Positions 1 through 55,834 of a stretch of 55,834 nt of DNA are shown here, piece after piece. The DNA is from Bacteroidia bacterium (GTDB taxonomy: Bacteria; Bacteroidota; Bacteroidia; JAIBAJ01): contig JAIBAJ010000011.1 of NCBI GenBank assembly GCA_019695265.1, positions 1 to 55,834 of the forward strand, read 5' to 3'. The notes under the pieces are model-generated. The model had not been told where the DNA came from, did not search any database, and was given only the letters and a program-made list of their open reading frames with translations. The translations under genes and the position numbers were made by a program. Position 1 is the stretch's first letter, and every line of letters begins with the position of its first letter.

Positions 1-104
1 TTAATGCAATAAGAAACAAAATTGTCCTTAGGATATTTGCATGTGTAAGAAATGAAAAAAAGTACGAAAAAAATTTTCAGTACAATGTAAATTGAACATA
101 GAAA

Positions 105-179
105 TCCGAAAGCGTGACCCGAACGCCTTAGCAGGTTTTTGGGTTTTGCAAATAGTAGGGTAGGCGGAGGGGGCCCGCA
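105..179 (-). repeat. Truncated copy (A) of the dispersed structured repeat
   Basis: Read on the minus strand this carries the left module of the repeat family: a GCGGGCCC end, a short spacer, then TTCGGGTCACGCTTTCGG. The sequence then stops matching, so the variable hairpin and the CTACTTGCCTCTATCG half are missing. The left stem still pairs (CGCCT with AGGCG, CCC with GGG, short internal loop). It lies about 105 bp beyond the stop of the minus-strand glycosyltransferase gene, in the same orientation. Confidence 0.75.
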
Positions 180-284
180 TACAAGGTATTTAAATCAATA
201 ATAATTTAGTAAGGATGACCTTTTTAGCAGTCTCTGGTTAATGGTATCTAAACACGATTCTCCTGGCCGAATCAACCCTTCTTT

Positions 285-1838
285 TTAAGGAAATTGAATT
301 TTCTTTATTTCCGGGTCCTGCAAGATAAATTCCGGTAAATTTCCATCATCCCGAATGGCCAATGGAAACTGGAGCCGCTTGGCCTTAATAACCTGCATGG
401 AATCGGGAATGAAGTCGTATCCAATGTGTTGGGTGTAAAACATCAGCGGAATTTGTCCAAAAATGGTTACATCGGCATTAAATACCACATGGGTTTGTTT
501 GGGTAATTGGGTTTCAACCAGGTTAATGAATTGTCGCTGAGCTAATTTCGGAAAGCGTTCGTCCTTTAAATCTGCCCAAACCATGCTGTGGTTGCTTTTT
601 ATTTTATGAAAGTCTAACAGTCCATAACTACCCGCCAGCAGCACTATTCCGACAAAAAGCTTTACCATCCAACCCGTCTTTACTAAACCAGTTAGCCAAC
701 TCTCTATGCCTTCAATCAATGTTCCTAATGACAAAAAAACAAAGGGTGAAACAATTAAACAAAAGGATACCATTTTGGTGGTGGCCAGGGTGTAAAAACC
801 GTAAACAAGGAAGATGGAACCTGCTACCATAAGGCGGTAATTGAGCCCTATCCGCTTCAATAAATAAACCAAAGAAAAGAGTAGGAGGTAGGGAACTAAA
901 TCTCCAGCTGCATACAGGTATTTTAAGGCTTTCCAATGAAACCAAACATCGCCACCGTGGTTTTCTACAGCTTCAAAAAAGTGTCGGGTGTTTAAACCAT
1001 ATTCATACCAGGCTTCTGTGGTATAATTCTGAATAATATACCATTGCCAGGGAAGGAAAATGCAGCAACAGATTAGAAAGGAAAGAAGGAGAGGGGAGTA
1101 AGGTCTAAGTTGAAATGGATGCTCCCTGTTTTTCCAAACTAAAACCATGAACCACATTGGAAAAACCAACCAGCCCACCAGCCACTTCACTAAAACAGCC
1201 ATGCCTGAAAATACTCCTATCGCAACTATCCAACGTCGATGGCAAAAATCCATGTATTCAAACCAGGACCAAAAACTGGCACCTACATAAAATAGAAAGC
1301 AGCTGTCATTGTGGTCGGTTGCAAATTTTCCAACCACTAGTTCCAACGGAAAATAGGCAAAGGTGAAAAGGATGGCTGCGTAAAATCCCGCCCGACTATT
1401 CACTGCAATTTTTCCTATTCGAAAAACCATTAAAGTCAGCAAACCATGCATAATAATGTCGGGTAATCTTACCGACCATTCGTTTGCCCCAAACCAATAA
1501 ATACTTAAGGCTATTTGCCACAAAAACATGGGCTGTTTATGTAACCAAACATGGTTTCCCGACCAAATTCGGTAATCATAACCTAAAACAGGATGCTCAT
1601 ACAAGGTTGGTTTTAATGGATGTTTAATTAAGTTCTTGGCAACCAAGGCATGAAATTGCTCATCCCATAAGTTTAAAAATGGATCTAATCCGGCCATAAA
1701 AGAAGCAATTGCGATGGAGGCTAGAAATAAAATGGCAATTCCTCCCAATTCCTTGCCTCGTTGAAATTGAACCATGGAGAGCACTAGCAATAACCCGGAT
1801 AAAAGAAGCAGAAAATCATTGGTTAATCCGGTAAACAT
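285..1838 (-). CDS. GT39-family membrane glycosyltransferase (ArnT/PMT-like)
   Basis: A 517-residue polytopic membrane protein. After a first membrane segment (about residues 8-22) and a second (about 33-50) comes LWDEQFHALVAKNL with adjacent Asp59-Glu60, the acidic pair typical of the first extracytoplasmic loop of GT39/GT-C enzymes. Around ten hydrophobic segments follow and a short hydrophilic C-terminal domain (about residues 400-517). Family members move a sugar from a polyprenyl-phosphate donor to a lipid or protein on the outer face of the inner membrane. The acceptor cannot be told from the sequence. It stands alone: the next gene (plus strand) is divergent and nothing related is adjacent. 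Family call is firm, substrate unknown. Confidence 0.85.
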   Translation of the reverse strand: MFTGLTNDFLLLLSGLLLVLSMVQFQRGKELGGIAILFLASIAIASFMAGLDPFLNLWDEQFHALVAKNLIKHPLKPTLYEHPVLGYDYRIWSGNHVWLHKQPMFLWQIALSIYWFGANEWSVRLPDIIMHGLLTLMVFRIGKIAVNSRAGFYAAILFTFAYFPLELVVGKFATDHNDSCFLFYVGASFWSWFEYMDFCHRRWIVAIGVFSGMAVLVKWLVGWLVFPMWFMVLVWKNREHPFQLRPYSPLLLSFLICCCIFLPWQWYIIQNYTTEAWYEYGLNTRHFFEAVENHGGDVWFHWKALKYLYAAGDLVPYLLLFSLVYLLKRIGLNYRLMVAGSIFLVYGFYTLATTKMVSFCLIVSPFVFLSLGTLIEGIESWLTGLVKTGWMVKLFVGIVLLAGSYGLLDFHKIKSNHSMVWADLKDERFPKLAQRQFINLVETQLPKQTHVVFNADVTIFGQIPLMFYTQHIGYDFIPDSMQVIKAKRLQFPLAIRDDGNLPEFILQDPEIKKIQFP

Positions 1839-2200
1839 GGTTTGGTACTTATCACAAAGAAAGGCAATTCAGGTTTACAGCCCTTTATTTAGTTCGTTCT
1901 GAGCTGTTTTTATTTAAAGCCTGGCCCGGATTCATTTGTTTTTTCAACCAAATTTTGATTATCCTATCCTTATCTGAAATGGTTGGTATTTATACTAATC
2001 GCCTCAGAAATAAACAACTAAGCCGGATATTTCCATATTCGAATTGATATTAGTCAGCATGAAACTGAACCTTCCTTTATTTTCTCTGCTTGTTCCGTAA
2101 TCCCTTCTTAACTATGGAAAATGACTCTATTAACATTCCTGTTTAAAACTCCCGGTTTGCCCTTGTCTTTGCACCATGTTCGTCTGCTATTTTTGCCGAA
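1839..2200. other. Divergent intergenic region, promoters only
   Basis: A 362-bp AT-rich gap between the divergent glycosyltransferase and ABC permease genes. It must hold both promoters; only the -7 box next to the permease start is clear. No copy of the dispersed repeat, no RNA gene and no credible small ORF was seen. Confidence 0.5.
2188..2195 (+). promoter_or_regulatory. -7 box TATTTTTG of the ABC permease gene
   Basis: Exact match to the Bacteroidota -7 consensus TAnnTTTG. It ends 5 nt before the ATG at 2201, so transcription would begin at or within a few bases of the start codon. No Shine-Dalgarno-like sequence fits between. Confidence 0.6.
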
Positions 2201-3277
2201 ATGACCAAGTATATCCTCCGACAAATCTTGTATTCCCTCTCCATACTTTGGGGGATTGCTACCTTGGTTTTTGTTTTATTCAACTTGCTTCCGGGTGATC
2301 CTTCCCGACTGATGTTAGGTCAACGAAGCGATGTTGAAACTGCCAATAATATTCGAAAAGAACTGGGATTCGATCTTCCATTATCCCGCCAATACCTGCT
2401 GTTTTTGAACGATCTTTCCCCAATTGCGGCCTTATCGACTAACCCTGAATCCCATGCTTTTTCCGATACTTCCAAATATGGACGACCTATAAGATTACTT
2501 GGAATAGGGTCCGATAAGTTTCTGTGCATCAAGAAGATATACCTCCGTCGTTCTTACCAGTCCAAAAAGGATGTTTCCGATATATTGCTCGAAACCTTTC
2601 CCGGGACTGCCGTACTTGCCATTTCCGCCACCCTCTTGGCTATTTTTATAGGGATTATCTTGGGAGTGGTTTGTGCCCTCAAGCAGGATTCCCTTCTCGA
2701 TCGATCACTTCTCATGCTTAGCGTAACCGGTATTTCCATGCCTTCGTTCGTTGCTGCCTTGCTCATTCTTTGGGTTTTTGCCTTTCTATTGGGCGATTTT
2801 ACCGGACTTCCCATTAGCGGTAGCTTGTACGAAATCGATGAGTTTACCGGAGAGCATCTGGTTTTGAAAAATTTAATTCTGCCATCTATAACGCTAGGTA
2901 TCAGGCCTTTAGCTATTGTGGTTCAACTTACCCGAAATGCTATGCTCGACGTCCTCGGAATGGATTATGTTAGAACTGCTCGAGCCAAAGGACTTTCACC
3001 AGCCATAGTTTTGTTTAAGCATGTGATTACCAACTCGTTAAATCCGGTTATTACTGCCATTTCAGGATGGTTGGCATCGCTCATGGCCGGAGCTGTTTTT
3101 GTTGAAATGGTTTTTGGTTGGAAAGGATTGGGATTCACCATGTTACAAGCCTTAAATAATTATGATTTACCGGTTGTTATTGGTGCTGTTTTATTGGTAT
3201 CGGTGGTTTTCGTTTTTATCAACATCCTGGTCGATATTTCTTATGCCATCCTGGATCCCCGCATCAGACTAGGGTAG
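2201..3277 (+). CDS. ABC transporter permease, DppB/OppB type
   Basis: A 358-residue inner-membrane permease of the binding-protein-dependent (BPD_transp_1) family. The N-terminal membrane segment (about 9-30) is followed by LLPGDPSRLMLG, typical of DppB/OppB. The transmembrane core runs from about residue 133. The EAA loop that contacts the ATPase is at about 255-283 (DYVRTARAKGLSPAIVLFKH, then NSLNP). The C-terminus ILDPRIRLG is typical. The family imports peptides, nickel or other small solutes. The DppC partner, ATPases and binding protein are not adjacent, so it is an orphan here. Residues about 80-130, between the first segment and the core, form a hydrophilic insert that I do not recognise. 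Confidence 0.88.
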   Translation: MTKYILRQILYSLSILWGIATLVFVLFNLLPGDPSRLMLGQRSDVETANNIRKELGFDLPLSRQYLLFLNDLSPIAALSTNPESHAFSDTSKYGRPIRLLGIGSDKFLCIKKIYLRRSYQSKKDVSDILLETFPGTAVLAISATLLAIFIGIILGVVCALKQDSLLDRSLLMLSVTGISMPSFVAALLILWVFAFLLGDFTGLPISGSLYEIDEFTGEHLVLKNLILPSITLGIRPLAIVVQLTRNAMLDVLGMDYVRTARAKGLSPAIVLFKHVITNSLNPVITAISGWLASLMAGAVFVEMVFGWKGLGFTMLQALNNYDLPVVIGAVLLVSVVFVFINILVDISYAILDPRIRLG

Positions 3278-3295
3278 GACAGTTTAATTTTTTGT

Positions 3296-3452
3296 AGGCG
3301 GGCCCCTTTTTGCTTCCAACCTGATTCCAATATTCAAAATGACCTGCACGGGCAAAAAGGTCACGCTATCGGCTGTAGTCCTCGTCCACCTAGGCTATCG
3401 CCGTAGGTGTCCTGTGGGCTACTTGCCTCTATCGTTGCCCGAGGGCTTCGAC
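3296..3452 (+). repeat. Dispersed structured repeat, copy B
   Basis: Full-length main-type copy, starting 19 bp after the permease stop codon and on its strand. Modules: GGCGGGCCCC; left stem CCTTTTTGC (3305-3313) pairing perfectly with GCAAAAAGG (3352-3360); GGTCACGCTATCGGCTGTAG; an inner hairpin in which CACCTA pairs with TAGGTG around GGC-TATC-GCC; then GTGGGCTACTTGCCTCTATC and GTTGCCCG. GTAGTCC pairs with GGGCTAC to close the inner hairpin. Clearly more GC-rich than its surroundings. Confidence 0.85.
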
Positions 3453-3913
3453 CTTACCTTTGTGCAATTGGATTAAGTTCCTGGGTTATTCGATAGGTCC
3501 ATTAAACCCAATTTAATCATTAGGAGGATTGAAAATCTGAACTACTTGATTTAATTGAGGTTACACCTCCCGTAGCCTTTCGGGAAGAGTTTGTGCATTT
3601 CTAATGCGCAACCTGGTTTAAATTGTTCTAATACCCGAACGAATGTTCATTACTAAGCTGCAATTGTGTTTTGGGTAATTGGCAACTTCCGAGATATAAA
3701 TGTTTAATCCATACAACTCTAATAACAACAAGTATCCTTGGCTCAAAATTTATTTGTATGGTAAGTTAAGGGTAAGTTGCTATTTAGGATTTTGAGCTGA
3801 TTAGTCTGTTCTCACTTCCAGGTATTTCATCCTTACTTTTCCACCTCCGTTTTGTTTATAAATTCCTGGTCCTTTCTCTTGGTGCAAAAGGATTTTCGGT
3901 ATAATTTTACCCC
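3453..3913. other. Intergenic tail after repeat B
   Basis: About 460 bp without a credible gene. It contains a small hairpin, TCCCG (3568-3572) with CGGGA (3581-3585), and the promoter region of the topoisomerase gene: TAATTTTA (3902-3909), a -7-like box with A for the final G, lies 4 nt before the ATG. Otherwise I see nothing in it. Confidence 0.45.
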
Positions 3914-5764
3914 ATGGCAGAAGAAGAAGTAGTTAAATACGACGAAGACAATATACGAACCCTCGATTGGAAAGAACATATTCGCCTTCGGGCCGGTATG
4001 TACATCGGTAAATTGGGCGATGGCTCCAGCACCGACGATGGTATTTACATTCTCATTAAAGAGGTAATCGATAATGCCATCGATGAATTTGTAATGGGAA
4101 ATGGTCGTACCGTTGAAATTACAGTGAAAGATAAACGGGTTAAGGTAAGAGACTATGGTCGGGGTATACCGCTTGGTAAAGTTATTGATTGTGTTAGCCG
4201 TATCAATACTGGCGGTAAATACGATAGCTTGGCGTTTAAAAAGTCTGTAGGTTTGAATGGGGTAGGTACCAAGGCTGTCAATGCGCTAAGCACCTATTTT
4301 AGGGTTCAAAGTATCCGCGATGAAAAAACCAAAGTAGCTGAATTTAACCAAGGCAATATTGTATTGGATGCACCCATCGAGGATTGCAACTTGCGTAAAG
4401 GAACCATAGTGACCTTCGAACCGGATGATACCATTTTTCATAATTTTCATTTTATTCACCAGTACATTGAAAAAATGTGCTGGAACTATTGCTACCTCAA
4501 CCCAGGCCTAACCATTTACCTAAATGGAGATAAAATTTATTCTGAAAATGGACTGAAGGATCTGCTTCAAAACAATATCAGTGAAGAAATTCTTTATCCT
4601 ATCATTCACTTGCGAGGCAATGATATCGAAGTGGCCCTTACCCATGGTAATAGCTATGGGGAAGAATATTACAGCTTTGTTAATGGTCAATTTACCACTC
4701 AAGGCGGTACCCACCAGTCTGCATTCCGCGAAGAAATAGCCAAAGTGATTCGGAATTTCTATAAAAAGGATTTTGAAACTACCGATATCCGCACCAGTAT
4801 TATCGCTGCTGTAAGCGTGAAGGTAATGGAGCCTGTTTTTGAGAGTCAGACCAAGACTAAATTGGGTTCAGCCGTTATTGCGCCGGATGGTCCTTCCTTG
4901 AAGTCATTTATTGGAGATTTTCTAGCCAAGGAACTTGATAATTACCTGCATAAAAATCCGGAAACTGCCGATGCGTTGCTTCGGAAAATTTTGCAAAGCG
5001 AAAGGGAAAGGAAAGACATGGCAGGTATAAAAAAATTGGCCAAAGAGCGAGCAAGAAAAGCCAGTTTGCACAACCGAAAATTGCGCGATTGCCGATTGCA
5101 TTTTAATTCCACCGACGAACGAAGACTTGAAACTACCTTGTTTATTACCGAGGGAGATAGTGCAAGTGGTTCTATTACCAAAAGCCGGGATGTAAATACA
5201 CAGGCCGTATTTAGCTTAAAGGGTAAACCTTTGAATTGCTATGGAATGACTAAAAAAGTGGTTTATGAAAACGAAGAGTTCAATCTATTGCAAGCCGCTC
5301 TGAACATTGAAGAATCACTCGATGATTTGCGCTACAACAATATTGTAATTGCTACCGATGCTGATAACGATGGTATGCATATTCGTTTGTTGATGATAAC
5401 CTTCTTTTTGCAATTTTTCCCTGACTTGGTAAAAAATGGTCACCTGTATATTCTTCAAACGCCCTTGTTTAGGGTTAGAAACAAGAAAGAGACCCGGTAT
5501 TGCTACTCGGAAGAGGAAAGAATTTCTGCTATTGAAGCCTTGGGTCCTCGTCCGGAAATTACCCGATTTAAAGGACTTGGAGAAATATCCCCGGATGAGT
5601 TCAAACATTTTATTGGAAAGGATATTCGGCTAGATCCGGTTATTATTGGTAAAGACGCCCATATTAGCCAATTGCTTTTATACTATATGGGTGGAAATAC
5701 TCCGGATAGGCAAATGTTCATAATTGACAATTTGAGGGTAGAGGCTGATTTGGTTGAAAATTAG
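3914..5764 (+). CDS. parE: DNA topoisomerase IV subunit B
   Basis: A 616-residue type IIA topoisomerase ATPase subunit; with ParC it decatenates and relaxes DNA. GHKL ATPase: RAGMYIG (27-32), catalytic Glu50 in [21 protein letters not shown] (78-86), [14 protein letters not shown] (113-126), and the QTK loop with Lys314. [15 protein letters not shown] with Glu413, then [14 protein letters not shown] with Asp482/Asp484/Asp486. Near the C-terminus is [13 protein letters not shown] (551-563). The length and lack of the long GyrB insert favour ParE over GyrB. In many Bacteroidota parC follows directly; here a lipoprotein gene with its own promoter follows instead. Start chosen at the ATG, which is preceded by a -7-like box. 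Confidence 0.9.
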
Positions 5765-5772
5765 TACATTTG
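5765..5772 (+). promoter_or_regulatory. -7 box TACATTTG of the DUF1501 operon
   Basis: Exact TAnnTTTG match that begins at the base after the parE stop codon and ends 7 nt before the ATG at 5780. It suggests that the four-gene operon is transcribed independently of parE with almost no leader. Confidence 0.6.
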
Positions 5773-5779
5773 AAGCCGT

Positions 5780-6271
5780 ATGACCAAACATCTTTGTGTT
5801 TTATTCCTTTTTCTGTTGATTGGCGGAATACTTCATTCCTGCAAAAAAACGGAATACACTTACCAGATAGAGAATGAAAATCTGTATCCTGACAATGCTG
5901 GAAAGGTTAAGTTAAAATCCGATGAACAATATGTTTCCATCCTCTATGCGAATTTGTTTCAGGAGGCATTAGGTGCCAACGAATTGGTTAGGGTGGTTCG
6001 TTGCATAAAAGCCAATGGCGATAAAGATTTGATTCATGAAGTATTGGTTTCCAATTTTATGAATCGTCCGGATGTTCAATTGCCAACTTCGGAAATAATG
6101 CGGGCAAATCCGGATTCGTTTATAGTAGAAACATACAAACGTTTTTTGGTTCGCTTCCCAACAGAGGCTGAAAAAACATGGTTTAGAAATTACATCAATA
6201 CTCACCCAACTGTTACCCCAGAAATCGTTTATTCATCCTTTGCAATTAGTAACGAATATCAATTTTATTAG
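5780..6271 (+). CDS. Lipoprotein, DUF1501-operon partner
   Basis: A 163-residue lipoprotein of unknown function. Signal peptide and lipobox end at Cys21 (LHSCKK). The C-terminal half contains ETYKRFLVRFPTEAEKTWFR and ends in SSFAISNEYQFY. The (Y)xRxLxRxPTxxE-like pattern recalls the C-terminal part of planctomycete DUF1553 proteins and DUF4214-like repeats, but I cannot assign a family by eye. It is the first gene of a tight operon, 3 bp upstream of the DUF1501 gene. Likely anchored to a membrane facing the periplasm or cell surface. Function unknown. Confidence 0.75.
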   Translation: MTKHLCVLFLFLLIGGILHSCKKTEYTYQIENENLYPDNAGKVKLKSDEQYVSILYANLFQEALGANELVRVVRCIKANGDKDLIHEVLVSNFMNRPDVQLPTSEIMRANPDSFIVETYKRFLVRFPTEAEKTWFRNYINTHPTVTPEIVYSSFAISNEYQFY

Positions 6272-6274
6272 GCT

Positions 6275-7612
6275 ATGCAACGTCGATCATTTATAAAAAA
6301 GGCAGCTACTGCAACAGCAGGTGCCTTTGCATTGCCTTATATTTTGCCTAGTGGTAGGTTGTTCGCAGCCTCGGGTGTTCCATTAGCTGAGCATGTTATT
6401 TTGATCATGTTTGCCGGAGGGGTTCGTCAACAAGAAAGTGTTTTACAACGTTATCTGGAAGATAGTCAGGGAATGCCAATTCCCGGTAATATCATGTACA
6501 ATCTGTTTAATGGATCTGCACCTACTGCTAAAATTGTTTATGGTACAGATGGATTGCTTGCAGGTGATACCCCAATACCTTCCATTTTAAACCAAACATT
6601 GCAAAGTCAGGGAACCTTATTTTCTGAACTTCGAACCGGAACTACCGGACATTACAATGGGTTGAATGCCTTGGTTCAAGGAAATACCTTGTATACCCAA
6701 GGATTGAAGCAAAAGCCTATTCATCCAACCATTTTTGAATATGCCCGCCGACACGGTGGTTTTGCAGCTTCCAAAGTTTGGTTCGTTGGAAATGGAATCG
6801 GAAATTCAACCCCTTTATTGAATTATAGTACCCATCCGGATTATGGCCCAGCTTATGGAGCAAATTTTTTGGCACCAACCATAGTTTTTGGAAATGAAGG
6901 AGAAACCTATATGTCTCATAGTAAAGTCTATCATCCGGAGGAAGAGTTAGGTCCCATGTATGAAATGAAGTATTTTTTGGATAATAATTTCAAAAATGCT
7001 GCCGGTACCTTGGAGGGAATTCACAATACAGAGGAAGAAAAGCAAAGTATAAAAGAGTTTTTTAAAGAAATGTACCAAAAGTCATTGGATGGTACCGTAG
7101 CCTTTCCTCCGGTGAATGATAATGGAGATTTAAAAACCATTGGTTATGCCTGTGAATTAGCAAAATGGTTTAAACCCAATTTGTTGGCCGTTAATATGAG
7201 CGCTGTAGATGGTTGCCACAGCGATTTTACCGGGTATCTGAAAGCATTGCACCGCGCCGACCATGCGGTAGCTCATATATGGAATTACATTCAAACACAA
7301 ATTCCTGAAATGGCTGGAAATACCGCAATAATTTTAGCACCTGAATGTGGAAGGAATTTAAATCATAATCCAATTAAAGACGAAAACGACTGGTATGCCT
7401 TTGATCACAGTGATCAAAACTCTTTGCGCGTATTTGGTATGATGGCCGGTCCTTCTATTCCAAGCAATTTGACAGTTGGTTCCAATGTTCAACCGGTGGG
7501 AAATACGGTAGATGTGGTTCCAACCATTGCCGAAATTTTAGGTTTTAAAAATGAAGTTGTTTCTTCCGGTTTATTAGCGTCAGATTCATTAAGCTGGTTT
7601 GAACGAATGTAA
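6275..7612 (+). CDS. DUF1501 family exported protein
   Basis: A 445-residue protein with a twin-arginine-like signal (QRRSFIKK followed by an Ala-rich hydrophobic stretch, residues 2-35). The mature part matches my recollection of DUF1501, a relative of the sulfatase/alkaline phosphatase fold: AEHVILIMFAGGVRQQES near the start, SAVDGCHSDFTGYLKALHRAD in the middle and NTAIILAPECGRN further on. The biochemical activity of DUF1501 is not established. In other phyla it is encoded next to DUF1800 or DUF1549/DUF1553 proteins; here its partners are small lipoproteins, one with a haem-like motif. It is 3 bp from the genes on both sides, so probably co-translated. Confidence 0.85.
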   Translation: MQRRSFIKKAATATAGAFALPYILPSGRLFAASGVPLAEHVILIMFAGGVRQQESVLQRYLEDSQGMPIPGNIMYNLFNGSAPTAKIVYGTDGLLAGDTPIPSILNQTLQSQGTLFSELRTGTTGHYNGLNALVQGNTLYTQGLKQKPIHPTIFEYARRHGGFAASKVWFVGNGIGNSTPLLNYSTHPDYGPAYGANFLAPTIVFGNEGETYMSHSKVYHPEEELGPMYEMKYFLDNNFKNAAGTLEGIHNTEEEKQSIKEFFKEMYQKSLDGTVAFPPVNDNGDLKTIGYACELAKWFKPNLLAVNMSAVDGCHSDFTGYLKALHRADHAVAHIWNYIQTQIPEMAGNTAIILAPECGRNLNHNPIKDENDWYAFDHSDQNSLRVFGMMAGPSIPSNLTVGSNVQPVGNTVDVVPTIAEILGFKNEVVSSGLLASDSLSWFERM

Positions 7613-7614
7613 CC

Positions 7615-8574
7615 ATGATTAAGAAGTTTGGATATCAGTTGGTTTTGGGTGCAGGAATGTTCCTGCTGGGACTTTCTGCATGTAAAAAGGAAAGTCCTCA
7701 ACCTTTTCGAAACGATGATACCAACCAAGGTGGCAACCCGGATTCGGTTGCTCCCCCGGATCCTAAATCCTTTGCCGGGCTACAATACTACATTTTTAAA
7801 CCTACCTGTGCAAACAGCGGCTGCCACGATGGTACCTTTGAACCTGATTTCAGAACCATTCAAAGTAGTTACAATACCTTAGTTTATCGGCCAATAATTA
7901 AAAATAATCCCCAAGGTACTTATACCTTTCGGGTTGTTCCTTTCCAACCGGATGCATCCGTATTGATTAATCGGCTCACTACCGATATTGATGGATTAAG
8001 TGGTATTATGCCCTTAATTACAGATCCGGATGCTGAATGGAATCAAAACAAAGCAACCCATATTCAAAATATTAAGGATTGGATAGCAGATGGTGCCAAG
8101 GATATTTACGGACAAATTCCTCAGCCCGGTAACCGTGAACCGCAATTGTTGGGAATTATGGTTACACCGGTAGGAAGCACAATTCCATATCCCCGACAAG
8201 GTACTTCATCGGTTGAGGTTACTGCAGGTGTAGGAACAGTTGATGTTTGGATTGCCATTGGAGATGATAGCACTGCCGTATCTTTATTAGGTAATCCTTC
8301 CATTAAATTTTCCGGACAACCGTATAATTTTCAAAATTCAACTATTCAAAGTTTGCAAAATGTACCCGGTTCTGTTACCGGACCCGGATTTTCGGGAGAT
8401 GTAGTTCAATTTACTCACAAAGTGAATTTTGCCATGCCTGTTTTTACCGGTGATACCGTTATTTTTTTTAGATCCTATTTTCAAGATCCGGCTCAACCGG
8501 CTCCAACCGAAATTCCTGAAAGCGGAAGTCTAAATCATGTGATTAATTATTGTTCATTTAAACTCTCAAACTAA
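7615..8574 (+). CDS. Cytochrome-c-like lipoprotein with CX4CH motif
   Basis: A 319-residue lipoprotein (lipobox ending at Cys23, LSACKK). Residues about 55-165 look like a cytochrome c domain: YYIFKPTCANSGCHDG gives a CX4CH haem-type motif (Cys65, Cys70, His71) rather than the usual CX2CH. It is followed by SSYNTLVYRPII, then GLSGIMPL (candidate Met ligand) and HIQNIKDWIADGAKD, which are all typical of this class. The second half is beta-rich and unassigned. It probably carries electrons at the cell envelope, together with the DUF1501 neighbour. Whether haem is bound through the longer spacing is inference. Confidence 0.75.
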   Translation: MIKKFGYQLVLGAGMFLLGLSACKKESPQPFRNDDTNQGGNPDSVAPPDPKSFAGLQYYIFKPTCANSGCHDGTFEPDFRTIQSSYNTLVYRPIIKNNPQGTYTFRVVPFQPDASVLINRLTTDIDGLSGIMPLITDPDAEWNQNKATHIQNIKDWIADGAKDIYGQIPQPGNREPQLLGIMVTPVGSTIPYPRQGTSSVEVTAGVGTVDVWIAIGDDSTAVSLLGNPSIKFSGQPYNFQNSTIQSLQNVPGSVTGPGFSGDVVQFTHKVNFAMPVFTGDTVIFFRSYFQDPAQPAPTEIPESGSLNHVINYCSFKLSN

Positions 8575-8583
8575 TTGTTGTAA

Positions 8584-9042
8584 ATGCCTGTAATTAAGAG
8601 TTATAAGTTTTTGTGTTTAGTGTTCATTTTCGGATGGATTTGGTTTTCATCTTGCAAGAAAAAAGCTGAAACCAATACGGCGCCGGAGATTTCGAATTTG
8701 ATAATTACCCCACATTCCATTTTGGAGTGGAAGGATACTGTTGAAATTCGATTTGATTACAAAGATTTGGAAGGAGATCTTGGAGAAACTGACCCCAATA
8801 TTAAAACCTTGGAAATAAAAGATTCAAGGTTAGAGAAGTCTGATTTTTACCACATACCACCAGTTACGCCAAGCGATCAGGTGTATTCGGCACAAGGAAC
8901 CTTAACCGTAAAATTAAATTCGATGTTCAGGTTGGGAAATGCTGCATATGAAAAGTTTACCTTTACTATTTCACTTCGAGATCGTGCCGGAAACGTCAGC
9001 AATGAAATAAGAAGTGATACGTTGCAAGTGACAAAATTTTAA
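8584..9042 (+). CDS. Small lipoprotein with Ig-like fold
   Basis: A 152-residue lipoprotein (lipobox ending at Cys24, FSSCKK). The mature part, APEISNLIITP onwards, followed by alternating beta strands and ending with FTISLRDRAGNVSNEI then TLQV, resembles a single immunoglobulin/cadherin-like domain of the type often found in Bacteroidota surface proteins. It is the last gene of the DUF1501 operon, 9 bp after the cytochrome-like gene. No catalytic residues are evident; a structural or binding role is inferred. Confidence 0.65.
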   Translation: MPVIKSYKFLCLVFIFGWIWFSSCKKKAETNTAPEISNLIITPHSILEWKDTVEIRFDYKDLEGDLGETDPNIKTLEIKDSRLEKSDFYHIPPVTPSDQVYSAQGTLTVKLNSMFRLGNAAYEKFTFTISLRDRAGNVSNEIRSDTLQVTKF

Positions 9043-9075
9043 TTTGAAATTATAACCTTTAACTTTAATCATACC

Positions 9076-10149
9076 ATGAGAACCAAATCGTTAAAATATT
9101 GGATGGTCATGCAAGGACCGATTATTGGAATAATTTCCTTTTACGGACATGGAATATTAGCCTGGTTATTACCCATTTATGCTTTTGTAATAATTCCTAT
9201 TGCCGAATTGTTTTTACCCGCTTCCACTCAAAATATGTCAGAAATGGAAGAGGAAGTTGCATTAGCCGACCCTTTTTATGATTGGGTGGTTTATTTGTTG
9301 GTTCCCATTCAATATGGTTTATTGGCTTTTTATTTATATATTGTTTGCTTTACTGAAAATTCCACCTGGGATTTTGCAGGAAAAACCTTTTCCATGGGAA
9401 TTGCTTGTGGTATTTTAGGCATTAATGTTGCCCATGAATTAGGGCATCGGATTAAACCCTCCGAAAGGTTTATGTCCAAGGCTTTGCTTTTAACTTCCTT
9501 GTACATGCATTTTTATGTGGAGCATAACCGGGGGCATCATAAAAATGTGGCAACTCCAAACGATCCTGCAACATCCAGGTATGGTGAAGTAGTTTATTTT
9601 TTTTGGATACGCTCAATAATAAATTCTTGGCTCTCTGCCTGGTCATTAGAAGCCAAACGCATGAAGAAAGAAGGTAAATCCACATTGTCATTTTCCAATG
9701 AAATGATTAGGTATATCTTTATTCAACTTGGCTTTATTGGTTTAATTTATTTGGTATTCGGTTTGAAAGGTATGCTTAGCTTTTTAGCTGTAGCCACTAT
9801 CGGATTCCTATTGCTTGAAACGGTGAATTACATTGAGCACTATGGGTTAACCCGTAAAAAAAGTCAAGGAGACAATTACGAAAGGGTATTGCCTGTTCAC
9901 AGTTGGAACTCCAACCATTTTATTGGCCGGTTGTTGTTATTTGAATTATCCCGCCACAGCGATCATCATTACAAAGCTAGTCGTAAGTACCAAATTTTGA
10001 GACATTTTGAAGATAGTCCTCAAATGCCAACCGGTTATCCAGGAATGATTGTTTTAGCTTTGGTACCGCCGATTTGGTTTTATGTGATGCATAGGAACAT
10101 TGAAAAATATTCTGAAATGCATCCGGAAGCTGTTAAAGCTTGGGCCTAG
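9076..10149 (+). CDS. alkB: AlkB-type membrane di-iron monooxygenase
   Basis: A 357-residue integral membrane protein of the fatty acid desaturase/AlkB superfamily. It has the full set of histidine boxes: HELGH (120-124), EHNRGHH (149-155) and RHSDHH (293-298), plus the signature NYIEHYGL (251-258), which is characteristic of alkane 1-monooxygenases. Such enzymes hydroxylate the terminal carbon of alkanes or related chains, using rubredoxin and its reductase as electron donors. Neither is encoded nearby. A long-chain acyl-CoA ligase gene lies 2.7 kb downstream, which fits chain oxidation but is not an operon link. The gap from the preceding operon is 33 bp. Native substrate not predictable. 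Confidence 0.88.
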   Translation: MRTKSLKYWMVMQGPIIGIISFYGHGILAWLLPIYAFVIIPIAELFLPASTQNMSEMEEEVALADPFYDWVVYLLVPIQYGLLAFYLYIVCFTENSTWDFAGKTFSMGIACGILGINVAHELGHRIKPSERFMSKALLLTSLYMHFYVEHNRGHHKNVATPNDPATSRYGEVVYFFWIRSIINSWLSAWSLEAKRMKKEGKSTLSFSNEMIRYIFIQLGFIGLIYLVFGLKGMLSFLAVATIGFLLLETVNYIEHYGLTRKKSQGDNYERVLPVHSWNSNHFIGRLLLFELSRHSDHHYKASRKYQILRHFEDSPQMPTGYPGMIVLALVPPIWFYVMHRNIEKYSEMHPEAVKAWA

Positions 10150-10190
10150 TTGTTTCTAAATGTAATAATATACGGAAAAAGATTGGGCTA

Positions 10191-10334
10191 CGGTCGGGTA
10201 GGGATAGAGCCGGTTACCCCACAGGTAAGAGACGCCTTAGCGGCGATTACCGAGGAGTAACAGCGATAGCCCGACCATTCGCCTTGCACCCAATTCGAGG
10301 GAAGGGAAATAACTATTGGCGAATGGGACCCGCC
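10191..10334 (-). repeat. Divergent structured repeat, copy C
   Basis: On the minus strand the module order is that of the main type, but most bases differ. It reads GGCGGGTCCC; left stem CCATTCGCC pairing with GGCGAATGG (plus-strand 10318-10326 and 10275-10283); GCTATCGCTGTTACTCC; then GGTAA pairing with TTACC around GCC-GCTAA-GGC; then GGGGTAAC and CTCTATCC. The closing stem is GTTAC/GTAAC where other copies have GTAG/CTAC, so paired bases changed together. It starts 35 bp downstream of the minus-strand MurD-like gene, in the same orientation, and also lies 41 bp after the convergent alkB. Confidence 0.75.
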
Positions 10335-10369
10335 AAATAATAAAAACGAAGAATAAATAAAAGGTAGAA

Positions 10370-10987
10370 CTAAGCGGCTGCCATACGTTCCTTATCCCTT
10401 AAAATCTCTAGGGTTTTAACAGCTTTTTTGAACAAGGCACCTTGGTCCTGGTTTTTTTCCAATTTAGGGTAAATTGGGGAGGCCGGACTAAAAATTACGG
10501 CATTGTTGGTATTCCCGAAGAATTTAGACAATTCAACCGCTTCGGTGGTACTGTTGGCGCTTAAGATAATGGTCGAATAATCCATTAATTTGAGCATGGT
10601 TTGACTATTTCGATCACCAACAACGATGATTCCAACTACTTTTTCGTGGATAATTTTACTAAGTTTATGCAACTTATTAATATCGTCCGATTCGTTCATC
10701 ACCCAAACAACCTTCTTTTCGGGAATAAATTGCAGCGCTTCTAAAGCATCGGTAAGGCAAGCACTCAAGGAGTCATTGTAATAGGTAACACCTTCAATTT
10801 GAGCAACTTTCTCACATCTGGAATGACCGGAATAGATATCGGAAACACTTTCAGAAACGATTTCCTGATGTAACATTAACAGCAAGGTATCAAAGTCATC
10901 ATCCGGAGGAGCGATTAGGTCAGTATGTTGAGAAGTTCCAATCATTTTTCGACGAGTAAAAATAGAAATTCTTTGAGATCTTAACAT
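10370..10987 (-). CDS. Stand-alone MurD C-terminal-domain homologue
   Basis: A 205-residue protein. From residue 56 it aligns by eye with the C-terminal (Mur ligase C) domain of MurD: RCEKVAQIEGVTYYNDS corresponds to the HRLE-x-V-x-x-x-x-GVxYxNDS region, and FSPASPIYPKLEKNQDQG then LFKKAV (166-190) corresponds to SPACASxDxFxxFxxRGxxF. A Rossmann-like VVWVMNESDD / VVGIIVVGD core lies between. The UDP-binding and ATP-binding domains of MurD are absent. The MurD motif NDSKATN reads NDSLSAC, so the Lys is replaced by Leu74. It cannot be an intact ligase; a regulatory or decoy role is only a guess. The first 55 residues are unassigned; an alternative start is Met15. Confidence 0.65.
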   Translation of the reverse strand: MLRSQRISIFTRRKMIGTSQHTDLIAPPDDDFDTLLLMLHQEIVSESVSDIYSGHSRCEKVAQIEGVTYYNDSLSACLTDALEALQFIPEKKVVWVMNESDDINKLHKLSKIIHEKVVGIIVVGDRNSQTMLKLMDYSTIILSANSTTEAVELSKFFGNTNNAVIFSPASPIYPKLEKNQDQGALFKKAVKTLEILRDKERMAAA

Positions 10988-11144
10988 AGCCTATTAATAA
11001 ATGGTTAAAAAAAATCGTTAAACAACCAAACCAGGACTAATTATCAATTAATTAGATAGCAGAGCAGATTGAATAGTTTAAGTGAATGATTGATTTTTTT
11101 TATTGGAAATTAAGACTATTTTTACTTTTCAAAAATTTATATAA

Positions 11145-12722
11145 ATGCAAAGGATTATTTGGTCTTCATTGATTATTTCCTTATTATGGATTAATCAAAT
11201 AAATGCACAGACTTGGGCTACTGATGTTGCTCCTATTTTATTTAGCAAATGTGGGAGTTGTCATAATCCGGGAGGAGTTGGACATTATTCATTATTGACT
11301 TTTGAGGATGCTTTTTATTTACGGTATTCCATTCAGGATAAAGTTGTAACCGGAAAAATGCCACCTTGGCCTCCGGATACCACCTATAATCGTTTAGCTC
11401 ATGAACGAATTTTGAGCCAGCAGGAAATACAAACAATTTCATCCTGGGTAGATAACGGAGCTGCAAGTGGAGATTTATCTATAGCACCCCAACCTCCGGT
11501 TTACAACAATGGTCCGGAGTTGTTGGATTACGATTTGGAATTAACTATGCCAACTTACACTGTTAATACCGTATCTGATTTGTATCGGTGTTTTGTTTTA
11601 CCTCCCAATTTAACTCAGGATAAAATGATTAGCGCCTTAGAGGTAATTCCGGGGAATAAGAATATTGTTCACCACGTTTTAGTTTTTTCTGATACAACCC
11701 ATCAAGCCGCTGCCTTCGATGCCGCTGATTTAGAGCCGGGTTATACCAATTTTGGAGGAATTGGAACACAGAATCCGACTTTATTGGCCGGCTGGGTTCC
11801 GGGTTCCACTGCCATGAAACTGCCAACCAATTTTGGAATAAAATTGTTTGCGAATGCGGATGTGGTGATTCAAATTCATTACCCCAGTGCGGTGTTTAAC
11901 CAAGCAGATAGCACTAAAATTCGCATAAAGTTTGCCTCCTCAACCACCGGAATAAGGCAAGTCAATACTGCACCCATTCTGAATCATGTTTTTGGATTAA
12001 CCGATGGACCATTAGTTATTCCTCCAAATACCACCAAGACTTTCCATGAAACCTATACCATACCGGCTGTAAATGTTTCTGTTTTAAGCGTGGCACCACA
12101 TATGCATTTGATTGGTAGAAAGATAGTTGCATATGCTGTGTCACCGGCACAAGATTCTATTCCTTTTATACGGATAAATGATTGGGATTTTCATTGGCAA
12201 GGTTTTTATAATTTTAAAAAAGTGGTTAAAATTCCGGCAAGTTCCACTCTGTGGGGAGAGGCCTTTTATGATAATACCACCGCCAATCCATTTAATCCTG
12301 CTAATCCACCTCAAACAGTTAGTTTGGGCGAAGGAACAAATGATGAAATGTTCTTAGTTTATTTCCAGTACACTCCGTACTATCCCGGTGATGAAAATAT
12401 AGTAATTGATAGTTCAGATTTTTTTACCGGAACTCAAGAATTTGATTTTTCAGATAAAATTAAAACCTTGCAAGTTTATGAACCCTATCCTAATCCGGCC
12501 GGGTCAAACCTGTTTCTGGATTTCTACAACCCATCTTGTTCCAATGTTCAATTGAGAATTAGGGATTTAAATGGAAAAATTCTGCTCTCCGAAATGTATG
12601 AAGACATTTTACCCGGCGTAACAACCAAGAAATTTAATGTGGAAACATATAGCCGTGGTACCTATCTTTTTGAATTGGAATCCAATGGGTTAATTCGTTC
12701 AAAAACCTGGATTAAGGAATAG
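11145..12722 (+). CDS. Secreted cytochrome c / copper monooxygenase fusion with T9SS tail
   Basis: A 525-residue exported protein. Order: signal peptide (1-21); cytochrome c domain with CGSCH (Cys36, Cys39, His40) and candidate axial Met72 in GKMPPWPPD; then a type II copper, ascorbate-dependent monooxygenase-like (PHM/DBM) region. Likely copper ligands by analogy with PHM are His176-His177 (NIVHHVLVF) and His245 (QIHYPS) for one site, and His319/His321 (APHMHLIG) and Met402 (NDEMFLVYFQY) for the other. A C-terminal sorting domain (about 445-525; YPNPAGSNLFLDF, then GTYLFELES and SKTWIKE) directs export through the type IX system. Family enzymes hydroxylate carbon using O2. The fused cytochrome could deliver the electrons. 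Substrate unknown. Confidence 0.85.
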   Translation: MQRIIWSSLIISLLWINQINAQTWATDVAPILFSKCGSCHNPGGVGHYSLLTFEDAFYLRYSIQDKVVTGKMPPWPPDTTYNRLAHERILSQQEIQTISSWVDNGAASGDLSIAPQPPVYNNGPELLDYDLELTMPTYTVNTVSDLYRCFVLPPNLTQDKMISALEVIPGNKNIVHHVLVFSDTTHQAAAFDAADLEPGYTNFGGIGTQNPTLLAGWVPGSTAMKLPTNFGIKLFANADVVIQIHYPSAVFNQADSTKIRIKFASSTTGIRQVNTAPILNHVFGLTDGPLVIPPNTTKTFHETYTIPAVNVSVLSVAPHMHLIGRKIVAYAVSPAQDSIPFIRINDWDFHWQGFYNFKKVVKIPASSTLWGEAFYDNTTANPFNPANPPQTVSLGEGTNDEMFLVYFQYTPYYPGDENIVIDSSDFFTGTQEFDFSDKIKTLQVYEPYPNPAGSNLFLDFYNPSCSNVQLRIRDLNGKILLSEMYEDILPGVTTKKFNVETYSRGTYLFELESNGLIRSKTWIKE

Positions 12723-12821
12723 TTAAGAAAATACATATCGTTTTTTTTCATTTCCTTCGTATTTAAAGGTTTTTCTCCTATTTTTATCCCCTGTCAAGTT
12801 AACCTAAAACCTATAACTACT

Positions 12822-14492
12822 ATGGATAAGAACCTGTGGCTTAAGAATTACCCGGAAGGCATTCCGCATGAAATTAGTCCCAACACCTACAACAATGTGT
12901 TGGAAATTTTTGAACAAAGTTGTAAAAATTATAGTGATTTACCCGCGTTCGAAAACATGGGTGCTATTTTAACTTACCAGGATTTAGAGCGATTGGCCAG
13001 TAACTTTGCAGCCTATTTACAGAACAAAACAGATTTAAAGCCTGGAGATAAAATTGCTATACAAATGCCGAACGTATTGCAATATCCGGTGGCTTTGTAT
13101 GGAGCTATGAAGGCCGGATTAATTATTGTAAATACCAATCCGTTATATACTCCTAGAGAAATGGAATACCAATTCAATGACTCGGGAGCTAAAGCTATTG
13201 TAATTGTGGCAAATTTTGCCAATAGTTTGGAGCAGGTTATTAAAAACACCTCCATTAAACATGTTTTTTTAACCGAAATTGGAGATTTGATGGGATTTCC
13301 TAAAAAGCATATTGTCAACTTCGTTATTAAATATGTTAAAAAGATGGTTCCGGGCTTTAATCTTCCCGGTGCAATTCCTTTTGGTGATGCAGTGGCAAAC
13401 CATGGACTAAAATACAATAAGGTTAAAATTCTTCCGGATGACATTGCCTTTTTACAATACACAGGAGGTACAACCGGTGTTTCTAAAGGAGCTATTTTGA
13501 ACCACTTTAATATAGTGGCCAATATGGAGCAAATGAAGGCCTGGATGCAAACGGCAGTAAATGAACGAACCGAAATAATTATTACTCCGCTTCCTCTTTA
13601 CCATATTTTTTCTCTTACTGTCAATTGCTTAGGTTTTATGGCAATGGGAGGCAAAAATGTACTTATTACCAATCCAAGAGATATACCCGGATTTGTAAAA
13701 GAATTGGGAAAACATAAATTTACCATTGTTACCGGAGTAAATACATTGTTTAATGCTTTACTTAATAATCCGGATTTTAACAAATTGGATTTTAGTCACT
13801 TAAAGGTGACAGTTGGAGGGGCAATGGCTATTCAAAAACAGGTAGCCGAGAAATGGAAACAAGTTACCGGCTGTGTTCTTACCGAAGGGTATGGATTAAC
13901 TGAAAGCTCTCCTGCTGCCTCTGCCAATCCAATTGTTGGTGGAAAAGATAGGATTGGTACCATAGGTTTACCTATTCCAAGTACGGAGTTTAAACTTACC
14001 GATGACGATGGAAACGAAGTTCCAATTGGCGAACCCGGCGAAATCTGGATTAAAGGTCCTCAAATTATGCAAGGTTATTATAACAAACCGGATGAAACGG
14101 CCAAGGTAATTACCGTAGACGGTTGGCTAAAAACAGGTGATGTGGCTATTTTTACCGAAGAAGGCTACTTCAAAATTGTGGATCGTAAAAAGGATATGAT
14201 TTTGGTTTCCGGATTTAATGTTTACCCCAATGAGATTGAAGATGTTGTTGCCTCTCATCCCGGAGTGTTGGAAGTTGCTGCAGTGGGTGTAGCCGATGAA
14301 AAATCAGGTGAAGTGGTAAAAATATTTGTTGTCAAAAAAGATCCAAATCTCACCGAAGATTCAGTTCATGCCTATTGTAAAGAAAATTTGACCGGTTATA
14401 AACTGCCTAAATACATTGAGTTCAGGACAGAATTGCCTAAAACCAATGTCGGTAAAATTTTACGAAGAGCACTTAGGGACGAAAAGAAGTAA
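12822..14492 (+). CDS. fadD: Long-chain fatty acid-CoA ligase
   Basis: A 556-residue ANL-superfamily adenylate-forming enzyme that activates fatty acids with ATP and CoA. Landmarks: AMP-binding P-loop YTGGTTGVSKG (213-223), GYGLTESSP, the hinge GDVAIFTEEGYFKIVDRKKDM, then SGFNVYPNEIED, and near the C-terminus LPKTNVGKILRR with the catalytic Lys. The N-terminus (PEGIPHEISPNTYNNVLEIFE) and NTNPLYTPREMEYQFNDSGAKA match FadD closely. It is monocistronic, with its own terminator 20 bp downstream. Confidence 0.93.
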   Translation: MDKNLWLKNYPEGIPHEISPNTYNNVLEIFEQSCKNYSDLPAFENMGAILTYQDLERLASNFAAYLQNKTDLKPGDKIAIQMPNVLQYPVALYGAMKAGLIIVNTNPLYTPREMEYQFNDSGAKAIVIVANFANSLEQVIKNTSIKHVFLTEIGDLMGFPKKHIVNFVIKYVKKMVPGFNLPGAIPFGDAVANHGLKYNKVKILPDDIAFLQYTGGTTGVSKGAILNHFNIVANMEQMKAWMQTAVNERTEIIITPLPLYHIFSLTVNCLGFMAMGGKNVLITNPRDIPGFVKELGKHKFTIVTGVNTLFNALLNNPDFNKLDFSHLKVTVGGAMAIQKQVAEKWKQVTGCVLTEGYGLTESSPAASANPIVGGKDRIGTIGLPIPSTEFKLTDDDGNEVPIGEPGEIWIKGPQIMQGYYNKPDETAKVITVDGWLKTGDVAIFTEEGYFKIVDRKKDMILVSGFNVYPNEIEDVVASHPGVLEVAAVGVADEKSGEVVKIFVVKKDPNLTEDSVHAYCKENLTGYKLPKYIEFRTELPKTNVGKILRRALRDEKK

Positions 14493-14511
14493 TTCGCCCA
14501 TACAAACACAG

Positions 14512-14541
14512 GCCCGGTTATTCCTTATAATCGGGCTTTTT
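14512..14541 (+). terminator. Rho-independent terminator of fadD
   Basis: Ten-base-pair stem, GCCCGGTTAT with ATAATCGGGC (one G-T pair), around loop TCCTT, followed by TTTTT. It lies 20 bp after the fadD stop codon and upstream of repeat copy E. Confidence 0.85.
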
Positions 14542-14606
14542 CATTTTAAATTAGGTATGCTTTTAACCTAAATCTTAACAACTAGAATTTCTATTTAAAT
14601 ACCTAT

Positions 14607-14759
14607 TAGGCGGGCTCCCTCCGCCCAACAAATTTTTTGCATAAGCCCCAATTATGTGCCCGGGCGTTCGGGTCACGCTTTCGGCTGTAGTCCAAGCCCA
14701 CTCCGCTAAACGCTGCGTTGGCTTGGAGCTACTTGCCTCTATCGTTGCCCGCGGCGCAG
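14607..14759 (+). repeat. Dispersed structured repeat, copy E
   Basis: Full main-type copy. GGCGGGCTCCC; left stem CGCCC with GGGCG and CCC with GGG across a small internal loop; GGGTCACGCTTTCGGCTGTAG; then an inner hairpin in which TCCAAGCC pairs with GGCTTGGA (8 bp, perfect, different in sequence from other copies); then CTACTTGCCTCTATCGTTGC. It follows fadD and its terminator in the same orientation. An ORF running through it (14718-15014) is an artefact of the repeat. Confidence 0.85.
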
Positions 14760-15034
14760 TCTAATAGTTTTGTTTCAAATCCAACTTGCAACAGTATCTA
14801 TCCGTGCTCTGCAAGGGGGCACCTTTTCAAACCTATCATTGGGCCCAGGTATTTTAAAAATAGTCTAAAAACCAGGTTGGGTTTAGCTGATAAATGCCGA
14901 TTCAATACCTGGTTAGTGATACTAGGGCAAAACATCTTGGACATTTACAGATATACCAACGGTTTGACTATTTTTGATGATTGGATGTATTATTTGGTTG
15001 GTTTAATTGAATAGAAAGGTCCAATTCGTTAAGT
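14760..15034. other. Tail region of repeat E
   Basis: About 275 bp without a real gene. It holds an inverted repeat CCAGGTATT (14845-14853) / AATACCTGG (14904-14912). The pieces AAATAGTCTAAAA and TAAATGCCGAT also occur, slightly changed, in the tail after copy G. Copy J has TTAATGCCGA at a comparable distance. So the repeated unit may extend about 150 bp past the recognised core. Confidence 0.4.
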
Positions 15035-15646
15035 ATGTACATTCCTAAGCATTTTCACATGAAGGATGAGGATATCCTATCATTTATTAAGGAGTATCCT
15101 TTTGGAATTCTTATTTCCCAATCACCGGATGGAATTAAGGCTACCCATATTCCCTTTCTTCTAAAACAAACCAATGATTCTTTTGTTTTAATAGGGCATA
15201 TTGCCGAAGAAAATCAGCATGCCAAATTCTTAAACCAAGGCGAGCATCTAATAATCTTGAATGGTTCTCATGCCTACATTTCTTCTTCTTGGTACAAGAA
15301 TACCAATGTTTCTACCTGGAATTATGAAGCCGTTCATTTGTACGGAACTATTCGGATTTTGAATGAAGTTGAATTGGTAAATGCCTTAACCGATTTAACA
15401 AATACTTACGAATCGCATCAAGAGAATCCAAGAACCATGGATAAAATTCCGGATAAAATGGTCAAAGCCTACATTCGTGAAATTGTTGGATTTGAATTTC
15501 AGCCAACTAAAATTGAAGCCAAGTCCAAACTTTCTCAAAATAGGAATAAAGAGGACTACCATTCCATTGTTAACCACCTGGAAAAGCAAAATGATTTTTT
15601 AGCTCATCAGGTGGCTGAACAAATGAAAAAGAAAGGATTAAAATAG
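15035..15646 (+). CDS. PaiB-family FMN-binding protein
   Basis: A 203-residue protein of the PaiB (FMN-binding split-barrel, 'negative transcriptional regulator') family. MYIPKHFHMKDEDILSFIKEYPFG at the start, ATHIPFLL, IGHIAEENQHAKF, ISSSWYKNTNVSTWNYEAVHLYG in the middle and a GFEFQPTKIEAKSKLSQNR segment are all family hallmarks. The barrel occupies about residues 15-165. In Bacillus PaiB is linked to control of sporulation and protease genes, but the family biochemistry is poorly understood. It is convergent with the macroglobulin gene. Confidence 0.88.
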   Translation: MYIPKHFHMKDEDILSFIKEYPFGILISQSPDGIKATHIPFLLKQTNDSFVLIGHIAEENQHAKFLNQGEHLIILNGSHAYISSSWYKNTNVSTWNYEAVHLYGTIRILNEVELVNALTDLTNTYESHQENPRTMDKIPDKMVKAYIREIVGFEFQPTKIEAKSKLSQNRNKEDYHSIVNHLEKQNDFLAHQVAEQMKKKGLK

Positions 15647-15726
15647 GTTTATTCTAAATTGTTGTTCTTTGGTTTTGGTTGGTTGAATTCAAGAATTTGG
15701 TTCTTCATCCATAAATTATGTAAAGG

Positions 15727-18700
15727 CTAGGAGGGAGGAACTTCTTGAACTACCTCAACCCAGGTTCCGGCCTTTCTTGCTGAGTAGTTATTGTCATACA
15801 TGGTTTCACAACTAGGTCCGGAATAGAAAAATCTCCCTAAGTAAGCAGCATTTAGTTGTATTCTGAAAACCTTTGTCTGATTTCTATCTAAATTAAAATA
15901 GGTATACACTCGATCATCTCGAATATCCTGATAGGTGAAACTGCTGTTACTAAGCTGTTTGCCTAAATTGCTATTGTCTTCCATACGAACATTCCTAATT
16001 TCCCAACCACTGGCAAAAACTTGAGACAATGCCAATTGCCTTAGGTCTAATGAACTAATTGGATTTGCAATAGTTACTTCTGCAATAAAGTCTGTTCCTT
16101 GCTCCAGTTTTGAAACAGAAATCGGGTTACCTTTCAAATCGGTATAGCGCACATTCATATTCATATTGCTCGAATAGTCTTTGGTTTGTTGAAAGGATGG
16201 ACGACCTGATATGGTTAATTGAACAAATAAAGGACCTCCTTTACTATCATTTTTTATTTGGATTTTTCCTTTAGCCTTTTGATCCATTTTTAAATCTTGT
16301 TTATAGCTAACCGAAGTGGATTTAAAGGTTTGATTAACCCCATTGATAATCAGGTTACCTGAAACTCCTTTTTGACTGGAACTTCCAAAGAACTTAGAAA
16401 GGGCAATTAATGTGTAAGCCGTAGTTTGAGTGCTGCAATAACTGTCATTTGTCATTTCTTTCGCAAGTCTTTGAACTAAAGCCAAACTGAGGTTCTTTTG
16501 CCCCAATAAGGTTAGAGTTTCTAAGATCATAGCTTCGTCCCTCGTGTTTGAACCAAAGCTATAATCTAATTCCCGATAGAACTTGACGGTAGTAGGTTGA
16601 TTGGCGATTAGTTTGGAGGCAATTTCTTTTTGACCACTTAAGGCATAAGCAGCAGCTAACCTCCATCTGGCTTGAAAACTTAAATTGGATTTTTCTCTTA
16701 AGCGATTCATGGCACTTAAGACAGGCGCTTTAGCCAAGGCCAGGGTATATAGTCTATAAGCCTGAATAAGGTCGTCATCATAAAAATAATAGCCATGGTG
16801 GTAATTATAAGGTTTCCAGCTTAAGGCAGTTGTTTTTTGAAACTCAATCCACTTTGATTTCCATCCGGAAGGTAAGCTATAACCTTTAGCTTCTGCTTCC
16901 AACATAAAATGGCCACCGTAATTGGTTCCCCACGTGTCGGCATATTGTTCACCAGGCCAATAGGATAATCCTCCGGAAGTAGTTTGGAAACCTTTAATCC
17001 GGTCAATACCATGTTTAATGTTGTTATCTATATCAGCCTTTAACTCTGGAGATAAGTCCATAACTTTACTTAAAAACAGCTGTGGAAATACGGATGAAGT
17101 TGTTTGTTCAATACAGCCATGTGGGTACACAATAAGTTGTTCCAACCTCTTTTCTAATCCAAAATTTTGAACAGAAGATACTTCAATACTGCCCTTATTA
17201 GTACCCAATGATCCAAATGCAGCATAGTCTAAAGTTATGGATTTTCCGGGTTCAACCAGTTCATTAACAACCCTGGTTTCAGGTAGATTTGGATTTCTGA
17301 TTTCGATTTCAATTTCATCTTTTGCCTGGTGTTTTCCTGAACTTGCCAAAACACCGATTTTAGTTACTCCAGTGGTGTTATTTACTTTTAATTCAAATGT
17401 TGCAACCTGATCTCCAACCTCATTAAAATGTAGGTTTTGAACGGAAGACGAAACTACAGAAACCTTGTTGCCAACCTTAACTTGTAGCGTAACATCCTTC
17501 ACAGATTTTTCCATCGCAAAAACGGTAACCGGGAGTTTAACCGTTTCTTCTGGTCCTAAAACTCTGGGCAAGGTTGCCAATACCATTAATGGTTTTCGAA
17601 CCGTTACCGTTTTTTCTCCAAATCCATAGGCTCCATCTTGTCCTGCTATCACCATTACTCTTGCTGAACCGACATACGCAGGAATTGCAATGGAATGGGT
17701 TTGGGTTTTACCGCCCTCCAGGTAAAACGGTCCCAAAAATTTGACCATAGGTTTAAAACGATTAGCTTTTGAACCTTCTTTACCATTTAAACCTTCATCT
17801 CCCCCAATTCCTAAAACTGTTTCAATTTCTCCGGCCCAGGCTCCGATAACTTGATCGAATAAATCCCATGTTCTAACGCCCAAGGCTTCACGGGCATAAA
17901 AATGGGACCATGGATCAGGAGTTTTAAATCTGGTTAAATCCAATAGACCATCATCAACAATGGCTAAGGTATAAGTCATAGCTTTTCCATTTGCTTCCTT
18001 TACCTGTACAGTGGCTTTAGATTCGGGTTCAACAACATCGGCCATGGAAATAACAGGTTTTAAGTGTGTCTTCAGATCTTCAATTCGAATTGGAATTACA
18101 CCGTATTGTCTAATGGGAAGATCATTTATAGTTTGGTTAAAAGGCTGAACCAGCGTTACATAGGCGTAAATATTGGGGGCCATTTCAGGAGAAGCCTTAA
18201 ATTTTACCTCATTTTGACCTTTGTTTAAATTAACCCAAAATGCTTTAATTACTCGGGATCCGGATTCGAGACTGATTAAGGCCTTGCTGTTTTCCATACC
18301 CGGGATGGATAATTTAATGTCTGAACCGGGTTCATAAACTTCTTTATCGCAGCTAAAATTGATGGTTGAAGGCGCTTTTCCTCCATCGCCTTGTCTCGTC
18401 CACCAATTCTCCCAATCAAACCAAATTTCCGAACTGGCGGTATGTCCACTTTCCACATCAGTAACTTCCAACTTGTATCTTCCCCAATCATTGTCCTTTA
18501 TCTTTACTATAAACTGACATAATCCATCCTTTCCAGTTGTTTCTTCGAGGTTGATAGTTTCGGTTCCGTATTCGTAACTTTCATAATCATAATCACCATC
18601 CTCATTATCCCACCACCAACGCCATGATAATTTTTTCAAAACCAGGTTCATTTTTCTGCCTGATGTACCAAGGCCTTGTTCATTTACTGAAACAACTTTG

Positions 18701-21336
18701 ATCGTTTGTTCCTTACCGGTAATCAAAGGTTTGGGTTGCAAGGCATCACCGGGTTTAATAAAACCGGCATAGTGAGAATAAGGCGAATAATCGATCGAAT
18801 ATTTGTCAATACTAAAATTTCCTCCTTCTTCATAAACCCTGGTTTTGAAGTAAATTCTAGCCATGCCATTGCCTTTGGCTTCATTGTCTAACGAAAGTGT
18901 GAAGTTGGTATTTCCATTGGCATCTAACCTACCATCAAACAAGATGGACTCTTCTCCTTCAATGGATTTATTTGAATTTTCGAAAGTATATCCTTTAAAC
19001 GATTTGAATTCGGTTGGAATTTTTCCAAAACTCACAGCTACATCTGCTTTTAAGTTTCTGGCAGGTGCTCCATGCAACCATTTGGAATTAAGTTTTATTT
19101 CTTGGGAATTCATATTGGATGTAAACTTTTCAACTCCCGGATCTAAATTGATTTTTAACCGATTAGGCATTACGGTTTCAATTTTCAGGGTTTTGGAAAA
19201 ACTAGTACTTCCAACTTTAAAATTGGCGGTCCAATTTCCTGTAGGAGAACCTTTATCTGTTACTACTTTAAAGGTGTAGAACCCATTCAAAGGATTGGCT
19301 TTAACCAAGCGTTTAAACAACTGACCTTGAGGGGTAAACAATTCCATAATTACAGGCAAATGTTCCGGAAGTCTTTTTTGTTTATCCTCTAAAATTAAGT
19401 TTAGAAACAAAGAATCACCCGGTCTCCAAACACCTCTTTCTCCATAAATAAAGGCTTTGATACCTTTCTGCACGGTTTCTCCACCTATATCAAACATGCC
19501 TAATTGTTGATTTGACCATTCATCCACCTTTAGATAGCCTCGTTCAGCTCCTTTTTTTGCAACGATGATAAATGCAGGATTTTTAAGGGTAGTCAACACC
19601 AACCCTTCATCATTGGTAATTCCGGTATGGATGAGTTGTTTTTGATAATCGTATAATTCAACCGTGATACCACTTAATGGTTGTGCGGTATTGAGGTTGC
19701 TTACTGCTATTAAATAGGTGTTGTCGTTGCCTTTTTTTGCAATTATGCCAAAATTGGAGGCCAAAATATTTCTTGTTTGGGCACGAGCCTCCCGGTAGTA
19801 GGCAATGTTACAAGGGTTATCTCTTTGCGACCATTCATATCCCTCACCTTCTTCGTAATCATTTTCTGAATAATCGTAGTAATAACCCCAACGGGTTGGA
19901 CCTTGAGACTCTTCCTGATCCGCATGCATTTCTTCCAATTCAATCGGGCTATTACTAACACCTGGACAATTGCAAATTCCATAACTTTTTTTGAAACTTA
20001 AACTAACCCGATAAATTGCTCCTGGTTCGGTTTTGACCAATTTAGAAATATCTAATCCATATTGTTTCCAATCATTGGTTGGGGAATTTGAATTGCTTAA
20101 AAGAATTGTTTTTTTTCTGACTACTTTACCCACTCTTCCCAGTTCACCATTATCTCCAATGGAGTTGGTTTGAAGAAATTGGGTCATATTGTTCTCGAAA
20201 ATTTTGACTATTTTTACATCAACAGCCTTTAAATTAATTGCTTCAAAAGGAATAATTAAACCTTTACCATCGGGCAAAATAGTGCCATTTCCCAGGATTT
20301 TAACTGCCGGAGAGTTATTTGCAAAGGAAACCGAAGCAGTATAAGTTTTCCCCAGCTTTTTACCATGAGCGTTTGAAACATCTCCTAATACTTTCAAGGT
20401 ATAGGAACCTGTTATTTTGGATGAAGTATATAACCTAACTTCATTAGCATTATGGTAATATTTAATATCGCTTAGCCCTTCCAATTCAACTAAACCTTGA
20501 GGTAAAAATTGTTCAGGTAAATAATCAGAAAACTGTACTGAAACATATTGCTCACCCGCATTTACAGTTCTTACCTTGGTTACCTGGAAGGTATTAATGG
20601 ACGGAATTTCAATTTTCAATTCATCCGATTTGTCAATTCCAATGCTTGATCCATCGTATTGAATTAAAACTTCACTATCCGATTGTCCTCGGTGAATACT
20701 ATCAACACTAAAACTATGACTGCGTTGATCGGCACTGTGAACCCATAGTGGCACCAATCCGGATTTTTGACTTTTAAATGTAAAGATTTTTTCCAATAAT
20801 TGCCCATCTATGGCGTCGGCAGTTACAACGCTTCCTTGCATACCAACCAACCCTTCTTCTGTAGCAGAATGTCCTAATACATTTTCAATTTCTATTTGAA
20901 TATCCTGCTTAATTGTTTTAAAGGCAAAATTGAATTGCTTTAATTCATCTTTAACAGGAAGTAATTTCTCCAGTTTGAAACTGGCTTTATAGATTTGATT
21001 TGAAGCCAATTTCTGATCTGGCTTGAATTCAATTGTTTTGGCATCAGTCCAAACTACCTTTCCAGAAATATTCGGCTCAAATTCAAAATACTCATTTTCC
21101 ACTGCTGTATTTAATTCAACAGGTAAGCCAACATCGGCAGACATAATTATCTTAATAGAACTCTTAGTTGAAATGGTGCCTGCCGTAAATGCTTGAATAT
21201 ATTCTGCAAATTCAGGATTGATTGGTGGAAATAACTCGGCTTGAATACCCCTTGCATTAGAACATTGAAATGACTTTAAGGTAGACAATGAAATTAGTAG
21301 TCCTCCTAAAAGGCTGATAAGAAAAATCCTTTTCAT
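15727..21336 (-). CDS. Bacterial alpha-2-macroglobulin, thioester type
   Basis: An 1869-residue exported protein of the bacterial alpha-2-macroglobulin (YfhM-like) family, a periplasmic protease trap. It has a signal peptide (1-24); Cys25 (SFQC) could be lipidated but the lipobox is poor. MG-type domains lead to a SNFGIIAKKG region and a YGERGVWRPGDSLFLNLIL segment (carboxypeptidase-regulatory/MG2). The thioester motif GCIEQ (Gly1407-Cys1408-Ile-Glu1410-Gln1411, in YPHGCIEQTTS) is intact, so covalent trapping should be possible. A TED-like helical domain follows (about 1400-1700), then a C-terminal receptor-binding-like domain. The usual partner, penicillin-binding protein PbpC, is not adjacent. 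Confidence 0.92.
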   Translation of the reverse strand: MKRIFLISLLGGLLISLSTLKSFQCSNARGIQAELFPPINPEFAEYIQAFTAGTISTKSSIKIIMSADVGLPVELNTAVENEYFEFEPNISGKVVWTDAKTIEFKPDQKLASNQIYKASFKLEKLLPVKDELKQFNFAFKTIKQDIQIEIENVLGHSATEEGLVGMQGSVVTADAIDGQLLEKIFTFKSQKSGLVPLWVHSADQRSHSFSVDSIHRGQSDSEVLIQYDGSSIGIDKSDELKIEIPSINTFQVTKVRTVNAGEQYVSVQFSDYLPEQFLPQGLVELEGLSDIKYYHNANEVRLYTSSKITGSYTLKVLGDVSNAHGKKLGKTYTASVSFANNSPAVKILGNGTILPDGKGLIIPFEAINLKAVDVKIVKIFENNMTQFLQTNSIGDNGELGRVGKVVRKKTILLSNSNSPTNDWKQYGLDISKLVKTEPGAIYRVSLSFKKSYGICNCPGVSNSPIELEEMHADQEESQGPTRWGYYYDYSENDYEEGEGYEWSQRDNPCNIAYYREARAQTRNILASNFGIIAKKGNDNTYLIAVSNLNTAQPLSGITVELYDYQKQLIHTGITNDEGLVLTTLKNPAFIIVAKKGAERGYLKVDEWSNQQLGMFDIGGETVQKGIKAFIYGERGVWRPGDSLFLNLILEDKQKRLPEHLPVIMELFTPQGQLFKRLVKANPLNGFYTFKVVTDKGSPTGNWTANFKVGSTSFSKTLKIETVMPNRLKINLDPGVEKFTSNMNSQEIKLNSKWLHGAPARNLKADVAVSFGKIPTEFKSFKGYTFENSNKSIEGEESILFDGRLDANGNTNFTLSLDNEAKGNGMARIYFKTRVYEEGGNFSIDKYSIDYSPYSHYAGFIKPGDALQPKPLITGKEQTIKVVSVNEQGLGTSGRKMNLVLKKLSWRWWWDNEDGDYDYESYEYGTETINLEETTGKDGLCQFIVKIKDNDWGRYKLEVTDVESGHTASSEIWFDWENWWTRQGDGGKAPSTINFSCDKEVYEPGSDIKLSIPGMENSKALISLESGSRVIKAFWVNLNKGQNEVKFKASPEMAPNIYAYVTLVQPFNQTINDLPIRQYGVIPIRIEDLKTHLKPVISMADVVEPESKATVQVKEANGKAMTYTLAIVDDGLLDLTRFKTPDPWSHFYAREALGVRTWDLFDQVIGAWAGEIETVLGIGGDEGLNGKEGSKANRFKPMVKFLGPFYLEGGKTQTHSIAIPAYVGSARVMVIAGQDGAYGFGEKTVTVRKPLMVLATLPRVLGPEETVKLPVTVFAMEKSVKDVTLQVKVGNKVSVVSSSVQNLHFNEVGDQVATFELKVNNTTGVTKIGVLASSGKHQAKDEIEIEIRNPNLPETRVVNELVEPGKSITLDYAAFGSLGTNKGSIEVSSVQNFGLEKRLEQLIVYPHGCIEQTTSSVFPQLFLSKVMDLSPELKADIDNNIKHGIDRIKGFQTTSGGLSYWPGEQYADTWGTNYGGHFMLEAEAKGYSLPSGWKSKWIEFQKTTALSWKPYNYHHGYYFYDDDLIQAYRLYTLALAKAPVLSAMNRLREKSNLSFQARWRLAAAYALSGQKEIASKLIANQPTTVKFYRELDYSFGSNTRDEAMILETLTLLGQKNLSLALVQRLAKEMTNDSYCSTQTTAYTLIALSKFFGSSSQKGVSGNLIINGVNQTFKSTSVSYKQDLKMDQKAKGKIQIKNDSKGGPLFVQLTISGRPSFQQTKDYSSNMNMNVRYTDLKGNPISVSKLEQGTDFIAEVTIANPISSLDLRQLALSQVFASGWEIRNVRMEDNSNLGKQLSNSSFTYQDIRDDRVYTYFNLDRNQTKVFRIQLNAAYLGRFFYSGPSCETMYDNNYSARKAGTWVEVVQEVPPS

Positions 21337-21533
21337 TTTGAATGGAATAAATATTTCGGAAAACGTTGATAATTAATGAATTATTTCAATTGGAAGAAAT
21401 TTGAAATTTCAGTTCAATTGGAAATAAAAAATCTAATAATTTCCAAGGTGAAAATAATTAGCCAATTAAAAAGTAGGAAAATAGTTATTAAAAAAAACCA
21501 ACAACAACGATGAATGTCAAATAAACAAATAGG

Positions 21534-22256
21534 CTATTGAAAGGTTTTCATAGATTCGATTTCCGAATAAATTTCTTTATCCTCTTCGGCAGAAACTAAA
21601 TCTCCAAGTTTAATTTTGGCAATAGCCCTGTTGTAATATGCCAAGGCGAATTTGGGATCCAATTCAATGGCTTTGGTATAATCTTTTAGTGCTCCGGAAT
21701 AGTCCATGAGTTTGCGTTTAGACATTCCACGGTTGTTGTAAAATATAGGATTGGTAGGCAAAATTGCTATTGCTCGGTTATACATTTGTATTGCTTTGGT
21801 AAAATCGCCTTTTTTTCGGTAAATTACTCCCATTGCATTGTAACCCTCGGCTAGGTTAGGATTGAGTTCCAAGCTTTTTTGCACATCTCTTAATTCTCCT
21901 AAACTATCTTGGTATAAACCTAGAATAACCGAACGATTAATATAAGCTTCTGCCATTTTGGGATCCAAAGCAATGGCTTTGTTATAATCTGCTAATGCTC
22001 CGTTGTAATCTTTAAGTTCTTTTTTTGTTTTTCCTCGGTTGCAATAGGCAATAGCATAAGTAGGGCTTAATGAAATAGCAAAGTCATAATTTGCCATAGC
22101 CGATTGGTAGTTTCCTTCCAGGTGCTCTTCATCTGCTGTTGTGGTAAATTGCTTAGCATAAACTAAGTTCTCGCCTTCTCCTTCAGGTGTTGTAGTTTTT
22201 CTACAACTGCCTAAGAATATGAGCAATCCTATACAAATGCCAAAAATAGCTTTCAT
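21534..22256 (-). CDS. TPR-repeat lipoprotein
   Basis: A 240-residue lipoprotein (Cys18 in FLGSCRK). Residues about 34-230 are five to six tetratricopeptide repeats of the A-x-x-NRGxxKxxLxDYxxALxDYxKAIxLDPKxAxAYxNR type. TPRs mediate protein-protein contact. It lies about 200 bp upstream of the macroglobulin gene on the same strand, but the gap suggests separate transcription. Partner unknown. Confidence 0.85.
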   Translation of the reverse strand: MKAIFGICIGLLIFLGSCRKTTTPEGEGENLVYAKQFTTTADEEHLEGNYQSAMANYDFAISLSPTYAIAYCNRGKTKKELKDYNGALADYNKAIALDPKMAEAYINRSVILGLYQDSLGELRDVQKSLELNPNLAEGYNAMGVIYRKKGDFTKAIQMYNRAIAILPTNPIFYNNRGMSKRKLMDYSGALKDYTKAIELDPKFALAYYNRAIAKIKLGDLVSAEEDKEIYSEIESMKTFQ

Positions 22257-22603
22257 TTCGAATAGGCAATTTTAATAAAAATATCTTGAACCTATGGAAA
22301 TAATCGTTAAACAACCGCTTTTTTGAAGACGAAAGTACAATAGTACACCTAATTTGGTAGAGAGTTGTAAAGTGGTTATTCTAAAACTATAAAAACCAAT
22401 TTTCATTTTCAATCATTTCAATTACTAATTTTTCTCTAACTTCATACCAATTTGGGCTTGGAAATAAAGGAGGAAGTTCGCTGTTTTAAATATATCAGAA
22501 GGTGAAAACCTGGATTGACAACAATTTTCTTCTAAGTAGAATACTTCGTTCTATTTAGTAATAAGCATCCAATTACCTGATTTCCTGTTTACTTTTGCAG
22601 CGA
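22257..22603. other. Divergent intergenic region
   Basis: A 347-bp AT-rich gap between divergent genes. Apart from the -7 box at its right edge I see no repeat, RNA gene or operator-like palindrome. Confidence 0.4.
22590..22597 (+). promoter_or_regulatory. -7 box TACTTTTG, decides the start at 22604
   Basis: Exact TAnnTTTG. It overlaps a possible upstream TTG start (22595), which therefore cannot be in the transcript; the ATG at 22604, 6 nt further on, is the likely start. Confidence 0.55.
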
Positions 22604-23167
22604 ATGCATGATATTGAACCTTTTTACCATTGGGATAGTCATTATTCTGCCGAATCTGATCCGTTCTCTCCTTTTTACCAGGTGGAGCATAGTGAATTGT
22701 ATTTTACCAACACTGTATATAATTATTACATCCATCCTCAATGGGAGAATTTTGGCTCTTCAACTTTATATTTGAAAATTCTCTATGCCGATTACACCGA
22801 TTCCAATGCCGCAATTATTGAATTGATTGGTGAATGGAACGATGCACTTCACAACGATATCATGTATTTAAAAAGGGAAATTGTTGACCATTTCTCTAGC
22901 CGTGGAATTAATCATTTTATTTTAATTGGTGAAAACGTTCTTAATTTTCATAGTTCAGATGACGAGTATTATCAGGAATGGATGGAGGATGTGGAAGATG
23001 GATGGATTGTTTTTTTGAACTTTAGAGAACATGTTATCCGTGAAATGAAACTTTCCCGAATCCATCATTGTGTAGAATTGGTAGAAGAGGAGTTCAATTG
23101 GAGAAAATATCAACCTCTGGAATTGATACATCAAATAAATAGCTTTATAAATCGCAGAATCAATTAG
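22604..23167 (+). CDS. Conserved-looking hypothetical protein
   Basis: A 187-residue cytoplasmic protein that I do not recognise. It is rich in aromatic and acidic residues (FYHWDSHYSAESDPFSPFY near the start). The central part LYLKILYADYTDSNAAIIELIGEWNDALHNDIMYLKR and INHFILIGENVLNFH suggests an alpha/beta fold. No signal peptide or membrane segment. The ATG is preferred over TTG 22595 because of the promoter box. It ends 4 bp before rlmB and is probably co-transcribed with it, which hints at a link to RNA or ribosome metabolism only by position. Confidence 0.7.
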   Translation: MHDIEPFYHWDSHYSAESDPFSPFYQVEHSELYFTNTVYNYYIHPQWENFGSSTLYLKILYADYTDSNAAIIELIGEWNDALHNDIMYLKREIVDHFSSRGINHFILIGENVLNFHSSDDEYYQEWMEDVEDGWIVFLNFREHVIREMKLSRIHHCVELVEEEFNWRKYQPLELIHQINSFINRRIN

Positions 23168-23171
23168 TTAA

Positions 23172-23918
23172 ATGGAGAATAGAAATAAATCCGGTATTAT
23201 TTTTGGAATACATCCTGTACTGGAAGCACTTAAGGCCGGCAAGGAGTTGGAAATGGTTTTTGTTCAAACCGGTTTGAGAGGACAAGGTTTTCAGGAATTG
23301 CAAAAATGGCTTTCTGATAAGAAGGTTGTAGTTAAACATGTTCCAATTCAGAAACTTAACCAGTTTACCCGCCAAAATCACCAAGGGGTTGTGGCTCTAA
23401 TTTCAGAAGTGGATTATCAGCCCATTGAAGAAATTGTGACAGGTATTTTTGAGAAAGGACTTAATCCATTAATTGTTGTTTTGGATAGGATAACAGACAC
23501 CCGAAATTTAGGTGCTATTGCACGTTCTGCTGAAAGTGCCGGTGCTCATGCTATTGTTGTTCCAGCCCAAGGATCTGCCTTGATTAATGGGGATACCATA
23601 AAAACTTCTGCTGGTGCATTAAACCATATTCCGGTTTGTAAAGTGAAAAATTTAACCGATACCCTTGTGTATCTCAAAACTTCCGGGCTTCAAATTGTGG
23701 CTGCTACCGAAAAGGCTAATTCATTTTACTATCAAACCAATTTAAGTTTACCAACGGTTATCCTAATGGGATCAGAAGAGACAGGTATTTCATCCAACCT
23801 ATTTAAATTATGTGATGCCCAAGTGAAAATTCCAATGCTCGGACAAACCGGAAGTCTCAATGTGTCAGTTGCGGCAGGTATATTATTGTACGAAGCAGTA
23901 AGGCAAAGAGTATCGTAA
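23172..23918 (+). CDS. rlmB: 23S rRNA 2'-O-methyltransferase RlmB (SpoU/TrmH family)
   Basis: A 248-residue SPOUT methyltransferase. The N-terminal substrate-binding domain begins IIFGIHPVLEAL (about 9-20). The knotted catalytic domain shows motif 1 LDRITDTRNLGAIARSAE, motif 2 ILMGSEETGIS and motif 3 IPMLGQTGSLNVSVAAGILLYE. RlmB methylates G2251 of 23S rRNA in E. coli; other members of the family modify other positions, so the exact target is inferred. The convergent lipoprotein gene ends only 3 bp away, leaving no room for a terminator between the two stops. Confidence 0.9.
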   Translation: MENRNKSGIIFGIHPVLEALKAGKELEMVFVQTGLRGQGFQELQKWLSDKKVVVKHVPIQKLNQFTRQNHQGVVALISEVDYQPIEEIVTGIFEKGLNPLIVVLDRITDTRNLGAIARSAESAGAHAIVVPAQGSALINGDTIKTSAGALNHIPVCKVKNLTDTLVYLKTSGLQIVAATEKANSFYYQTNLSLPTVILMGSEETGISSNLFKLCDAQVKIPMLGQTGSLNVSVAAGILLYEAVRQRVS

Positions 23919-23921
23919 GGC

Positions 23922-24401
23922 TTAGTTTGCCGGCAGTCGATTCAATTTGATGGTCAATCTTACAACCGTATCCAAGGACTCAATATAGTTGGAATCTTGG
24001 TCACTGGTAAGGTTATAATTCTCTGAGTCTAATTTATCTAATGTAAAAGTGCCATTAATGAAGTTATCCAAAACCAAGTGCATTTCCTTGGTCGAGTTTA
24101 ATTGCCATTCTCCTTCTTTGGTGTAATAAAGGGTGTCATTGATGACATAGGAAGCGATTACTACATCATTCTCGGCAAAATTTAAACTATACTGATAATC
24201 ACCAATAGCAGGATTATAATTAGGAAAAAATAAAATGAATGGATCGGCAGTATCCTTGTTGATCTTCATACTGTTTATTTGCCATGTACCTTTAAGGAAA
24301 TTATTCTCCTCGGTTTTACGACAAGTGCTGAGAAAAAGTAGAAGCCCGATAATAAATGGTACAAAAAGCAGCTTTTTCAATCCACACAAAATTTTACCCA
24401 A
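23922..24401 (-). CDS. Lipocalin-like lipoprotein, unknown function
   Basis: A 159-residue lipoprotein (hydrophobic signal, lipobox ending at a Cys in FLSTCRK). The mature part starts FLKGTWQINSMKI and then shows GEWQLNSTKEMHLVL, which resembles the small Bacteroidota lipocalin-like lipoproteins with a G-x-W motif at the first strand. Ligand unknown. It is the last of three minus-strand genes and runs convergently into rlmB. Confidence 0.7.
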   Translation of the reverse strand: MGKILCGLKKLLFVPFIIGLLLFLSTCRKTEENNFLKGTWQINSMKINKDTADPFILFFPNYNPAIGDYQYSLNFAENDVVIASYVINDTLYYTKEGEWQLNSTKEMHLVLDNFINGTFTLDKLDSENYNLTSDQDSNYIESLDTVVRLTIKLNRLPAN

Positions 24402-24489
24402 AGGAAATAAAAAAATGTTTTCAACAAACTATTAACGTGTTCTTAACTGAAATAGTTACTAAGACCAAATTGTTTATTACCCTTTTCCT

Positions 24490-24945
24490 TTAAGGATGAT
24501 GTGCGTGAAAATGATCTAAAACCTTGGATGCAAACAAATAAATTTGCTCCACCATCAATCCAAATCCCATCCAAGCAACGGCATAATCGAGCCTGATGTA
24601 GCCGGCGATATGCAATCCTTCTCGGTACTTCCAAGGACAACTTCCTGTAAAAACCTCTAATAGCCAGCCACTTAAGAATTCAAAACTAAAAATGACTACT
24701 GCATAAATAAGGGCTCTCAAAAAGATATTCCATGAATGAATTCGATCCACCAATATAGGACCCATGAAACTAATGCAACCATAGATTGGAAACATCCAGA
24801 TATAACTTTGTCCTTGAAATTTTAAAGAAAAGTGAGGGGTTCCATGCTGTTTTACGGCATCATAAATAGCCGTAAAGAAAATTTCTGCGGTAATTCCTAC
24901 ACATGCAAAAAGCAAAAACAATAAAAGTGTCTTTTTGAAATGCAT
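24490..24945 (-). CDS. Small membrane protein, CmpB-like
   Basis: A 151-residue protein with about four membrane segments (residues 5-25, 47-63, 73-92, 117-137). The segment FEFLSGWLLEVFTGSCPWKYR and YIRLDYAVAWMGFG resembles the 'putative ABC-transporter type IV' (CmpB, PF06541) family. That name is historical and the function is not established. It lies 6 bp after the CoA-transferase subunit A gene on the same strand, in the place where subunit B would normally be. Confidence 0.6.
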   Translation of the reverse strand: MHFKKTLLLFLLFACVGITAEIFFTAIYDAVKQHGTPHFSLKFQGQSYIWMFPIYGCISFMGPILVDRIHSWNIFLRALIYAVVIFSFEFLSGWLLEVFTGSCPWKYREGLHIAGYIRLDYAVAWMGFGLMVEQIYLFASKVLDHFHAHHP

Positions 24946-24951
24946 GTTCGG

Positions 24952-25659
24952 CTACAAACTAAGTTCTCTTTTTCTGGTAGTTCTTTGCTCGATGCGTTTC
25001 TCGTAGTCAACTCCTTTAAAAATACGTTGAATAAAGATTCCGGGTGTATGGATTTGGTCCGGATCGAGTTCTCCGGCAGGTACCAATTCTTCCACCTCGG
25101 CTATAGTAATCTTTCCTGCCATGGCCATCATTGGATTGAAATTACGAGCAGTAGCCTTAAATATTAAATTACCATGTGTATCTCCTTTCCAGGCTTTAAC
25201 TATCGCAAAATCAGCTTTTAGCCAATTTTCTAAAATATATTTTTTCCCATCAAACTCTCTAACTTCCTTACCCTGTGCTACTTCGGTTCCATAGCCCGCC
25301 GGTGTAAAAAATGCAGGAATGCCTGCTCCACCCGCCCTTAATCTTTCTGCTAAAGTGCCTTGAGGAATTAAATCCACTTCCAATTCGCCTGATAATAATT
25401 GTCTTTCAAATTCAGCATTTTCACCTACATAGGACGAAATCATCTTTTTAATTTGATGGTTCTTTAACAGCAATCCCAACCCAAAATCATCCACTCCTGC
25501 ATTATTTGAAATACAAGTAAGTTGGTTTACACCCTTCTTTACTAATGCATTAATACAATTTTCCGGAATTCCACACAACCCAAATCCGCCCAACATTAAG
25601 GTCATTCCGCTTTCAATTCCCCGGATGGCTTCATCCGCATTGGCAACCGTTTTATTCAT
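24952..25659 (-). CDS. scoA: 3-oxoacid CoA-transferase subunit A
   Basis: A 235-residue family I CoA-transferase alpha subunit. [19 protein letters not shown] (about 19-37), [54 protein letters not shown] and [20 protein letters not shown] are typical of succinyl-CoA:3-ketoacid CoA-transferase. The catalytic Glu is on subunit B, so this subunit is inactive alone. No scoB gene is in the window. It has a clear -7 box 4 nt from its ATG, so it heads its transcript. Confidence 0.9.
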
Positions 25660-26080
25660 GCTACAAAAATAGATTCACAACTTGCATTTTTGTCTGTTTT
25701 ATCCAAACTATATGAAATTTTAACTAATTGATTAGTAGGGGATTGTGTTTTTGAATTCTACTTTATTTTGCTCTTGCCTCATTTTGCACCTAAGCCATAG
25801 TTAGGAGCAAGGTTTTGGCTGTGTAAAAAGCTTAGTAGGTTTACACCGATTGCAACCACTTAAGGTTACAAGGCTTCTCACTATTTAGGGTCTGATGAAA
25901 AACACTCAATCAATTTATTATCAATCATTTAAATAATTTTTGAAACCGCACTTACCACATAAGCTCAAATTCGTAATTGGCCAATTTCTTAGTACACAGT
26001 GGTGTAACAGAAAGTATAACCCCTTGCGGAGTATGAATAGATACAGTGACATGTTGGATTAGAAACTACAGGTTGAGGCG
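25660..26080. other. Intergenic tail beside repeat F
   Basis: About 420 bp between the scoA start and repeat copy F, AT-rich with no credible ORF. It holds the scoA promoter; the rest corresponds in position to the tails that follow the other main-type copies, but I could not find the AAATGCCGA motif in it. Confidence 0.35.
25664..25671 (-). promoter_or_regulatory. -7 box TATTTTTG of scoA
   Basis: Exact TAnnTTTG on the minus strand, ending 4 nt before the ATG (25659). It predicts a leaderless transcript. Confidence 0.55.
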
Positions 26081-26232
26081 GCACCTCGGGCAACGATAGA
26101 GGCAAGTAGCCCACAGAACCCCGACGGCGTTAGCCTAGGGGGGCGAGGACTACAGCCGATAGCGTGACCCGAAGCCCATGCAAGTTGTTTTGGATTTTGT
26201 ACCAATTTAGTTGGGCGAAGGGGGCCCGCCTA
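26081..26232 (-). repeat. Dispersed structured repeat, copy F
   Basis: Full main-type copy on the minus strand: GGCGGGCCCCC; left stem GCCCA with TGGGC and CCC with GGG around a TTC/TTC internal loop; TTCGGGTCACGCTATCGG; GTAGTCC...GGGCTAC enclosing CCCC...GGGG around GGC-TAAC-GCC; then TTGCCTCTATCGTTGCCCG. It starts 53 bp after the stop of the minus-strand receiver-like gene. Confidence 0.85.
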
Positions 26233-26284
26233 AGTAAGTATTTTGATATCTAAATAATTCGAATAATTAACTTATAAGTCTTCC

Positions 26285-26734
26285 TTAAATTAGCAACAGG
26301 AAATTTGAACGATCGAATTCGCCAAGACGGTATTGCCAATCCAACAAACAAATATCTATAAGGTTGGAGCGATGCAAATCTTCATCAGGCTTGAGATGTA
26401 AATAAATGTTGGCCCAATTTTCAAAAGCCTTTTCCACTCTGTTTTTCTCAATCAGTTGGGAAAATACCCCTATGGTAGCAGCGCCGCTCACCGAATTATT
26501 TTTAAATTTTTGCAATTGATTAAAAACGTAAGGGTCGTTATCGTTCAACTCAAATAAAATAATTTCAGGATTTTTTTTATTTATAAAATCAAAATGAGTC
26601 ATAATTTCTGCCGGATTTTTAATCCAAATCCAATTAACAAGAAAAGTGGGAAGCAGGTTTTGGTTAGAGAAATATTGAAACACCTTTTCGGAGGTACTAA
26701 CTAATAAAACAGTAACCTTTACTGGAGACAACAT
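26285..26734 (-). CDS. Degenerate response-regulator receiver-like protein
   Basis: A 149-residue protein that follows the pattern of a CheY-like receiver: VKVTVLLVSTSEKV (strand 1 and helix 1), PEIILFELNDNDPYVFNQL (strand 3, phosphorylation site), GAATIGVFS (strand 4), ANIYLHLKPDEDL with the conserved Lys115-Pro116. The acidic pair after strand 1 is missing and Glu62 sits where the phospho-accepting Asp is expected, so it is probably not phosphorylated in the normal way. The assignment is by eye and tentative. It follows the AraC gene by 21 bp, probably one transcript. Confidence 0.55.
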   Translation of the reverse strand: MLSPVKVTVLLVSTSEKVFQYFSNQNLLPTFLVNWIWIKNPAEIMTHFDFINKKNPEIILFELNDNDPYVFNQLQKFKNNSVSGAATIGVFSQLIEKNRVEKAFENWANIYLHLKPDEDLHRSNLIDICLLDWQYRLGEFDRSNFLLLI

Positions 26735-26755
26735 GGATGCATTAAATTGACAGAA

Positions 26756-27307
26756 TTACAGGTCTTTTTTTCGTAGAATAATATAGTTTTTATATTCCTT
26801 TGGAGTTAAACCTACGGTTTTCTTGAATTGGAATGATAAGTGGGATACACTGCTGTAATTCAACAAATAAGAGATTTCTGTTAAAGTAAAGTTTCTATTA
26901 ACATACAAGTCTTTTACCAATTCAATTTTTTTTAGAATGATATAGTGTTCGATGGAGATATGAGCTGTTTCGGAAAAGACGCTGGATAAATAGCTATAGT
27001 GGTGTTGGAGTTTTTCTGATAAAAACGAAGAAATTTTGATGGTATGAAACTGGTCCTGATTTTCCATCCACAATTGTATGCACTCTTTGATTCGTTGAGT
27101 CAGTACTTTTTTAGGGTGGTCAATAAACTCGAATCCAAAATCTTTAAGTTCATCTTTTATTTTGCCAATCTCTTCCTTAGAGCTATCGGTAGGCAGCTTT
27201 ATTTCATGATTCCCCAGGCTTTCAAAAGGAACCTGCATTTGATTCAATTTACTTTCTAAGAAAGATTGAATTAATTTGGATTGATTGGTGTTGAAGTATA
27301 GCCTCAT
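26756..27307 (-). CDS. AraC-family transcriptional regulator
   Basis: A 183-residue protein. The C-terminal AraC/XylS DNA-binding domain (about 85-180) ends in FTLTEISYLLNYSSVSHLSFQFKKTVGLTPKEYKN, the second helix-turn-helix. The N-terminal 75 residues are short, without a cupin, and end in a segment (IKDELKDFGFEFIDHPKKVLTQRIKECI) seen in small Bacteroidota AraC proteins with an HMA-like alpha/beta N-domain. Target unknown. It is divergent from the SPT-like gene and co-directional with the receiver-like gene. Confidence 0.82.
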   Translation of the reverse strand: MRLYFNTNQSKLIQSFLESKLNQMQVPFESLGNHEIKLPTDSSKEEIGKIKDELKDFGFEFIDHPKKVLTQRIKECIQLWMENQDQFHTIKISSFLSEKLQHHYSYLSSVFSETAHISIEHYIILKKIELVKDLYVNRNFTLTEISYLLNYSSVSHLSFQFKKTVGLTPKEYKNYIILRKKDL

Positions 27308-27549
27308 GGGGTTGGAGTGCTTTCATAAGCCTTATTTTATAAAGGGGCAATAGGTTTTAAATAAAAAAACAAACTATGGAAAATCTACTTGGTACAAAAA
27401 TAAAAAAAATATGATATATTTTAAAAAATGATTCAATTTTCCGTGAAAGACAAGATGAATGATAGTAAAAAAGCCATGAATCAGTTATATTTAAGAACAA
27501 TTGGTTCATAACATCTTATTAAATATGAATGTACTTATTCCCGACTGGT

Positions 27550-27557
27550 TAATTTTG
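27550..27557 (+). promoter_or_regulatory. -7 box TAATTTTG of the SPT-like gene
   Basis: Exact TAnnTTTG, 17 nt upstream of the ATG at 27575; unlike several neighbours this leaves a short leader. Confidence 0.55.
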
Positions 27558-27574
27558 CATCCAAATCATTCGCA

Positions 27575-28825
27575 ATGAAAGATATTTTTGAAAAAATTAA
27601 GGATAATCGCGGTCCACTAGGGCAGCATGCTAAAGATGCTCATGGGTATTTTACTTTCCCGAAATTGGAAGGTGATATCAGTAATAAAATGATATTTCGT
27701 GGGAAAACCAGATTGGTATGGTCTCTCAATAATTATTTAGGTTTAGCCAATCATCCGGAAGTAAGAAAAGCCGATGCGGTTGCCAGTACCGAGTTTGGAC
27801 TTGGTTTGCCAATGGGAGCCCGAATGATGAGCGGGAACAGTGATTTACATGAACAATTGGAAGCTCAATTGTCGGAATTTATGTCCAAAGAAGATACCAT
27901 TTTACTTAATTATGGTTATCAAGGTATGGTTTCGGCTATTGATAGTTTGGTAGACAGACATGATGTAATTGTTTATGATAGTGAGGCTCATGCCTGCATT
28001 ATTGACGGACTTCGGATGCATATTGGTAAACGCTTTGTTTATCCACACAACGACATGGCCAATTTGGAGAAACAATTGGAGCGGGCTACCAATTTAGTAA
28101 AGGATACCAATGGTGGAATTTTGGTGATTACGGAAGGTGTTTTTGGTATGAGTGGTGACCAAGGGAAACTAAAAGACATTGTTGCACTTAAGAAAAAATT
28201 CAATTTCAGACTTTTTGTTGATGATGCCCATGGTTTTGGAACGATGGGGCCAACCGGTGCAGGAACCGCTGAAGCTCAAGGCGTTCAAGATGGAGTTGAT
28301 ATTTACTTTGGAACCTTCGCCAAATCCATGGCATTAATTGGAGGATTTATTTCGGCCGATAAAAATGTAATCGAGTTTCTTCGTTACAATATGCGTTCTC
28401 AAATTTTCGCCAAAGCATTACCGATGCCATTGGTAGTGGGTGCTTTGAAACGTTTGGAACTGCTTCGTTCCAATCCCAAACTAAGAGAGAATTTGTGGAA
28501 AATAGTTAATGCGTTGCAAAAAGGATTGGTTGAAGCCGGTTTCAGTATCGGAAATACAGAATCGCCTGTAACTCCTGTTTACCTAAATGGAACCATTCCG
28601 GAAGCTACTCACCTAATCAAAGATTTGCGTGAGAATTATGATATTTTTTGCTCCATGGTCGTTTACCCGGTTGTTCCGAAAGGAATTATCATGTTACGTT
28701 TGATTCCAACTGCCATTCATACCTTAGCAGATGTGGATTACACCATCTCTGCATTTACCAAAATCAAGCAAAACCTGGCAGATGGAAAATATGCACAGGA
28801 GAAAATTGCCGAATTCAACGGTTAA
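27575..28825 (+). CDS. Serine palmitoyltransferase-like alpha-oxoamine synthase
   Basis: A 416-residue PLP enzyme of the alpha-oxoamine synthase family (SPT, KBL, BioF). NNYLGLANHPEV (52-63) is typical. SEAHAC has the PLP-stacking His139, FVDDAHGFGTMGP has Asp217 and His219, and FGTFAKS carries Lys250 for the Schiff base. In Bacteroidota the closest type usually makes the sphingolipid base from serine and an acyl-CoA. 2-amino-3-ketobutyrate CoA ligase (Kbl) is the main alternative. Its ring of co-directional neighbours does not settle the substrate. Confidence 0.82.
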   Translation: MKDIFEKIKDNRGPLGQHAKDAHGYFTFPKLEGDISNKMIFRGKTRLVWSLNNYLGLANHPEVRKADAVASTEFGLGLPMGARMMSGNSDLHEQLEAQLSEFMSKEDTILLNYGYQGMVSAIDSLVDRHDVIVYDSEAHACIIDGLRMHIGKRFVYPHNDMANLEKQLERATNLVKDTNGGILVITEGVFGMSGDQGKLKDIVALKKKFNFRLFVDDAHGFGTMGPTGAGTAEAQGVQDGVDIYFGTFAKSMALIGGFISADKNVIEFLRYNMRSQIFAKALPMPLVVGALKRLELLRSNPKLRENLWKIVNALQKGLVEAGFSIGNTESPVTPVYLNGTIPEATHLIKDLRENYDIFCSMVVYPVVPKGIIMLRLIPTAIHTLADVDYTISAFTKIKQNLADGKYAQEKIAEFNG

Positions 28826-28871
28826 GCTTTAGAAAACTAAAAATTTCCAAAAACTAAAAGTTTCAATAGTT

Positions 28872-30260
28872 ATGAAATCATTAAAAACTCTTCTTTTTTC
28901 TGCAACTGCAGGTGCACTTGTAATATTCAGTTCTTGCGGACCTGATAAAAAAACACCTACACCACCAACAGCCACCAATGATTCAATTGGTATTAAGAAA
29001 AAGGAAGTAATTCACCCGGAATGGTCTAAAAATGCTACCATGTATGAAGTTAACCTTAGACAGTATTCCAAAGAGGGTTCCTTAAAGGTTTTCCAGACCC
29101 AATTGAAAAGACTGAAAGATATGGGAGTAGATATTGTTTGGTTTATGCCTATTCATCCCATTGGAAAAGAGCAACGCAAAGGCAGTTTGGGCAGTTATTA
29201 CAGTGTACAAGATTACAAGGCAGTAAACCCGGAGTTTGGTACAATGGAAGATTTTAAGGCTGTTGTAAAAGAAGCTCATGCCTTGGGAATGAAGGTTATT
29301 ATTGACTGGGTAGCTAACCATACGGCTCATGACAATGTTTGGAAAGGTCCGCACCCGGATTGGTTTACCAAAGACAGTACGGGTAAGTTTGTTCCTCCTG
29401 TAGCTGATTGGAGTGATGTGATTGATTTGAATTACGATAACAAGGAGATGCGCAAGGAAATGATTGAAAGTCTTAAGTTCTGGATCAAAGAAGCCGATAT
29501 TGATGGTTTCCGTTGCGATGTGGCAGAAATGGTTCCTGTTGATTTTTGGAACAGTGTTCGTCCGGCTTTAGATTCTATTAAACCTGTATTTATGTTAGCC
29601 GAAGGCGAGCGTCCGGAATTTCATGACCAATGTTTTGATGCTTCCTACACCTGGAGCACCTTCCATGTGATGAATATGGTAGCCGGAGGAAAAATGAAAG
29701 TTAGTTCATTGGATTCGGTTTTACATAGAAATGATTCTTTGTACGGACCTAAAGCCTATCGTTTGTATTTCACTACCAACCACGATGAAAACACTTGGAA
29801 TGGCACTGAATACGAAAGGATGGGTCCTGCCAGAGATGCATTTTCGGCCTTAAGTTTTGTTTTGCCGGGTATGCCTTTGATTTATAGCGGACAGGAATCA
29901 GGACTAAAAAAGAGATTAAAGTTTTTTGATAAAGATGTAATTGATTGGGGAAAATACCCACTGGCTGATTTTTACAGCAAATTAACTTCTTTGAAAAATA
30001 GAAACAAGGCTTTATATGCCGGTGGAGAGGCCGGATATGAGCGAATTTCTGCTAAAGGAGGTGAAGGCGTTTTTGCTTTCGTTCGCAAAAATGGAGATAG
30101 TCAGGTTTTATATGTTGCCAATTTCTCCAAAAAGCCTGTTGAAACCGACCTAGGTGTAGAATTTTCAGGGAAAGATGTGATGAAAGGTGATACCAAAACC
30201 TTAAAAGCAGGTGATAAAATCAAATTGAAACCTTGGGAGTTTTTTATTTTAGAGAAATAA
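28872..30260 (+). CDS. GH13 alpha-amylase-family lipoprotein
   Basis: A 462-residue lipoprotein (Cys22 in FSSCGPDKK). The (beta/alpha)8 GH13 domain spans about 50-385. It has VIIDWVANHTAHD (region I), GFRCDVAEMVP with nucleophile Asp216 (region II), FMLAEGERP with acid/base Glu244 (region III) and TTNHDENTW with Asp305 (region IV). A C-terminal beta domain ends in LKPWEFFILEK. Probably hydrolyses alpha-glucans in the periplasm or at the cell surface. It is 46 bp after the SPT-like gene; queE starts 7 bp after it. Confidence 0.9.
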   Translation: MKSLKTLLFSATAGALVIFSSCGPDKKTPTPPTATNDSIGIKKKEVIHPEWSKNATMYEVNLRQYSKEGSLKVFQTQLKRLKDMGVDIVWFMPIHPIGKEQRKGSLGSYYSVQDYKAVNPEFGTMEDFKAVVKEAHALGMKVIIDWVANHTAHDNVWKGPHPDWFTKDSTGKFVPPVADWSDVIDLNYDNKEMRKEMIESLKFWIKEADIDGFRCDVAEMVPVDFWNSVRPALDSIKPVFMLAEGERPEFHDQCFDASYTWSTFHVMNMVAGGKMKVSSLDSVLHRNDSLYGPKAYRLYFTTNHDENTWNGTEYERMGPARDAFSALSFVLPGMPLIYSGQESGLKKRLKFFDKDVIDWGKYPLADFYSKLTSLKNRNKALYAGGEAGYERISAKGGEGVFAFVRKNGDSQVLYVANFSKKPVETDLGVEFSGKDVMKGDTKTLKAGDKIKLKPWEFFILEK

Positions 30261-30267
30261 TTTCAGT

Positions 30268-30900
30268 TTGACTGCAGATCAAAAAGTACTCTTGGATCAA
30301 GGCTTGCTATTGCCTTTGATGGAGGAGTTTTATACAATTCAAGGAGAAGGATTCCACACCGGAACCGCAGCCTATTTTACCCGTATTGGCGGTTGTGATG
30401 TAGGTTGTCATTGGTGCGATGTTAAAGAAAGTTGGGATGCCAGTATTCATCCATTAACATCTATTGATGCTATCGTTGAAAATGCTTCTCAATTTCCGGC
30501 ACGTACCATTGTTATTACCGGAGGAGAGCCATTGATGTATAACTTATCCGCCTTTTCGAAGCAATTAAAAGACAGGGGATTTTCAGTTCATATTGAAACT
30601 TCCGGATCGTATCCGTTAAGCGGAAATCTCGATTGGATTTGTTTAAGTCCTAAGAAAACCCTTCCTCCCTTGCCTGAAATTTTGCCCAAAGCCAATGAAC
30701 TAAAATGCATTATCTATAACCAAAATGATTTCCAATGGGCCGAAGAACATGCCAAAAAAGTACATGAAAAATGTCGTTTGTTTTTACAGCCCGAATGGAG
30801 TAGGAGGGAGAAGATGATGCCGGCTATTATTGATTATGTAATGGCTAATCCCCAATGGAGGGTTTCACTCCAAACTCATAAATACATGAACATACCTTAA
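30268..30900 (+). CDS. queE: 7-carboxy-7-deazaguanine synthase
   Basis: A 210-residue radical SAM enzyme of queuosine/7-deazapurine biosynthesis that converts 6-carboxytetrahydropterin to CDG. MEEFYTIQGEGFHTG, then GGCDVGCHWCDVKESWD with the cluster motif CX3CX2C (Cys43, Cys47, Cys50) and TIVITGGEPLMY. Start uncertain: TTG at 30268, 7 nt after the previous stop, or ATG at 30319 (MEEFYTIQGE), which would trim 17 residues. Other queuosine genes are not adjacent. Confidence 0.9.
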   Translation: MTADQKVLLDQGLLLPLMEEFYTIQGEGFHTGTAAYFTRIGGCDVGCHWCDVKESWDASIHPLTSIDAIVENASQFPARTIVITGGEPLMYNLSAFSKQLKDRGFSVHIETSGSYPLSGNLDWICLSPKKTLPPLPEILPKANELKCIIYNQNDFQWAEEHAKKVHEKCRLFLQPEWSRREKMMPAIIDYVMANPQWRVSLQTHKYMNIP

Positions 30901-30945
30901 ATTGAAAAGGCTAAAACTTTATCAATCTTCGCATGTCAAATTCTT

Positions 30946-30953
30946 TACTTTTG
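30946..30953 (+). promoter_or_regulatory. -7 box TACTTTTG of the aldolase gene
   Basis: Exact TAnnTTTG, 28 nt upstream of the ATG at 30982. It separates the aldolase transcript from queE. Confidence 0.55.
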
Positions 30954-30981
30954 CAATCCTTAAAACTATTCATTTAAGAAC

Positions 30982-32040
30982 ATGAACTACGCACAAATCG
31001 CTGATTTACTTGGAGATAAAGCCTCCTACTTTTTAGATCATTCCTGCAAAACAATTACAAAAGACACCATTGCCCAACCGGGAGGTGATTTTGTGGATCG
31101 GATTTTTGCAGGTACCAACCGCAATAATCAAGTAATGCGTAGTTTGCAATCAATTTATGGAAACGGACGTTTGGCCAATACCGGATATGTAAGTATATTA
31201 CCTGTAGATCAAGGTATTGAGCATTCAGCAGGTGCATCCTTTGCTCCGAATCCTATGTTTTTTGATCCGGAAAACATCGTGAAATTAGCAATTGAAGGTG
31301 GTTGCAATGCCGTTGCTTCTACTTATGGTGTTTTGGCAACCTGCTCTAGAAAATATGCCCATAAAATTCCTTTTATTGTAAAAATTAACCACAACGAGTT
31401 TTTATCCTATCCTAATAAATTCGATCAAATTATGTTTGGTTCGGTGCGTGAAGCTTGGAATATGGGAGCAGCCGCTGTTGGAGCAACCATTTATTTTGGT
31501 TCTGACGAATCGGCCAGACAAATAATTGAAGTTGCACAAGCTTTTGAAGAAGCACATGAATTAGGCATGGCAACCATTTTGTGGTGCTATACCCGAAATT
31601 CAGCATTCAAAAAAGATGGAGTGGATTACCACACCAGTGCTGACTTAACCGGACAAGCCAACCACCTAGGTGTAACCATTCAAGCTGATATCATTAAACA
31701 AAAGTTGCCAACCAATAACGGCGGTTACAATGCTGTAAATTTTGGTAAAACCCATCCAAAAGTTTATTCCGAACTAACTACCGATCATCCAATTGATTTG
31801 TGTCGTTACCAAGTTGCCAATTGCTACATGGGTAAAATCGGCTTAATTAATTCAGGTGGTGAATCCAAAGGCGCTACCGATTTACAAGAAGCCGTTACAA
31901 CTGCTATTGTAAACAAACGTGCCGGTGGTCAAGGACTTATTTCAGGTAGAAAAGCCTTCCAAAAGCCTTTTGCTGAAGGAATTTCTATGTTGAATTCTAT
32001 TCAGGATGTGTATTTGTCCAAAGAAATTACTGTAGCCTAA
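30982..32040 (+). CDS. fbaB: Class I fructose-bisphosphate aldolase (DhnA type)
   Basis: A 352-residue TIM-barrel aldolase of the FbaB/DhnA family (glycolysis and gluconeogenesis; fructose 1,6-bisphosphate to DHAP and GAP). Markers: [18 protein letters not shown] (70-87), [36 protein letters not shown], and [13 protein letters not shown] with Lys239 as the likely Schiff-base lysine. Its C-terminus, [17 protein letters not shown], contains the phosphate-binding loop. It has its own promoter and is followed 12 bp later by accD. Confidence 0.92.
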
Positions 32041-32052
32041 TTACGCTAGCTT

Positions 32053-32898
32053 GTGAGTTGGTTTAAACGAATTAGACAGGGAATTACCACCACTACCCGG
32101 GAGAAAAAAGAAACTCCGGAAGGGTTGTGGTACAAATGTCCTCAGTGCAAACACATTGCCACCGCGGCTGACAATGAAGCCAACTTGTGGGTTTGCGTAA
32201 AATGCGCCTACCATCAGCGAATTAATTCAAGAGAATATTTTTCAATTCTTTTTGATGAAGGTGAATACCATGAATTGTTCCAAAAACTAAGAAGTGGAGA
32301 TCCGCTCGATTTTTCCGATACTCAGCCTTATAAAGATCGAGTTGAGAATACAATTCGTAAAACCAGACTAAAGGATGCCATGGCTGTTGCGGTAGGCGAT
32401 GTAGAAGGTGAATCCATCTTAATTGCCTGCATGGATTTTAATTTCATAGGTGGTTCCATGGGCAGTGTGGTTGGTGAAAAAATTGCCCGTAGCATCGATT
32501 ATTGTATTGAACATAAATTACCATTGGTAATTATTTCCAAATCGGGTGGGGCAAGGATGATGGAAGCTGCATATTCTTTAATGCAAATGGCAAAAACCTC
32601 GGCTAAACTTACTCAATTGGCTCAGGCTAAATTGCCCTATATTTCCATGTTAACCGACCCAACTACCGGCGGTGTTACAGCTTCTTATGCCATGTTGGGA
32701 GATATCAATATATCTGAACCAGGTGCTTTAATCGGATTCGCAGGCCCAAGGGTGGTTAAAGAAACAATTGGTAAAGAACTTCCTCCGGGATTTCAAACAG
32801 CGGAATTTGTGCTTGAACATGGATTTTTAGACAAAATTGTTGAACGGAAGGATCTTCGACATTTTTTATCAACCATGGTTAAATTATTCGCTCAGTAA
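32053..32898 (+). CDS. accD: Acetyl-CoA carboxylase carboxyltransferase subunit beta
   Basis: A 281-residue subunit that with AccA transfers CO2 from biotin to acetyl-CoA for fatty acid synthesis. It starts at GTG ([10 protein letters not shown] is the conserved N-terminus). A four-cysteine zinc ribbon is formed by Cys29, Cys32, Cys48 and Cys51. The carboxyltransferase core includes [20 protein letters not shown] and [17 protein letters not shown], then [18 protein letters not shown]. The next gene starts 1 bp after its stop. Confidence 0.95.
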
Positions 32899-32899
32899 G

Positions 32900-33847
32900 A
32901 TGCATATCATAGACGTTAGGAATGTAACCAAAAGATACCACGGGCATACCGCCCTGGAAAATGTAACTATTTCAGTAAATGAAGGCAGTGTTTTTGGACT
33001 TCTAGGTCCAAACGGTGCAGGGAAAACGTCTTTAATTCGAATTATCAACCAAATAACCGGCCCCGATGAAGGCCAGGTTCTTTTTAAAGGCGAAACCCTT
33101 CAACCTAAACATACGGCCATGATTGGGTATTTGCCCGAAGAAAGAGGCTTGTATAAAAAAATGGAAGTTGGTGAGCAAGCTCTTTATTTGGCCAGATTAA
33201 AAGGATTAAGTAGAAAAGATGCTCTTGCAAAATTAAAATACTGGTTCGAAAGGTTTGAAATTCAAGATTGGTGGAAGAAAAAGGTTGAAGAATTATCCAA
33301 AGGTATGGCTCAAAAAGTTCAATTTATTGTAACTGTTTTGCACGAACCACCTTTACTTATCCTTGATGAACCTTTCAGCGGCTTTGATCCAATTAATGCC
33401 AACCTGATAAAAAACGAAATATTAGAACTACAGAAAAAAGGCTCTACCATCATCTTCTCAACCCATAACATGTCATCCGTTGAAGAAATGTGCGACCACA
33501 TTGCTTTAATTAATAAATCCAAAGTGGTTCTGGATGGCAATGTGAATGATATCCGAAAACAATTCAGAAGCATGACCTATGAAGTGGAATTGTCGGATAC
33601 CAATTCTATTAAACTTTCCAATGCCTTGTGGACAAATTTTGAATTGGGTGAAATAAAAAACGTTGATAGCAATACCATAAGAGCGAAAATTAAATTATTG
33701 AATAACAATACTTCCAATGATTTAATTAAAGTATTACTAGATGTTGGGCATATTGATTCTTTCCGAGAATTAATTCCTTCCATGAATGATATTTTTATTT
33801 CTGCTGTGGTGGGAAGTGGTGAGGAAATGCCCATTCTTACGGAATAA
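32900..33847 (+). CDS. ABC transporter ATP-binding protein, NatA-like
   Basis: A 315-residue ATPase. Walker A GPNGAGKTS (36-44), signature ELSKGMAQK, Walker B LLILDEPFSGFDP and switch-region His in FSTHNMSS. A C-terminal extension of about 100 residues (DUF4162-like) suits exporters of the NatA/CcmA type. Start ATG 32900 is chosen because the upstream extension would overlap accD in another frame. The permease that normally follows is absent; a gene of unrelated family (AtuA) comes next, so this is a second orphan ABC component in the window. Confidence 0.88.
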   Translation: MHIIDVRNVTKRYHGHTALENVTISVNEGSVFGLLGPNGAGKTSLIRIINQITGPDEGQVLFKGETLQPKHTAMIGYLPEERGLYKKMEVGEQALYLARLKGLSRKDALAKLKYWFERFEIQDWWKKKVEELSKGMAQKVQFIVTVLHEPPLLILDEPFSGFDPINANLIKNEILELQKKGSTIIFSTHNMSSVEEMCDHIALINKSKVVLDGNVNDIRKQFRSMTYEVELSDTNSIKLSNALWTNFELGEIKNVDSNTIRAKIKLLNNNTSNDLIKVLLDVGHIDSFRELIPSMNDIFISAVVGSGEEMPILTE

Positions 33848-33892
33848 TTTTCAACAAGGATTTTTTTAACGCCCATTCATTGCTTTCTGATT

Positions 33893-33900
33893 TATTTTCG
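33893..33900 (+). promoter_or_regulatory. -7-like box TATTTTCG of the AtuA gene
   Basis: One mismatch to TAnnTTTG. It ends 5 nt before the ATG at 33906 and overlaps the alternative GTG start (33900), which supports the ATG. Confidence 0.45.
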
Positions 33901-33905
33901 TGGCT

Positions 33906-35297
33906 ATGAAATCAGTTCGAATTGCGGGTGCTCAAGGTTTTTATGGCGATAGTCCAATGGCGGCCATTAAAATTGTTATGGAACGTGGTGCCGACTACCT
34001 GGTACACGATGCCTTAGCGGAATTAACCTTATCTATTTTACAAAAAGATCGTCAAAAGGACCCAAGTTTGGGGTATGCCCGCGATATTGAATTGCTTGCT
34101 AACACCTGCTATCCGGCAGCCATTATGCAAGGTATGAAAATCGTAACTGATGCCGGCGGACTCAATCCTCAATCTGCCGCCCAAAAGGTGGCTGCCGGTT
34201 TGGCTAAAAACGGAGTAAAAGGCTGTAAAATTGCAGTTGTAACAGGTGATGATTTATTGGATAAAATCCCTTCCATGTTGGAGCAAGGAGAAATATTGGC
34301 CAACCTGGACTCTCAATTACCTTATGCGGAACAAACCCACGATATTGCCAATGCCAATGTTTATATTGGTTGTAAATCGGTGGTGGAAGCATTGCAGGCC
34401 GGAGCCCAAATCGTCATTACCGGTAGGGTGGCCGATCCTTGCCTGTTCCTGGCCGTGCTGGTTTATGAATTTGGCTGGAAATTAGAAGGCGACCTCAATC
34501 AATCCGATTTAAACCTCTTGGCTTCGGGTATAACGGTCGGACATGTGTTAGAATGTGGCGGACAAGCAAGTGGTGGAAATAGCTATTCCGAATGGCCTAT
34601 GGATTATTCCGTTAGTAATTTGGGTTACCCAATTGCCGAGGTTTTCGAAGATGGAACTGCCTTGTTTTCTAAATTGGAAAGTCAAGGTGGTAAAGTAAGC
34701 CGCAATACCATTCGCGAACAATTGGTTTACGAAATTCACGACCCTTCTCATTACATTACACCGGATGTAATTGTTGATTTAACCTCCATTTCACTCACCG
34801 AGGAAAAAGAAGGTTTGGTAAAATTAACCGGTGTAAAAGGCAAGCCTCGTCCGGAAAAGCTGAAATTATGCATTGGCCAAAATGAGGGTTTTATGAGCGA
34901 CCAATTCTTTTTCTTTTCCTGGCCCTTTGCGTACGAGAAAGCCCAAAAGTTCATTCAGGCAGCTCAAGAAATTTGGAGTACCCTTCCTATCAAAATTGAA
35001 CGCAAAGAGTTTCAGCTCATCGGAATTAACGGTATTCACGGAAATGCAGCGCCCTTGCCTCCCAAAGAAATTCTAGACAATCTCAATGAAATCGGCATTC
35101 GGGTGGTGGTAAAACATTCCGATACCCGAACCGGAAAAATGGCCTTTCAATCCATCATTTGTCTTGGTTTGAACGGTCCTCCCGGCGTGGTTGGTATTCC
35201 GGGTTGGGGCAAGCAGGATCGCCAATTGCTGAGTTTGTGGCCTACCTTAATCGAACGGAAGTGGGTGAGCGAAAGTTGGGAAATTATAGAAAGTTAA
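33906..35297 (+). CDS. AtuA-like protein (DUF1446)
   Basis: A 463-residue protein of the acyclic terpene utilisation AtuA / DUF1446 family. VRIAGAQGFYGDSPMAAIKIV near the start, DYLVHDALAELTLSIL, then IVITGRVADPCLFLA and GHVLECGGQASGGNSYSEW are the conserved blocks. AtuA is required for citronellol/geranyl-type terpenoid catabolism in Pseudomonas, but its reaction is unresolved and homologues occur far outside terpene pathways. No other atu genes are here. Start: ATG preferred over GTG two codons upstream, because a promoter box overlaps the GTG. Confidence 0.85.
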   Translation: MKSVRIAGAQGFYGDSPMAAIKIVMERGADYLVHDALAELTLSILQKDRQKDPSLGYARDIELLANTCYPAAIMQGMKIVTDAGGLNPQSAAQKVAAGLAKNGVKGCKIAVVTGDDLLDKIPSMLEQGEILANLDSQLPYAEQTHDIANANVYIGCKSVVEALQAGAQIVITGRVADPCLFLAVLVYEFGWKLEGDLNQSDLNLLASGITVGHVLECGGQASGGNSYSEWPMDYSVSNLGYPIAEVFEDGTALFSKLESQGGKVSRNTIREQLVYEIHDPSHYITPDVIVDLTSISLTEEKEGLVKLTGVKGKPRPEKLKLCIGQNEGFMSDQFFFFSWPFAYEKAQKFIQAAQEIWSTLPIKIERKEFQLIGINGIHGNAAPLPPKEILDNLNEIGIRVVVKHSDTRTGKMAFQSIICLGLNGPPGVVGIPGWGKQDRQLLSLWPTLIERKWVSESWEIIES

Positions 35298-35362
35298 TCC
35301 CTTATAATCCGGGTTTTTAACCGGTTTTTCACTAGTTTTAATTGTTTTAAGGTTCTTGTTTT

Positions 35363-35513
35363 TAGGCGGGCCCCCTTCCGCCTACAAACTTATGTGCAAA
35401 ATCCACCTTGGAATGCAAGGCGTTCGGGTCACGCTATCGGTTGTAGTCCTCGTAGCCCTTGGCTAGCGCCGCGTGCTCCTGTGGGCTACTTACCTCTATC
35501 GTTGCCCGAGGTG
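35363..35513 (+). repeat. Dispersed structured repeat, copy G
   Basis: Full main-type copy 65 bp after the AtuA stop and on the same strand: TAGGCGGGCCCCCTTCCGCC; left stem CGCC/GGCG plus CCC/GGG around a TTC/TTC internal loop; TTCGGGTCACGCTATCGG; GTAGTCC...GGGCTAC around an inner part containing GGC-TAGC-GCC; then TTACCTCTATCGTTGCCCG. Confidence 0.85.
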
Positions 35514-35717
35514 CAAACCCATACTTCCGTATTTTGAACTACCATTCTTATACCAATATTATTGGAGAAATAGTCCAAAACCTATTTCGAAAATTACAGT
35601 GGTAAATGCCGATGCTAAAGCTGTTTAGGCAAATTAATGCGAAGCATAATTGGACCATTACTGATTGGCTATCGGTATTAAGTGTTTAACCTAGTTATCC
35701 AATTGAATTTTATTCAA
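35514..35717. other. Tail region of repeat G
   Basis: About 200 bp with no ORF of note. It shares AAATAGTCCAAAACC and TAAATGCCGATG, in the same order, with the tail after copy E, which suggests the family has a weakly conserved 3' extension. Confidence 0.4.
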
Positions 35718-35750
35718 TAAAAAAGGTAGCCATTCGATGAATAGCTACCT
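35718..35750 (-). terminator. Rho-independent terminator of lpdA
   Basis: On the minus strand AAGGTAGC pairs with GCTACCTT, and ATTC with GAAT beyond a one-base mismatch, with a 3-nt loop and a T run after the stem. It lies 77 bp after the lpdA stop codon. Confidence 0.8.
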
Positions 35751-35826
35751 TATTTAATCCTTAAAAACGAAATTCCAATATAACGCCTCGTATTACCTTA
35801 CTTGGCTTTGAAATTTGTTGGAGTTT

Positions 35827-37230
35827 TTACATGTGAATGGCACGTTTGGCAGTAACATCCAACGCTGCTTCTTTGATCGCTTCCATGTAAGTTGGGTGTG
35901 CATGACTCATTCGGGCGAGGTCTTCAGCGCTGGCTCTAAATTCCAGGGCAGTAACACCTTCGCCAATCATATCAGCGGCTCTGGCGCCTATGATATGAAC
36001 ACCTAAAATTTCATCTGTTTCAGCATCAGCTAAAAGCTTAACAAAACCGTCCAGGTCCATACTGGCTCTTGCTCTGCCAAGGGCTCTAAATGGAAACTGT
36101 CCTGATTTGTATTTTCTGCCATCTTGTTTTAGTTGTTCTTCTGTAAAACCCACTCCGGCAACTTCAGGCCAGGTGTAAACAACTCCCGGAATGGCATTGT
36201 AATTAATATGTGGTTTTTGACCGGCTATAGTTTCAGCTACAAAAACGCCTTCTTCTTCAGCTTTGTGAGCAAGCATTGCGCCTTTTACCACATCTCCAAC
36301 AGCATAAATGTTGGGTACATTGGTTTGTAAATGAGCATTTACCTCAATTCGACCTCTTTCGTCGGTTTTTATACCTGCATTTTCTAAGCCAAGTCCTTGA
36401 GTGTAGGCCTTTCTGCCAACAGCAACAAGACAATAATCTCCTTTAAATTCAACTTCTTTGCCATTTTTATCTGTAGCGGCAACGGTAACGGTTTTGCCTT
36501 TGGCTTTTACACCGGAAACCTGGTGGCTCATGTGAAATTGAAAACCAATTTTGCCTAGAACCCTTTGCAGTTCTTTGCTTAAACTGCCATCCATTCCCGG
36601 AATAATTCGATCAGCGTATTCAATAACCGATACTTTAGAACCTAAGCGAGCATAAACCGAACCCAATTCCAACCCAATTACTCCACCTCCAATTACCAAC
36701 AAATGTTCCGGAATCTCCTTCATTTGGAGTGCTTCGGTGCTGGTAATAATTCTTTTTTTGTCTACTTCTATTCCCGGTAGAGAAGCGGGTTTTGAACCGG
36801 TAGCAATAATAGTTTTAGCCGATTCAATGATATCACTGCTTCCATCGTCCTTCGTAATTTTGATTTGGGTTGGGGATTCGAATGAACCTAAACCATGAAA
36901 AACGGTGATTTTATTTTTCTTCATCAGGAAATTGACTCCATCTACATTGGCCTTCACTACTCCGTTTTTACGTTTAATCATTTGATCTAAATCGGCTTGA
37001 ACGGAGTCGGTTAAAATGCCATGCTCACGGAAGTTGTGAATGGCATTATGAAAATGTTCGGAGCTATCGAGTAAGGCTTTGGAAGGAATACAACCAACAT
37101 TGAGACAAGTGCCACCCAAGGTTGAATATTTTTCAATGATTGCAGTTTTAAAGCCTAATTGTGCACAGCGAATAGCTGCTACATATCCACCGGGTCCGGA
37201 ACCGATTACGGTTACATCAAATTTTTCCAT
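35827..37230 (-). CDS. lpdA: Dihydrolipoyl dehydrogenase (E3)
   Basis: A 467-residue flavoprotein disulfide reductase that reoxidises lipoyl groups of 2-oxoacid dehydrogenase complexes. FAD-binding VTVIGSGPGGYVAAI (7-20), redox disulfide GGTCLNVGCIPSK (Cys42, Cys47), NAD-binding VIGGGVIGLELGSVY, second FAD motif IYAVGDVVKGAMLAHKA, and the C-terminal catalytic pair His445/Glu450 (SHAHPTYMEAIKEAA). Complete and typical in length. No E1 or E2 genes are adjacent. Confidence 0.95.
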   Translation of the reverse strand: MEKFDVTVIGSGPGGYVAAIRCAQLGFKTAIIEKYSTLGGTCLNVGCIPSKALLDSSEHFHNAIHNFREHGILTDSVQADLDQMIKRKNGVVKANVDGVNFLMKKNKITVFHGLGSFESPTQIKITKDDGSSDIIESAKTIIATGSKPASLPGIEVDKKRIITSTEALQMKEIPEHLLVIGGGVIGLELGSVYARLGSKVSVIEYADRIIPGMDGSLSKELQRVLGKIGFQFHMSHQVSGVKAKGKTVTVAATDKNGKEVEFKGDYCLVAVGRKAYTQGLGLENAGIKTDERGRIEVNAHLQTNVPNIYAVGDVVKGAMLAHKAEEEGVFVAETIAGQKPHINYNAIPGVVYTWPEVAGVGFTEEQLKQDGRKYKSGQFPFRALGRARASMDLDGFVKLLADAETDEILGVHIIGARAADMIGEGVTALEFRASAEDLARMSHAHPTYMEAIKEAALDVTAKRAIHM

Positions 37231-37357
37231 AGTTTAAATCTGAGTGCGAAGGTAAGTATGTTCATTTTTGAAGAACATGTTGTTTGCATATTTTTCTTGA
37301 AGTTTTTCAAATGGAAGAATTTTGGTAAGATGTTTGCATACCCAAAGAAAAAGAGAA

Positions 37358-38407
37358 ATGATGAAGCACTATTTACCCATTCTGATTCTGACATGTTTAT
37401 TGGGATTGAGTTCCTGCATGCATACTGCACAATTGGAAGTATTAAAGCCATCCGATATTACCATTGATCCTCAAATAAAAACCATTGTATTGGTGAATCG
37501 ATACAAACCTGACAACAACAATGCCTGGCAGAATGTGGTGGAAGGATTTTTTACCGGTGAGTTCATGTTTACCGACCGAAAAGGTGCCGAAAATGCCTTG
37601 GAAGGATTGAGATCTGAATTGGCTAATAGTCCCAGATACAACTTGGTTTTGGCAAATAGGTATTTAGAAGGAAGTGGGGCCGGATATTTCCCCGATCCAT
37701 TAAATACCGCAACCATCAATCAATTATGTCAACAGTTTAATGCTGATGCGGTATTGGCAATTGAAGTATTTGATAGTGATATTGCCATGTTTGCCAAGCC
37801 TATGCAACGTAAAACCATGGTGAATAAAAAAGAAGTAATTCAGAATTTCTTTGCTGCGACCGAGAATGTAAAAGTGACCATGGGTTGGAGAATTTATCAG
37901 CGCGGAAATGGAGCAATTTTAGATCAACACCAAATGTATAATCAAATGCAGTTTAATGCGGAAGGACCTACCGAGATTGCTGCAAAAACGGCCTTGCTAA
38001 ACCCGGAGCAAGCTGTTCTTAAAACTGCCTTTGAAGGAGGACAAGTTTATTCAAACCGAATCGCAGCTCGTTGGTCTAGGGTTGAACGCAGCTACTATAC
38101 CAAAGCAAGAAAAGAAATTCGAATGAAACAGGCAGCCAAATATGCCGATGCCAGGCAATGGGAAAATGCTGCTGCCATTTGGAAAGATTTAGCTGTACTT
38201 CAGGATGAAAAAATTGCCGGTAGGGCTTGTTATAACTTAGCCGTAGCTTCGGAGATGCTTGGTAAACATGACTTGGCATTAACCTGGGCTAATAAATCGG
38301 CCTTTCAGTTTCACAATGCTTTAGCCAAGGATTATGTGGTTCAACTCAAACGAAGATTGGAAGAAATAAATCAATTAAATGTTCAAATGGACAAAAAGGA
38401 AGATTGA
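37358..38407 (+). CDS. DUF6340-like lipoprotein
   Basis: A 349-residue lipoprotein (hydrophobic signal then LGLSSCMHTAQ). The mature part LEVLKPSDITIDPQIKTIVLVNRYKP and a C-terminal TPR-like region (AAKYADARQWENAAAIWKDLA, AGRACYNLAVASEMLGKHDLALTWA) match what I recall of DUF6340 proteins of Bacteroidota. Function unknown. Start: the ATG-ATG pair at 37358, in front of MKHYLPILI, is preferred to a TTG 12 codons upstream, which lies in a promoter-like stretch. It ends 16 bp before the pirin gene. Confidence 0.75.
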   Translation: MMKHYLPILILTCLLGLSSCMHTAQLEVLKPSDITIDPQIKTIVLVNRYKPDNNNAWQNVVEGFFTGEFMFTDRKGAENALEGLRSELANSPRYNLVLANRYLEGSGAGYFPDPLNTATINQLCQQFNADAVLAIEVFDSDIAMFAKPMQRKTMVNKKEVIQNFFAATENVKVTMGWRIYQRGNGAILDQHQMYNQMQFNAEGPTEIAAKTALLNPEQAVLKTAFEGGQVYSNRIAARWSRVERSYYTKARKEIRMKQAAKYADARQWENAAAIWKDLAVLQDEKIAGRACYNLAVASEMLGKHDLALTWANKSAFQFHNALAKDYVVQLKRRLEEINQLNVQMDKKED

Positions 38408-38423
38408 TTAATTTTACCAAACC

Positions 38424-39392
38424 ATGTATAGAAGACAATTTTTTAAAGGTTCAGCCATTGTAGGCGTTAGTTTAGCATTACCCAATTTATTGAAAGGTAG
38501 TTTTGGGTTAACCGACAGCAAAGGTTACCGAACCGTGTATCGAATATTAAATACCAGTAAGGAAAAGGTTGGAACTTTGCCCATACTAAGAGCCTTCGCC
38601 GGGGATCAGAACGACTATGTTTCACCTTATGTATTGTTTGACGAATTTGGGCCTGTTAATTTAACTCCCAATAGTCAACCCTTACGTGTTGACGCACACC
38701 CGCATGCCGGAATAGTGCCTACTACCTATTTTTTATCCGGAAACGGGCATCACCGGGACAGTTTAAATTACGATTTTCAAATAGGACGAGGAGATTTTAT
38801 GATGTTTACCTCCGGAAGGGGAGCTATACACATGGAAGAAACCGGGCAAAAGCTTTATGAGGAAGGTGGGTTGTATCATGGATTTCAGATTTGGTTAAAC
38901 ATGCCTGCAAAATATAAGTTTTCTGCCCCAGCAACGGATGTGCATAGAGAAGATAAAATGGCTAATTTGAAAACCAAGGACTATGCCGCCAAAGTTATTT
39001 TGGGAGAATTGTTTGGTGCCAAATCAAAAATTGAATTGTTATCACCTGCTTTTTATTACCACATTCAGGTAAAACCCAATGGAAAACTGGAAATTCCTGT
39101 TAACCCAACCCATAATGTTTTTGTATATGTAATTAAAGGTACTATTGAAACTAGTGGAAATAAAATTGTGAATACCAATCAAGTAGCATTGTTTGAACGA
39201 GGAAAGGATTTGGTACCTGTATTTTCAAAAGAAGGAGCAGATGTATTGGTTTTAGGCGGTCAATCGCTTCAAGAGCCGGTGTATAGTTATGGTCCTTTTG
39301 TAATGAATACAGAGGCTGAAATTAAGCAATGCATACAGAATTATCAAAGTGGGAAAATGGGTAATCCGGAGGTGGTAAATGGGCGGCGATAA
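38424..39392 (+). CDS. Pirin-family protein with export signal
   Basis: A 322-residue bicupin of the pirin family. Metal site residues are seen as His92 and His94 (DAHPHAG) and His136 and Glu138 (GRGAIHMEE). The N-terminus YRRQFFKGSAIVGVSLALP is a twin-arginine-like signal, unusual because most pirins are cytoplasmic. Some pirins are quercetinases; others are redox sensors, so activity is open. It follows the DUF6340-like lipoprotein closely. Confidence 0.82.
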   Translation: MYRRQFFKGSAIVGVSLALPNLLKGSFGLTDSKGYRTVYRILNTSKEKVGTLPILRAFAGDQNDYVSPYVLFDEFGPVNLTPNSQPLRVDAHPHAGIVPTTYFLSGNGHHRDSLNYDFQIGRGDFMMFTSGRGAIHMEETGQKLYEEGGLYHGFQIWLNMPAKYKFSAPATDVHREDKMANLKTKDYAAKVILGELFGAKSKIELLSPAFYYHIQVKPNGKLEIPVNPTHNVFVYVIKGTIETSGNKIVNTNQVALFERGKDLVPVFSKEGADVLVLGGQSLQEPVYSYGPFVMNTEAEIKQCIQNYQSGKMGNPEVVNGRR

Positions 39393-39465
39393 CCAAGTGG
39401 TGTATGCAGTGCTGTTGGAAGTGGCAACAGGATGAAGATTGACAAAGGCAAAACAGCAACTAAGC

Positions 39466-39622
39466 TAAACCTGATAGAGGCAAATAGCTTTGCGGTTTTA
39501 GGTTTAGCAGAATTGGTTTAAAAGGAAATTTACTAGGGTTTGCAGAAAATAAAAACCGCAAACTATAGCCGATAGCAGGGATGCAGCCCATTCGGGTCAC
39601 AGAAGATTGTTTACAAAAAAAT
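39466..39622 (-). repeat. Structured repeat, second type, copy H
   Basis: On the plus strand: TAAACCTGATAGAGGCAAATAG, then stem TTTGCGGTTTT (39489-39499) pairing with AAAACCGCAAA (39552-39562) and extended by ATAG/CTAT, then CTATAGCCGATAGC, a GGG-ATGCAG-CCC hairpin, and TTCGGGTCAC. The core is the reverse complement of the main-type core (GCTATCGGCTATAG...GCTATTTGCCTCTATC), but the GGGTCAC module is inverted relative to it. It lies between the pirin and PhoX-like genes. Confidence 0.8.
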
Positions 39623-39667
39623 AAGAAACAATTAAACTAAAGCGCCTATTAACGTGGCAATTCATGC

Positions 39668-39675
39668 TTACTTTG
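39668..39675 (+). promoter_or_regulatory. Possible -7 box TTACTTTG before the PhoX-like gene
   Basis: One mismatch to TAnnTTTG; ends 5 nt before the preferred ATG (39681) and overlaps the frame of the longer GTG-started version. Confidence 0.35.
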
Positions 39676-39680
39676 TGGGC

Positions 39681-41129
39681 ATGAAACCAATTTTAGCGAT
39701 ATATTCCGGATTAGGCTTAATGGCATTAGGCATAAGTTTAAATGCTCAAAATCAAGTATTTCAACCTGTTTTGTACAATTATCAGAATAAAACAGTGGTA
39801 TTACCGGCAGGATTTAGCTATCAGGTTTTATACTCGGCCGGAGATGAAGTGTTTAATGCAAAAGGAGTGAGTTCGCCGGGGAAAGATGAGCAAGACATGG
39901 TAGTTTATGTTCCTATCAATAATTCGAGCGAGCATGGTTGGTTATATGTAAGCCAGGAAGGACGAAAGCCGAATAAAATTTTGGGCGATGGAGGAGGAGG
40001 CACCAGGATGGAAATTAAGAAAGAAGATGGAAAATGGAAAGTAGTAGGAGGGAAGGAGGCAATTGATTTTTCTACGGTTGGAGAAACGTATAGAAATTGT
40101 GGTGGAGGACTTACACCGCATGGAACCATTGTTACCATGGAAGAAGAGTTTCCGACCGGAAATGCTGAAATTTTGAAATCGTCGGGCATACAGGATACTT
40201 CGGCCATAAATGGAAAGCCCAGGTATTTGAATTATGGTTGGGCTGTGGAGGTTGACCTGGAAAACAAGCAGGCTTTGAGAAAATTAAAAGGTTTTGGAAG
40301 GTACAGGCATGAGGATGCGGAGTTTATGCCGGATGGGAAAACGGTTTATTTAAGTTCAGATAATAAGCCATCCATTTTATTCAAATTTGTGGCAGACCAA
40401 GCAGGAGATTATACCAAAGGGCAACTGTTTGCATATCAGGAAAGGGCAGATGATGGTTTTCCGACCTGGATTTCGTTACCCATGCGAGAAGATGCTTTGG
40501 AGAATAGTATTGAAATAGCTGTAAAACGAGGAGCAACTATGTTTATTGACCAGGAATGGTTGCAACGAATTGGGGATAAGCTGTATATATCGGAATCGGG
40601 ATCCGGACATTTTGATTTTTATTATGAGGTTGGTTTAGGTGGAAGACCTGCAGCGCATCTGGAACGCTTGTGTAAGAAGAAAGGACAGGAATATGAGGAT
40701 CCTTATGGAAGGATTTTGGAATTAGATTTACAAACCAATCAGATTCGGGTTTATTTAAATGGAGGAGTATCAGAAAAGGATCCCAATTTTTGTTTTGCAA
40801 GTCCGGATGCGATGACTGTAGCCAAAATTAAGGGCAAGGAATGGTTAGTTATAAGTGAAGATTCGCAAGGGCAATTAAATGGCAAGGCAAGCGAAGAAAT
40901 TGTGAAACGTGGAGAAACTTACAATGAGGTTTTCTTTTTAGATCCATCATTGAAACAGCCTGTTTTAGAAGATTTGCAACGGTTTATGATGGCACCGGAA
41001 GGTAGCGAAACCACTGGCAATATGTTTACACCGGATGGTACAACCTATTTTGTTTCCATACAGCATCCTAATCCGGCCAATCCTGCTCCGTTTAACAAGT
41101 CATGCGTACTTGCGATAACCGGTTTTTAG
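39681..41129 (+). CDS. PhoX-like phosphatase (DUF839 family)
   Basis: A 482-residue exported protein with signal peptide MKPILAIYSGLGLMALG then NAQ. The mature part matches the PhoX/DUF839 beta-propeller family: LPAGFSYQVLYSAGDEV, CGGGLTPHGTIVTMEEEFP, YGWAVEVDLENK, GRYRHEDAEFMPDGKTVYLSSD and FCFASPDAMTVA, then MMAPEGSETTGNMFTPDGTTYFVSIQHP. PhoX enzymes release phosphate from organic esters using iron and calcium. ATG 39681 is preferred to GTG 39654, since the signal peptide starts there. Convergent with the nucleotide pyrophosphatase-like gene; the two overlap by 4 bp. Confidence 0.85.
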   Translation: MKPILAIYSGLGLMALGISLNAQNQVFQPVLYNYQNKTVVLPAGFSYQVLYSAGDEVFNAKGVSSPGKDEQDMVVYVPINNSSEHGWLYVSQEGRKPNKILGDGGGGTRMEIKKEDGKWKVVGGKEAIDFSTVGETYRNCGGGLTPHGTIVTMEEEFPTGNAEILKSSGIQDTSAINGKPRYLNYGWAVEVDLENKQALRKLKGFGRYRHEDAEFMPDGKTVYLSSDNKPSILFKFVADQAGDYTKGQLFAYQERADDGFPTWISLPMREDALENSIEIAVKRGATMFIDQEWLQRIGDKLYISESGSGHFDFYYEVGLGGRPAAHLERLCKKKGQEYEDPYGRILELDLQTNQIRVYLNGGVSEKDPNFCFASPDAMTVAKIKGKEWLVISEDSQGQLNGKASEEIVKRGETYNEVFFLDPSLKQPVLEDLQRFMMAPEGSETTGNMFTPDGTTYFVSIQHPNPANPAPFNKSCVLAITGF

Positions 41130-42037
41130 TGTGGTTGAATGAAGGCATCGAGTACGGGTTTACCATCCCAGCATTCTGGAATGGTAAGTCCGAGCAGGTA
41201 GGCTAGTGTTGCAGCGGTATCGATGGTTACTACAGATTTGTTTTTAAGGGGATGATTGAGTTTTATACCGGGGCCGGTAATGATCCAAGGGATATTCATC
41301 TCACCCTCGGTAATCCAGCCATGGTGTTTTCCTCTTCCTCCATGGTCTGCAGTAAGAATAATGGTAGTTTGTTCCAAAATGCCTTTTGCTTCAAGCGCTT
41401 GGATGACCAATCCAACCAGGGAATCTACCTTATGCACATCGCGGTAGTATGCCGGAGTTTTGTGTCCGTAGGTATGACCGGCATGATCTACATTGTCGAA
41501 ATGCAAAAAGAGTAGGTCGGGCATACCGGATTGGATGGTTTGAATGGCATAGAATGCGGTGGAATCTTCGGTATGGGTGCAACGATCGAGGTAAACATCG
41601 GATAAATTAACGAATCGATTGTATTCGTCCCAATGGTGCAGGAGTATGGTTTTCTTTTCGGGTTTTTGTTCGTGGAGTAGGGTATAAACGGAAGGCCAAA
41701 GTTGACCCGGTTTTCTGCCACAATATGCTTTTTTAGTTGCCTTTTCGAGGGAGAATCCATTTTTTGGAATCTGGGTTTTACGGGGTTTAGCCCCCATAAC
41801 CATGCTTGCCCAATTGGGGCTGGATGAACTTGGATAGATGCAACGAGCTTTGAAGGTATAACTGCCTTTACTCCAAAGTTTCTGAATATTTGGGGTATTG
41901 GCATGTGGAAAAGCATAACCACCTAATCCATCGATACCAATGAGCAGAATGTACTTTCCACCGTTGGTAGTTTGGGCAAAAGATGAAGAAATGTTAATAA
42001 GTGCTGAAAAAAATAGTAGATTTAACAATTTCATCAT
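41126..42037 (-). CDS. Nucleotide pyrophosphatase/phosphodiesterase-like enzyme
   Basis: A 303-residue exported alkaline phosphatase superfamily member. Signal peptide MMKLLNLLFFSALINISSSFAQ. Metal and nucleophile motifs: LIGIDGLGGYAFP, SSSPNWASMVMG (nucleophile Ser/Thr region), FLHFDNVDHAGHTYG (Asp, His, His), and LTADHGGRGKHHG (Asp-His pair), then GPGI. This is the type I phosphodiesterase/nucleotide pyrophosphatase pattern, so it likely cleaves phosphodiesters or pyrophosphates outside the cytoplasm. ATG 42037 is preferred to TTG 42079. Divergent from the first PhoD-like gene. Confidence 0.83.
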   Translation of the reverse strand: MMKLLNLLFFSALINISSSFAQTTNGGKYILLIGIDGLGGYAFPHANTPNIQKLWSKGSYTFKARCIYPSSSSPNWASMVMGAKPRKTQIPKNGFSLEKATKKAYCGRKPGQLWPSVYTLLHEQKPEKKTILLHHWDEYNRFVNLSDVYLDRCTHTEDSTAFYAIQTIQSGMPDLLFLHFDNVDHAGHTYGHKTPAYYRDVHKVDSLVGLVIQALEAKGILEQTTIILTADHGGRGKHHGWITEGEMNIPWIITGPGIKLNHPLKNKSVVTIDTAATLAYLLGLTIPECWDGKPVLDAFIQPH

Positions 42038-42090
42038 GGCGGGTTGGCTTGGAATAAAAATATATTTGACGGCCTGCAATTATACCTTAA

Positions 42091-43740
42091 ATGTATCATA
42101 TAAAACCGATTGTATTCAAGACACTCCTATTATTTATAATTCCGTTTATAGGTATTGGACAAAAGATTACACATGGTCCGGTAGTTGGAGGAGTAACGGA
42201 ATCGGGGGCCAGAGTGTATGTGAGAACGGTAGCGCCTATGTCGGGCAAACTGGTATTGGAGAATGGAGATTGGAAGGGGGAATGGTTGTTTGATACCAAA
42301 CCGGAGCGGGATAATTCCATGATAGTGGATGTAGATGGGTTGAAATCAAATACCTTGTATGCAATAAAGTTTTATTTTGAGTCAGAAAGACCGGATTCGC
42401 TGCAAGGCTCTTTTACAACCTTTCCAAAACCTGGTGAGCCCGGTAATTATGTGTTTGTTACCGGTTCGTGTCAGGAATCGGAAAACATGCGCACCTTTGA
42501 TAGGATGGCTGAACTTAAGCCAAGAATGATGATTCATACCGGAGATTTTACCTACCCAAGTTATCAGATGGGTGATGAATATCCATTTACGTATGAGGCG
42601 GTGCAAGAGTCGTTTAGAAGGAGGTATCAGGAAAAGCGCATGAAGGAAATGTTAAGGACGGTTCCAATTGCCTATATAGCGGATGATGATGATGGTTGGG
42701 GATGTGCGAGGGAAGAAGGTTCGGCCGGTGTAAGTATTGAGATGCAGCAGCGAGGGAAGAAGAAGAAAAAGGTAGTGGTCAACAAATTACATACTACAAA
42801 ATTTTCCCAATTAGAGCGAAGCAATTGCAAACGAGGTTATGTAGAGAATTTTCCTGGATATGCTTTGGTAGATAGTTCGGATGGGTTTTACCATTCGTTT
42901 GTGATGGGTAATTGTGAATTTATTTTCCTGGATACCCGATTTACGGCCGATTTAAACTACAGGAATTTCAAATATGACAGTTTAAAAAACCATTGGTCGT
43001 TTGCTCCGGACAGCAATGTAAGGCTAATTTCAAAAAAGCAGATGGATTGGGCCAAGCAAAAGCTAAAGGAATCGAAGGCTGATTGGAAATTTTTGGTTTG
43101 TGGATTGCCATTTAACCAGAATTTAAAACACCTGATTGATTTAGGAATAAAGACCCAGGATATTATTGCCGGAGATGCCGGTGAAAAGGGGACAGGCTTG
43201 CGTATAGCAAGTTCATTTTCACAGTATTGGGCAGGATTTCCTTATCAATCCAATGAGTTGCTTGCTTTTTTAAAGAACAACCAGATAAAGGATGTTATTG
43301 TGATTAGTGGAGATACCCACCACAATGTGATGGACGATGGAACGAATGGAGGTTTACCTGAAATCAATGCCAGTGGTTTAGCTGTTGCGGGGACTCATTT
43401 AGCCTATTACATGAATAAATTTTGCAAATTGATGGGGTATCCACGGTATGATAAATTTGTTTGGAACCATGGTGGAGGAGGTTTAAAAGGCAATAAGAAT
43501 TTCAAAAACCAATTTGGTAAGGTGGAGGTAATGGGAAAGGAAAAAGTTAGGTTGAGTGTAGTTGATGAAAGCAATGTTACCTTAGCTGTGATGGATATTA
43601 CTCATTCCAGCATCAATAAATTAAAGGCAAAGAAGCCGGCCTATTTCAGGAAATTGGAAAGGCGTTATCGAAATCCCAAACCAACTGCATGGATAAAGTT
43701 TGCCAAATGGATGGCGAGAATAATTTTTAAGCAATCATAA
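42091..43740 (+). CDS. PhoD-like phosphatase (first)
   Basis: A 549-residue exported metallophosphatase. Signal peptide to about residue 24, an N-terminal Fn3-like PhoD_N domain (THGPVVGGVTESGARVYVRT), then the PhoD metallophosphatase core: VFVTGSCQESEN, MMIHTGDFTYPSYQMG, IAYIADDDDGWG (metal-binding Asp cluster), FIFLDTRFTADLNYR and VIVISGDTHHNVMDDG. It probably hydrolyses phosphomono- or diesters. It is the first of five co-directional genes (to 50102), with the TonB receptor next. Confidence 0.85.
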   Translation: MYHIKPIVFKTLLLFIIPFIGIGQKITHGPVVGGVTESGARVYVRTVAPMSGKLVLENGDWKGEWLFDTKPERDNSMIVDVDGLKSNTLYAIKFYFESERPDSLQGSFTTFPKPGEPGNYVFVTGSCQESENMRTFDRMAELKPRMMIHTGDFTYPSYQMGDEYPFTYEAVQESFRRRYQEKRMKEMLRTVPIAYIADDDDGWGCAREEGSAGVSIEMQQRGKKKKKVVVNKLHTTKFSQLERSNCKRGYVENFPGYALVDSSDGFYHSFVMGNCEFIFLDTRFTADLNYRNFKYDSLKNHWSFAPDSNVRLISKKQMDWAKQKLKESKADWKFLVCGLPFNQNLKHLIDLGIKTQDIIAGDAGEKGTGLRIASSFSQYWAGFPYQSNELLAFLKNNQIKDVIVISGDTHHNVMDDGTNGGLPEINASGLAVAGTHLAYYMNKFCKLMGYPRYDKFVWNHGGGGLKGNKNFKNQFGKVEVMGKEKVRLSVVDESNVTLAVMDITHSSINKLKAKKPAYFRKLERRYRNPKPTAWIKFAKWMARIIFKQS

Positions 43741-43774
43741 AATCAAATAGAAAATACCATTTACTTCCCCTCGT

Positions 43775-46090
43775 ATGAATAAACCAGTACTTACCTTCCT
43801 ATTTACCTTATTTACTTTTGCAGCAGTTGCGCAAAATGGAATTGTTTCCGGATTTGTCAAGGACAAAGCAAATGGTGAAAAACTCATCGGTGTTGCCATC
43901 TCTGTGGATGGTGTTGCCAAGGAAGTTACCGGATTGGAAGGTGACTTCAAATTGACACTTAGAGAGGGGCCTCATGTATTGAAGTTTTCTTATATGGGAT
44001 ATGAGAACCTGGAAGAAAAGGTGAATGTAAAGAACAAGGAGTTATTGAATTTGACCATCGAAATGGTAGGGAGGAAGAGCCAGTTAAAAATGGTTGTAAT
44101 TTCTTCGAGTCAATATGAAAAAGATTTAGCCAGGGAAAATGTATCCGTGGAGGTATTGACCAAAGCACAGATAAAAAACACGAATTCTATTGACTTATCT
44201 GAAACTGTCAACCGGGTAGCCGGGGTTCAGGTTCAGGATGGACAAGTAAGTATTCGTGGAGGGAGCTCGTATTCCTATGGTGTTGGTTCCAGAACTGCCG
44301 TAATGGTTGATGGATTAACCATTGCCAGCGCTGACCTGGGAATGAACCAGTGGTCGTTTGCTCCGATTGAAAATGCCGAACAGGTGGAAGTGATTAAAGG
44401 GGCTTCTTCCGTTGTTTATGGTTCATCAGCCTTGAATGGTGTAATAAACATGCGTACAGCTTGGCCAAAATCAGAACCGGAGACAGAAATTACAGCTTTC
44501 ACCCAGGTATTTGGGGCTCCTGAAATTGATTCCATGCGTTGGTGGCCGGAAGGTTCAGCACCCAGTACTTCAGGAATTAGTTTTTCAGACAAAAGAAAGA
44601 TTGGGATTTTAGATTTAGTGTCAGGGGGGAATTTGTATATTACCAATAGTTATCTGGATCAAGGCAATTCGGTTAGGGGAAGGCTTGATATGAAAACCCG
44701 CATCAATAGTAAGAAAAAGCCGGGTTTACAATATGGTTTGGATTTTAACTGGCAACGAGAAAACAATGGACTATTTTTCCTTTCTCACAATTTGGACGAT
44801 AGTGCATATGTTGCCAGTAGTTGGTCCGATAACAGGTATATGCAAACCTATATAGACCCACATCTTACTTATTCAGGAACCAATGGAGCAAAGCATACCT
44901 TAAGATTTAGGTATTTAAATGTTTTCAGATGGGGTAATGGCGATGATCCCAATGCAAACTCACATTCAATTAATGGAGATTACCAATTTCAGAAAAAATT
45001 TAAAGAAAAAGCCATACTTACTTGTGGTTTACCCTTAAGTGCGGGCTTTTCGAGAAGCAATTTATATCCGGGTTTACGAATTAATTATTTCGGTGCTGTT
45101 TATACACAAGGAGAATACTTTGTTGGCAAGCGATTTTCGGCGACTGCCGGGGTAAGGTACGAGATTAATGGTGTAGATACCATGGTACAATGGGGGATTC
45201 CTGTATTTAGGTCAGGTATTAATTATCAAATTGCCAAATTTACTTTCTTGAGGGCTAGTTACGGTCAATCGTATAGACAACCAACTATTGGTGAGCGTTA
45301 TGTTGATGCAAGTTTTTCCATTTTGAAAATAGTACCTAACCCTAATTTGGATGTGGAAAAAGGCTGGAGTGCTGAAATTGGTTTAAAACAAGGTTTTAGA
45401 ATTGGCAATTTCAATGGATTGTTGGATGCGGCGCTCTTTTGGCAGGAATACGATAAATTCGTGGAATATCGGTTTGATTTATATACCTATAAAGGCTCGC
45501 AGGGACAAGATACCACCAGTTTTGGTTTAAAACCATTTAATGTTGCAGGAGCCAGAATTGCAGGATACGAAATTGGACTAATGGGCGAGGGAAATATTGG
45601 TGAATTTAAGATTCGGGTAATGGGAGGTTATACCTATACTTTCCCGGCTGATTTGGATTCCAATTCTAACATTCGAAGTGCCAAAAATTACATCAAAGAT
45701 TTTTTCAAATACGCCACCAAACGAATTGATAGTACATATGCTTACAACAATATACTCCAATTTAGAAACCGACATTTGGTAAGAGGAGATATTGAAATAA
45801 CTTACAAAAAACTATCTATTGGTTATACCATTTATTACGGAAGTTTCCCGGAGAAAATTCCGGCTATTTTTAGTTTGGTAGATGATTTTTTAAATTACAA
45901 CTACAATGAATATCAACGTAAGCATATTAAAGGTGATTTGGTAATGGATATTCGTGCGGGATTTGATATTACATCCAAAATAAGACTTGGATTTGTATGT
46001 AAAAACTTAACTAATCATACTTATTCCACCAGACCCGGTATTATGGAAGCTCCTAGGAATTTCACTTTACAGGTTAGGTATAAAATTTAG
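43775..46090 (+). CDS. TonB-dependent outer-membrane receptor
   Basis: A 771-residue receptor. Signal peptide (1-19), carboxypeptidase-regulatory-like domain (about 24-100; GIVSGFVKDKANGEKLIGV), plug domain (about 110-230; VEVLTKAQIKNTNSIDLSETV, RGGSSYSYGVGSRTAVMVDG, IENAEQVEVIKGASSVVYGSSALNGVINM), then a beta-barrel ending FTLQVRYKI. No SusD follows, so it is not a polysaccharide utilisation pair. The flanking phosphatase genes suggest it takes up a product of phosphoester cleavage or a metal cofactor, which is inference. Confidence 0.93.
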   Translation: MNKPVLTFLFTLFTFAAVAQNGIVSGFVKDKANGEKLIGVAISVDGVAKEVTGLEGDFKLTLREGPHVLKFSYMGYENLEEKVNVKNKELLNLTIEMVGRKSQLKMVVISSSQYEKDLARENVSVEVLTKAQIKNTNSIDLSETVNRVAGVQVQDGQVSIRGGSSYSYGVGSRTAVMVDGLTIASADLGMNQWSFAPIENAEQVEVIKGASSVVYGSSALNGVINMRTAWPKSEPETEITAFTQVFGAPEIDSMRWWPEGSAPSTSGISFSDKRKIGILDLVSGGNLYITNSYLDQGNSVRGRLDMKTRINSKKKPGLQYGLDFNWQRENNGLFFLSHNLDDSAYVASSWSDNRYMQTYIDPHLTYSGTNGAKHTLRFRYLNVFRWGNGDDPNANSHSINGDYQFQKKFKEKAILTCGLPLSAGFSRSNLYPGLRINYFGAVYTQGEYFVGKRFSATAGVRYEINGVDTMVQWGIPVFRSGINYQIAKFTFLRASYGQSYRQPTIGERYVDASFSILKIVPNPNLDVEKGWSAEIGLKQGFRIGNFNGLLDAALFWQEYDKFVEYRFDLYTYKGSQGQDTTSFGLKPFNVAGARIAGYEIGLMGEGNIGEFKIRVMGGYTYTFPADLDSNSNIRSAKNYIKDFFKYATKRIDSTYAYNNILQFRNRHLVRGDIEITYKKLSIGYTIYYGSFPEKIPAIFSLVDDFLNYNYNEYQRKHIKGDLVMDIRAGFDITSKIRLGFVCKNLTNHTYSTRPGIMEAPRNFTLQVRYKI

Positions 46091-46098
46091 TTCCTTCC

Positions 46099-47124
46099 AT
46101 GAAAAATGTAATCGCCTCTTTGCTTGTTGCTGGAATTAGTATAGGATGGCAACAGGTTTATTCACAGCATAAAATTCGAATTGGTTTTGGAAGTTGTATA
46201 AGTCAGGATAACGAACAAAAGATTTGGTATAAAGTAAATGATTTACATCCTGATTACTTTTTGTTTTTGGGAGATAATATTTATGGAGACACCCAAAATA
46301 TGGCTGTTTTAAAGGCAAAGTATGGTCAATTGGGGTCTAAACCGGGATTGCAAAAATTATGGGAGAAAACTAAAGTTTTAGCAGTTTGGGATGATCATGA
46401 CTATGGGGTAAATGACGGAGGAAAGGAATATCCTAAAAAGGAAGAAAGCAAGGAGATTTTCCTGGATTTTTTTAAAGAACCGGCTGAAAGTGAACGCAGA
46501 AAACATCCTGGAATTTACCATCAATTGGTTGTTGGACCAGAAGGGGAGAGGGTACAGTTTATTTTATTGGATTGCAGAACATTTCGGGATAAATTATGCA
46601 GGGTTGGAAAGGATGAAGATTGTTATGGTGAATATGGAAAATGTGAAGATTCCACTAAAACCATGCTTGGTGAAGAGCAATGGAAATGGCTGGAAGAAAC
46701 TTTAAAAGTGCCGGCGGATATTCGAATAGTTTGTAGTAGTACCCAGTTTTTAGTTGATTTTAATGGTTGGGAAGCTTGGGCCAATTTTCCCTATGAAAGA
46801 GAAAGAATGATGCGATTGATAGAAAAAACCAAAGCCAATGGATTGTTCTTTGTTTCTGGAGATGTTCATTATTCTGAAATGTCCAAATTGAAAAGGACGA
46901 ATGCTTACCCGTTCTACGATCTTACTTCGTCGGGTATGACCCATGGGCATAGCTGTGCAGGAGAAAATATTCATCGGATTCATGGTGCTTATATGAAGCC
47001 TAACTTTGGTTGGATTGATATTGAATGGAAAGGAATGGAAACCTTGATTACTTTGAAAATTATCAGTGAGGAAGGAGAAGTTAAAATTGAACATCCGATT
47101 TACCTTAAAGAATTGCAGTTCTAA
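46099..47124 (+). CDS. PhoD-like phosphatase (second)
   Basis: A 341-residue exported metallophosphatase without the Fn3-like N-domain of the first. Signal to about residue 23, then IRIGFGSCISQDNEQ, YFLFLGDNIYGD, VLAVWDDHDYGVNDGG, FILLDCRTFRDKL and FFVSGDVHYSEMSKL. It begins 8 bp after the receptor gene, and the next gene starts at the base after its stop, so the operon is tight. Likely periplasmic or surface phosphomonoesterase/diesterase. Confidence 0.87.
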   Translation: MKNVIASLLVAGISIGWQQVYSQHKIRIGFGSCISQDNEQKIWYKVNDLHPDYFLFLGDNIYGDTQNMAVLKAKYGQLGSKPGLQKLWEKTKVLAVWDDHDYGVNDGGKEYPKKEESKEIFLDFFKEPAESERRKHPGIYHQLVVGPEGERVQFILLDCRTFRDKLCRVGKDEDCYGEYGKCEDSTKTMLGEEQWKWLEETLKVPADIRIVCSSTQFLVDFNGWEAWANFPYERERMMRLIEKTKANGLFFVSGDVHYSEMSKLKRTNAYPFYDLTSSGMTHGHSCAGENIHRIHGAYMKPNFGWIDIEWKGMETLITLKIISEEGEVKIEHPIYLKELQF

Positions 47125-47973
47125 ATGAAAAAAGTTGGATTGCTGTTGGTATTTGTCATTACACACCTGATGGCGTTTTCCCAGACTGAAATTCAACTAT
47201 TGAGTTATAATATCCGATTCAACAATCCAATGGATGGAGTTTCGGCCTGGCCCAAACGAAGGACAAACTTGTTGGATAGTTTGAGACATTTGAATGGTTC
47301 TATATATTGTTTCCAGGAAGTTTTAGCAGGACAATTCAATGATTTGCAAAAAGGATTGCCTGAATATGAGGCTTATGGAGTTGGAAGGGATAATGGAAAA
47401 AGAAAAGGAGAAATGGTTCCTATTTTCTATAAAATATCGGAATGGATTTGTTTAGAAAAAGGAAGTTTTTGGTTAAGTGAAACACCTGAAAAGCCAGGAA
47501 AAGGTTGGGATGCTAACTTGCCAAGGATAGTTTCCTGGGTGAAGTTAAAGTCTAAAAGCAATGGAAAAATTCTCCTTGTTTTCAATACGCATTTTGATCA
47601 TAAAGGTCAAGAGGCCAGAATTCAATCGGGATTGTTGTTAAAGAGTAAAACCGAAGAAATTGCCGGAAATGATCCTTATGTGGTCTGTGGCGATTTGAAT
47701 TTGAACCCTGAACATAGCAGCTATGCCGTTTTGACTCAAAGCCTAAATGATAGTCGCAAAGTGGCTGGTGAAGTTCTGGGAACTGACTATAGTTTTGCCG
47801 GTTTTGAAATTTATTATCCTCCTTTTCCACTTAATCGAATAGATTATATATTTACTCATAAGTCAATGAAAATCAAAAAGTATGATTGTCCGGACTGGAA
47901 GAATGATACCCTTCATTGGCTTAGTGACCACCGTCCTGTTGTTATTCAATTTAATCCATTTCCTACTCCATAA
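47125..47973 (+). CDS. Secreted endonuclease/exonuclease/phosphatase-family enzyme
   Basis: A 282-residue EEP-family hydrolase with a signal peptide (1-20). LLSYNIRFNNPMDGVSAWPKRR (Asn), IYCFQEVLAGQ (metal-binding Glu), FNTHFDHKGQEAR, VVCGDLNLNPEHSSY (Asp, Asn), RIDYIFTH and WLSDHRPVV (Asp-His) form the complete active site. Members cleave DNA, phosphoinositides, sphingomyelin or other phosphodiesters. Export plus position in a phosphatase operon favours nutrient scavenging. Confidence 0.87.
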   Translation: MKKVGLLLVFVITHLMAFSQTEIQLLSYNIRFNNPMDGVSAWPKRRTNLLDSLRHLNGSIYCFQEVLAGQFNDLQKGLPEYEAYGVGRDNGKRKGEMVPIFYKISEWICLEKGSFWLSETPEKPGKGWDANLPRIVSWVKLKSKSNGKILLVFNTHFDHKGQEARIQSGLLLKSKTEEIAGNDPYVVCGDLNLNPEHSSYAVLTQSLNDSRKVAGEVLGTDYSFAGFEIYYPPFPLNRIDYIFTHKSMKIKKYDCPDWKNDTLHWLSDHRPVVIQFNPFPTP

Positions 47974-47984
47974 AATTACTGAAC

Positions 47985-50102
47985 ATGAAACGATTTTTCT
48001 TTTTGGCAATTGGTATCTTAGTTGTTCAATTTGTATTTTCTCAGAATAAGAAACCAATAACTACTATTGATCCCAGCAAAATTGATATTGTAAGAGATTC
48101 ATTTGGGATTCCCCACATTTTTGCAAAAACGGATGCTGAGGTTGCTTATGGATTGGCCTGGGCAACGGCTGAAGATGATGTAGACAATGCCCAATTCATG
48201 CTTAGCACTATGTGCGGTAGATTAGGACAAAGGCAAGGAGTTGATGGCGCCAAGATTGATTTTGCTGTTCAGTTTTTAGGGGTTGTTGATTATGTTGATA
48301 AGGTTTATGAAAAGGAAATTCCGGACGATTTTAAAAAGGTATTGGAGGGATATGCAGCAGGAGCCAATGCCTACTTTTATGCCCATCCTGAAAAATTATG
48401 GAATAAAAAACTACTTCCAATTCGTCCGCAGCATTTAGTGGCCGGTTATATGTTAGGAATGGCTTTGATGGGTGGAGTAGAAGGTACGGTGAGAAGAATG
48501 GTGGATGGAACTATTATTCATGATATGCCAAAACCTGAAGACGGAATTGGATCGAATGCCTTTGCTTTTAATTCTTTAAAGACAAAAAATGGAAGCACCT
48601 TTTTGGCTGTTAATGCCCATCAACCCATTGAAGGCCTTTTGTCGTGGTATGAAGCGCATGTTTGCAGTGAAGAAGGTTGGAATATTATTGGTGCCTTGTT
48701 CCATGGTTCAACCACCATTTTTTTAGGAACCAATGAGAATTTAGGTTGGGCGCATACCACCGGGCAATTGGACGAAATCGATACTTATAAATTAACTATG
48801 CATCCTAAAAAGAAGTACTGGTATAAGTTTGATGGTCAATGGAAAAAGCTGGAAACCCATCGAGCCAAAATGCATGTTGGATTAGGAAAGAAGCATAAGT
48901 TTGTAATAACGGTTCGAAAAAAGTATTGGACCAGTGTTTATGGACCTACCATGAAGAATGAGCATGGTTTTTTCTCGCTTCGAATGCCGGCACTGATCCA
49001 ACCCAAAACTTCTCTGCAATGGTATCGAATGAACAAAGCCAGGAATTTTACTGAATTTAAAAAAGCACTCCAAGTTCAGGGTTTATCCAGACAAAATATT
49101 ACCTATGCAGACAAAAATGATACTATTTTCTTTATTTCAAACGGGTTGATTCCTTTACGAAACAAGCATTACAATTGGAAAAAGGTTTTACCCGGAGATA
49201 CCTCAGCAACTTTATGGAATAGCTACTTACCCATTGATAGTTTGGCTCAATTTTTAAATCCGGAATGTGGTTTTGTTTTCAATACCAACAATGCCGGTTA
49301 CGAGGCTACCTGTTCCACTGAAAACGGAACCTTAGAAATGTATAACAAAGGAATAGGGTATGAGCCGGAATTTAATAACCGTAGTTTACGTTTTTATGAG
49401 TTAATGAATGAAAAATATGCCAATACTTTCATTGATTTTGAAGATTTCAAAAAAATAAAGTTCGATTATACTTTTCCAAAGCATATTACTTACAGAGGCC
49501 AATTTTGGTTGGACAATATTTTTAAGTTGGATCCAGGCAAATACCCTGATATTGCAGATGCAATAAATCGGATCAAAGCATTTGACCACGAAGCGGATAC
49601 CATGGACAGAAATGCTTCAATTTTTATGTTTACCATATATAAAATGTTGAATGGTCCACATGAACGTTTAAAGGATTTGGATAAGGATGCTAAAAAAATG
49701 GAAGAAACCTTTGTTGCTTGTATTCGGGAGGCTCAGGCACATTTGATAACCTATTTTGGTAGTATTGATCAACCTTTGGGTAAAGTTCAGGTGTTGGAAA
49801 GAGGAGGGAAATATGTGGGATTAAATGGAGGTCCGGATGCGATACGCGCCGTTTTTGGACATATTCAGTCTGATGGCAGAATACGAATGGTTGCAGGTGA
49901 TGGCTATATGCAATTGGTAGAATTTAAAAAAGATGGCCCCCATATCAATTCAATCAGTCCTTACGGAGCCAGTAGTTTTTCAAGCAGCAAACATTACAAT
50001 GATCAAATGCATGCCTTTGGTAGACATGAATTGAAAAGAATGACTTTGGATAAAAAGGAAATCTACAAGAATGCCAAGCGGATTTACCATCCGCAATTGT
50101 AA
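47985..50102 (+). CDS. Penicillin acylase-family N-terminal-nucleophile hydrolase
   Basis: A 705-residue exported Ntn-hydrolase. Signal peptide (1-20), alpha-chain region IDIVRDSFGIPHIFAKTDAEV, then the autocleavage site GIGSNAFAFNS with Ser190 as new N-terminus of the beta chain, and ENLGWAHTTG, TNNAGYEATCS further on. The family cleaves amides: penicillins, acyl-homoserine lactones and other N-acyl compounds. It is the last gene of the phosphatase/receptor operon, 11 bp after the EEP gene. A role in breaking down N-acylated lipids or signals would fit but is not shown. Confidence 0.88.
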   Translation: MKRFFFLAIGILVVQFVFSQNKKPITTIDPSKIDIVRDSFGIPHIFAKTDAEVAYGLAWATAEDDVDNAQFMLSTMCGRLGQRQGVDGAKIDFAVQFLGVVDYVDKVYEKEIPDDFKKVLEGYAAGANAYFYAHPEKLWNKKLLPIRPQHLVAGYMLGMALMGGVEGTVRRMVDGTIIHDMPKPEDGIGSNAFAFNSLKTKNGSTFLAVNAHQPIEGLLSWYEAHVCSEEGWNIIGALFHGSTTIFLGTNENLGWAHTTGQLDEIDTYKLTMHPKKKYWYKFDGQWKKLETHRAKMHVGLGKKHKFVITVRKKYWTSVYGPTMKNEHGFFSLRMPALIQPKTSLQWYRMNKARNFTEFKKALQVQGLSRQNITYADKNDTIFFISNGLIPLRNKHYNWKKVLPGDTSATLWNSYLPIDSLAQFLNPECGFVFNTNNAGYEATCSTENGTLEMYNKGIGYEPEFNNRSLRFYELMNEKYANTFIDFEDFKKIKFDYTFPKHITYRGQFWLDNIFKLDPGKYPDIADAINRIKAFDHEADTMDRNASIFMFTIYKMLNGPHERLKDLDKDAKKMEETFVACIREAQAHLITYFGSIDQPLGKVQVLERGGKYVGLNGGPDAIRAVFGHIQSDGRIRMVAGDGYMQLVEFKKDGPHINSISPYGASSFSSSKHYNDQMHAFGRHELKRMTLDKKEIYKNAKRIYHPQL

Positions 50103-50120
50103 TACCGAATGGACATTAGG

Positions 50121-50165
50121 TTTAGTCCAATTTTATATATTAATTCTTGAATAAATTGGTCTAAA
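50121..50165. repeat. Inverted repeat downstream of the acylase gene
   Basis: TTTAGtCCAATTT (50121-50133) pairs with AAATTGGtCTAAA (50153-50165), with one T-T mismatch and a 19-nt loop. It lies 19 bp after the operon's stop codon; no T run follows, so a terminator role is doubtful. Confidence 0.5.
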
Positions 50166-50187
50166 CAGCTTTTGCCTCGGCATTTAC

Positions 50188-50234
50188 CAATTTTAATTTA
50201 TAAAAGCATTCGGACTATTTATAAATTAAAATTG
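50188..50234. repeat. Perfect 17-bp inverted repeat
   Basis: CAATTTTAATTTATAAA (50188-50204) and TTTATAAATTAAAATTG (50218-50234) with a 13-nt loop. AT-rich and perfectly paired. It is the second hairpin in the gap between the acylase and DUF1801 genes; might act as a bidirectional transcription barrier or mRNA 3'-end structure. Confidence 0.6.
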
Positions 50235-50302
50235 TTGTAAGGTCAAAATTTCCTAGGTTTGGGAAAATTTATTGCCGGCAAATGGGCTGTTGTTTTATTT
50301 CA

Positions 50303-50338
50303 TTCAGGCAAATGGAGTAATTCTATGAATTGCCTGAA
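50303..50338. repeat. Inverted repeat TTCAGGCAA/TTGCCTGAA upstream of the DUF1801 gene
   Basis: A 9-bp perfect inverted repeat with an 18-nt spacer, 54 bp before the ATG. The spacing could suit a dimeric regulator or a hairpin. The motif TCAGGC...GCCTGA occurs again at 50792-50805, just after the gene. Confidence 0.4.
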
Positions 50339-50392
50339 TTGCAGTGAATTCATAAATTACCATTGCGTTTATTAGATTAATACATTTTCAAT

Positions 50393-50782
50393 ATGACTTT
50401 AAAAGCATTAAATAGCGAGGTAACTGTTTTCTTAAACCAGTTAAACCATCCATTAAGAATTGAAATTGAGCATTTAAGAAATTATATCCTATCTGCCGAC
50501 CATAATTTAACGGAAAACATTAAATGGAATGGACCTAATTACGCTTTCAACGGGGAAGACAGAATTACGATGAAAATCAACCCTCCTAAAACTATTCAGC
50601 TTATTTTTCATAGAGGTGCAAAAAAGCAAGAGCAACCCAACAACAAATTAATTGAAGACAATTCAAAACTACTTGTTTGGAAAGAAAACGACAGGGCTGT
50701 TGCTACCTTTAAGAACTTATCTGAAGTTGAAGTAGCAAAAGATGGTTTAATCCAGCTTGTAAAGAAATGGATAAAAGCCTAG
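50393..50782 (+). CDS. DUF1801 (YdhG-like) protein
   Basis: A 129-residue cytoplasmic protein. HPLRIEIEHLRNYILSADHNLTENIKWNGPNYAFNGEDRI is the DUF1801 pattern, with the conserved I-K-W-x-x-P-x-Y/F-like motif, and the C-terminus ends LVKKWIKA. The fold is similar to the iron-binding frataxin-like YdhG group. Function unknown. It stands alone between inverted repeats. Confidence 0.75.
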   Translation: MTLKALNSEVTVFLNQLNHPLRIEIEHLRNYILSADHNLTENIKWNGPNYAFNGEDRITMKINPPKTIQLIFHRGAKKQEQPNNKLIEDNSKLLVWKENDRAVATFKNLSEVEVAKDGLIQLVKKWIKA

Positions 50783-50909
50783 AACTTTTCATCAGGCAAG
50801 CCTGAATGTTTTCATGAACTGAAACAAATTGCTGCCTGGATATATAACAAGTACCATTACTTCTGTTTTTTTGTTGGTTTATCCTTTTAATTCATTGAGT
50901 ACATTTGAA

Positions 50910-50917
50910 TAATCAAT
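50910..50917 (+). promoter_or_regulatory. -7 box TACATTTG of the small secreted protein gene
   Basis: Exact TAnnTTTG, 15 nt before the ATG at 50933. A GGAGG ribosome-binding site (50926-50930) lies between, which is rare in this window and decides the start against TTG 50924. Confidence 0.6.
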
Positions 50918-50932
50918 TATAAATTGGAGGCC

Positions 50933-51385
50933 ATGAAGCAACTAAAGTCTATGCTAACTGTTTTTTCCATCTGCATTGGAATGAACCTTTTTGGGCAAAC
51001 AAACAGGATAGACACTGCTGTTTACAATGCCCAAATTGGAATAGAAAACACCTTTTTATGGTTGATGAGCAATGGACAAACACGGTCGTATGTCTATTGC
51101 GGAGCTTGTACGGAAAGGGAAAGGTTTGGCACATTTCGGCTGAGTGGTGACACCATTTTTCGAAACGATACCATTCAAAATTTGTATGAAATGCACGAAG
51201 GAGGCAAGGAAAAAGTAACAAACTATGGCTCCTGGAAGGATACATTGTATTTAGATTTTGTTGATCAAACACGTTATCTTACTTACCAACCGGATAGGTT
51301 TAAAGAAGCGGCTGAAAGATATATGCAAACCGGTAACGGGTATTTGCTTTTATCCTTCTTTAAAGAAGTAGCAAAAAAGAAATAA
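50933..51385 (+). CDS. Small secreted protein, unknown
   Basis: A 150-residue protein with a signal peptide (MKQLKSMLTVFSICIGMNLFGQ). I do not recognise the mature part, which has a YVYCGACTERERFGTFRLSGD segment with a CxxC and ends in LLLSFFKEVAKKK. It is one of the few genes here with a good Shine-Dalgarno sequence (GGAGG, 2 nt before the ATG). Monocistronic. Function unknown. Confidence 0.65.
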   Translation: MKQLKSMLTVFSICIGMNLFGQTNRIDTAVYNAQIGIENTFLWLMSNGQTRSYVYCGACTERERFGTFRLSGDTIFRNDTIQNLYEMHEGGKEKVTNYGSWKDTLYLDFVDQTRYLTYQPDRFKEAAERYMQTGNGYLLLSFFKEVAKKK

Positions 51386-51539
51386 TCTCCAAAAGATAAC
51401 TCAAAATTGATTTGGAATACATCCCACCACACTTGTCATTTGTTCACTTCGTTTCAAATGAAAAGTGCGGTATAAAATTGGGGCTCGTATGAAATAAACT
51501 GCTAATAAAAAGATTTTTAATGGCGATGCAGATTGGTTT

Positions 51540-51702
51540 TAAACCTGATAGAGGCAAATAGCTTTGCCTTTTTTACTGTAATAGGTTGCATGGAACGGGG
51601 AGTTTGAACTAAAACCAGTACAAGGCTAATAAAAAAGGCAAACTATAGCCGATAGCAGGGCTGAAGCCTATTCGGGTCACTGAAGATTGTTTCCAAAAAA
51701 TA
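51540..51702 (-). repeat. Structured repeat, second type, copy I
   Basis: Same layout as copy H. On the plus strand the stem is TTTGCCTTTTTT (51563-51574) with AAAAAAGGCAAA (51631-51642), where H has TTTGCGGTTTT/AAAACCGCAAA, so both arms changed together. It continues CTATAGCCGATAGCAGGG, then CCTATTCGGGTCAC and GAAGATTGTTT, shared with H. Loop sequences of H and I are unrelated. It lies in the 406-bp gap between the small secreted protein and the SDR gene; the rest of that gap (51386-51539, 51703-51791) shows nothing else. Confidence 0.8.
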
Positions 51703-51791
51703 AAAAAAGGAATTTGATTCCAAGAAGCGTGGATTTGTATACATCCATCCGGGCAGAAGAAAGGACCTTTGCCCCATCAAAATTTACAACA

Positions 51792-52607
51792 ATGAAAAAA
51801 GTGATATTAATTACAGGAGCAAGCTCCGGAATGGGTAAGGAAACAGCTAAAACACTTATTAAACAAGGTCATTTGGTTTATACAGTTGCCAGACGCATTG
51901 ACCAGATGAAAGACCTGGAACAACTTGGAGGTTTTCCAATAAAAATGGATGTGACCAACGAAAATGAAATTCAGGCGGTATTGGATACCATTATTCAAAA
52001 AGAAGGAAAAATTGATGTACTGTGGAACAATGCCGGTTATGGTTTATATGGATCGGTTGAAGATGTTCCATTGGAAGAGGTGCGCAGACAATTTGAAGTG
52101 AATATTTTTGGTTTGGCCACCCTCACGCAAAAAGTTATTCCTTTTATGCGTAAAGCCAATCGGGGAACCATCATCAACACCTCATCGATGGGCGGAAAAA
52201 TGTATACACCAATGGGAGCCTGGTACCATGCATCCAAACATGCACTGGAAGGATTTAGCGATTGTTTGCGTCTGGAATTAAAAGAGTTCCATATTAATGT
52301 GGTTATTTTGGAGCCCGGAATTATCGAAACCGAATTTGGTGAGGTGATGTTGGATAATATTACCAAGTATTCAGGAAAAACAGTTTATTCAGGCATTACC
52401 AACAAACTAGTGGCTGCCACCAAAGCTATGTATGCGAATGGAGGAGGTTCAAAACCGGCTATAATTGCTGAAACAATTTCGAAAATAGTGCAATCGGACA
52501 AGCCTAAAACTCGCTATAGAGTAGGGAAGTGGGCAAAACCGATGGTATGGATGCGTATATTCCTCGGAGATCGTATATTTGACAAAGTGGTAATGAGTCA
52601 AGTTTAA
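51792..52607 (+). CDS. Short-chain dehydrogenase/reductase
   Basis: A 271-residue classical SDR. NAD(P)-binding ITGASSGMGKE (about 7-17), MDVTNENE, LWNNAGYGLYG, catalytic Ser in NTSSMGGKMYTPMG, and YHASKHALEGFSD with the YxxxK-type Tyr and Lys. The Arg in VARRID suggests NADP. Start at ATG 51792; the longer reading from 51687 runs back into repeat I and lacks homology-like content. It is 3 bp from the following AraC gene, which may regulate it. Confidence 0.9.
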   Translation: MKKVILITGASSGMGKETAKTLIKQGHLVYTVARRIDQMKDLEQLGGFPIKMDVTNENEIQAVLDTIIQKEGKIDVLWNNAGYGLYGSVEDVPLEEVRRQFEVNIFGLATLTQKVIPFMRKANRGTIINTSSMGGKMYTPMGAWYHASKHALEGFSDCLRLELKEFHINVVILEPGIIETEFGEVMLDNITKYSGKTVYSGITNKLVAATKAMYANGGGSKPAIIAETISKIVQSDKPKTRYRVGKWAKPMVWMRIFLGDRIFDKVVMSQV

Positions 52608-52610
52608 ACC

Positions 52611-53519
52611 ATGAAACCGATAATTCACCTTAAATCCATTTCGGATATTGAGTTGCTCATTCCGGGTTGGAAACCCAAGCATCCTCTGGTGGCCATTATA
52701 GATTTTGCCATGGTGGATGAATACATGCCTGAAGACACCCGTGTGAGTGCTGATTTTTACTCCATCATGTTTAAGAATTATTGCAGCAACCGAATTAAAT
52801 ATGGTCGCCAATCTTATGATTTTCAAGATGGAAGTCTGATTTGCATTGCTCCGAAACAAACCATAACTATGGATACCGAAATTGAGAAGAGGCCGGATAA
52901 ACTCGGTTGGGGCTTGTTTTTTCATCCGGATTTGATACGGGGAACCAATTTGGGTGAAAAGATGGACGATTATAGCTTTTTCAGTTATGAGATGACAGAA
53001 GCCTTGCATTTGTCGGATAAAGAGAAGCAAATTCTTTGGGATGGAATACAAAAAATCCAAAACGAACTCGATGAAAACATCGATGTGCATAGTCAGACTT
53101 TAATAGTTTCCAATATTGAATTACTGTTGAATTATTGTTCCAGGTATTATGGTCGTCAATTTATAACTCGTAAATCAATTAACAGTGATTATGTAGCTCA
53201 GGTTGAACGAGTTATAAAGAACTATTTTAGAAATTCGGATGTTAGAAGCAATGGATTGCCTACGGTTAAGTTTCTGGCTGAACAAGTTCATCTTTCTCCC
53301 AACTATTTAAGCGATTTGTTGAAAAAAGAAACGGGTATGAATGCTCAGGATCATATTCATTATCACCTGATAGAAGAAGCCAAACGTATTTTGTTGAATA
53401 CGGATCAAAATGTGAGTGAAATTGCCTATGAATTAGGGTTTGAATATCCGCAGTATTTTAGTAAACTATTTAAACTAAAAACAGGAAAAACTCCATTGGA
53501 ATTTAGAAGCAGGAACTAA
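52611..53519 (+). CDS. AraC-family transcriptional regulator
   Basis: A 302-residue regulator. N-terminal cupin-like sensor domain (about 15-170), C-terminal AraC/XylS DNA-binding domain (about 195-300) with LAEQVHLSPNYLSDLLKKETG and ISEIAYELGF-like NVSEIAYELGFEYPQYFSKLFKLKTG. This arrangement, SDR followed by AraC, is common in Bacteroidota and suggests local control of the SDR and perhaps of the AhpD-like gene. Confidence 0.9.
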   Translation: MKPIIHLKSISDIELLIPGWKPKHPLVAIIDFAMVDEYMPEDTRVSADFYSIMFKNYCSNRIKYGRQSYDFQDGSLICIAPKQTITMDTEIEKRPDKLGWGLFFHPDLIRGTNLGEKMDDYSFFSYEMTEALHLSDKEKQILWDGIQKIQNELDENIDVHSQTLIVSNIELLLNYCSRYYGRQFITRKSINSDYVAQVERVIKNYFRNSDVRSNGLPTVKFLAEQVHLSPNYLSDLLKKETGMNAQDHIHYHLIEEAKRILLNTDQNVSEIAYELGFEYPQYFSKLFKLKTGKTPLEFRSRN

Positions 53520-53586
53520 GGCAAAAAATCTAAAAGTGATTTAAAAAAAGTCCTAAGTTTGTGCTAACCCTTAAATTAAATATTCC

Positions 53587-54168
53587 ATGGCTTATATTCA
53601 AACCGGCATAGACCAACCCGGCATTTTAGAATTATTATTCTATAAAAATTCAACCGGCAATGCCTTATCCAACCTCGCCAATACTTTGTTGTTGGAAAAA
53701 TCACCCCTTAGTAGCGGCGAAAGGGAATTAATTGCTTCCTATGTTTCTTACCTCAACGAGTGTGAGTTTTGTCACCTTTCGCACACGGCTGCAGCTAATG
53801 TTCACTTGGGCGACCAAGGCAAAACAGTAAGTTGTGTTATTAAAGATATTGACACGGCCAATGTTTCCGAAAAGATGAAAAGCCTACTTCGAATTGCAGG
53901 GAAAGTTCAGAAAAGTGGCAAACAGGTTACCCAAACGGATGTAGATGCTGCTAAAAAGCTAGGAGCAAGTGACGAAGAAATTCACGATACAGTTCTGATT
54001 GCTGCGGCCTTTTGCATGTTTAACCGGTATGTGGATGGACTAGGAACCACGCCGGCAAAGGCAGAAGAGTATCCGGACATGGGAAAACGTATGGCCAAAG
54101 GGTATAAAATGCCGCCCAATTTTTTGAAAAAATTTATATTGAAATATGTAGCTAAAAGGAAAGCATAA
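53587..54168 (+). CDS. AhpD-like carboxymuconolactone decarboxylase-family protein
   Basis: A 193-residue all-helical protein of the CMD/AhpD family. SGERELIASYVSYLNECEFCHLSHTAAA carries the CxxC (Cys59, Cys62) and His66 typical of peroxidase-related members. IHDTVLIAAAFCMFNRYVDGLGT is the second conserved block. Probably a thiol-dependent peroxidase or redox enzyme. It is 67 bp after the AraC gene. Confidence 0.87.
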   Translation: MAYIQTGIDQPGILELLFYKNSTGNALSNLANTLLLEKSPLSSGERELIASYVSYLNECEFCHLSHTAAANVHLGDQGKTVSCVIKDIDTANVSEKMKSLLRIAGKVQKSGKQVTQTDVDAAKKLGASDEEIHDTVLIAAAFCMFNRYVDGLGTTPAKAEEYPDMGKRMAKGYKMPPNFLKKFILKYVAKRKA

Positions 54169-54231
54169 ATTCTTCATTTAGATTTCGAAACTACCCATTT
54201 TCCAGTATTTCGTTAAAACACCTTAAAAATT

Positions 54232-54260
54232 CTAAAAAGCCTGACAGCAGTCAGTTTTAG
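54232..54260 (+). terminator. Possible terminator after the AhpD-like gene
   Basis: CTGAC pairs with GTCAG around AGCA, and CTAAAA with TTTTAG beyond a 3-base bulge; GTTTTGTT follows. It overlaps the upstream part of the next gene's promoter region. Confidence 0.4.
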
Positions 54261-54275
54261 GTTTTGTTGCTTCTT

Positions 54276-54283
54276 TATATTTG
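54276..54283 (+). promoter_or_regulatory. -7 box TATATTTG of the hydroxylase gene
   Basis: Exact TAnnTTTG, 17 nt before the ATG at 54301. Confidence 0.6.
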
Positions 54284-54300
54284 GACAAATTTTAACCCTC

Positions 54301-55545
54301 ATGAGTCCCAATTACATTCTATTCGCTATTCCATTTTTTTTAGGAAGCATTTTTTTCGAGTTTTTATTTGGTCGTTTAAAAGGTAAGAGTTGGTACAACT
54401 TCGAAGATGCTATTACCAACCTGAATATCGGAATTGGCAGTCAAGCCTTTAACACCTTGTCGAAACTTGGACTTATGTTGGTTTACACCTGGATTTACAA
54501 CCATTTGGCACCGTTTCAACAAGGGCAAACCTGGTTGTCATTTGTTTTATGCGTAATTCTATTTGATTTTATATTTTACTGGGCTCATCGGTGGGGGCAC
54601 GAAATGAATTTCTTTTGGGGAGCCCACATTGTTCATCATCAGAGTCAGGAATACAATTTAAGCGTTGCCTTACGTCAATCCTGGATTCACAACCTCATCG
54701 CTTTTTTCATGTTTTTGCCCATTCCGTTTTTAGGTTTTGATCCACTTATTTTCGGAGGTGCAGCTGCATTTGTAACGTTGTATCAGTATTGGATTCACAC
54801 CCGTTCCATCAAAAAAATGGGCTGGTTCGAGTGGATTTTCAATACCCCTTCGCATCACCGGGTGCATCATGCCATCAATCCGCAGTATTTAGACAAAAAT
54901 TATGCAGCCGTTTTTATTATCTGGGATCGAATGTTTGGAACCTTTGTAGAGGAAAAAGAAGAGCCTGAATATGGAACCACTATACCCATTAATAGTTGGG
55001 ATCCGGTCTGGGCCAATGTGCATTTTTATGTTGATTTGATTGAAGGAATGAAACGCGAAAAAGGGCTTTGGAATAAATTTATGCTTTTATGGAAAGGTCC
55101 GGAATACCTAGGAAACCTGCTGGGAATGGATTCTAAATTATACAAAAATTCCGAGGGACATGTGGACAAATATCAGGTTAAGCCCAAATTGAACATGCAG
55201 ATTTATGTATTTGTTCAATTTTTAGCCCTCATGTTTGGAATTGTATCTTTTATGGGACATTTTTCCGAGCTTTCCTGGTTTTACCGAATCATTTTCTTTC
55301 TAATTATCATCCTAACCACCATGAATTGCGGTGGAATTATGGAAGGGCGTAAATGGGTCAACCGCATTGAAATACTTCGTTTAATCATTTTCCTACCGGT
55401 TTACAATGTACTTTATCTGACCTATTATTCTTCTTGGGTAAAATGGGTGATGCCAATTTCCATCGTGTTAACTGTCGGTTTTCTAACCTGGCTGGCCATT
55501 AATTTCGTGTATTACAAACGTAAAAATCAGGTAATCAAAGGGTAG
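54301..55545 (+). CDS. Sterol desaturase/fatty acid hydroxylase superfamily protein
   Basis: A 414-residue membrane di-iron enzyme. Histidine boxes: HRWGH (96-100), HIVHHQSQEYN (109-119), HTRSI (His166), and SHHRVHHAINPQYLDKNY (184-201). The last box and the long C-terminal membrane part (about 290-405, three or more segments) resemble alkylglycerol monooxygenase/TMEM195-type members. Likely hydroxylates a lipid chain or ether lipid. No reductase is adjacent. Confidence 0.87.
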   Translation: MSPNYILFAIPFFLGSIFFEFLFGRLKGKSWYNFEDAITNLNIGIGSQAFNTLSKLGLMLVYTWIYNHLAPFQQGQTWLSFVLCVILFDFIFYWAHRWGHEMNFFWGAHIVHHQSQEYNLSVALRQSWIHNLIAFFMFLPIPFLGFDPLIFGGAAAFVTLYQYWIHTRSIKKMGWFEWIFNTPSHHRVHHAINPQYLDKNYAAVFIIWDRMFGTFVEEKEEPEYGTTIPINSWDPVWANVHFYVDLIEGMKREKGLWNKFMLLWKGPEYLGNLLGMDSKLYKNSEGHVDKYQVKPKLNMQIYVFVQFLALMFGIVSFMGHFSELSWFYRIIFFLIIILTTMNCGGIMEGRKWVNRIEILRLIIFLPVYNVLYLTYYSSWVKWVMPISIVLTVGFLTWLAINFVYYKRKNQVIKG

Positions 55546-55576
55546 GGGAGAGCTTTCAATTCGGTAAGGAGATTTT

Positions 55577-55720
55577 GGCGGGCCCCTTTTTGCCAAGAAC
55601 TTCAGTTAATTTTCCAAGTTTCTGCAAGGCAAAAAGGTCACGCTTTCGGCGGTAGTCCTCGGCTGCTCCGTTAACACTGCGCAACCTTGCGGGCTACACT
55701 GCCTCAATCGTTGCCCGGGG
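55577..55720 (+). repeat. Dispersed structured repeat, copy J
   Basis: Full main-type copy 31 bp after the hydroxylase stop and on its strand: GGCGGGCCC; left stem CCTTTTTGCC (55585-55594) perfectly paired with GGCAAAAAGG (55628-55637); GGTCACGCTTTCGGCGGTAG; GTAGTCC...GGGCTAC closing an inner region unlike other copies; then ACTGCCTCAATCGTTGCCCG. Confidence 0.85.
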
Positions 55721-55834
55721 TGCTTCGAACTTGGCTTTTATCGGTCTGATAATGTAAGTGAAAATCAACTTATCCCAATGGTAAAAATTGAATTCACGAT
55801 ATATAATGATGTTAATGCCGAACAATCAGTTTTT
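55721..55834. other. Tail region of repeat J, cut by the window end
   Basis: No gene seen. Contains TTAATGCCGAAC, matching the (A/T)AATGCCGA motif in the tails of copies E and G. Confidence 0.35.

Follow-up and report, generated by a model that had tools for sequence, protein, structure and literature searches.

A stand-alone MurD domain 3 gene in a Bacteroidia genome and its relatives between murD and ftsW

The gene P0001, found in a genome of the class Bacteroidia, encodes MurD domain 3 preceded by the helix that closes domain 2. It lies in a window of 55,834 nucleotides, which is the whole stretch of DNA taken up in the earlier note. MurD is an essential and much studied drug target, and in many Bacteroidia the cell-division cluster appears to encode the mobile domain of this enzyme once more, as a free copy. 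P0001 suggests that this family of stand-alone domains (mini-MurD) also gave rise to a copy without the binding residues. The features of the gene and its surroundings are given in Table 1.

Domain content and integrity of P0001

The reading frame of P0001 is intact, with an ATG start and zero internal stops. The NCBIfam murD model TIGR01087 matches residues 39-191 at model positions 289-440 of 441 (E 6e-16). At 58.5 bits, and with only these positions covered, the match lies below the cut-off for a full-length MurD of 211.95 bits. The Pfam model Mur_ligase_C (PF02875) is likewise sub-threshold, with 14.1 bits against a gathering cut-off of 28.4. Pfam gave no match in P0001 to MurD_N or Mur_ligase_M, the UDP-binding N-terminal and ATP-binding middle domains. 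MurD chains from the PDB match the single sequence of P0001 at 7.8e-5 and a profile of five isolated copies at 1.8e-12.

The AlphaFold model of P0001 was made with an input alignment of 48 sequences from the window and public genomes and has a mean pLDDT of 83.5. The pLDDT exceeds 90 over most of residues 57-166 and 177-204 and is poor for residues 1-30 and the 173-176 loop. In a Foldseek search of the PDB with this model, the top 29 matches were all MurD structures. MurD C-domains were in the AlphaFold alignment, so the independent support for the MurD fold comes from the sequence matches. The earlier note had described a MurD C-terminal domain without the ligase core, which could be compared in structure with MurD domain 3, and this description was borne out by the TIGR01087 and Foldseek matches and by the lack of ATP- and UDP-binding domains. 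The blocks that it named, GVTYYNDS, FSPASPIYP, and DQGALFKKAV, are all present.

A frameshifted ligase core upstream of P0001 was considered and rejected. The full-length MurD profile was run over the entire genome; it found no remnant of such a core, and on the contig of P0001 only positions 290-440 were matched. The gap between P0001 and the divergent gene that starts at 11145 is only 157 bp. The expectation that no ATP-binding domain lies upstream was thus upheld.

Table 1. Features of P0001 and its flank, in window coordinates
Feature	Position	Strand	Basis
Stand-alone MurD domain 3 gene (P0001, 205 aa)	10370..10987	-	ORF, TIGR01087, AlphaFold, Foldseek
Codons of helix 31-53, equivalent to the final helix of MurD domain 2, the hinge into domain 3	10829..10897	-	AlphaFold; aligned with IRKEIIRESLSDF of full MurDs
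Codons of residues 57-193, MurD domain 3 Rossmann-like fold	10409..10819	-	Foldseek top match MurD, E down to 9.5e-9; TIGR01087 to position 440
Leu74 in place of Lys348 of E. coli MurD (NDSKATN to NDSLSAC)	10766..10768	-	Alignment; Lys348 function as given in PMC3527612
Ile172 in place of Ser415 of E. coli MurD (SPACAS to SPASPI)	10472..10474	-	Alignment; Ser415 function as given in PMC3527612
Asn179 in place of Phe422 of E. coli MurD	10451..10453	-	Alignment, in a loosely aligned loop of low model confidence
Terminator-like stem-loop, 34 bp past the P0001 stop, inside a dispersed genomic repeat	10316..10336	-	Weak; 1 found against 1.0 expected in shuffles

Stand-alone MurD domains in the same genome and across Bacteroidia

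The genome of P0001 is 99.4% complete. Its murD is full length (447 aa), retains its motifs intact, and follows mraY directly in the order mraZ-rsmH-ftsI-murE-mraY-murD. The full murD in a dcw cluster for which a search had been proposed is therefore present, and P0001 is an extra protein. It is not the orphan that it was called. A second stand-alone MurD domain 3, P0002 (184 aa, NDSKATN intact), lies directly upstream of ftsW in the same genome, on a contig other than that of the murD cluster, and genes of this kind occur commonly across Bacteroidia. The break in the dcw cluster falls exactly between murD and P0002. On contig C2 (L034:9493-11262), ftsW and its mini-MurD are split from the remaining dcw genes, and an OmpA/TPR-like gene is found where murG is expected.

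P0001 itself lies neither between murD and ftsW nor beside ftsW, the ftsW-side copy of its genome being P0002. It is flanked by genes for a desaturase and for a secreted protein that resembles Cu monooxygenases, and it is in no cell-wall operon. The second neighbour (11145-12722), which is divergent from P0001, resembles Cu type II monooxygenases and has a type IX secretion C-terminal tail. A GC-rich intergenic element of 160 bp (10181-10340) with strong folding (z -2.4) is also found in the window. It has at least 41 copies in the genome at 70-93% identity, and one of these is located some 125 bp past murD, at the dcw break point.

MurD-C matches were surveyed in 60 and then in 296 genomes of Bacteroidia. 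Roughly a fifth of them (about 60 of the 296 genomes, from about 19 family codes) contain two or more such matches, and the phylogenetic spread raised in the earlier note is thus wide. In about 30 neighbourhoods examined, the order mraY-murD-mini-ftsW is constant and the mini-MurD has 156-231 aa. Many named public genomes, for the most part from uncultured bacteria that are Flavobacteriales-like, show this order as well, and some of these have two minis in a row. Two differing stand-alone MurD domain 3 genes are consecutive between murD and ftsW at L101, L110, L115, and L135, as well as at L078:7064-8141. P0001 has the domain content and size of this family, which is a single domain 3 plus the hinge helix in about 155-230 aa.

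The minis match murD best in NCBIfam and Mur_ligase_C best in Pfam, and neither collection has a model dedicated to a stand-alone MurD domain 3. A literature search that covered few subscription papers turned up no account of truncated, duplicated, or stand-alone MurD, of a free-standing MurD domain 3, or of a mini gene within dcw. The stand-alone MurD domain family of Bacteroidia is apparently undescribed.

Two clusters (L149:866-1417 and L168:5926-6477) have the order mraY, stand-alone MurD domain 3, ftsW, and contain no full murD. No full-length murD was matched elsewhere in these two genomes, which are drafts of unknown completeness. These clusters would fit a spare domain that acts in trans and completes a MurD lacking its own domain 3. 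However, the genome of L168 has only three middle-domain Mur ligases above cut-off, so the absent genes are likely on absent contigs. In addition, the murD in the genome of P0001 is full length with intact motifs, and the residues that such a part would require are absent from P0001. As an account of P0001, a spare domain is hardly credible.

In a tree of MraY, MurD domains 1-2, and FtsW, most genomes that bear a mini belong to a single large clade, within which absences are scattered, and two smaller groups are found elsewhere. In the domain 3 tree, the C-domains of full MurDs all form one clade (99/97) and every stand-alone copy is outside it, which fits a single old partial duplication. P0001 is on a very long branch of 2.4 changes per site. 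It groups with the isolated copies at 97/76 when all are included, with L057 at 99/94 when the G003 group of family f4 is left out, and with the G003 group at 64/82 when L057 is left out, in each case among long branches. A separate origin of P0001 straight from murD is unrejected by the AU test (p 0.42). A late duplication of the ftsW-side copy is disfavoured by the tree and is also unrejected (p 0.07).

The isolated copies span three family codes, f1 (the genome of P0001), f4, and f46. Nine were used in a profile test, in which five built the profile and the remaining four were from f4. They score E 1e-74 or better, and the next best match is about 1e-44. In f4 and f46, an aldehyde dehydrogenase gene adjoins the isolated copy in convergent orientation, and this common neighbour makes these copies very likely orthologous. 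Orthology of P0001 to them (G003, G045, G049, G085, and kin) by synteny was rejected, as the best aldehyde dehydrogenase lies on contig C25 and P0001 on C11. Judging from profile and tree, the relocated copies of the two other family-level lineages are likely the nearest kin of P0001, which would belong with them.

Selection was estimated from pairs of genes. For mini-MurDs overall, dN/dS was 0.02-0.16. The dcw-type minis gave 0.02-0.04 in families f4 and f10 and 0.09-0.16 in two other lineages. In one family, the dcw-type mini (0.02-0.03) is similar to its own MurD C-domain. In some lineages, selection on the free domain appears as strong as on MurD's own domain. The mini evolves faster than MurD in other lineages, and family f12 shows the reverse, with 76% identity for the mini versus 53% for the MurD C-domain (L072:7551-8099 and L082:6648-7196). 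The isolated copies of six f4 genomes gave mostly 0.08-0.13, with one pair at 0.23. Among the genomes covered, the order to which the window belongs is represented by its own genome alone, and P0001 has no close relative, so selection is measurable only in related copies. In these relatives, stand-alone MurD domains of both types are under purifying selection.

It is quite improbable that P0001 is a pseudogene decaying after a murD duplication. Its lost catalytic residues, long branch, and lack of operon context are what such a gene would show. However, the frame of 205 aa is intact at about 30% identity to kin, its domain is modelled with high confidence, and the values of the related isolated copies disfavour decay.

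Substrate-site residues and the possible role of P0001

Four residues of E. coli MurD, Lys348, Thr321, Ser415, and Phe422, hold the D-Glu portion of its ligands (PMC3527612). The replacement of the Lys of NDSKATN that had been noticed in P0001 is real, and the residue is Leu. The equivalents of Ser415 and Phe422 are also replaced, by Ile and Asn (Table 1). Asn71, Asp72, and the Ser-Pro-Ala turn are kept in the alignment. The D-Glu contacts are lost in all five isolated copies that were aligned, and the equivalents of Lys348, Ser/Thr415, and Phe/Tyr422 are all kept in 24 of 52 dcw-type stand-alone copies.

The amino-acid binding suggested earlier is unsupported for P0001 by these residues. A sensor of D-Glu or of UDP-MurNAc-peptide could report precursor supply, and the contacts kept in the 24 dcw-type copies would suit one. 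P0001 and the other isolated copies have lost them, however, and the UDP-MurNAc-L-Ala and ATP sites are mostly on domains 1 and 2, which P0001 lacks. D-Glu sensing by P0001 is unlikely, and an amino-acid sensor of either kind is highly improbable.

Catalysis by P0001 is excluded because the ATP and UDP domains are absent. The preferred reading, held with somewhat less than even confidence, is that P0001 is a non-catalytic pseudo-domain, a relocated descendant of the mini-MurD family that may serve as a regulator or adaptor of MurD or of Mur-complex assembly. In Bacteroidia, a duplication that took in only the 3' end of murD would have set domain 3 and its hinge helix apart as a separate gene. 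The original copy, between murD and ftsW, would act on the MurD step or on Mur/FtsW assembly. MurD domain 3 swings against domain 2. The mini could tune MurD by occupying the docking site of this domain on domain 2, or it could tether MurD to MurG/FtsW. The strong selection, the retained hinge helix, and the location between murD and ftsW suggest docking of the parent family on MurD, or a bridge from MurD to membrane partners. P0001 would be a relocated copy that kept the fold and lost D-Glu binding, and would probably be a regulator or adaptor rather than an enzyme or amino-acid sensor.

Since P0001 is in no cell-wall operon, its link to MurD is by descent only. That it inherited the wall role of its parent family is put forward by inference only, and the branch of 2.4 changes per site makes a new role unrelated to the wall possible. 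The main rival is a repurposed fold, in which P0001 has left cell-wall work and is a small Rossmann-like binding or scaffold protein elsewhere. Both a repurposed fold and a partner of cell-wall ligases had been raised in the earlier note, and either may apply. Its position away from dcw with the desaturase and Cu monooxygenase-like genes as neighbours, its lost site residues, and its very long branch would fit, as would the isolated copies of two other lineages that adjoin aldehyde dehydrogenase and not wall genes. However, no conserved functional partner was found, the best aldehyde dehydrogenase of this genome being on another contig, and the adjacent genes in the relatives are convergent, hence co-regulation is not implied. 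A repurposed fold is considered rather unlikely, though a serious candidate.

For the stand-alone MurD domains as a whole, strong selection beside murD suggests a non-enzymatic role in wall building. A broader proposal, which is doubtful and offered tentatively, is that they are a widespread undescribed regulator of precursor synthesis. The dcw mini-MurD would tune MurD or couple it to FtsW/MurG, and the binding-dead paralog P0001 would be an antagonist or adaptor. If the mini does tune MurD or link it to the membrane steps, wall synthesis would have a control point that is new, and the mini may reveal what keeps the Mur enzymes together.

Comparison with known systems

P0001 shares with full MurD the fold, the order of elements, the N-D-S and S-P-A motifs, and the last helix of domain 2. 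Unlike full MurD, it has no domains 1 and 2, its equivalents of Lys348, Ser415, and Phe422 are replaced, and its score is far under the family cut-off. Mur_ligase_C (PF02875) covers the same part of MurD, and the dcw-type stand-alone copies exceed its cut-off, whereas P0001 is under it and is unattached to a Mur_ligase_M domain. The dcw mini-MurD between murD and ftsW has the same domain content and size, but P0001 lies away from dcw, and the residues for substrate contact, kept in many minis, are missing from it.

A Mur-ligase-derived subunit is also used in another wall reaction by MurT-GatD, which is a weak Foldseek match to P0001. Unlike P0001, MurT keeps the ATP-binding middle domain together with its own C-terminal domain. 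MurG is a binding partner of MurD and a possible scaffold for Mur enzymes (PMC6420597). MigC of Acinetobacter baumannii, which binds and inhibits MurD, is a precedent for a separate protein that acts on MurD, as is proposed for P0001, although MigC is an unrelated COG0523 GTPase (PMC12208494).
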